A DNA stretch of 32,463 bases, from the NCBI GenBank assembly GCA_018971945.1, contig JAGWZH010000026.1:1-32463 (forward strand). The letters are read 5' to 3'. The notes under the pieces were generated by a model. It had not been told where the DNA came from and did not search any database. It saw nothing but the letters and a program-made list of their open reading frames with translations. A program made the position numbers and the translations under genes. Shown one piece after another: positions 1-32,463 of this stretch; position 1 is the stretch's first letter; every line of letters starts with the position of its first letter. This DNA is from Alphaproteobacteria bacterium (lineage in GTDB: Bacteria > Pseudomonadota > Alphaproteobacteria > Caulobacterales > Aquidulcibacteraceae).

Positions 1-335
1 CTGTTCGCCATTTAAAGTGGTACGTGAGCTGGGTTCAGAACGTCGTGAGACAGTTTGGTCCCTATCTACCATGGGTGTTGGAAACTTGAGAGGATTTGTC
101 CCTAGTACGAGAGGACCGGGATGAACGCACCTCTGGTGCACCAGTCGTCACGCCAGTGGCGCAGCTGGGTAGCTAAGTGCGGACGGGATAAACGCTGAAA
201 GCATCTAAGCGTGAAACCCCCCTCAAAACCAGGTTTCCCTGAAGAGCCGTCCTAGACCAGGACGTTGATAGGCCAGGTGTGGAAGCGCTGCGAAGCGTGG
301 AGCTAACTGGTACTAATCGCTCGTTTGGCTTGATC
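1..335 (+). rRNA. rrl: 23S ribosomal RNA, 3' end (partial)
   Basis: The window opens inside a 23S rRNA gene. The sarcin-ricin loop core AGTACGAGAGGACC is visible at about 103-116. The conserved 3' terminal region follows, ending in the usual alphaproteobacterial tail around GGCTTGATC at 327-335. The 5' part of the gene lies outside the window. The exact 3' end is approximate. The 5S gene follows about 115 bp downstream. Confidence 0.96.
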
Positions 336-450
336 GAACCGACGTTCATGCATGGCGACGACAATGTCGTCTGTACGAAAGCGTTACGCCTTGGATCGCG
401 AGATCCTTATGAGACAACGATGTCATGAAAACAGCGCGCGGACCGCGCCG

Positions 451-567
451 AGCTGGTGGCTATGCCGGGGGTTCCCCACCCGATCCCATCCCGAACTCGG
501 TCGTTAAGTCCCCCAGGGTCGATGGTACTACGTCTTAAGGCGTGGGAGAGTAGATCGCTGCCGGCTC
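451..567 (+). rRNA. rrf: 5S ribosomal RNA
   Basis: This 117-nt stretch has the expected 5S features. The 5' segment AGCTGGTGGCTATGCCGGGG pairs with the 3' terminal part around GCTGCCGGCT. The conserved CCCGATCCCATCCCGAACTCGG loop region is at about 478-500. Placement after 23S and before tRNA-fMet is the standard alphaproteobacterial rRNA operon order. The ends may be off by a few bases. Confidence 0.95.
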
Positions 568-682
568 TGCACGGTTCGTGCGCGTGTTTACAACCCTCCT
601 TTGCTTGTCTGGCCCCGTAAGAATTGGTCGTCCCGCCGCTCCTGGCTGGGCCTATCGTTCTAGTGCGGAGCCTCATATTTGA

Positions 683-759
<77 letters not shown>

Positions 760-790
760 AGTAGACGCCGTTCAGGCAGCGTTGTCTAGA

Positions 791-818
791 AAGCCCCGTT
801 CTCTGATCGGGGCTTTTT
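791..818 (+). terminator. Rho-independent terminator of the rRNA operon
   Basis: Perfect 8-bp stem AAGCCCCG (791-798) and CGGGGCTT (808-815) with a 9-nt loop, running into TTTTT (814-818). It lies 31 bp after tRNA-fMet. The convergent flgH gene ends at 846, and the reverse strand of the same hairpin is followed by only a short T run, so it may terminate flgH transcription weakly as well. Confidence 0.9.
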
Positions 819-845
819 CGTGCCTGGCGCCGAAACACCGCTCGC

Positions 846-1682
846 TCACCAGGGGCTGATCGCATCCGCGAGGCGCTGGAGGGAGCGAGGCCGCTGAACG
901 GCGGTCACTTGCCCCGCGCCGCCATAGGCGATTCGTGCTTCCGCGATTTGATCGTGGCGGATGGTGTTCGTTGCGGCGATGTCTTCGGGTCGGATCACGC
1001 CGCTGACAGTGAGCTCGCGCAACTCCGCATTAATCAGCACCTGTTGACGGCCCGCAATCACGAGGTTTCCGTTGGGAAGAATATCGACGATGACGACAGC
1101 CACGGTCATTTCGATCTGTTCTTCACGATTAATGCTGCCTTGGCCCTGCGCGGTCGAACTTCCTTCCGCATCGATCAGAGATCCTGGATTATAGCCCCCA
1201 GGCAAAAGCGCCCCTGGCGCGTTCTCGAGCCCGAAAAACGCATTGACGCCGACCGCGGTGGATCCCGAGCGCGTGCGCGAGGAGCTGTTGGTCACCTCTG
1301 CGCTGTCGGCAATCTGGATATTAACTGTGAGGATATCGCCGATGTCCTGGGCCCGCTGGTCGTTGAAAAACGTCCTGGACCCTGGACGCCACAATGAATT
1401 CGGCGCCGTCTGGGAAGCCGCAGCGGACACGGGCGAGGGAAAGGCCCGCACACCCTGACCCGCGAGGCTTGAAGGGTCCCCGACCTCGGCGAGGGGAGGA
1501 GGCGACGCAGCTCTATGAGCGGCGGCGGCGGCCGCGCCGCCAAGATCGGCGACCTGGCCATAGGCCTGCGCGCCGAACCCCTGCACCTCCCCCGCGGCGG
1601 AGTTGATCGTGCCGCATCCCCCCAAGGCGGCTGCTAAGGCGGCGGGCGCAAGGGTTATGGAGAACGGGGTGATGCGACGCAT
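846..1682 (-). CDS. flgH: Flagellar L-ring protein FlgH
   Basis: A 278-aa outer-membrane lipoprotein that forms the L ring, the bushing through which the flagellar rod crosses the outer membrane. The N terminus is a lipoprotein signal with lipobox LGGC, placing the lipidated cysteine at residue 23. The FlgH core follows: a WRPGSRTFFNDQRA segment, then DIGDILTV near residue 115, the EQIEMTVAV strand, and the late NGNLVIAGRQQVLINAE and SGVIRPEDI motifs typical of the family. A ribosome site (AAGGGAAG) lies a few bases before the ATG. It is the last gene of the flgF-flgG-flgA-flgH operon and is separated from flgA by 127 bp with no recognisable gene. Family assignment is secure. Confidence 0.96.
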   Translation of the reverse strand: MRRITPFSITLAPAALAAALGGCGTINSAAGEVQGFGAQAYGQVADLGGAAAAAAHRAASPPPLAEVGDPSSLAGQGVRAFPSPVSAAASQTAPNSLWRPGSRTFFNDQRAQDIGDILTVNIQIADSAEVTNSSSRTRSGSTAVGVNAFFGLENAPGALLPGGYNPGSLIDAEGSSTAQGQGSINREEQIEMTVAVVIVDILPNGNLVIAGRQQVLINAELRELTVSGVIRPEDIAATNTIRHDQIAEARIAYGGAGQVTAVQRPRSLQRLADAISPW

Positions 1683-1809
1683 AGTTGCTTCCCTTCGACT
1701 AAGAACCGCCCGTCCAGAAACATTGGCTCAGGCGGCCCAAACAAGGTCTTGGCGCCTCGTCCGCCGACAGGGGCGGGCCCACGGCCGCGCCCTCGGATCG
1801 AGCGGGAGG

Positions 1810-2331
1810 CTAGTTGACGGCGTTGGCCGAGGCCGCCCCCGGTCCTGTGGCCACAGCTTCCACCGTGACCTCCGATTGCAGATTGACGACCCGCACGCCT
1901 TCTCCGATCGCCGCGTCGTTGAGGGCGCGGCCGCGCGCCGTCAGCTGCAGGCCAGGCGCGATATAGACAAGGGTGATGGTGTCGCCCCGCCGGATCGCCG
2001 GAGGCGCTGCGGAAGTCGCCCGCGCCGAGGCCCGCTGGCCGATGACAAGGATTTCCTGCAGATCCGCAGGCGCCCGCCAAGCTAAACCTGCCGCCGCCGC
2101 CGCCGCTTCCACAAAGCGCGCTGGGAAAGCCGTCACTTGGCCCGGCCGGGGCGCAGGGGCTACCGCTCTCCCCCCAACCTCTCCAGCGTTCTGGAAAAAA
2201 TCGCCGAGAGTGACGGCGGGCCCAGAGGCGGTCACGCGTTCGCGCAGAATCGCCTGCGCCTGAGCTGGATTGGACGCCAAAGCCAGAATCGCGAACAACG
2301 CCACCGCCAAAACTGAAAGCCATTTCGCCAT
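1810..2331 (-). CDS. flgA: Flagellar P-ring assembly chaperone FlgA
   Basis: A 173-aa secreted protein, the periplasmic chaperone needed to assemble the FlgI P ring. A signal peptide is obvious, with likely cleavage after AQA at about residue 25. The middle contains the SAF-like segment (around RRGDTITLVYIAPGLQLTARGRAL) and the near-C-terminal VRVVNLQSEVTVEAVATGPG, which matches the FlgA ending. It is shorter than the enteric protein (about 220 aa), as is common in alphaproteobacteria. A good ribosome site, GGGAGG, sits 7 nt before the ATG. It starts 32 bp after the flgG stop, so co-translation within the same operon is likely. Confidence 0.92.
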   Translation of the reverse strand: MAKWLSVLAVALFAILALASNPAQAQAILRERVTASGPAVTLGDFFQNAGEVGGRAVAPAPRPGQVTAFPARFVEAAAAAAGLAWRAPADLQEILVIGQRASARATSAAPPAIRRGDTITLVYIAPGLQLTARGRALNDAAIGEGVRVVNLQSEVTVEAVATGPGAASANAVN

Positions 2332-2363
2332 GACCGAACCTCCCGGGACAGGTGTTTATGGCG

Positions 2364-3149
2364 TCAGCGTAGCTGACTCGCGGCCTGAAGCATTTCATCA
2401 GAGGCGCTGATGACCCGCGCGTTCATCTCATAGGCCCGCTGCGCGATGATCAGCGCGGAGATTTCCTCCACCGCGTTCACGTTCGAGGTTTCGAGAAAGC
2501 CTTGCATCAGGGTCCCGATTCCTGGGCTCCCTGGCGAGCCGACAGTCGGCGGGCCGGAAGCGGGCGTCTCAAGGAAAAGATTGTCGCCCACCGCTTCAAG
2601 GCCGGCCGCATTCACAAACGAGGCGAGCTCGATCTGGCCGACCTGCTGCGGCGTAGGCTGGCCCGCGAGCGTCACCTCCACGATCCCGTCCCTCGAAATG
2701 CTGACCGCGATGGCTTCCGGAGGAACCGTCACCGCCGGCTCGATTGGAAAGCCGTCTGAGGTCGTCAATTGGCCTTCCTGGTTGAAGGCGAGATTGCCGG
2801 CGCGGGTAAAGGCGGTCGTGCCGTCCGGCATCGCCACCTGCAGGTAGCCGCGTCCCGAGATGGCAAGGTCCGCCGGGTTGTCCGTCCGGGTGATATTGCC
2901 CTGGGTGGTAATGCGCCCGATGGAGTCCGCCCGCACTCCGATGCCGAGTTGTACCCCGAGCGGCAGGATCGTACCGGCCTGCGAAGACGAGGCCCCTGGC
3001 CGTTCAAGGTTTTGATAGAGCATATCCTGAAATTCCGCACGCTGACGTTTATAGCCCGTCGTATTCATGTTCGCGATATTGTGCGAAATGACTTCGACGT
3101 TCATCTGCTGAGCCTGCATCCCACTGGCGGCTATCGAAAGTGCGCGCAT
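2364..3149 (-). CDS. flgG: Flagellar distal rod protein FlgG
   Basis: A 261-aa rod protein exported by the flagellar type III system; it builds the distal rod passing through the P and L rings. The N terminus MRALSIAASGMQAQQ and the flagellar rod-family motif HNIANMNTTGYKRQRAEF (about residues 24-41) are diagnostic. The C terminus has the matching heptad motif, with SNVNAVEEISALIIAQRAYEMN (written here in part) and ASDEMLQAASQLR, which forms the paired helices. Length and motifs match FlgG. A ribosome site AAGGA lies about 9 nt before the ATG. It follows flgF by 26 bp. Confidence 0.97.
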   Translation of the reverse strand: MRALSIAASGMQAQQMNVEVISHNIANMNTTGYKRQRAEFQDMLYQNLERPGASSSQAGTILPLGVQLGIGVRADSIGRITTQGNITRTDNPADLAISGRGYLQVAMPDGTTAFTRAGNLAFNQEGQLTTSDGFPIEPAVTVPPEAIAVSISRDGIVEVTLAGQPTPQQVGQIELASFVNAAGLEAVGDNLFLETPASGPPTVGSPGSPGIGTLMQGFLETSNVNAVEEISALIIAQRAYEMNARVISASDEMLQAASQLR

Positions 3150-3175
3150 CCTTGTATTTCCTTGCTTGAATAGAA

Positions 3176-3901
3176 CTAGCGGCCCAGACGATCGATCGTG
3201 CGCTGACGCAGATCATCAGCACTCCGCACAATCCGCGCTGCTGACTCGTAGGCTCGACTAATTTGGATGAGGTTGGTCATCTCAACGATGGCGATGACAT
3301 TGCTGCTTTCCAGGGCGGCCTGCATGACCTCTCCTTCAGCAGGGAAGAAAGCCTGATCCCCCGCATCCCAGAGATTTTCCCCGATCCGCTCCAGCGCGCC
3401 GGGTCGATCGAACTGCACAATGCCGATCCGCCCCGCCTCAACTCCAGCGATCCGGATCACACCCTGCCGATCAATGCTGGGCTGTTCGCCCCGGGGATCA
3501 ATGACGATGGGCGCCCCAGTCTGGTTCAGCACCGGTCGTCCTTCGCCCGTGACCAGCTGACCGGCGCCGTCAAGGGTGAAGGCCCCGTCGCGGGTGAAGA
3601 GCGGTCCTTCGGGACCCTGCACCGTGAAATAGCCTGGGCCCTCGATGGCGAGATCGAGAGGATTGCCGGTGGCGGTGATGGGGCCTTGGCGGAGATCTCG
3701 CGCCACAGTGAGGTCCCGCGAGAATCGGATGTCGCGGGGACCCTCGTTTGAGAAGGCCTCGGAAGGGGCGAACTCCTCCACCACCATCTGATCCGCCTTG
3801 AAGCCGGTCGTGCTGACATTGGCGAGATTGTTGGCCGCGATGTCCATACGCCGCTGCAAGAGGCGTTGGGACTGCAAGCCCAGCAGCATGGCCGAATCCA
3901 T
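3176..3901 (-). CDS. flgF: Flagellar proximal rod protein FlgF
   Basis: A 241-aa rod protein and the first gene of the flgFGAH operon. It shows the rod/hook N-terminal motif NNLANVSTTGFKADQ (about residues 24-38), the central segment with DLAIEGPGYFTVQGPEG, and a C-terminal helix with SSNVIAIVEMTNLIQISRAYE followed by RTIDRLGR, all as in FlgF. It is shorter and less repetitive than FlgG, and its position directly upstream of flgG supports the call. A possible AGGGAG ribosome site is about 12 nt upstream of the ATG. A sigma-54 type promoter sits about 50-70 bp upstream. Confidence 0.94.
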   Translation of the reverse strand: MDSAMLLGLQSQRLLQRRMDIAANNLANVSTTGFKADQMVVEEFAPSEAFSNEGPRDIRFSRDLTVARDLRQGPITATGNPLDLAIEGPGYFTVQGPEGPLFTRDGAFTLDGAGQLVTGEGRPVLNQTGAPIVIDPRGEQPSIDRQGVIRIAGVEAGRIGIVQFDRPGALERIGENLWDAGDQAFFPAEGEVMQAALESSNVIAIVEMTNLIQISRAYESAARIVRSADDLRQRTIDRLGR

Positions 3902-3952
3902 CGGGCGGAAGCGCTCCCTGCGCAGCTATTAAGGTTGACGCGGCCAAAACCC

Positions 3953-3968
3953 TGCAAACAGCGGGCCA
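3953..3968 (-). promoter_or_regulatory. Candidate sigma-54 (-24/-12) promoter for flgFGAH
   Basis: On the minus strand the sequence reads TGGCCCGCTGTTTGCA. The RpoN consensus is TGGCACG-N4-TTGCW, so all specified positions but one (C for A) match, and the essential GG and GC are 10 nt apart. The predicted start is near 3942, giving a leader of about 40 nt to the flgF ATG at 3901. Established knowledge: in Caulobacter, rod and ring operons are sigma-54 dependent. Nothing here shows activity directly. Confidence 0.78.
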
Positions 3969-4023
3969 GATGAAAAAGGCAATAAAAACAGATACAAAGG
4001 CAAAAAACCCAAAACCATCAGGT

Positions 4024-4059
4024 CGGCAAGTTCCGCCGGGCCCGGCAGTTCTTGCCGGG
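4024..4059. promoter_or_regulatory. Two tandem dyad elements, candidate flagellar activator (FlbD ftr-like) sites
   Basis: Site 1 is CGGCAAGTTCCGCCG (4024-4038). Site 2 is the perfect 7-bp inverted repeat CCCGGCAGTTCTTGCCGGG (4041-4059). The two cores share CGGCA, GTTC and GCCG, and their starts are 19 bp apart, close to two helical turns. Together they form an imperfect 34-bp palindrome (4024-4057). They lie about 80-115 bp upstream of the predicted sigma-54 start for flgF, a normal distance for an enhancer-binding activator. Similarity to Caulobacter ftr elements is from memory of their CCGGCA/GCCGG character, so naming FlbD is inference. Confidence 0.55.
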
Positions 4060-4145
4060 CTTCCACCAATCCTTAACCAGAAACAACGAATCTCAACGCC
4101 TCAAAGAGCAAGCGTCGATCCCGGCGCCATCGAAGGGCTTTGATC

Positions 4146-4763
4146 ATGGCGGGCGGCGGCAAGGCGGCGCAGAAAGACGGGGCTCAGGCGGCCGAGGGCG
4201 CGGACGGTGCGGCGGCGGAGGGCAAGAAGAAGCTCCCTGGCAAGAAGCTCGTCTTATTCGTCATCCTACCAGCTTTGTTGGTGTTGGGCGGCTTGGGCGG
4301 CGCCGCCATGATGCTTCTCAAGCCGGGTGGGGAGCCTCATCAGGAAGGCGAGCGGCGCGCCGGCAAGGATAAGGGCAAAGACCACGGCAAGGCCAAAGGC
4401 GAGAATGGCGAGGGCGAGGAGCTCGGGGGCGGCGCGTTCACTGTGACGCAAGGGGAGGGCGTCTATTTCATCGCACTGCCTGAGGTCTTGGTGAATGTCT
4501 CCACCAGCGATGGCGGCGCGGCGCACCTTAAGCTGAGGCTCACCCTGGAGGCCGCAGACGAATCGGCCGTGTTGGCCCTCGAGCCTGCGATGCCGCGGGT
4601 GATGGACCAGTTTCAGACCTTCCTCCGGGAACTGCGGACGGATGATTTGGCGGGCTCGGGCGGCGCCTATCGGGTCCGGCTGGAGCTTATGCGACGTGTC
4701 AATCTCGTAATCGCTCCTGAGCGCATTGATGCGGTGTTGGTTGAAGAAATGCTGATCCAGTAG
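4146..4763 (+). CDS. fliL: Flagellar basal body-associated protein FliL
   Basis: A single-pass inner-membrane protein that associates with the stator and basal body. I chose the ATG at 4146 (205 aa) over the in-frame TTG at 4140 because the ribosome site GAAGGG ends 8 nt before the ATG but only 2 nt before the TTG. A charged Ala/Gly-rich cytoplasmic start (residues 1-33) is followed by a transmembrane helix at about 34-58 and a Lys/Gly/Glu-rich linker. The periplasmic FliL domain comes next, with LPEVLVNVSTSDG and LKLRLTLEA. The C-terminal RVNLVIAPERIDAVLVEEMLIQ region is the expected FliL ending. It heads the plus-strand operon, with fliM starting 5 nt after its stop. Confidence 0.94.
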   Translation: MAGGGKAAQKDGAQAAEGADGAAAEGKKKLPGKKLVLFVILPALLVLGGLGGAAMMLLKPGGEPHQEGERRAGKDKGKDHGKAKGENGEGEELGGGAFTVTQGEGVYFIALPEVLVNVSTSDGGAAHLKLRLTLEAADESAVLALEPAMPRVMDQFQTFLRELRTDDLAGSGGAYRVRLELMRRVNLVIAPERIDAVLVEEMLIQ

Positions 4764-4768
4764 GGGCG

Positions 4769-5908
4769 ATGATGGACGACGCATTGGGTCAAAACGCGTC
4801 AGACGCCAGTGGGGCGGCGGAGGCCAAGGCCGCAGCTGGCGGTGACGATCTCGCCGCTGAGTGGGAAGCGATGGTGGCAGGGGAGCCGGCCCAGGCGTCC
4901 GCAACAGCTTTGGGCGCTGCAGACCGCGTTCTGAGCCAGGAAGAGATTGATGCGCTACTGGGCTGGGAGGGGGAGGATGAAGAAGCAAGGCGCAGGAGCG
5001 GGCTCCGCGCCCTCATCAATTCCGCGGTCGTCTCCTATGAGCGCCTGCCGATGCTGGAAATCATTTTTGACCGCCTTGTGCGGCTGATGACGACGAGCCT
5101 CCGCAACCTCGCCTCCGACAATATCGACGTCAGTCTTGACCAGATCACGTCGATCCGCTTTGGCGACTATCTCAACTCGATCCCGCTTCCGGCGATGATC
5201 GGCGTGTTTCGGTCCGAGCAGCTAGACAATTTCGGCTTGGTCACGATTGAAACAAACCTCATCTACTCCATCGTTGATGTGCTTCTGGGAGGCCGGCGCG
5301 GCACGACGACGACGCGGGTGGAAGGAAGACCTTACACCACCATCGAACGCGAGCTTGTCACCCGCATGATCGAGGTGGTGCTGCACGACGCCTCCCAGGC
5401 CTTCGCCCCGCTGACGCCGGTCAAGTTTAAGTTAGACCGGATCGAGACCAATCCCCGCTTCGCCGCCATCGCGCGGCCGCCCAATGCAGCGTTGCTGGTG
5501 CAATTGCGCCTCGACATGGAGGATCGCGGAGGACGGCTGGAGCTTCTATTGCCCTATGCGACCTTGGAGCCCATCCGGAAGCTCCTGCTGCAGCAATTCA
5601 TGGGCGAGAAATTTGGCCGCGACAATATATGGGAAGGTCACCTCGCCTCAGAGCTTTGGCGCACCCGCGTCGAGGTCCGCGCCATCATGGACGACATGAA
5701 GGCGCCGCTCAAGACTGTGCTGAACCTGAAAGTCGGCGACACCTTGATGTTGAACGCGCCGGCGGAGGCCCCCGTGGTCTTGAAGTGCGGCCCCATGGCG
5801 CTGACCACCGCCCGCGTGGGGCGTTTGGGCCAATCGGTTGCGCTGCGCGTGGACAAGCCCGTCGCCGCCGCGGCCCGGCGCGCAATGATAATGATGGAAG
5901 GTGGCTGA
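4769..5908 (+). CDS. fliM: Flagellar motor switch protein FliM
   Basis: A C-ring component that binds CheY-P and couples it to switching. The CheY-P binding peptide LSQEEIDALLGW is at residues 55-66. The middle domain contains RLPMLEIIFDRLVRLMTTSLRN, LDQITSIRFGDYLNSIP, and the VDVLLGGRRG motif with the following ERELVTRMI stretch. The C-terminal SpoA-like domain has LNLKVGDTLMLNAPAEAPVVLKCG and the ending with GRLGQSVALRVDKPV. Unlike enteric FliM, about 50 acidic, Ala-rich residues precede the CheY peptide. Two consecutive ATG codons (4769, 4772) could start it; AGGGG at 4762-4766 spaces slightly better to 4772. The stop overlaps the next gene's ribosome site region. Confidence 0.97.
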   Translation: MMDDALGQNASDASGAAEAKAAAGGDDLAAEWEAMVAGEPAQASATALGAADRVLSQEEIDALLGWEGEDEEARRRSGLRALINSAVVSYERLPMLEIIFDRLVRLMTTSLRNLASDNIDVSLDQITSIRFGDYLNSIPLPAMIGVFRSEQLDNFGLVTIETNLIYSIVDVLLGGRRGTTTTRVEGRPYTTIERELVTRMIEVVLHDASQAFAPLTPVKFKLDRIETNPRFAAIARPPNAALLVQLRLDMEDRGGRLELLLPYATLEPIRKLLLQQFMGEKFGRDNIWEGHLASELWRTRVEVRAIMDDMKAPLKTVLNLKVGDTLMLNAPAEAPVVLKCGPMALTTARVGRLGQSVALRVDKPVAAAARRAMIMMEGG

Positions 5909-5909
5909 G

Positions 5910-6191
5910 ATGACGCCGGTCTCTTTGATCCTAGAAGTGGTGCTGGTGCTGTTGCTGGCGGCGTGCCTGTTTTATTGCTGGCGGCTGGAGCGGCGCTTGG
6001 CCTCGCTACGGTCCGGTCAGGACGGGGTTCGCGCCACAGTGGTCGAGCTCGCGCAAGCCACAGCCCGCGCCGAGGCCGCCGTCCGCGACATGCGCCAGAA
6101 CGCGGAAGCCGCAGGAGCGGAGCTTCAGGAGCGGATAGACGACGCGCGCCGCCTCAGCGACCGCCTCGGCCGTTTGGGAGCGATCCGATGA
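5910..6191 (+). CDS. DUF6468-like small membrane protein of the fliLM operon
   Basis: A 93-aa protein with one N-terminal transmembrane helix (about residues 5-25, rich in Leu/Val/Ala with a FYCW end) and a charged helical remainder (about 30-90) likely to form a coiled coil. I chose ATG 5910 because GGAAGG at 5896-5901 lies 8 nt upstream; a GTG at 5901 would overlap fliM. A small protein of this type commonly sits between fliM and the motE-like gene in alphaproteobacteria and is, as I recall, the DUF6468 family. The stop overlaps the next ATG (ATGA), showing translational coupling. Its function is unknown; a role in motor assembly is inferred only from the operon. Confidence 0.78.
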   Translation: MTPVSLILEVVLVLLLAACLFYCWRLERRLASLRSGQDGVRATVVELAQATARAEAAVRDMRQNAEAAGAELQERIDDARRLSDRLGRLGAIR

Positions 6192-6886
6192 AAGGCCCCA
6201 GATTTTCGCTTCGCGGCGTTCGGCTTATGCCTGCCGCCATGGTCACCATGGCGGTGATTTTGGGGTTAAAGACCGTGGCGCTGGCCCAAACCGCCGCTGA
6301 CGAAGTCGCCGAGGGGCTCGATCTGAGCGCCGTCGACGGCGGTTCTGAGCAGGCAGGAGGGCTCCCAACGGCCCCGGCGAACGCCCAAGAGCCCATGTGT
6401 GCGGCGCCGGGTTTCGCCGAGCAGGCTGGCTTGTCCGCAGAGGAGGTGCAGGTCCTCCAGGCCCTCGGCGCCCGGCGTGAGGCCTTGGACGCCAGGGAGG
6501 AGGACATGGACACGCAGCTGCAGGTCATAGCCGCCGCCGAGCAGCGCGTCTTGGAGCGCATCGCCGAGCTCCGGGTCCTGGAGACCGAGGTGGCGACCCT
6601 GTTGGGCCGTCTCGATGAGCAGCAAGAACAGCGTTTGGCGGCGCTTGTGGACGTCTATCAGCGCATGCGCTCCCGCGATGCGGCGGAAGTCTTCAACCAG
6701 CTTGAAATGCCGGTTCTGGTGCAGATCGCCCAGCGCATGCGCGCCCAGAATCTGGCCGAGATCATGGGCCGTATGGAACCGCTTCGGGCGCGGGAGCTCT
6801 CCATCGAACTGGCCGCCGCCGCCGATCTCGCTGATGATCCCCAAGCTTTGCTTGACCGCGCCCAGGGCGCGGCCGCCACCCCGTAA
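6188..6886 (+). CDS. MotE-like flagellar protein (MgtE N-domain-like)
   Basis: A 232-aa protein. The N-terminal signal or anchor helix is about residues 13-33, followed by a short low-complexity region with a Cys near CAAPGF. A long coiled coil (about 90-160) rich in Glu/Arg/Leu leads into a C-terminal helical domain. That domain carries YQRMRSRDAAEVFNQLE, QIAQRMRAQNLAEIMGRM and ARELSIELA, a pattern shared with MotE and MgtE N-terminal domains. In Sinorhizobium, MotE is a periplasmic partner of MotC needed for motor function; applying this role here is inference. ATG 6188 overlaps the previous stop (ATGA). I do not assign motE firmly because the family is broad. Confidence 0.8.
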   Translation: MKGPRFSLRGVRLMPAAMVTMAVILGLKTVALAQTAADEVAEGLDLSAVDGGSEQAGGLPTAPANAQEPMCAAPGFAEQAGLSAEEVQVLQALGARREALDAREEDMDTQLQVIAAAEQRVLERIAELRVLETEVATLLGRLDEQQEQRLAALVDVYQRMRSRDAAEVFNQLEMPVLVQIAQRMRAQNLAEIMGRMEPLRARELSIELAAAADLADDPQALLDRAQGAAATP

Positions 6887-6954
6887 CCCAATTTTAGGGC
6901 GGTCGGCCCTAGACCTTGCTCAATGATGAACGAGAAGAGGCTGAGCCCTCCTTT

Positions 6955-9900
6955 ATGGCGATAAGCTGGAAATCCGCAGGTTATCTGGCCCTTGGCGCGG
7001 CGAGCGTCACTGCAGCCGCACACGCCGAGACCGCGCGTTTCAGCGCAGCGCCGGTGGGCGAGGGCGCGGTCTTGTCGATCAGGTGGGCGGACGGCCGCAG
7101 CGGCGCTCCGCCGGAGGCCCAGGCGGCCATTGAAAACGACGTCCTCGTCGTGCGCTTCGCAGCCCCCGTGGACGGCGACGTCTCGGGCCTTGTGGCCGGG
7201 GCCCCTGACGCCATCGCGTTTGCACGGCGTTCCGTCGACGGCTCGGAGTTGCGGATCGCGTTGCGCCAACCGATGACTGCAAGAGTATCCGAGGCCGACG
7301 GCGCCCGTGTGGTGTCTTTGACCCCGGCGCCCGAACAGCCGCCGGCTGCAGATCCTGAGGCGGCGCTGGTGCGGCTCGCCGTGTCCCAGCGCGACGACCA
7401 CACCAGGCTTTCTTTCCGATGGCCCACTGGCGATGCGGGCGTGTCGGTCACAGCCCGGTCTGACAACAGATTGGAGCTGCGCTTCAGCCGCCCCGGCGAC
7501 ATCGACCTGTCCCTTCTTCGCACCTCGCCACCGCGCTTTCTCCGCACCGCTCAGCTTTTGAGCCGAGAGGGGGGAGATTTGCGGATCATGCTGACGCTGG
7601 AGGAGGGCGTACGCCGTCGCCAGTTCACTGACGGCGGTCGCGTCGTGGTAGATCTCTTGCCGCCTGATCGCGAGGCGATTGCAGCGCCTTCTGCTGAGAC
7701 GGCGGCGATTGCGCCGCTGCCACCTACCGCCTCGCCCGCTGGTCTCGTGCGGATGCGGCTGAGCGAGCAGGAAGGACAAACCCGTCTCGAGTTTCCGTTC
7801 GACGCGCCGGCTGCTGCCGCGGTCTTTTTGCGCGGCGGGGCCGTGTGGGTTTTGTTCGACGGCGGGGTCGGGGTCGACCTCACGGGCGTGGTCCGCGCTG
7901 GCCGACGCCATCGCGACGTGACCCCGATCATCGAAGCGGGTCTTGCCGGTGTGCGTATCCCGGTGCCCGACGGGGTCACCGCCACGGCCTCCCTGGAAGG
8001 GAATGTCTGGGTGGTCAATCTCGGCCCCAGAGGACCGGGCCGGGGGGAGACTTTCGCCGTGTTGGAGCGCCAGACGTCCGCCCGTGGCGCAGGGTCGATC
8101 ACCGCGGGCTTCGGCCGCGACGGAGTGGTCCGCGTGATCGACGACCCAGCCGCCGGCGACCAAATCGCTGTCGCCATGCTGCCAGGGCCGATCATCGGCG
8201 TCGCCGAACGCCGCTCGACCGTTGAGGCGGCGCTCTTGCCCACCCGGCATGGCGCGGTAGTGGAACTCCGCTCCGATGGGGTCGCCGCCGCCTTTTCTGG
8301 CGGGTTTCTGCGGGTGACCCGGGGGGCTGGCATGGTCGCGGGCGCAGGGTTGAATACGACCGATCCAGGGGGCGTCACCCTTCCCGGGGCCATGGACAGC
8401 GCTGTCTTCGCCCGCCTCCAGGAGCTCCAGATCCGCGCCGCCGCAGAGGGGGTGGAGCAAGGAGCAGGCGTCGCCGCCAGGTTGGCGCTTGTGGAGTTCC
8501 TCCTGGAGAACGAGCTCGCCGCCGAAGCCCTTGGCGCCCTGCGGCTGGCCCTCATCAATCAGCCGCAGCTCGATTTCGATCCGGCTTTTCGCATGATGCG
8601 CGCCAGCGCCAACATTATGATGGGCCGCTATGCCGAGGCGCAGGCCGATCTAGCCGCCTCCGGTCTCGCGGACGATCCGGCCGTCGCGCTTTGGCGCGGC
8701 TACGCCTACGCTCAGGCCGAGAATTGGACCGACGCGCTCGCAGAACTCGCGCGCGGCATGAGCGCCTTGGGCGACCAGACACCGGATTGGCGGGCCCGTT
8801 TCCGTTTGGCGCAGGCCAAGACGGCGCTCGCTTTGGACGATCCGAGCTTCTGCGCAGAAGCTGCGCGCGCCGCTATCGCTGAGGCCGCTTCGTCTTCGGT
8901 GCGGGATATGGCGAGCATCGTCTTGGCGCAGGCCCAGTTGGCCCTCGGCGACCGGGCGACGGCTCTAACCGCTTTGGACCGCGCCAGCGTCAACCCTAAC
9001 GAGGAGATTGCAGTGCGGGCGGCCTTGGAGGCCATCCGCGCCCGTGTGGCGACCGGCGAGTTGTCCGCACCAGCTGCCGCAGAACAGCTGGAGGGCCTGA
9101 GATATCGCTGGCGGGGCGACGGTCTGGAGCTCGATGTGTCTGCCGTCCTGGGCGACGTTTACGCCGACATCGGTCGGTGGCGGGAGGCTCTGAGCATCAT
9201 GCGCGCGGTTGCTGACCGCTATGCCGCCGCCCCTGCGGCTCGCCGCCTGCGCATGACCATGACCGACACGTTTGAAAGGCTGTTTTTGGAAGGCGGCGCG
9301 GATGCGCTGGAGCCGATCCAGGCCTTGGGTCTGTTCTATCAATTCCGAGAGCTCACCCCGGTCGGGAGCGACGGCGACCGCATGGTTCGGCTTTTGGCGG
9401 GCCGCTTGGTGCGCGTCGATCTGTTGGAGCAGGCCGCTCAGCTTCTCCGTCACCAGGTCGACCAGCGTCTCGAGGGCATGGGACGTTCCGAGATCGCTGC
9501 GGATCTCGCCGCCATCTATTTGATGGACCGAAAGCCGCAGGAGGCATTGGAAGTCATCAACGCGACCCGACAGGCGAACCTGCCGGGCCCCTTGGTCGCC
9601 GAACGCCGCATCTTGGAAGCGCGTTCCCATCTGGAGCTCGGACGTCTTGATCACGCCCTGGAGATTGTCGAGCGGGATCAGTCTAGCCAGGCCCAGGCGC
9701 TCCGTGCGCAAGCCGCCTGGCGCCAACGCGATTGGGAACGCGCCGCGGCCGAGCTCCGCCGTCTTTTGCCGACACCCGCCGGAGAGCCTTATGGCGTGAC
9801 GGACCGCCAGATCGTGCTCCGGACCGCCGTCGCCTTGACCCTGGCCGGTGACGGGGCCGGGGCTCGCGCGCTTTATCGCACCCATGTGGGCGGCATGAGT

Positions 9901-10176
9901 GGGTCGCCTGAGGCCACCTCCTTTGAGGTGGTCGCAGGATCTGTGGACGCAAACGGCCTGGAACTGGCTGAACTTGCCCGGGCAGTGGGCCGTTCAGATT
10001 TACTGGACGCGTGGCTTGCCGATATTCGGGCGCGCATCGCTGGCGCACCGAACGCTCAGGCCCAGGCGCCTTCCGCCCCCGCCGCGCCGGGGCGGCCGGC
10101 GGAGCCCATGCCGGCCGAGCCTGCTCTGCCCGCCCGGGCCGCGCTTCCCGCCAGTATCGGCGAACGCCGCGTCTGA
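6955..10176 (+). CDS. Large secreted TPR protein of the fliLM operon
   Basis: A protein of about 1073 aa. I prefer ATG 6955 because it begins directly with a signal peptide (MAISWKSAGYLALG..., likely cleaved after AHA at about residue 24). An in-frame TTG at 6916 would add 13 charged residues. The N-terminal half (about 25-480) holds several degenerate beta-strand modules, each with a TRLSFRWP or TRLEFPFD-type strand and LRIMLTLEEGV/RVVVDLLPP-type strands, resembling AMIN-like repeats. The C-terminal half (about 510-1000) is helical with tetratricopeptide-like repeats (for example MGRYAEAQADLAASGLADDP, DIGRWREALSIMRAVAD, RKPQEALEVINATRQAN). It ends in a Pro/Ala-rich tail. A periplasmic scaffold for motor or envelope assembly is plausible but is inference. 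It follows the motE-like gene by 68 bp. Confidence 0.82.
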   Translation: MAISWKSAGYLALGAASVTAAAHAETARFSAAPVGEGAVLSIRWADGRSGAPPEAQAAIENDVLVVRFAAPVDGDVSGLVAGAPDAIAFARRSVDGSELRIALRQPMTARVSEADGARVVSLTPAPEQPPAADPEAALVRLAVSQRDDHTRLSFRWPTGDAGVSVTARSDNRLELRFSRPGDIDLSLLRTSPPRFLRTAQLLSREGGDLRIMLTLEEGVRRRQFTDGGRVVVDLLPPDREAIAAPSAETAAIAPLPPTASPAGLVRMRLSEQEGQTRLEFPFDAPAAAAVFLRGGAVWVLFDGGVGVDLTGVVRAGRRHRDVTPIIEAGLAGVRIPVPDGVTATASLEGNVWVVNLGPRGPGRGETFAVLERQTSARGAGSITAGFGRDGVVRVIDDPAAGDQIAVAMLPGPIIGVAERRSTVEAALLPTRHGAVVELRSDGVAAAFSGGFLRVTRGAGMVAGAGLNTTDPGGVTLPGAMDSAVFARLQELQIRAAAEGVEQGAGVAARLALVEFLLENELAAEALGALRLALINQPQLDFDPAFRMMRASANIMMGRYAEAQADLAASGLADDPAVALWRGYAYAQAENWTDALAELARGMSALGDQTPDWRARFRLAQAKTALALDDPSFCAEAARAAIAEAASSSVRDMASIVLAQAQLALGDRATALTALDRASVNPNEEIAVRAALEAIRARVATGELSAPAAAEQLEGLRYRWRGDGLELDVSAVLGDVYADIGRWREALSIMRAVADRYAAAPAARRLRMTMTDTFERLFLEGGADALEPIQALGLFYQFRELTPVGSDGDRMVRLLAGRLVRVDLLEQAAQLLRHQVDQRLEGMGRSEIAADLAAIYLMDRKPQEALEVINATRQANLPGPLVAERRILEARSHLELGRLDHALEIVERDQSSQAQALRAQAAWRQRDWERAAAELRRLLPTPAGEPYGVTDRQIVLRTAVALTLAGDGAGARALYRTHVGGMSGSPEATSFEVVAGSVDANGLELAELARAVGRSDLLDAWLADIRARIAGAPNAQAQAPSAPAAPGRPAEPMPAEPALPARAALPASIGERRV

Positions 10177-10214
10177 CGCTTGGCGGCGGCGCGGCGAGAG
10201 GGCAGAACCATGCC

Positions 10215-10898
10215 GTGATATCGGTGGTGATCCCGACCTTGAACGCGGCCAAGAGCCTGCCGCACGCATTGTCGCCTTTGATCGGCGGCGTGATCGCGGA
10301 CCTCGTCAAGCAGGTCATCGTCGTCGACGGGGGCTCCACCGACGAGACTTTGGCTCTCGCCGACGCGGTCGGCTGCGAGATCGTGCATTCCTTGCGGGGT
10401 CGCGGTCCTCAACTGATGGCTGGCGCGGCCGCGGCGACAGGCTCTTGGCTTTTGTTCCTGCATGCCGACACGGTGCTTGCCGAAGATTGGATCTCAGAAG
10501 CCCAACGCCATGTCCGGTCTGGGAAAGAGCGGGCGGCTGCTTTTCGCTTCGCCTTCGACGACGATGGTCTCGCCGCCCGCCATGCGGCGTTCTGGGTTGA
10601 TCTGAGGTGCGTGCTGTTCAAGCTGCCCTACGGCGACCAGGGATTGCTGATCTCCCGCAAGCTCTATGACGCTTTGGGAGGGTTCAGGCCTTTGCCGCTC
10701 ATGGAAGACGTAGACTTCGTGCGCCGTATTGGCCGGGCGCGGCTCTCTTTGTTAAGGGCCAAGGCTTTCACCAGCGCGGAGAAATATCGCCGCGACGGTT
10801 ACATGAGGCGCAGCCTGCATAACCTGTTCCTGCTGGCGCGTTACCTGACGGGCGCAGATCCCGCGGACTTGGAGAAAGCTTATGCCAGGGGGGGCTGA
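10215..10898 (+). CDS. TIGR04283-like family 2 glycosyltransferase
   Basis: A 227-aa GT-A fold protein. It begins with ISVVIPTLNAAKSLP, contains IVVDGGSTDET (nucleotide-sugar binding Asp) and GRGPQLMAGAAAATGSWLLFLHADT, where HAD supplies the metal-binding acidic motif. LPYGDQGLLISRKLYDALGGF and PLMEDVDFVRRI are typical of the rSAM/selenodomain-associated transferase 2 group. I chose GTG 10215 because translation then starts right at the first beta strand, with GAGAGGG upstream. The upstream frame overlaps the preceding TPR gene and looks like a shadow. The substrate is unknown. The next gene overlaps its 3' end by 17 bp, so the two are translationally coupled. Confidence 0.88.
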   Translation: MISVVIPTLNAAKSLPHALSPLIGGVIADLVKQVIVVDGGSTDETLALADAVGCEIVHSLRGRGPQLMAGAAAATGSWLLFLHADTVLAEDWISEAQRHVRSGKERAAAFRFAFDDDGLAARHAAFWVDLRCVLFKLPYGDQGLLISRKLYDALGGFRPLPLMEDVDFVRRIGRARLSLLRAKAFTSAEKYRRDGYMRRSLHNLFLLARYLTGADPADLEKAYARGG

Positions 10899-11523
10899 GG
10901 GACGGCGTCCCACGGTGGTCATGATGGCCAAGGCCCCAGCCGTCGGCCGCGGCAAACAGCGTTTGGCGAGGGATCTGGGCCGGGTGCAGGCGTGGCGGGT
11001 CAATCGTGATCTCCAGCGCAGGGCCTGTCGGGCAGCGCAGGCGGGTCCCTGGGTCTTCGTGCTTTGCGTCAGTCCTGACCGTGCGCTGAAGGCGGTTCTG
11101 CCGGGCGTCTGGCCGCCGACGCCTCTGCGAAGGCCCCAAGGGCGGGGCGATCTGGGGATGCGGATCGCGGCTGGGATGCACGGATTGAGGGGGCCTGTTG
11201 TGGTCGTCGGGGCGGACTGCCCCGCCATGGGCGTGGCCGACCTAGCGGCCGCCTTCAAGGCGCTCCGCCGCTGTCCTTCGGTGCTGGGCCCGGCTGCGGA
11301 CGGGGGGTTTTGGCTGGTCGGCGCACAAGACCCAAAAGCGCTGGTCAAGGCGCTGCCCGGCGTGAGGTGGTCCACCCCGAATGCGGGCGCAGACATGATC
11401 CAGAGGCTTCCTGGCCCGGTGGCGCGTCTGCGCGTTCTCGCCGACATCGACGACGCAGCATCTTGGCGCGCTTACCGATCCAGCGCCACATACAAGGCCG
11501 GCCGCCCCGAGGCGAGGGATTGA
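10882..11523 (+). CDS. DUF2064 / TIGR04282-like transferase
   Basis: A 213-aa nucleotidyl- or glycosyl-transferase fold protein. Diagnostic segments are VMMAKAPAVGRGKQRLARDLG (opening strand and loop, residues about 12-32), GDLGMRIAAGMHGLRGPVVVVGADCPAM (DCP metal-site motif) and LGPAADGGFWLVGAQ. These match the rSAM/selenodomain-associated transferase 1 family, which is usually paired with TIGR04283 as it is here. The ATG at 10882 has GGAG about 8 nt upstream. The 3' end overlaps the convergent lytic transglycosylase gene by 52 bp. No radical SAM or selenium-linked gene lies nearby, so the pathway is unknown. Confidence 0.88.
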   Translation: MPGGAEGRRPTVVMMAKAPAVGRGKQRLARDLGRVQAWRVNRDLQRRACRAAQAGPWVFVLCVSPDRALKAVLPGVWPPTPLRRPQGRGDLGMRIAAGMHGLRGPVVVVGADCPAMGVADLAAAFKALRRCPSVLGPAADGGFWLVGAQDPKALVKALPGVRWSTPNAGADMIQRLPGPVARLRVLADIDDAASWRAYRSSATYKAGRPEARD

Positions 11524-13022
11524 ATCTCCACTGGCTCTTGACCATAAACCCAGCGGCACAGCGCCATGTGCGACAGAACACGCTCCGCATAGATGCGGCT
11601 CTCCTGTCGCGGCAGGCTTTCCAACAAGGCCAGGGGATCCTCAAAGGCGGCCTGTGTGGCGAGCCACCGATCAAGCCATCCCGGACCGCCATTATACGCA
11701 GCGAAGATGCGGGTGAGGTCTCCGTCCTGGTGGAAATTGGCGATCAGCCATTCGACATAGGCTTGGCCGAGCCGCATGTTCAAACCCGGTTCGTAGAGCT
11801 GGGCCGGCGCGCGTCGGAACTGATAACCGGCGGCCATGTCGTCTGCGGTGGACGCCAGGAGCTGCATGAGCCCCCTCGCGTTGGATCGGCTGACGGCGTC
11901 GATGTCGAACCGGCTTTCCTGCCGGATGATGCCAAACAGCACAGCGCGGTCGACGGTGAACCCTGTGTCGGGGGCGTAGATGGTGTGGGGGCAATAGCCT
12001 GACGCGACTTCCGGCCCGCCGAACTCCGCCACCCGAAGTTGCGCCGCAGGCGTAGCCAAGGCCACCGCAAGCGCCAGGAAGGTCCGGTCCTCCGCCGGCG
12101 TCAGAAAGCCGTGCAGCCGGGCGAGTTCGGCCTCCGCGTCTTCAAGCCGGCCAAGTTGCGCGAGCGCCGCCGCCCTTCGCGCTGCGGGATAGCGTTCGAG
12201 AAAGGCGCGGGCTTCCTCCAGCTCGAGCTGCGGCCGGACAAGATCCAGATGAGGCGTTTGTCCCAACTGGGCCAACGCCAATTGACCATAGAAAGTGGCG
12301 GGATAGTCCGCGGCGAGCCGCAAATCCGCCAGCGCTCCTGCGGCGTCGCCCACAGCGAGGCGCGCCCGCGCGGCCCAATAATAGCCGCTTGACCGATTCC
12401 AAGGCCCAAAATAAGGCCAGCGCGCCGCAGTTTCGAAGTAGCCGATCGCTTGGGGATAGTCCCGAAGTCGGAATGCGGCGACCCCCGCCCACCAAGCCGC
12501 TTCGCCGCTCCTCGGCCCAGAAACATGTTGTCGTGCGATCGTGATCACCCTGTCAAAATCGGCTTCCCCCATGGCGAGGGCCAATTGGTCCATCGCCGCC
12601 CGCGCCGCTGCGGTATCGCCTGGCGGGTCAGAAACCGCGCCCGGCGGCGGCCTGTAGCGGCCGTTTGCAGGGGCCGGAGGCGCCGCAGCCCGCCGCGGCC
12701 GCACCCCGAGGGCCCTGCGATAGACGTCTTGGGCTACGGCGAGGTCTCCGTGTCGCCGCAGCCAGGCGCCGTATTCGCTGTAGCCTGCGCCAGACCCAGG
12801 CCGCCGCAGCCGCGCCGCTTCGACAAGCGGAACAAGCACATCGTCTTCCACATGCTCAAGCTGTGACCGGGCTGTTCCCCATTGGCCGCTTTCCGCAGCC
12901 TCAAAGGCCGCGGCGTAGCGGCGGGCGTCCTCGTCGGAGAGCGCCACGATCCGCGTTTCCGCCATTGCCGGGTGGACGCAAGCCCAAACAAGCAGCGCCC
13001 CGGCCAGGATCTTCCCCAGCAT
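11472..13022 (-). CDS. Soluble lytic murein transglycosylase (SLT family)
   Basis: A 516-aa periplasmic enzyme that cleaves peptidoglycan glycan strands with 1,6-anhydro product formation. The signal peptide is about residues 1-21 (ending AMA). The middle (about 25-330) is an alpha-helical superhelix with TPR-like repeats, as in Slt70. The catalytic domain starts near residue 350: AVLFGIIRQESRFDIDAVSRS contains the catalytic Glu, then the GLMQLLASTA loop (GLMQLM-type), GLNMRLGQAYVEWL, and AAYNGGPGWLDRW, all expected of family 1 lytic transglycosylases. It starts 36 bp after the uracil-DNA glycosylase stop on the same strand. Its 3' end overlaps the convergent DUF2064 gene by 52 bp. Confidence 0.93.
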   Translation of the reverse strand: MLGKILAGALLVWACVHPAMAETRIVALSDEDARRYAAAFEAAESGQWGTARSQLEHVEDDVLVPLVEAARLRRPGSGAGYSEYGAWLRRHGDLAVAQDVYRRALGVRPRRAAAPPAPANGRYRPPPGAVSDPPGDTAAARAAMDQLALAMGEADFDRVITIARQHVSGPRSGEAAWWAGVAAFRLRDYPQAIGYFETAARWPYFGPWNRSSGYYWAARARLAVGDAAGALADLRLAADYPATFYGQLALAQLGQTPHLDLVRPQLELEEARAFLERYPAARRAAALAQLGRLEDAEAELARLHGFLTPAEDRTFLALAVALATPAAQLRVAEFGGPEVASGYCPHTIYAPDTGFTVDRAVLFGIIRQESRFDIDAVSRSNARGLMQLLASTADDMAAGYQFRRAPAQLYEPGLNMRLGQAYVEWLIANFHQDGDLTRIFAAYNGGPGWLDRWLATQAAFEDPLALLESLPRQESRIYAERVLSHMALCRWVYGQEPVEIQSLASGRPALYVALDR

Positions 13023-13058
13023 GCCACATCCCCGTCATCACCCGGCGCCCAGCCGCCC

Positions 13059-13949
13059 TTAGACGGCGGGCGCCCGCTTAACCTCAAGTTCGTCCAGCCA
13101 CGCCGCTGCGGCCAGTAAGTCCGCCCAGGCCAAACGCTTCTGCGCCGGCTGGCGCAATAAATATGCCGGATGCAGCATGACCATGGCGTGTACGGGCGTG
13201 GTTAACCCCTGGATCGACAGCGTCAGGCGTTCGCCCCGGAGCCGCGTCACCCCCTCGCTGCGTCCGGAGAGGGCCTGGCCGGCGACGCCTCCGACCAAAA
13301 TCAGCAAGGCCGGTTGCGACAGGATAATCATCCGTTCGACAAAAGGGCGACAAATGGCAAGTTCTTCCGGTGTTGGGTTGCGGTTGCCTGGGGGACGCCA
13401 ATAGACACAGTTGGAGATGAAACAATTGCTCCGCCGCGACACGCCGATAAAGCCCAGCATTTGATCTAAAAGCTGACCGGCCCGGCCAACAAAGGGTTTT
13501 CCATCAGCGTCTTCCTCAACCCCTGGCGCTTCTCCGATAATGAGGATGGGCGCGCCGGGAATGCCGTCCGCCACCACGGTCCGCCGAGCGGCTTTTTTGA
13601 GGGCGCATCCTTCAAACGCCTCGATGGCGGCTGCGAGAGCGGGCAGATCCTCCGCCTGCGCCGCCGCCGCTCGGGCCTCCGCCACAGGTCCCGCAGGGAT
13701 GGAGGCCGAGGGCTTAACGGGCGTGAGCCGTCCCGGAAGCGGGGTATAAGCCGTCCTCGAAACTGGAGCCGATGGGCCCGCTGGGGATGGAGTCGAAACG
13801 GCAGCCCCGGAGCCCTCCGGGTGGGCCTGGAGTGATGCGGAGACCGTCTCAAGGCCCGCGTCCTCCCAAAAGCCCGCCAGCGCCTCAAAGGCTCGCTCGG
13901 CTGCGTTCATTGGCGATCCACCCCTTGTCTCGATGGCAAGTCCGATCAT
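13059..13949 (-). CDS. Uracil-DNA glycosylase, family 4/5-like
   Basis: A DNA repair enzyme that removes uracil from DNA. The core begins near residue 110, after a Pro/Ala-rich N-terminal extension. Motifs seen are ILIIGEAPGVEEDADGKPF (uracil-binding GEAPG loop), GRAGQLLDQMLGFIG, VYWRPPGNRNPTPEELAICRPF, and MVMLHPAYLLR (DNA-minor-groove loop). Of the four iron-sulfur cysteines expected in family 4, the GC of GCALKK and the C of AICRPF look retained. The second is Lys, and the third (usually KCRPP) is Trp in WRPP, although another Cys lies three residues before that Trp. ATG 13949 gives 296 aa; ATG 13910 (283 aa) is also possible. It heads a two-gene unit with the lytic transglycosylase. Confidence 0.9.
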   Translation of the reverse strand: MIGLAIETRGGSPMNAAERAFEALAGFWEDAGLETVSASLQAHPEGSGAAVSTPSPAGPSAPVSRTAYTPLPGRLTPVKPSASIPAGPVAEARAAAAQAEDLPALAAAIEAFEGCALKKAARRTVVADGIPGAPILIIGEAPGVEEDADGKPFVGRAGQLLDQMLGFIGVSRRSNCFISNCVYWRPPGNRNPTPEELAICRPFVERMIILSQPALLILVGGVAGQALSGRSEGVTRLRGERLTLSIQGLTTPVHAMVMLHPAYLLRQPAQKRLAWADLLAAAAWLDELEVKRAPAV

Positions 13950-13956
13950 CTGGGCC

Positions 13957-13985
13957 TTGGCAACTCACATTCTAGCTTGGATAAA
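13957..13985 (+). promoter_or_regulatory. Candidate sigma-70 type promoter for ETF-QO
   Basis: TTGGCA (13957-13962) and GATAAA (13980-13985) are separated by exactly 17 bp, matching 5/6 and 4/6 of the TTGACA/TATAAT consensus. The predicted start near 13992 would give a leader of about 55 nt to the ATG at 14047. The reverse strand of the same gap has TAGAAT (13974-13969), a possible -10 for the divergent glycosylase gene, with a weak -35. This is sequence matching only. Confidence 0.42.
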
Positions 13986-14046
13986 CCGGCGAACGCAAAA
14001 GCAAGCGACTGCTTGGCGCCGCTGCGGCATGGGAAGGAAAAGGGGC

Positions 14047-15726
14047 ATGGCCTTCGACGCAATCGAACGGGAATCCATGGAGTACGACGTGGTGATCGTG
14101 GGCGCAGGGCCGTCGGGCCTGTCCGCCGCCATTCGTCTGAAACAGGTCGCCCAAGCTGCGGGTCAGGAGATTTCCGTGGCGGTCCTAGAGAAGGGCTCCG
14201 AGGTGGGCGCCCATATCCTGTCGGGCGCGGTCATTGATCCAATTGCGCTGAACGAGCTTATTCCCGACTGGAAGGAGCGCGGCGCGCCCATAGACACCCC
14301 TGTCGTCGACGACCGCTTTTATGTGCTAGGCCCCGCGGGTTCAGCCAGGCTGCCGAGCTTCGCCCTGCCGCCGCTTATGCATAATGATGGAGCCTATATC
14401 GTCTCGCTCGGTCAGGTGTGCCGCTGGCTGGCGACCCAGGCCGAAGCCTTGGGCGTGGAGATTTATCCGGGTTTCGCCGCCGCCGCGCCTCTTTTTGACG
14501 AACATGGAGCCCTCAAAGGAGTGCAAATCGGGGACATGGGCGTCGGCCGCGATGGGAAGCCAAAAGCGGGCGTTTTTACCCCCGGCGTCGAGATTCTCGC
14601 CAAATACACGCTCATCGGGGAGGGAGTGCGGGGCTCTTTGGCGAAGAGCCTGATTAAGCGCTTCGCGTTGGATAAAGACAGCGACCCCCAGAAGTTCGGC
14701 ATTGGCCTCAAAGAGCTCTGGGAGGTGCCGAAGGAGAACCACAAGCCTGGCCTTGTGGTGCACACGGCCGGCTGGCCCCTCGACGACAAGACAGGGGGCG
14801 GCTCCTGGATGTATCATTTTGGCGAGAACCTCGTCTCGATCGGCTATGTGGTGCACCTCAATTACAAAAACCCTTATCTATCGCCATTCGATGAGTTCCA
14901 AAGATTCAAGCATCACCTTGAAATCGCCCCCTATTTGAAAGGTGGCAAGCGCTTGGCCTACGGCGCCCGGGCCATCACCGAGGGGGGACTACAATCGATA
15001 CCGAGGCTCGCATTCGCTGGCGGGGCTTTGATCGGGTGTTCCGCAGGATTTGTGAACGTGCCCCGCATCAAGGGCAGCCACAACGCTATGAAGACCGGCA
15101 TGTTGGCTGCCGAGGCTGCGGCCGAGGCGATCATCGCCGGCCGCCAGCGCGATGAACTCTCCGCTTACGAGGAGGGCTTCCGCGCAAGTTGGGCGTATAA
15201 GGACCTCCGGCGGGTTCGCAACGCCAAGCCGCTCTTGTCAAAGTTCGGCACTGCTCTGGGCGGTGCTCTTGGCGTCCTGGACCTTTGGACGACTTCGACC
15301 TTTGGTGGGTTTTCGTTCCTCGGTACGATGCGACATGGCAAGACAGACGCGGCGTGCACCGAGCCCGCCTCCAAACACAAGCCCATCGCTTATCCCAAGC
15401 CTGATGGCGTGTTGAGCTTCGACAAGCCGTCCTCTGTCTACTTGTCCAACACAAACCACGAGGAAGATCAGCCGGTGCATTTGCTGCTGCGCAATCCGGC
15501 GATTCCCATTGATCACAATCTGCCTGTCTACGCCGAACCCGCGCAGCGCTATTGCCCGGCGGGCGTCTATGAGGTTCTGTATGACGACCGCGGTTCCAAT
15601 CCGCGCTTTCAAATAAACGCCCAAAACTGCGTTCATTGTAAAACATGTGACATCAAGGATCCCAGTCAGAACATCGATTGGGCGACGCCGGAGGGCGGCG
15701 GCGGTCCCAACTATCCCAACATGTGA
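14047..15726 (+). CDS. Electron transfer flavoprotein-ubiquinone oxidoreductase
   Basis: A 559-aa inner-membrane-associated flavoprotein that moves electrons from reduced ETF (from acyl-CoA and amino-acid dehydrogenases) to ubiquinone. The FAD-binding motif VVIVGAGPSGLSAAIRL starts at about residue 15. Characteristic middle segments include VEILAKYTLIGEGVRGSLAK, GWPLDDKTGGGSWMYHF and GSHNAMKTGMLAAEAAAEAI. The C-terminal 4Fe-4S ligands are the Cys of RYCPAGVYE and the CVHCKTCDIKDPSQNI motif. I chose ATG 14047 because GGAAGG lies 8 nt upstream; a longer frame from 13933 runs through the promoter region. It is divergent from the uracil-DNA glycosylase gene and is followed 48 bp later by the first TPR gene. 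Confidence 0.97.
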   Translation: MAFDAIERESMEYDVVIVGAGPSGLSAAIRLKQVAQAAGQEISVAVLEKGSEVGAHILSGAVIDPIALNELIPDWKERGAPIDTPVVDDRFYVLGPAGSARLPSFALPPLMHNDGAYIVSLGQVCRWLATQAEALGVEIYPGFAAAAPLFDEHGALKGVQIGDMGVGRDGKPKAGVFTPGVEILAKYTLIGEGVRGSLAKSLIKRFALDKDSDPQKFGIGLKELWEVPKENHKPGLVVHTAGWPLDDKTGGGSWMYHFGENLVSIGYVVHLNYKNPYLSPFDEFQRFKHHLEIAPYLKGGKRLAYGARAITEGGLQSIPRLAFAGGALIGCSAGFVNVPRIKGSHNAMKTGMLAAEAAAEAIIAGRQRDELSAYEEGFRASWAYKDLRRVRNAKPLLSKFGTALGGALGVLDLWTTSTFGGFSFLGTMRHGKTDAACTEPASKHKPIAYPKPDGVLSFDKPSSVYLSNTNHEEDQPVHLLLRNPAIPIDHNLPVYAEPAQRYCPAGVYEVLYDDRGSNPRFQINAQNCVHCKTCDIKDPSQNIDWATPEGGGGPNYPNM

Positions 15727-15774
15727 GCGTGGAGCCCTCCGCCGCGCCGCGCGGCGAGCGAAGGAGGGTGCGGG

Positions 15775-17625
15775 ATGATTCGCAACTGGATAGCCGCGGC
15801 GGCGATCGCCGCTGCGGCTCTGATGGCGGCGGTTCCGGCTGCGGCGGAGAACTCCGTGGCGGTCCGCCAAACAGCTCCTGCAGTTTCTCCCCGAACCTAT
15901 GAAGGTCTCGCCGCGGCTCTGACTGCGGCGGACCTCGATCAGATCGTGACCGATGCGCGTGCGAGCGACGCTACGGGGGAGGCCTCCGCAACCGATCTCA
16001 CGGTGCTGCTCCTGGACGCGATATTGGCCGGCGATGAGCGGGCGGTCCGACGCTACGCTTCGGCAGGCGAAGGTCGCGCGCCCAATCTTTTTTCGCCTTT
16101 CGACGCGTTGGGCCAGGGTCGTTTTGAGCGAGCCCTGACGGAGCTGCAGGACATCGCCGGACGCCTGCCTGCGCCGCTTCCCGATTTTGGCACGGCCTTG
16201 ATGCTCGAGGCCGCGGGTCGTTTCGAGGACGCCGCTTTGGTTTATCGGATCCTGGAGCAGGACCTCGTGGTGGAGCCCCTGGACGGCGAGCCCCGCAGCG
16301 CCGATGAACTTGAAAGGCTCTTGGGTGAAGCGCGCACAGCGACTATTCTGTTTCGAGCCGGCCAGGTGCAGCATCGCCTTGGCGCTTATGACGAGGCCCG
16401 ACGTTTCTACGCTTTGGCGCGGGCCTTCACGCCTCAATCGGCGCGTCTCGCGAGCGAGGAAGAGGCCGCCGTCCGCCGCCGCCCGCCGACGCGACAGGCT
16501 TTGACCGCCGACACCGCCCTGGCGCAGTGGCTTTTCGTGTTGGCGGATTTCGCCAACAATACCGAGGGTCTTGCCCGCATCTTTGCCTCCGATGTTCCCC
16601 TCGAGACCCTCGCCTCGCCCACTGCGGCGCTTTATTTCCAGTTCGGCGTTCTCTTCGACCCGGGGGCTGAAGAGTATGTGATCGCAGCCGCGAGCCAGCT
16701 CGCGGACGTCCGCGGCTTTGAGGGCGCCGACAGGATCTTGTCTCGAATCGGCGACCGAAGCCCATTTATGGCGGAGGCGGCCTTGTCCCGGGCAGGCATC
16801 GCCCTCGAGCGGCGCGACGACGCCGCTGCGCGCCGCTTCGCCCAAAGCGCCGCCCGCGCGGGCCAGGACCGTTGGGCTGTGCTCGCCGGGGCGGCGGACG
16901 TGCTGATCAAGGCGGGGGCGGATCGGGAGGCCCAGCGCACATTGGACCGCGCCTTGACCTTGTCCGCGACGGCCGAGGACCGAGCGCGTGTCTTGTCGCT
17001 TCGGGCGCTAGCCTGGCGTCATCTCGGCGATCTGGACCGCGCCGTCGCCGACGCCCGCGAGGCCATGGCCACAGACCGCAGCGACGAGACGCGTTTTGCG
17101 GCGATCGCGGTGATGATGGAGCATCCCGTCGCTTGGGCCGATGCGGTTGCGGAGGCGCGCTCGATGCTCTCAGCCAACCCTGATTCGGTTCTGCGCCTGA
17201 ATGCGCTCGGTTATACGTTGATCCAGCGCCCGGAAGGTCTGGAGGAAGGGTTCCGCCTGCTCTGGCGGGGCTATGCTTTGAACGACCGTAACGACGCTCT
17301 CGTCGACAGTCTGGGATGGGCCTATTATCTCTACGGTCAGTTCGACGAGGCTCTCGACCTGATCGAGCGCGCCAATGCGCTGACAGGTGATGACCCTAAC
17401 GCCGAGATTTTGGACCATTTGGGGGACGTCCGCTGGCGCATGAGCGATCCAGAGGGCGCCCGCGAGGCTTGGCGGCAAGCCTTGCAGGCTTGGCCCGACG
17501 CCCCACGCCGTCGGTCGTTGGAGCAGAAATTGTCCCAAGGGCTCACAAGCCCCGCGCCGGAGACGCGGGAGCCGCCTACAGTGGTCTTGCCTAACCGCGA
17601 CAGTCGGCGCCAAGAAGAAACCTGA
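15775..17625 (+). CDS. Secreted TPR-repeat protein 1 (upstream of ispE)
   Basis: A 616-aa protein with a signal peptide (residues about 1-24, cleaved near AAA/EN) and helical TPR-like repeats over most of its length. Clear repeats include LEAAGRFEDAALVYRIL, LGAYDEARRFYALARAF, LGDLDRAVADAREAMATD and YGQFDEALDLIERANAL. The C-terminal repeat ILDHLGDVRWRMSDPEGAR is a hallmark of the TPR proteins that often lie near ispE in alphaproteobacteria. A near-perfect ribosome site AAGGAGGG (15761-15768) lies 6 nt before the ATG, so it is probably well translated. The molecular role is unknown; TPR proteins mediate protein contacts. The following gene looks like a diverged paralogue. Confidence 0.9.
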   Translation: MIRNWIAAAAIAAAALMAAVPAAAENSVAVRQTAPAVSPRTYEGLAAALTAADLDQIVTDARASDATGEASATDLTVLLLDAILAGDERAVRRYASAGEGRAPNLFSPFDALGQGRFERALTELQDIAGRLPAPLPDFGTALMLEAAGRFEDAALVYRILEQDLVVEPLDGEPRSADELERLLGEARTATILFRAGQVQHRLGAYDEARRFYALARAFTPQSARLASEEEAAVRRRPPTRQALTADTALAQWLFVLADFANNTEGLARIFASDVPLETLASPTAALYFQFGVLFDPGAEEYVIAAASQLADVRGFEGADRILSRIGDRSPFMAEAALSRAGIALERRDDAAARRFAQSAARAGQDRWAVLAGAADVLIKAGADREAQRTLDRALTLSATAEDRARVLSLRALAWRHLGDLDRAVADAREAMATDRSDETRFAAIAVMMEHPVAWADAVAEARSMLSANPDSVLRLNALGYTLIQRPEGLEEGFRLLWRGYALNDRNDALVDSLGWAYYLYGQFDEALDLIERANALTGDDPNAEILDHLGDVRWRMSDPEGAREAWRQALQAWPDAPRRRSLEQKLSQGLTSPAPETREPPTVVLPNRDSRRQEET

Positions 17626-17657
17626 TCAGGGACGATAGGACAGGGAGACGGCGGACT

Positions 17658-19496
17658 GTGGCGACGGAGACGCCCCTTCGAGCGCCGCCGCTGAGCTGGG
17701 CGGCGGCGGGCTTATTGGTTGGGGCTGCGGTTTGCCTGGGATTAGCAGCTCCTGCTGAGGCGGTGTCAGCCTCCGCGCCCACCCCCGTCTCCGCGCCCAC
17801 CCCCGTCTCCGCGCCCACCCCCGTCTCCGCGCCCACCCCCGTCTCCGCGCCCACCCCCGTCTTCGCGCCTACCCCCGTCTTCGCGTCTACCCCCGTCGCT
17901 GCGACAGCCTCCCGCGCCCCTGATTATGGGGACTATATGAGCGCCCGCTTCGCCTGGGAGCGGGGCGACTTCGCCCAGGCTGGAAGCCGCTTTGAGGCGC
18001 TCTCCAACCGCAACCCCGACCGAACCGCCTGGATCGACGCCGCAATTTCGGCTCATCTCGGGGCCGGAGATCCTGACGCCGCCCTCCGGGTAGCGCAGAC
18101 TTGTCGCCGCGGGGGCTTGACTGGTCCGGCCCACGAGGCGCGCCTGGTCCTCGCCGCCGACGCTCTTCGCCACCGCCGCTGGCGCGAGGCGGAGGAGCTG
18201 TTGGGCGGCGCCGCGACCGACGTCGCGCACACAGCGACGTTCCGTTTGGCCGCAGGTCTTCTGCATGTCTGGGCCGCGGCTGGCCGCGGCGACAGCGAGG
18301 CCGCTCTGGCCCGGCTGCGCGTCCTCCCGCGCTCCCGGGCGATCAATCGAGCGGCCCCGTTTCAGCAGGCCATGCTCTTGGAGAGCGCCCGCCGTTTCGC
18401 AGAAGCCGACATCGCCTATGAGGCCGCGGCGGAAGGCGATGCAGTGTGGGTCGAAGGCCTATTGAGCTATGCGGCCTATCTGGAACGCCGCCGGGGCTTA
18501 GAAACGTCCCGCGCCTATCTTGAGAGCCTTCGCGGTCTTCTCAGCGAGGAGGGGGTTGCGGCGGCCCTTACAGGCCGGTATCGGCCCCCTGCGTCCAGCC
18601 CGCACCGCAACGCGGCGCTCGGGCTTGTCGGCTTGGGCCGCGGTCTCGCGGCCGAAGATGCCGCCTTCGACGCAGCCTTGGTTTTGTCGCTCGCTTTGGT
18701 GGCGGACCCCGATTTGGACAGCGGCCGCCTTTTCCTTGCAGCCCAATTGCACGCAATGGGTCAGAACGACCGGGCCCGGGCGACGGCGGAAGCCGTCGCC
18801 AGCGGTTCGGTCTATGAGCCGGCTGCTCAGATCATGATCGCCGAATTGATCGCGGCGAACGGCCACACGGAGGAGGCGCTAGCGCGGATTCAGGGTCTCG
18901 CTGCACAGACCCCGAGCCTTATGAGCATGGTCGCTCTGGCGCATCTCGCGCTCGAGGTGGGCGCTAATGCGACGGCAGAGGAAGCGTTTTCTTGGCTGAT
19001 CGCCCAGGATGCCGAGACGCCCGTCGATTGGCGCGTTTGGCTTGGGCGCGCAAGGGTCCGCGAGCGTCTCGGCCATTGGCTGGAGGCGCAGGCCGATATC
19101 AGGCGCGCCCTCGCGCTTCAACCTGACCAACCCGTCTTGTTGATCGCCCAGGCCAGAAGCTTGCTCCGGAACGGCGGCGCTCCCGAGGAAGCGCTGGGTC
19201 TGATGGAGCGGGCCTATCGAGCCGATCCCCGCGGCCCCGCGACGCTGACGGGCATGGGCGAGGCCTCTCTCGCCGTCGGCCGTCTCGAAGACGCGGTGGC
19301 TTTTCTGGACCAGGCCTTGCGCAGCGCTCCTGGCGACGCCGGCATTGCGGAAAGCCTAGGCGACGCATTGTGGCGCTTGGGCGACCGTCGGCGCGCCCGA
19401 TATATGTGGTCGCGCGCGCTGAGCCGGGTGACCGATGAGGGGGCGCGCGCTGTTTTGGCGGGCAAGCTTGACTTCGGTTTGGACCGGGCCCCGTGA
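17658..19496 (+). CDS. Secreted TPR-repeat protein 2 with Pro-rich repeat linker
   Basis: A 612-aa protein starting at GTG 17658 (GGGAG 10 nt upstream). A hydrophobic signal segment (residues about 12-36) is followed immediately by seven copies of the hexapeptide (S/F)A(P/S)TPV, residues 39-80. The rest is TPR-like: GDFAQAGSRFEALSNRNPD, LESARRFAEADIAYEAA, NGHTEEALARIQGLAAQTP, LGHWLEAQADIRRALALQPD, VGRLEDAVAFLDQALRSAPG. It ends in a LGDALWRLGDRRRARYMW repeat that parallels the ending of the preceding protein. The linker probably spaces the TPR domain from the membrane or signal. It lies 32 bp after TPR gene 1, and its TGA overlaps the ispE GTG start. Confidence 0.88.
   Translation: MATETPLRAPPLSWAAAGLLVGAAVCLGLAAPAEAVSASAPTPVSAPTPVSAPTPVSAPTPVSAPTPVFAPTPVFASTPVAATASRAPDYGDYMSARFAWERGDFAQAGSRFEALSNRNPDRTAWIDAAISAHLGAGDPDAALRVAQTCRRGGLTGPAHEARLVLAADALRHRRWREAEELLGGAATDVAHTATFRLAAGLLHVWAAAGRGDSEAALARLRVLPRSRAINRAAPFQQAMLLESARRFAEADIAYEAAAEGDAVWVEGLLSYAAYLERRRGLETSRAYLESLRGLLSEEGVAAALTGRYRPPASSPHRNAALGLVGLGRGLAAEDAAFDAALVLSLALVADPDLDSGRLFLAAQLHAMGQNDRARATAEAVASGSVYEPAAQIMIAELIAANGHTEEALARIQGLAAQTPSLMSMVALAHLALEVGANATAEEAFSWLIAQDAETPVDWRVWLGRARVRERLGHWLEAQADIRRALALQPDQPVLLIAQARSLLRNGGAPEEALGLMERAYRADPRGPATLTGMGEASLAVGRLEDAVAFLDQALRSAPGDAGIAESLGDALWRLGDRRRARYMWSRALSRVTDEGARAVLAGKLDFGLDRAP
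17772..17897 (+). repeat. Minisatellite, 7 x 18 bp, in frame
   Basis: Seven head-to-tail copies of the 18-bp unit TCCGCGCCCACCCCCGTC, each coding SAPTPV. Five copies at the 5' end are essentially identical; copies six and seven have drifted to FAPTPV and FASTPV. Because the unit is a multiple of three, gain or loss of copies keeps the reading frame. It lies just after the signal peptide of TPR protein 2. Confidence 0.97.
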
Positions 19497-20410
19497 GCGG
19501 CGCCTCGTCCCCCCCGCGCGGGCTCGAAGTTTTCGCGCCCGCCAAGATTAATCTGACCCTTGCGGTGGGGCCCCTACGAGCCGACGGCCGCCATGAGCTG
19601 CAGAGCCTCGCCGCCTTCGCTGATGTCGGCGACCGGCTGCGTCTGGAGCCTGCTTCTGGATTGAGTTTGCAGGTGCGGGGACCCTTCGCTCCAGCCTTGG
19701 CCGAGGAGACCGACAATCTCGTTCTGCGCGCGGCCCGTCTTTTGGCTCAAGCCGCGGGAGGCGCCCCGCTTGGAGCAGCCCTGACGCTGGAGAAAAATCT
19801 TCCGGTCGCATCGGGGATCGGCGGTGGCTCCGCAGACGCCGCTGCGGCGCTGCGCGGGCTCAATAGTCTGTGGGGCTTGGGGTGGAGCGAAGGGGCCCTT
19901 GCCGACCTCGCGCGGTCTTTGGGCGCCGATGTCCCCGTCTGTGTGGCCTGTCGGCCCGCCTTGATGAGCGGCGCCGGCGAAGATCTGCGCCCCGTCGCGA
20001 TGCCGTCTCTGTCGGCTGTTCTCGTCAATCCGGGCGTGCCCGTGTCCACGGGCGCGGTGTATCGTCGATTTGACGCCTTGGGTTTGGGCGCCGATTGGCC
20101 TCCGCCCGAGCCCCCTTCCTCTTTCGCGAGCCCAGGCGAATCATGGCGCATTTTCTTGGGTCGAGACAATGATTTGTCTCCCGCCGCGATAGTCGAAGCG
20201 CCGGTCATCGCCGCCATGCTGCAGCGTCTGCGTCAGGATCCCAGAGTGAAGCTCGCGCGTCTGTCGGGCAGCGGCGCGACGGGCTTCGCCTTGACCGAGG
20301 CGTGGGCGTTGGCCCGGGCCGTCGCCCAAGACCTGACCGCGGAGGGACGCGGTTGGTGGATCGTTCCGGCGCAGCTCGGCGCCGTTGACGCGGCGCCCGT
20401 CTGGCACTAG
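19493..20410 (+). CDS. ispE: 4-diphosphocytidyl-2-C-methyl-D-erythritol kinase IspE
   Basis: A 305-aa GHMP kinase of the MEP isoprenoid pathway; it phosphorylates CDP-methylerythritol with ATP. The N-terminal FAPAKINLTLAVG holds the conserved Lys and Asn of motif 1. The segment RADGRHELQSL corresponds to the usual DGYHEL. The ATP loop LPVASGIGGGSADAAAAL (motif 2) and LARLSGSGATGFAL (motif 3) are intact, as is the SLGADVPVC segment containing the catalytic Asp. It starts at GTG 19493, overlapping the stop of the TPR gene by 4 bp (GTGA), so translation is coupled. The family is certain. Confidence 0.97.
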   Translation: MSGASSPPRGLEVFAPAKINLTLAVGPLRADGRHELQSLAAFADVGDRLRLEPASGLSLQVRGPFAPALAEETDNLVLRAARLLAQAAGGAPLGAALTLEKNLPVASGIGGGSADAAAALRGLNSLWGLGWSEGALADLARSLGADVPVCVACRPALMSGAGEDLRPVAMPSLSAVLVNPGVPVSTGAVYRRFDALGLGADWPPPEPPSSFASPGESWRIFLGRDNDLSPAAIVEAPVIAAMLQRLRQDPRVKLARLSGSGATGFALTEAWALARAVAQDLTAEGRGWWIVPAQLGAVDAAPVWH

Positions 20411-20557
20411 CGCCTGGTCCGCCCATGCGGCGTCGGCTGGTGGATCGCTGGAGCGGCTCGCAATAATGAGCTCGGTCCGTTCCGGTTCCCTCGGGTCGGC
20501 GGCCCATCGCGCCGAGCCGTCGCAGAGGGGGGAGCCCCCGAACCGAAAGGGAGCCTT

Positions 20558-21709
20558 GTGAGCCTTGCCATCGAACTAGGCGGAGCGGTCCTTCTGGCAG
20601 CGACTGTAAGTGTCGCCGCCTGCGGAATGGCGATGCACGCCAGGGTATTGGACGCGCCCCTGGGCCTAGCGCGCAAAGGCGATCGCGCGCCTGTTGCGAC
20701 CTCGGGTGGCGTCGGCGTCGGCTTTGGCGTCTTCGCAGGCGTCGGCGTTCTATCTGCGGCGGGTTCCTTGTGGGCCCTGGAGCTGGATCCCGCAGCCCCG
20801 GGGTGGATAGCGGCGGCGTTGGGGGTCGCGGCTTGCGCGCTTGTGATCGGGCTTCTTGACGACATTGCGGTTTTCGGTCCCCGGCTCAAGGGCGCGGTCT
20901 TCGCCGCCCTGTCCTTTGCGGCGCCCATCATGATCGGGCCAGTGGAGTCGTTGCCGTTGGCCTTTGGGGTCTCATTGCCGCTCGGTTACGCCCTGGGCGT
21001 GATTGGCTCGGCTCTTTGGATGTTCACGATCATGAACACCGTGAACTTTATCGACGGGGCCAATGGGCTTGCGATGGGGTCTGCCGCCATCGGCCTCGCG
21101 GCGTTCTCGATCGCGGCCTTCGTCGCTGGGGCTCCGGCCTCTGCGAGCCTAGCCCTTTGCGCCGCGGCGGCCCTATTGGGCTTTTTGGTCTGGAATTTTC
21201 CTGCTGGCCGGCTGTTCGCAGGAGACTCAGGGGCCCTGTTCATTGGGGCCCTTGTCGGCACCCTTGGTCTGATGGCGGTGGAGGAGGGTGGTCTTTCGCC
21301 TTTCATCCCTCCCATCCTGTTCTTCCCGATGCTCGCCGATGTGCTATTGACCCTCTCATGGCGCGTGCGTCACCGCGCAAAGCTTCTCCAAGGCCACCGC
21401 GACCATTTCTATCACATCGCCATTCGGGCGGGGATGCAGCCTTGGCGGGTGACGCTGGTCTATTGGGCTCTGATGACCAAGTGCGGTCTGATTGGGATTG
21501 CCTTAACGCTGACTCCTCAGCCGTCGCTTCTCGCCGCCGCCGCCGCCGTCGCAGCAGCGCCGTTTTGGGTTCAGAGCCTAGTGATGACGGCGGCAGCGAT
21601 TGCCTCCACCGCCACCTTGGCGGCGTTCATCGTGCTGGCCGGCGTGTGGCTCAAAGCGTCGAAGAGAATCCGGGCCTACGCTAAGGCCCGGGGCCTTGAT
21701 GTGGAATAG
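20558..21709 (+). CDS. MraY/WecA-family polyprenyl-phosphate phosphosugar transferase
   Basis: A 383-aa polytopic membrane protein of the GT4-type family that transfers a sugar-1-phosphate from a UDP-sugar onto polyprenyl phosphate, starting a surface glycan. Family motifs are RKGDRAPVATSGGVGVG (first cytoplasmic loop), VIGLLDDIAVFGPRLKG (LxDD metal site), MNTVNFIDGANGLAMG, FAGDSGALFIGALVG, and GHRDHFYHIAIRAGMQ (the HRxHxxHR-type loop). About ten hydrophobic helices are visible. The pattern is closer to WecA/TagO than to MraY; the exact sugar cannot be told. It starts at GTG 20558 with AAAGGGAG 4 nt upstream, 147 bp after ispE. It converges on the polyprenyl synthase gene. Confidence 0.9.
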   Translation: MSLAIELGGAVLLAATVSVAACGMAMHARVLDAPLGLARKGDRAPVATSGGVGVGFGVFAGVGVLSAAGSLWALELDPAAPGWIAAALGVAACALVIGLLDDIAVFGPRLKGAVFAALSFAAPIMIGPVESLPLAFGVSLPLGYALGVIGSALWMFTIMNTVNFIDGANGLAMGSAAIGLAAFSIAAFVAGAPASASLALCAAAALLGFLVWNFPAGRLFAGDSGALFIGALVGTLGLMAVEEGGLSPFIPPILFFPMLADVLLTLSWRVRHRAKLLQGHRDHFYHIAIRAGMQPWRVTLVYWALMTKCGLIGIALTLTPQPSLLAAAAAVAAAPFWVQSLVMTAAAIASTATLAAFIVLAGVWLKASKRIRAYAKARGLDVE

Positions 21710-21941
21710 AGCGTCTTTTGGAGCGCTCTAGCCCTGCGCCGGAGCAGAAGCGCGGACGCCTCAGCATGATGAGAGTCCCGAGCGGAACACGTTTTAGGTC
21801 AGAAATGCTTCAGGCCCGAAAAGCCTCAGGAGGGAAAACATTCGGCCCAGACGGGTGTTTGGTTGTTTGGGCATATTGGGGAAACGGAGGCGCGTCGGAC
21901 GCGGCCCCGTCGCGTTGGGCGCGACCTACCGGCTCAGGCGA

Positions 21942-23009
21942 CTAATAGGCGCGTTCGACGACGAAGCTGGCCAGGGCGTCAAGCGCGACGCGGTAGGCGT
22001 TGTGGGGCAAAGAGGACAAAGCGTCTCGCGCATCATCGGCGAACCGTCGCGCTTCATCGAGCGTTCCCGTGACGCCGCCCCTGCGCCGCACCAGGTTTTG
22101 CGCCTGAACAAAATCGCCCTCGCGTTGATCCCCGCCCATCACCCGTCGCCAGAACGCCCGTTCCTCGGCGTCCCCCGCGTCTCGGGCGATGGCGGCGGGC
22201 AGAGTGAGTTTGCCCTCGCGGAAATCGTCCCCGACATTTTTGCCCATAGCGGCGCTGACCCCGCCATAGTCCAGGGCGTCGTCCACAAGTTGGAACGCAA
22301 GCCCCAGGGACCGACCGAAGCGCTCCAGAAGATCAGCCTCTCGCCCCGGTCGCCCCGCCGCGACGGCGCCGACCCGGGCGGCCGCCGCGAAAAGCGCGGC
22401 TGTTTTAGCGCCGATAATATCCATGTATCGCTGCCGCGAGGTGTCTGCGTCGTTCGCCGCTGCGAGCTGCATCACTTCGCCTTCGGCGATGACGCTCGAG
22501 GCCTGGGCCAGGATGTCCAAGACCTGAAGATCTCCACATTCGACCATCAGGTTGAACGCCCGGGCGAACAGAAAGTCTCCCACAAGCACGCTTGCAGCGT
22601 TGCCCCAGACGCGGTTGGCGCTGTCCCGACCCCGGCGTCGATCGCTTTCATCGACCACGTCGTCGTGGAGCAGCGTAGCGGTGTGAATAAATTCCACGGC
22701 CGCGGCGAGCTTGCGGACCTGATCGCCGCCCCCTCCCAGCATGCGCGCCGACGCCAAAGTGATCATCGGTCGGATGCGTTTGCCTCCGGCGTCGATGAGA
22801 TGGCCTGCAAGGTTGGGAATGACGCCCACCGGGCTCGCCATTCGCGCATGCACCACCTCGTCCACCGCGCAAAGATCGTCCGCGATCAAAGCGGTCAGCC
22901 GATCGATCGGAGACTGGTCGGGCAGCACGGCGGCTGTACTGGTCGCGGCGGGTCCCAAAATGCGCGCCCCTGGCTTGCGTTCCTGCGTTGCAGCGACGAT
23001 GGTGGTCAC
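21942..23009 (-). CDS. Long-chain polyprenyl diphosphate synthase (IspB-like)
   Basis: A trans-prenyltransferase that makes the isoprenoid tail of ubiquinone by adding isopentenyl diphosphate units. Seen motifs are GGKRIRP, the first Asp-rich motif in LLHDDVVDESDRRRG with NRVWGNAASVLVGDFLFARAF following, GKTAALFAAA-type segment, and the second Asp-rich motif LVDDALDYGG with KNVGDDFREGKLTLP. These match octaprenyl/decaprenyl synthases. The start is uncertain. I use GTG 23009 (355 aa) because it leaves room for a promoter before the divergent gene at 23092; the longest frame begins at TTG 23078 (378 aa). It is followed by a 232-bp gap before the convergent transferase. Confidence 0.94.
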   Translation of the reverse strand: MTTIVAATQERKPGARILGPAATSTAAVLPDQSPIDRLTALIADDLCAVDEVVHARMASPVGVIPNLAGHLIDAGGKRIRPMITLASARMLGGGGDQVRKLAAAVEFIHTATLLHDDVVDESDRRRGRDSANRVWGNAASVLVGDFLFARAFNLMVECGDLQVLDILAQASSVIAEGEVMQLAAANDADTSRQRYMDIIGAKTAALFAAAARVGAVAAGRPGREADLLERFGRSLGLAFQLVDDALDYGGVSAAMGKNVGDDFREGKLTLPAAIARDAGDAEERAFWRRVMGGDQREGDFVQAQNLVRRRGGVTGTLDEARRFADDARDALSSLPHNAYRVALDALASFVVERAY

Positions 23010-23091
23010 CTTGGCGCGGGTCAAGCGCCGCGCTGTCAAACAAGACACAGCGTCGCACCGGTCTTGCCGCCTGCGCAAGGAGTCTCATTCC

Positions 23092-23310
23092 ATGCGGGAA
23101 CTGGCGCGCTCCAATGATTTGGCGCTGCTGGATTTTTTGAAGACGGCTCTGCAATCCCAAGCCTTGGAGGTGTTCATCCTTGACGAGGAGACGAGCGCGA
23201 TCGACGGCTTGGCTTTCGGCTTGAGCCGACGCTTGATGATACTGGACGAAGATTGGTCGCGGGCTCAGGCTATTCTACAGGATCTCCGCAGGGTTTATGG
23301 TCCCCTCTGA
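23092..23310 (+). CDS. DUF2007 small protein
   Basis: A 72-aa protein: MRELARSNDLALLDFLKTAL, then a short strand EVFILDEETSAID, and RRLMILDEDWSRAQAILQDL. This arrangement of two helices and a short beta strand is that of DUF2007 (putative signal-transducing fold resembling the C-terminal part of PII-like proteins). AAGGAG (23077-23082) lies 9 nt before the ATG, which fixes the start. It is divergent from the polyprenyl synthase gene and overlaps the following methyltransferase by 14 bp, so the two genes are coupled. This DUF2007-methyltransferase pairing is common in alphaproteobacteria, as far as I recall. Function unknown. Confidence 0.85.
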   Translation: MRELARSNDLALLDFLKTALQSQALEVFILDEETSAIDGLAFGLSRRLMILDEDWSRAQAILQDLRRVYGPL

Positions 23311-24034
23311 CGACGATACGCTCGACGCATTTCTCGGGGGCCGTCTGCGCCTTCGTCAGGCCCGGCGTGGCTTTCGGGCCGGCATGGACAGCATTGTACT
23401 GGCGAGCGCGCTGCCTCCGATGGCGTCGGGGCGTGTTTTGGAGATTGGCGCCGGGGCAGGGGCGGCGCTTCTGGCCGCCGCGATTCTGAACCCGGGATGG
23501 CGTTGCACCGGGGTCGAGCGGCATGCCGCGGAGGCCGCGCGCGCCCGCACCAACGCCGCGCTCAATGGTTTGTCTGATCGGGTCGAGGTGGTGGAGGGTG
23601 ACCCGATTGCTGACCCGGGCCTGTTGACGGGCTCGTCTTTTGACGCTGCCTTTTGCAATCCGCCGTTCAACGCGCAAGGGCGCCGCCCTGAGAGCGCTCG
23701 TCGGCATGGGCATGTCAGCGAATACGATCTTATGGGCTGGGTGAATGCTTTCGCGAACCGTCTTTCAGGAGGAGCGCCGCTCGTGATGATTCACCGCGCC
23801 GAGGCCCTGCCGGCCCTACTCGATGCGCTGCAAGGCCGTCTAGGCGGCGTCATGGTTCGTCCCCTGCAGCCTTTCGCGCACGAGCCGGCCCACCGTGTTG
23901 TTGTCAAGGCGACCAAAGGCTCTCGCGCCGCGTTTCGCTTGCTGGCGCCTCTCAGTCTGCATGAGGAGGGCGTCAAACACACGGTGTTTGCCGAAGCTCT
24001 CCTGCGCGGCGAGGCTCGCCTCACGTGGGATTAG
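23297..24034 (+). CDS. TrmN6-like N6-adenine methyltransferase
   Basis: A 245-aa class I SAM-dependent methyltransferase. The N terminus has DAFLGGRLRLRQARRGFRAGMDSIVLAS, typical of the TrmN6/YfiC group (usual wording QPxxGYRFGxDAVLL). Motif I is VLEIGAGAGAALLAAA. An acidic residue after strand 2 is in TGVERHAAEAARARTN. The catalytic NPPF is in FDAAFCNPPFNAQG, characteristic of enzymes that methylate exocyclic amines such as A37 N6 of tRNA1(Val). The specific substrate is inferred from family resemblance. It overlaps the DUF2007 gene by 14 bp. The following 228 bp carry no gene I can support. Confidence 0.86.
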   Translation: MVPSDDDTLDAFLGGRLRLRQARRGFRAGMDSIVLASALPPMASGRVLEIGAGAGAALLAAAILNPGWRCTGVERHAAEAARARTNAALNGLSDRVEVVEGDPIADPGLLTGSSFDAAFCNPPFNAQGRRPESARRHGHVSEYDLMGWVNAFANRLSGGAPLVMIHRAEALPALLDALQGRLGGVMVRPLQPFAHEPAHRVVVKATKGSRAAFRLLAPLSLHEEGVKHTVFAEALLRGEARLTWD

Positions 24035-24262
24035 GTCGCGGACGCAAAAGAAAGGGCATCCAAACAGTGGCGAAAGCCGGTTCGGCGGAGGCGAGAGGAC
24101 TTCTTCGAGTTCTTTTCCCGAGCGTTGGGGCCTTGCGAGAAAGTCTCTGCCTCGGTTGAAGAAACGGAAGAGGCGATGGCGCCAAGATCGTTTGGTGCGC
24201 CATAGCATTGTGTCGCCATCCTCGCTTCTTCGGAGTGGGGCGTCTTTTGGAGAGAGGAAATA

Positions 24263-24895
24263 ATGACCGAGCGCGCCCGTTTGAGTGCTGGGGTTGTTGC
24301 GCTGATCGCCTGGTTCGGCCTTGGGCTGCATTTCACCGTGGCGACGATTGAGACGATGCAACGCGGTGGCGGCGCATGGGATGCTGTGCTGAGCGCGCTC
24401 ACCTATTACACGATCCTGTCAAATCTGCTGGTAGCTCTGACCATGACGGGCGTCGCTGCGCGTTGCTGGCCGGGCGGGGCCCAGCCAGATCAGTCCTTTC
24501 TTGGCGCGGTCACACTATCAATCCTGATCACGTTCGTGGTGTTCTGGACGGTTTTGAGCGAGGGGTGGTCGCCGCAGGGGCTGCGCTGGACCTCGGACAG
24601 AATCATGCATGGGCTGACGCCGATTCTGATGATCGCGTTTTGGTTGGTGTTTACGCCGAAGTCCGAGCTCCGCTGGCGCGATGCGCTCGTCTGGCCGTGG
24701 ATTGCAGCGGCTTATGGGGTATTCGCGCTGGTTTTTGGCGGCTTGACTGGACAATACCACTATTTTTTCCTGGATGCGGGGACGCTGGGGTGGGCGGAGG
24801 TTGCCCGCAATAGTCTGACGCTGCTGGCGATCTTCAGCGCCATGGGCGCGCTGATGATTGCCGTTGGTCGTCTGGATAAGCGCCGAGGCGGCTAA
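24263..24895 (+). CDS. Pr6Pr-type integral membrane protein
   Basis: A 210-aa inner-membrane protein with about six predicted helices (roughly residues 9-29, 47-66, 82-101, 115-131, 145-162, 183-203). Family-like features are the YYTILSNLLVAL motif after helix 2, the H in MHGLTPILMIAFWLVF, and a GQYHYFFLD loop before the last helix. These resemble Pr6Pr (FAR-17a/AIG1-like) proteins, which have no firm biochemical role. A good ribosome site, GAGAGAGGA, is a few bases upstream of the ATG. It stands alone: 228 bp from the previous gene and followed immediately by a perfect palindrome. Confidence 0.8.
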   Translation: MTERARLSAGVVALIAWFGLGLHFTVATIETMQRGGGAWDAVLSALTYYTILSNLLVALTMTGVAARCWPGGAQPDQSFLGAVTLSILITFVVFWTVLSEGWSPQGLRWTSDRIMHGLTPILMIAFWLVFTPKSELRWRDALVWPWIAAAYGVFALVFGGLTGQYHYFFLDAGTLGWAEVARNSLTLLAIFSAMGALMIAVGRLDKRRGG

Positions 24896-24921
24896 GCCTG
24901 GCGCCGCATGCGGCGCCAGGC
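24896..24921. repeat. 26-bp perfect palindrome after the Pr6Pr gene
   Basis: The half-site GCCTGGCGCCGCA is followed directly by its exact reverse complement. It begins on the first base after the TAA stop. It lies between two convergent genes and may act as a two-way stem for transcript ends, although no T run follows on the plus strand. It has no spacer, so in RNA the central bases would have to open into a loop. Confidence 0.8.
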
Positions 24922-25034
24922 GGTTCCTTGGAAGCCAGCGGGGCTCGTCTCGACCCTCAACCACACGGCGCAGATCCGCTGTTCGGTGACAGCTCATCGC
25001 TCAGGAGGGGGCGGTTCGGCGCATTCTGGGGCGT

Positions 25035-25292
25035 TCAGCTCTCGATGGGAGGCTCCTCGTCCTCCCAGAAAGGCCTGACCTCGCCTTTGAGGAGAAGGGT
25101 CAAGGGATCGCCTTTCCGATCAAGGGTCTTGCCGGCCTGGACGCGGATCCAGCCTTCCGAAACGCAATACTCCTCGACATTAGTCTTCCGCTGTCCGCGG
25201 AACAAAATGCCCACGCCCCGGGTCAAGGCGGCCTCATTATGATAGGGACTTTTCGGGTTGACCGACAGCCGATCGGGCAAAGCATCGCTCAT
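25035..25292 (-). CDS. DUF3297 protein
   Basis: An 85-aa protein starting MSDALPDRLSVNPKSPYHNE. Its GVGILFRGQRKTNVEEYCVSEG and VQAGKTLDRKGDPLTLLLKGEV segments match the DUF3297 family, common in Proteobacteria and of unknown function. I chose the ATG at 25292 because family members start with MSDxLPDRLS and GAGAGG lies 6 nt upstream; the frame remains open to 25343 but without support. It is convergent with the Pr6Pr gene and divergent from glyQ. The 242-bp gap to glyQ holds no clear gene or strong promoter match. Confidence 0.93.
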   Translation of the reverse strand: MSDALPDRLSVNPKSPYHNEAALTRGVGILFRGQRKTNVEEYCVSEGWIRVQAGKTLDRKGDPLTLLLKGEVRPFWEDEEPPIES

Positions 25293-25534
25293 GGAGGGCC
25301 TCTCGTGGCGGGCGCCATTAGCGGATTTTCCGGCTGCAGCCAAGGCCGCCTCTGGCCAAAAAAATCTATGGTCAGGTCCAGCGCTGACGCCGGCGCCGCC
25401 GAAGCCGTTGCGTCAAAGAAGTTTTCCGCATCGCGCGCCACGATCATGGGCCTAGAGAAGAACCGAGCCCTGCGCCTATGCCGCGCTCACCGCCCCGTTG
25501 ACCGGACAGCCGCCGCAGGGCTACCCCTCGCACC

Positions 25535-26440
25535 ATGCCCAAGACCACGCTTCAGCAAGAGCCCCCCCCATCCAAAGCCCGCTGTTTTCAGGACGTCATC
25601 CTGATTTTGCAGAATTATTGGGCGGCGAAAGGCTGTGCGATCCTGCAGCCCTATGATGAGCAGGTCGGGGCGGGGACCCTACATCCCGCCACCACGCTGC
25701 GCGCGCTCGGTCCGAAACCCTGGCGTGCAGCCTATGTGCAGCCGTCCCGGCGTCCCAAAGACGGCCGCTACGGCGATAACCCGAACCGGCTCCAACATTA
25801 TTACCAGTTCCAGGTGATCCTGAAGCCGAACCCTTTCGATCTGCAGGAGCTCTATTTGGGCTCTCTCCACGCCATTGGCCTCGACCCGCTGCTTCACGAC
25901 ATCCGCTTTGTCGAGGACGACTGGGAGAACCCTACCGTCGGTGCCTGGGGCTTGGGCTGGGAGGTCTGGTGCGACGGCATGGAGGTTAGCCAGTTTACAT
26001 ATTTCCAGCAGGTCGGGGGTCTTGATCTGCGTCCTGTTTCGGGCGAGTTGACGTACGGGCTTGAGCGTTTGGCCATGTATGTTCTGGGCTTCGACAGGGT
26101 CTATGACATGCCCTTCAATGACCCGGACGCGCCCCACGCGCTGACCTATGGCGATGTGTTCTTGGAGAACGAACGCCAGCAGAGCCGTTTCAATTTTGAG
26201 CTGTCCGATCCTCAGCTGACGCTGCGCTGGTTTGCAGACGCAGAAGCGACGGCGTTGCGGCTCTTGGCGGCTGGGGCAGTGCTGCCGGCCTTCGATTTCA
26301 CGCTCAAGGCGAGCCATCTGTTCAATCTGTTGGACGCTCGTGGGGTTGTGTCCCCCACCGAAAGGCAGAGCTTCATCGCCCGCGTACGCACATTGGCCAA
26401 AGGCTGTGCCGAGGCCTGGGCCTTTGGAGAAGGGGTTTGA
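25535..26440 (+). CDS. glyQ: Glycyl-tRNA synthetase alpha subunit
   Basis: The 301-aa catalytic subunit of the bacterial tetrameric (alpha2beta2) glycyl-tRNA synthetase, which charges tRNA-Gly. It has the family's start [17 protein letters not shown], the substrate segment [20 protein letters not shown], the class II motif region [20 protein letters not shown], and [20 protein letters not shown]. It also shows [31 protein letters not shown]. All expected blocks are intact and the length is normal. The ribosome site before ATG 25535 is weak. Unusually, the beta-subunit gene does not follow directly: 277 bp separate the two. Confidence 0.98.
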
Positions 26441-26717
26441 GCGTGGCCCTCGGATGCAAGAAGGGCCTTCAGGCGTCGCCGAGCCTGAAAGCGCCAGGGG
26501 CGATGTCCAGGACGCTCCCGTTCTCCGGAGGGGGCCTCAGCCCTCCCCATACCGGCGGCGCCGTCACGCGTTTCGCGGTCGTCCCTGTCCCGCCTCGAGG
26601 CTCCGCCGCATCCTCGAAGCGTCCAGCGAGGTCCGCCACGCTTGGGCGTCCGCGACCGTAACCGCCGCGACGGAACCGCCCTCGCCAAGCCCTGCAACGC
26701 CCGCTAGAATCAAGCCC
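26441..26717 (+). other. glyQ-glyS spacer, no gene recognised
   Basis: A 277-bp, very GC-rich gap inside what is usually a tight operon. A frame beginning at TTG 26437 is open for 74 codons, but the peptide resembles nothing I know, is rich in Pro/Ser/Ala, and lacks a ribosome site. The glyS frame is also stop-free through the gap, but true GlyS homology begins only at ATG 26718. I see no terminator with a T run and no convincing promoter. Confidence 0.5.
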
Positions 26718-28886
26718 ATGCCGCATCTTCTCATCGAAATCCTCTCTGAAGAGATCCCCGCTCGCATGCAGGCCAGGGCCGAAGCGGATCTGCGCAAGCT
26801 GATTTTGGAAGGCTTGGCGGCTTTTGGCTTGAAGCCTCAGGCGGCCCGCACCTTCTCCACCCCAAGGCGGCTGGGCCTCGCCGCTGAAGGCCTTCCGGCC
26901 GCTTCCGCGGCGGTGGCCGAAGAACGCAAAGGCCCTCGCGTCGGCGCTCCGGAGGCGGCGATACAGGGGTTTATCAAAGCCGCAGGCCTCGCTTCTATCC
27001 ATGAGGCCGACATTGTCGACGATAAGAAGGGCCAGTCTTATATCGCCCGCATCCATCGCCCGGGTCGCGAGACGACAGGGGTCTTGGCGGAGATAGTGCC
27101 CTCTGTCCTCAAGGCTTTTCCCTGGCCGAAATCCATGCGTTCGGGGTACGGCGATCTGGCCTGGGTGCGCCCGATCCGCAATGTGCTGGTGATGTTTGAC
27201 GGCGAGCTGGTTGCGATCGAACTTGAGCGGGTTCCGAACCGGCCTGAGACCTGCGGCCATCGCTTTCATGCGCCCCAGGCCATTCCGGTTCGCCGCTTCG
27301 AGGACTACGAACGCAAGCTTCGCGGCGCCTTTGTGATGCTGGAGCGCGAGGAACGCAAAGCGACGATCATCGCCGACGCCCGCACCCTGTGCGCGGCCCG
27401 CAATCTTGAGCTCGTGGAAGATATGGGGCTTTTGGAAGAGGCGGCAGGGCTTGTGGAATGGCCGGTGGCCCTCATGGGGGATATGGATCCGGCCTTTCTG
27501 GACCTGCCGAGCGAGGTGATCCGCCTCACCATGCGCACCCATCAAAAATACTTCGCCGTCCGCGATCCGAAGACCCGACGTCTTGCCCCCCATTTTATCA
27601 CCGTGGCGAACATTGAGGCGAAGGACGGGGGCAGAGCGATCGCTGCAGGCAATGCGCGCGTCCTCAGCGCGCGTTTGAACGACGCCCGTTTCTTCTGGGC
27701 GAAAGATCGGGAGACCCCGCTATACACCGAAGAGCGGCGGGAGAAGCTCAAGGGTCTTGTTTTCCACGCCAGGCTGGGCAGCGTCTGGGACAAGGTCGAG
27801 CGGGTTGCGGCCCTTGCGCGGGATCTCGCCCCGATATGCGGCGCCGACCCCGACCTCTGCGAGGAGGCCGCCCGCCTAGCGAAAATGGACCTCGTCGCCG
27901 AAACAGTGGGGGAGTTCCCGGAGCTGCAGGGCCAAATCGGGCGCCTGTTGTACGAGGCTGGTCCAGCGCTTTCCCAAAAAGAGGGTCAGGAAAGCGGCAA
28001 GTCCGCTCATGGAGGGTCTAAAGCCCAATCGTCGATCGCAGCGGCCATTGAAGATCATTACCGCCCCCTGGGTCCGAACGACCGCGTGCCGACCGATCCG
28101 GTCGCTGTGACGCTGGCGCTGGCGGATAAGCTCGACAGCCTTGTCGGCTTTTGGGCGATCGACGAAAAGCCCACAGGGTCGGGAGACGCCTTCGGCTCGC
28201 GCCGGGCGGCATTGGGAGTTTTGCGCATCCTCTTGGACAATATGATCCCGCTGGAGCTGCAAAAAGGATCCCTTCTGGTCAATCACGGGCCTCGATATGG
28301 CTTGCCCGGCCTGCTTAAAGCCGAGGATTGGGCTCCTCTTATAGCGGATTTGACCCTTGGCTTCCTGCTGGATCGACTGACTGTCTCGTTGCGCGAGGAA
28401 GGGTTCTCGCCCTCTCATTGCGCCGCCGCCTTCGAGACACGGCTGTTGGGTTTCAGCCCCCTTGATCTGCGTCGCCGCGTCGAGGCGCTTGACGCTTTTC
28501 TCAAAACCGACTCGGGCGAGAGCCTGCTCGCAGGGTATAAGCGCGCCGCTAATATTTTGGCCCAGGAAGAGAAGAAACAGCCTGGCCTGGCCCAAGAGAT
28601 CGCCGCAGCCCCCGCGGCCTGGGACCTTCTGCAGGAGGGCGCGGAAAAAGCGCTTTTTGAAGCTCTCAAGGCCGCCGCAGGCGAGGCGCAGAAGTCCATG
28701 GCCCAAGGGCGTTTCGCCGACGCGATGACGGAGTTGGCTCGTTTGCGCGGCCCTGTCGACGCCCTCCTAGACGGCGTCCTCATCAACGCCAAGGACCCGT
28801 CGCTGCGTCTTAATCGTCTGCGACTTTTGGCCGAGATCCGATCCGCGCTGCTGAGCGTCGCGAACTTCTCCAAGATCGAAGGATAA
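26718..28886 (+). CDS. glyS: Glycyl-tRNA synthetase beta subunit
   Basis: The 722-aa tRNA-binding partner of GlyQ. The start MPHLLIEILSEEIPARMQ at 26718 is the classic GlyS N terminus and fixes the start codon even though the frame is open further upstream. The middle has LRLTMRTHQKYFAV-type wording (VIRLTMRTHQKYFAVRDP), LSARLNDARFFWAKDRETPL, and KLKGLVFHARLGSVWDKVERV. The HD-like domain contains ADKLDSLVGFWAIDEKPTGSGD and FGSRRAALGVLRILLDN. The C-terminal anticodon-binding region includes FLKTDSGESLLAGYKRAANIL and LRLNRLRLLAEIRSALLSVANFSKIEG-type residues. Its stop is 4 nt before ppdK. Confidence 0.97.
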   Translation: MPHLLIEILSEEIPARMQARAEADLRKLILEGLAAFGLKPQAARTFSTPRRLGLAAEGLPAASAAVAEERKGPRVGAPEAAIQGFIKAAGLASIHEADIVDDKKGQSYIARIHRPGRETTGVLAEIVPSVLKAFPWPKSMRSGYGDLAWVRPIRNVLVMFDGELVAIELERVPNRPETCGHRFHAPQAIPVRRFEDYERKLRGAFVMLEREERKATIIADARTLCAARNLELVEDMGLLEEAAGLVEWPVALMGDMDPAFLDLPSEVIRLTMRTHQKYFAVRDPKTRRLAPHFITVANIEAKDGGRAIAAGNARVLSARLNDARFFWAKDRETPLYTEERREKLKGLVFHARLGSVWDKVERVAALARDLAPICGADPDLCEEAARLAKMDLVAETVGEFPELQGQIGRLLYEAGPALSQKEGQESGKSAHGGSKAQSSIAAAIEDHYRPLGPNDRVPTDPVAVTLALADKLDSLVGFWAIDEKPTGSGDAFGSRRAALGVLRILLDNMIPLELQKGSLLVNHGPRYGLPGLLKAEDWAPLIADLTLGFLLDRLTVSLREEGFSPSHCAAAFETRLLGFSPLDLRRRVEALDAFLKTDSGESLLAGYKRAANILAQEEKKQPGLAQEIAAAPAAWDLLQEGAEKALFEALKAAAGEAQKSMAQGRFADAMTELARLRGPVDALLDGVLINAKDPSLRLNRLRLLAEIRSALLSVANFSKIEG

Positions 28887-28890
28887 GAAC

Positions 28891-31584
28891 ATGGCCGAAC
28901 GGTTCGTCTATGGCTTTGGCGGCGGGTCTACCGATGGCGACGCGGCCATGCGCGACCTGCTTGGCGGCAAAGGCGCCAACCTCGCTGAGATGGCCAAGCT
29001 TGGCCTTCCCGTGCCTCCCGGCTTCACCATCACCACCGCGGCCTGCAACGCCTATTACGCCAATGGCCGCGAATGGCCGGAGGGGTTAGAGGAGGAGGTC
29101 GCCCGGGCGGTCGCAGAGCTCGAAGCCAAGACTGGAAAACGCTTCGGGGATGCGTCCAATCCGCTTCTGGTCTCGGTGCGCTCCGGCGCCCGGGCCTCGA
29201 TGCCGGGCATGATGGATACTGTTCTCAATCTGGGACTTAATGACGAAACCGCCGCTGGTCTCGCTGCCAAAGCAGGCGACGAGCGCTTCGCCTATGACAG
29301 TTATCGTCGCTTCATCCAGATGTATTCACATGTCGTGTTGGAGCTCGATCACGGCGCTTTTGAAGCCATCCTCGAGGGCTACAAGGAGGAAAACGAGCTC
29401 CGTTCAGACACGGACATAGACGCCTCCGGTTGGAAAGAGATCATAAAAGCGTACAAAAAAGAGGTGGAGAGGGCTTCAGGTCATCCGTTTCCCGCCAACC
29501 CTGAAGAGCAGCTTTGGGGAGGCGTTGCCGCAGTCTTCCGTTCTTGGATGAACCCCAGAGCAAATGTCTACCGCAAGCTTCACAACATTCCCGAAGCCTG
29601 GGGCACCGCGATCAATGTTCAGGCCATGGTGTTCGGCAACATGGGCGAGACAAGCGCCACGGGCGTCGCCTTCACCCGCGATCCGTCCACGGGCGCCAAC
29701 CGTTTCTATGGGGAGTTTCTGATCAATGCCCAGGGCGAAGATGTCGTCGCTGGCATCCGCACCCCTCGCCCGATCACAAGGGCCGCCCGGGAAGAGATGG
29801 GCGACAAGCACCTATCGATGGAAGAGGCGATGCCGGAGGTGTTCGCCCAGCTGACCGAGATGTATCGTCGGCTGGAGGCGCATTATTGCGACATGCAAGA
29901 CATTGAGTTCACGGTCGAGCAGGGCATGCTCTATATGCTCCAGACCAGGAATGGCAAACGCACCGCCAAAGCCAGCCTCAAGATCGCAGTCGACATGGTC
30001 GACGAGGGTCTGATTACCCCGGAACAGGCCGTCCTGCGGGTTGATCCGGCATCCCTTGATCAATTGCTGCATCCAACGATTTCGCCGAAATTCAAGCGCG
30101 ACGTCATCGTCCAGGGTCTTCCCGCGTCACCGGGTGCAGCAATAGGCAGGGTTGTGTTCGATCCGGACGAAGCCGCCGACCTTGCCCAGCGCGGGGAGGC
30201 CGTCATTTTGGTCAGGACAGAGACTAGCCCAGAAGACATCCATGGCATGCATGCCGCCCGCGCGATCGTCACAAGCCGCGGCGGAATGACGAGCCACGCT
30301 GCTGTCGTCGCCCGTGGCATGGGACGACCCTGCGTTTGCGGCGCCACAGATTTGCGTATCGACGAAGCCCAGGGTCAGTTCGTCGCCAGCGGAAGGGTGG
30401 TCCGTCGCGGCGACCTCATCACTGTCGACGGCTCTGGCCAGAAGGGGTGGGGCCAGGTTCTGGCAGGGGCTGCGGAGATGGTTCAACATGAACTGTCAGG
30501 CGATTTCGCACGGGTGATGGAGTGGGCCGATTCCATTAGGAAGCTCCAGGTACGGACGAATGCGGAAACGCCCGATGATCTCAAGGTGGCGCTTGAATTC
30601 GGCGCGGAAGGCATTGGGCTGTGCCGGACCGAACACATGTTTTTCAACGCAAGCCGAATTGCTGCGGTTCGCGAGATGATCCTCGCCGAAAGCGTCGCCG
30701 ATCGGGTCAACGCGCTTTCAAAGATACTCCCCTTCCAAAGAGAGGACTTCGTCGAGATTTTCCGCCTTTTGGATGGGCGTCCGGGCACGATCCGGCTCCT
30801 GGATCCCCCGCTCCACGAGTTTTTGCCGCATTCGCCGGAGGAGTGCGCCGCGGTGGCGGCAAGCCTGAAGGTCGATCCCAAGGCGCTCCAGGCGCGTGTG
30901 AAGGAGTTGATGGAGGTCAATCCCATGCTGGGGTTCCGCGGTTGCCGCTTGGCGATCGCTTATCCTGAGATCTACGCGATGCAGGCCCGGGCGATTTTCG
31001 AGGCTGCCGCGGAGGTCGCAAAGGAGACCGGCGTCATCCCAAAGCCAGAGATCATGATTCCCTTCGTCATGAGCCGTAAAGAACTGGCTGCGGTCCGGAG
31101 CATTGTGGAGGAAGCCGCCCGTGATGCGCTCGCGGCTGCGGGTGTTGAGCTTCCCTATCTGATCGGCACCATGATCGAGCTGCCCCGCGCGGCCTTGCGC
31201 GCCGGAGAAATCGCAGAAGAGGCGCACTTCTTCTCCTTCGGCACCAACGATCTGACCCAGACGACGTTGGGCGTCTCCCGCGACGATGCGGCGAAATTCC
31301 TGGGCCTCTATGTCGATCGGGGTTTATTGGAGCGCGACCCATTCGTCTCTATTGACGCAGCCGGCGTCGGCGAACTGGTGCAGATTGCCGCGGAGCGGGG
31401 CCGCCTAGCCCGTTCTGAGCTAAAACTCGGCATTTGCGGCGAACACGGCGGCGACCCGGACTCGATCGCCTTCTGCATGCGCTTGGGACTGGACTATGTC
31501 TCGTGTTCGCCGTTTCGGGTGCCTATTGCACGTCTTGCCGCCGCCCACGCAGCCTTGAGCGAGAAGCGCCCCAGCCTGGCGTGA
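28891..31584 (+). CDS. ppdK: Pyruvate, phosphate dikinase
   Basis: An 897-aa enzyme interconverting pyruvate + ATP + Pi and PEP + AMP + PPi. It has the N-terminal ATP-grasp domain with FGGGSTDGDAAMRDLLGGKG, GLPVPPGFTIT and VRSGARASMPGMMDTVLNLG. The swivelling phosphohistidine domain has GGMTSHAAVVARGMGRPCV with His469. The C-terminal PEP/pyruvate barrel has EGIGLCRTEHMFF, ELPRAALRAGEIAEEAHFFS, FGTNDLTQTTLGVSRDDA, and the catalytic Cys849 in LGICGEHGGDP. The gene is complete. It begins 4 nt after glyS, with GGATAAG bridging the two, so it is part of the glyS transcription unit. The glyS-ppdK link is common in alphaproteobacteria. Confidence 0.98.
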   Translation: MAERFVYGFGGGSTDGDAAMRDLLGGKGANLAEMAKLGLPVPPGFTITTAACNAYYANGREWPEGLEEEVARAVAELEAKTGKRFGDASNPLLVSVRSGARASMPGMMDTVLNLGLNDETAAGLAAKAGDERFAYDSYRRFIQMYSHVVLELDHGAFEAILEGYKEENELRSDTDIDASGWKEIIKAYKKEVERASGHPFPANPEEQLWGGVAAVFRSWMNPRANVYRKLHNIPEAWGTAINVQAMVFGNMGETSATGVAFTRDPSTGANRFYGEFLINAQGEDVVAGIRTPRPITRAAREEMGDKHLSMEEAMPEVFAQLTEMYRRLEAHYCDMQDIEFTVEQGMLYMLQTRNGKRTAKASLKIAVDMVDEGLITPEQAVLRVDPASLDQLLHPTISPKFKRDVIVQGLPASPGAAIGRVVFDPDEAADLAQRGEAVILVRTETSPEDIHGMHAARAIVTSRGGMTSHAAVVARGMGRPCVCGATDLRIDEAQGQFVASGRVVRRGDLITVDGSGQKGWGQVLAGAAEMVQHELSGDFARVMEWADSIRKLQVRTNAETPDDLKVALEFGAEGIGLCRTEHMFFNASRIAAVREMILAESVADRVNALSKILPFQREDFVEIFRLLDGRPGTIRLLDPPLHEFLPHSPEECAAVAASLKVDPKALQARVKELMEVNPMLGFRGCRLAIAYPEIYAMQARAIFEAAAEVAKETGVIPKPEIMIPFVMSRKELAAVRSIVEEAARDALAAAGVELPYLIGTMIELPRAALRAGEIAEEAHFFSFGTNDLTQTTLGVSRDDAAKFLGLYVDRGLLERDPFVSIDAAGVGELVQIAAERGRLARSELKLGICGEHGGDPDSIAFCMRLGLDYVSCSPFRVPIARLAAAHAALSEKRPSLA

Positions 31585-31642
31585 GACGAGCCCCGCCGTC
31601 CGCCTTTCCGACCGATCCCGCATCTCCCATGGTGGGGCTGCC

Positions 31643-31673
31643 GAGCGCCTTCGCCCCCTGGCGCTCCTTGTTT
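31643..31673 (+). terminator. Possible terminator after ppdK
   Basis: Seven-bp perfect stem GAGCGCC (31643-31649) and GGCGCTC (31660-31666), with a 10-nt loop, followed by CTTGTTT. It lies about 58 bp after the ppdK stop. The T tract is interrupted, so strength is uncertain. Confidence 0.42.
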
Positions 31674-31958
31674 GGGGCGTTCGAGAGGGGTGTCGTACGG
31701 CCATCGCCGCTTGTCCAATCTGCGGTTATGCGCTTAACCAAGCCCTGGTTCCCGGAAATGGGCGCCTTTTAACCTTGAATGCTGCGCTGCGGCATGACAC
31801 ATGGACGCAGAGCCTCGCAGATCTGCGAGCGGCGTAACCTGTTGAGCTTGCGGGGTTTCCCCGTTCTCCTGGCTCGGCCTTTTGGCCGCGTCAGCTAACC
31901 AGAGGGCTGAAGGCGCTCGCTTCTTAACAAATTGTCAATCGCCCTGGCAGGGAGCGGC

Positions 31959-32057
31959 GTGTATTGGATCGCGGCTTTCGGCCATGTTGCCGGCGGATTT
32001 TTGATGGGATGGGGGCTGTTTGTGGAGCGCCTTTTGCGCCGCCGCCCCACCCCTTAA
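31959..32057 (+). CDS. Possible 32-aa membrane miniprotein
   Basis: From GTG 31959, with AGGGAG ending 4 nt upstream, a short frame codes a peptide of the form MYWIAAFGHVAGGFLMG followed by WGLFVERLLRRRPTP. That is one hydrophobic helix followed by a basic tail, a layout that fits a single-pass inner-membrane peptide. A TTG at 31932 could extend it by nine residues. There is no homology I can name and the frame is short enough to be chance, so this is a weak call. Confidence 0.22.
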   Translation: MYWIAAFGHVAGGFLMGWGLFVERLLRRRPTP

Positions 32058-32079
32058 GCAGTTATTAGGGACCTTCGTG

Positions 32080-32463
32080 ATGAACTGGCGAAGCTTTGCT
32101 ACCTTCATCGGGACGATTCGGACCGAACTCATGGTAGAACTTGAACGGAATCCTTTGGCCCTTCGGCAAGGTGCGGCGGCTCTAGCATGTGTCGCCGCCG
32201 CCGCTGTATCGATGCCGGTGATTGCGGAGCGGGCGGCCGAACAGAGGACGCTAGCGATCGCTAACGGGATCGGCGTGGATTACGCGCGTCGGCTGGATGC
32301 GCGTTTATTGAGTCGTGGGGAAGAGGCTGCAGACCTCGCTTTGGCGGCGCTTCGGGATGCCGAAGGCGGCTTGGTCGCGGTTGGATCCGCGCCGGTCCCC
32401 GCTCTGACCCAGGACCGTTCAGCAATGGTGCTGCAGGCTTCTCTTCGTGGGCGCAGTCCTGAG
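32080..32463 (+). CDS. Unidentified membrane-associated protein, 5' part only
   Basis: An open frame from ATG 32080 (GTG 32077 is in frame just before) runs through 128 codons without a stop to the window end. AGGGA at about 32066-32070 is well placed as ribosome site. The product starts MNWRSFATFIGTIRTELMVE, followed by a hydrophobic Ala-rich segment (about residues 34-50) and a helical region beginning IAERAAEQRTLAIANG. This suggests a short cytoplasmic start, one membrane anchor and an exported remainder. I do not recognise the family. Genes downstream of ppdK in some related bacteria code cell-wall hydrolases, but the domain that would show this lies outside the window. Confidence 0.65.
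   Translation, partial: MNWRSFATFIGTIRTELMVELERNPLALRQGAAALACVAAAAVSMPVIAERAAEQRTLAIANGIGVDYARRLDARLLSRGEEAADLALAALRDAEGGLVAVGSAPVPALTQDRSAMVLQASLRGRSPE

Follow-up and report, generated by a model that had tools for sequence, protein, structure and literature searches.

A divergent flgF-fliL control region with a predicted sigma-54 promoter and a probable FlbD site in an Aquidulcibacteraceae genome

The flgF-fliL gap and its sigma-54 site

The window, i.e., the whole 32,463-nucleotide stretch of DNA analysed here, is contig C76 of a 3.41-Mb alphaproteobacterial genome (Aquidulcibacteraceae). Two sets of flagellar genes diverge in it from a 244-bp intergenic gap at 3902-4145. The features of the locus are given below, with profile scores and cut-offs, or the grounds for the assignment, in brackets.

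846-1682, minus strand: flgH, 278 aa (NF001305, 257.2 bits, cut-off 255)
1655-2398, minus strand: 247-aa ORF in the flgA position (without a family match; name inferred from position only)
2364-3149, minus strand: flgG, 261 aa (TIGR02488, 355.6 bits, cut-off 252.75)
3176-3901, minus strand: flgF, 241 aa (TIGR02490, 183.1 bits, cut-off 178.5)
3942, minus strand: predicted flgF transcription start, giving a leader of about 41 nt (from spacing, counting 12 nt on from the -12 C)
3953-3968, minus strand: predicted sigma-54 (-24/-12) promoter TGGCCCGCTGTTTGCA, facing flgF (pattern match, matrix score, shuffles, conservation in relatives)
3969-4024, no strand: AT-rich spacer between the sigma-54 core and the palindromes (AT fraction and IHF scan)
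4025-4039, no strand: imperfect second palindrome copy CGGCA-AGTTC-CGCCG, possible second FlbD site (sequence reading, 9/10 core bases)
4040-4060, no strand: perfect palindrome GCCCGGCA-GTTCT-TGCCGGGC, probable FlbD (ftr-like) site (sequence reading, conservation, fliK geometry)
4073-4079, plus strand: TTAACCA, CtrA-type half-site facing fliL (sequence reading, conservation)
4146-4763, plus strand: fliL, 205 aa (PF03748, 52.4 bits, cut-off 24.6)
4769-5908, plus strand: fliM, 379 aa (TIGR01397, 302.2 bits, cut-off 219.6)

Elsewhere in the window, at 10011-11523, two neighbouring ORFs match the glycosyltransferase families TIGR04283 and TIGR04282, the second below its cut-off; these families carry an arsenosugar biosynthesis annotation.

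An earlier note on this DNA had placed a sigma-54 site with a single mismatch and exact GG-N10-GC spacing on the minus strand at 3968-3953, and both direct reading of the sequence and a pattern search bear this out. The site, TGGCCCGCTGTTTGCA, fits the TGGCRCG-N4-TTGCW context except at its fifth base, where it has C and the consensus has A or G. It is the only stretch in the 32-kb window with no more than one mismatch to TGGCACGN4TTGC; when up to three mismatches are allowed, the window holds 107 matches against a chance mean of 128, i.e., no excess. Scoring with an RpoN matrix, proposed in the same note as a check, made TGGCCCGCTGTTTGCA the top match of the whole window on either strand (17.1 bits, runner-up 11.1), using a weight matrix of our own, built from approximate consensus frequencies. 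Among 20,000 dinucleotide shuffles of the gap, read on one strand, a single one reached 17.0 bits. Sigma-54 promoters are RpoN-dependent and direct transcription from a +1 position about 12 nt downstream of the -12 element; here, 51 bases separate the site from the flgF ATG at 3901. The claim that no equally good match points toward fliL held as well, the best fliL-facing score in the gap being only 7.9 bits against 17.1, and a sigma-54 promoter for fliL was rejected on that score.

Genome-wide, TGGCNCGN4TTGC has 17 exact copies among the matches listed, and with at most one mismatch it has 536 matches compared with 402 for a backwards control, so that many of these must be due to chance. ORFs were listed around the 17 exact copies, and several of them overlap the match. 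One exact copy on contig C39 (L006:1501-1515) lies about 113 bp before the gene for a 323-aa protein that looks secreted and carries repeated GNS-type motifs.

The genome encodes the trans-acting factors of such a system. RpoN has a single match (NF004596, 697.1 bits, cut-off 499), FlbD is encoded next to flhA (NF050807, 767.1 bits, cut-off 750) and FliX next to flgI (PF10768, 97.9 bits, cut-off 25), while CtrA (NF045991, 419.5 bits, cut-off 350) shares a flagellar contig with FlbD; a ChpT-like phosphotransferase is also present. A single flagellin gene was found, after flbT and flaF (L117:7120-8379, contig C198). No sigma-54 match lies upstream of it, the best score there being 3.0 bits, and a sigma-54 promoter at this gene was rejected. 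Caulobacter flagellins, in contrast, have sigma-54 promoters, and the hierarchy in this organism is therefore not identical to that of Caulobacter.

Conservation of the gap in relatives

In order to compare the gap across relatives, we searched 61 genomes for FlgF. A match was obtained in 59, the window's own included, with none in G057 and G059 and only a weak one in G025, which left 58 upstream regions to be read: 45 with a fliL confirmed by tblastn, two added by hand and 11 without fliL. In the first hand-added region (L064) the contig ends 318 bp upstream, where a lysine-rich, fliL-like ORF can be seen to begin. The second (L092) has no fliL match and was chosen partly for the elements under study; the strict counts below therefore refer to the 45 confirmed regions, with both hand-added rows removed. 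A separate related-locus scan with FlgF returned one distant Bacillota locus and was left out of the comparison. In one genome the flgF match is split in two and has an internal TGA (G034:C35:146380-147068), perhaps through a frameshift or an assembly error.

A flgF-facing sigma-54 site of at least 10 bits was found in 45/45 confirmed divergent regions and one of at least 11.5 bits in 43/45 (47/47 and 45/47 with the hand-added rows), compared with shuffle rates, computed on the 47 regions, of 4.4% and 1.9%, respectively. A fliL-facing site of at least 10 bits occurs in only one confirmed region (L102, 10.7 bits; 1/45, or 1/47). Upstream of the sigma-54 core, a palindrome with at least 9/10 core bases is present in 43/45 regions (45/47; shuffle rate 1.9%) and a fliL-facing TTAACC in 39/45 (40/47). 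All three elements occur together, with sigma-54 at 11.5 bits or more, in 35/45 (36/47). In the 11 regions without a tblastn fliL the corresponding counts for sigma-54 site, palindrome and TTAACC are 0/11, 0/11 and 0/11; when L092 is counted as non-divergent, a sigma-54 site with a palindrome occurs in 1/12 such regions. The confirmed regions span 20 genera, again including the window's own, and as the genomes are related, these counts are not independent trials. The three DNA elements are thus both present in the window and conserved, and conservation of the sigma-54 site in relatives is well beyond chance. Together with the strength of the match and the presence in the genome of RpoN and of a FlbD that fits the Caulobacter model, the 45/45 conservation supports the prediction, made in the earlier note, of a sigma-54 promoter for flgF.

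Candidate regulators on the two sides of the gap

The TTAACC half-site facing fliL was correctly recognised in the earlier note, which had placed it at 4072-4077; its actual position is 4073-4078. It is separated from the palindrome cluster by 12 bp. A full CtrA box reads TTAA-N7-TTAA. No such box facing fliL was found, and the conserved part is the right half only. The motif is compatible with CtrA control of fliL. According to PMC11264516, Caulobacter fliL is activated by CtrA from a single AAAA-N7-TTAA site at -35, the left half of which is degenerate; CtrA half-sites activate near -35 and repress when they lie over -10 (PMC4287350), and fliL of Ruegeria KLH11 is described as CtrA-dependent (PMC3692519). 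The half-site might instead be bound by a regulator other than CtrA, e.g., SciP, whose ChIP peaks contain a motif resembling the CtrA half-site (as cited in PMC4287350). With a CtrA gene in this genome and fliL responding to CtrA in both Caulobacter and Ruegeria KLH11, we regard this as improbable.

The earlier note overlooked the conserved FlbD-type palindrome. Its core (4043-4057) lies 74 bp from the sigma-54 core; at FlbD-dependent class III promoters the ftr enhancer is located about 100 bp from the start. The palindrome at 4040-4060, which we take to be a FlbD site from the general form of FlbD motifs, is likely to act as a FlbD enhancer. The pattern CGGCA-N5-TGCCG has 10 exact copies genome-wide compared with 21 for a backwards control, so that palindrome counts alone prove nothing and the setting of each copy is needed. 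Three of the 10 lie in flagellar promoter gaps, namely flgF/fliL, fliK/flgK and the region upstream of an apparent fliQ-fliR-flhB. At the fliK promoter of the same genome, a 14.4-bit sigma-54 match (C126:66138-66153) has the exact palindrome 75 bp away, and fliK and flgK diverge around this one palindrome (L088, contig C126:66138-66314); the flgK-facing sigma-54-like site there is weaker, at 10.0 bits. The third copy (C83:3431-3445; L123:1501) lies directly upstream of this apparent fliQ-fliR-flhB, an early-type operon whose genes were named by eye from their sequences, a placement that is expected if FlbD represses that operon. Near-CtrA boxes and a near-palindrome also occur at flgB/fliO, and a near-CtrA box with palindrome-like arms at fliF, named by eye and position.

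The stretch between the sigma-54 core and the palindrome core (3969-4042) has an AT fraction of 0.54, compared with 0.39 locally. No IHF-like site was found in the window gap, where the best match (6/9) is below the shuffle mean of 6.58. This differs from Caulobacter, where sigma-54 and IHF are both required by the class III genes, which serve the rod, the outer rings and the hook (PMC3096577); in FlbD-dependent promoters of this class the IHF site is expected between enhancer and promoter.

Even with a genuine sigma-54 promoter, its activator could be an enhancer-binding protein other than FlbD, the palindrome serving something else. The genome has three further full-length sigma-54 activators that are candidates for this role, an NtrC-like regulator on contig C33 and NtrX and an NtrC-like protein on C132. 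FlbD, however, is the one encoded next to flhA within the flagellar cluster, and the palindrome accompanies flagellar sigma-54 promoters, whereas none of the 11 regions lacking a sigma-54 site has it, which makes another activator quite unlikely.

On the flgF side, we predicted leader lengths by setting +1 at 12 nt from the -12 C. The predicted flgF leader is 1-3 nt in 15/47 genomes (L058-L071 and L102, genera g8-g11), with the sigma-54 core 27-29 nt before the ATG, compared with 41 nt in the window. The flgF mRNA of these four related genera should, on this prediction, be nearly leaderless; our search, to which most of the subscription literature was closed, found no paper plainly on leaderless sigma-54 flgF mRNA. 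TTAACC or GGTTAA adjoins the sigma-54 core on its upstream side in 7/47 regions and on its downstream side in 10/47, against a background of 4.2% of random 15-nt stretches from the same regions, the downstream stretch scanned being 17 nt. Altogether, CtrA-type half-sites abut or overlap the flgF sigma-54 core in 16/47 regions (L058, L059, L061-L065, L067, L069-L072, L096, L098, L101 and L102), and in the four short-leader genera they flank or overlap it in most genomes.

Such flanking half-sites in several relatives mean that CtrA may act on the flgF side too, and they lend something to the idea that flgF is transcribed mainly from another promoter in this gap, of the housekeeping or CtrA type, with the sigma-54 site only minor. 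The window itself has no flanking half-site, however, and a sigma-54 site is present in every confirmed divergent region, so we hold this to be very unlikely. That TGGCCCGCTGTTTGCA arose by chance, the genome being GC-rich and many of its other matches due to chance, was rejected as extremely unlikely, given a sole match with at most one mismatch, 17.1 against 11.1 bits, a single shuffle in 20,000 and retention in all 45 confirmed regions across 20 genera.

A probable Caulobacter-type early and late arrangement

In Caulobacter, CtrA drives the early flagellar genes, and FlbD, itself controlled by FliX, binds ftr sites, through which early genes are repressed and later ones activated (PMC3930126 and PMC3096577). 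The locus resembles this class II/III hierarchy in several respects: RpoN, FlbD, FliX and CtrA are all encoded in the genome, sigma-54 sites lie at the rod/ring and hook operons and a CtrA-type half-site at fliL, and probable FlbD palindromes are found at early and late operons alike. In Phenylobacterium zucineum, flgH-flaD-flgG-flgF and fliL-fliM have the same order and divergence around a gap of about 219 bp (PMC2529317), a likeness in gene layout. The Caulobacter and P. zucineum literature places the window locus within a known arrangement. Rhodobacter sphaeroides fla2 likewise has divergent flagellar promoters with CtrA sites (fliF2/fliL2, flgB2/fliI2; PMC6180460), but there both sides are CtrA-activated, whereas here one side has sigma-54 and FlbD-type elements.

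We consider it highly probable that the 244-bp gap is a divergent flagellar control region of the Caulobacter type, with CtrA serving the early fliLM genes and sigma-54 with FlbD serving the late flgF operon, in keeping with the two temporal classes proposed in the earlier note. Early on, phosphorylated CtrA would bind the TTAACCA half-site and give fliL-fliM transcription. Completion of the early basal structure would be the late trigger, with FlbD held or released by FliX. FlbD on the palindromes at 4025-4060 would then act as an enhancer-bound activator of RpoN polymerase at 3968-3953, yielding a flgF-flgG-(flgA?)-flgH transcript from about 3942. We infer this pairing of proteins with elements, as well as the start sites and the timing, including that the two operons may fire at different times.

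A further, tentative extension, which we think somewhat more doubtful than probable, is that the FlbD palindrome is a two-way switch, an enhancer for flgF and a shut-off for fliLM, and that CtrA additionally blocks the late operon in four genera. There, CtrA half-sites at the sigma-54 core would keep the late operon shut until CtrA is cleared.

The Caulobacter-type reading would mean that a divergent early/late wiring of flgF and fliL persists in at least 20 genera and that a single short gap combines three separable elements. The gap may therefore offer a compact system for seeing how one enhancer-binding protein passes control from an early operon to a late one. The comparison also flags a clade in which a sigma-54 promoter should yield a nearly leaderless mRNA.
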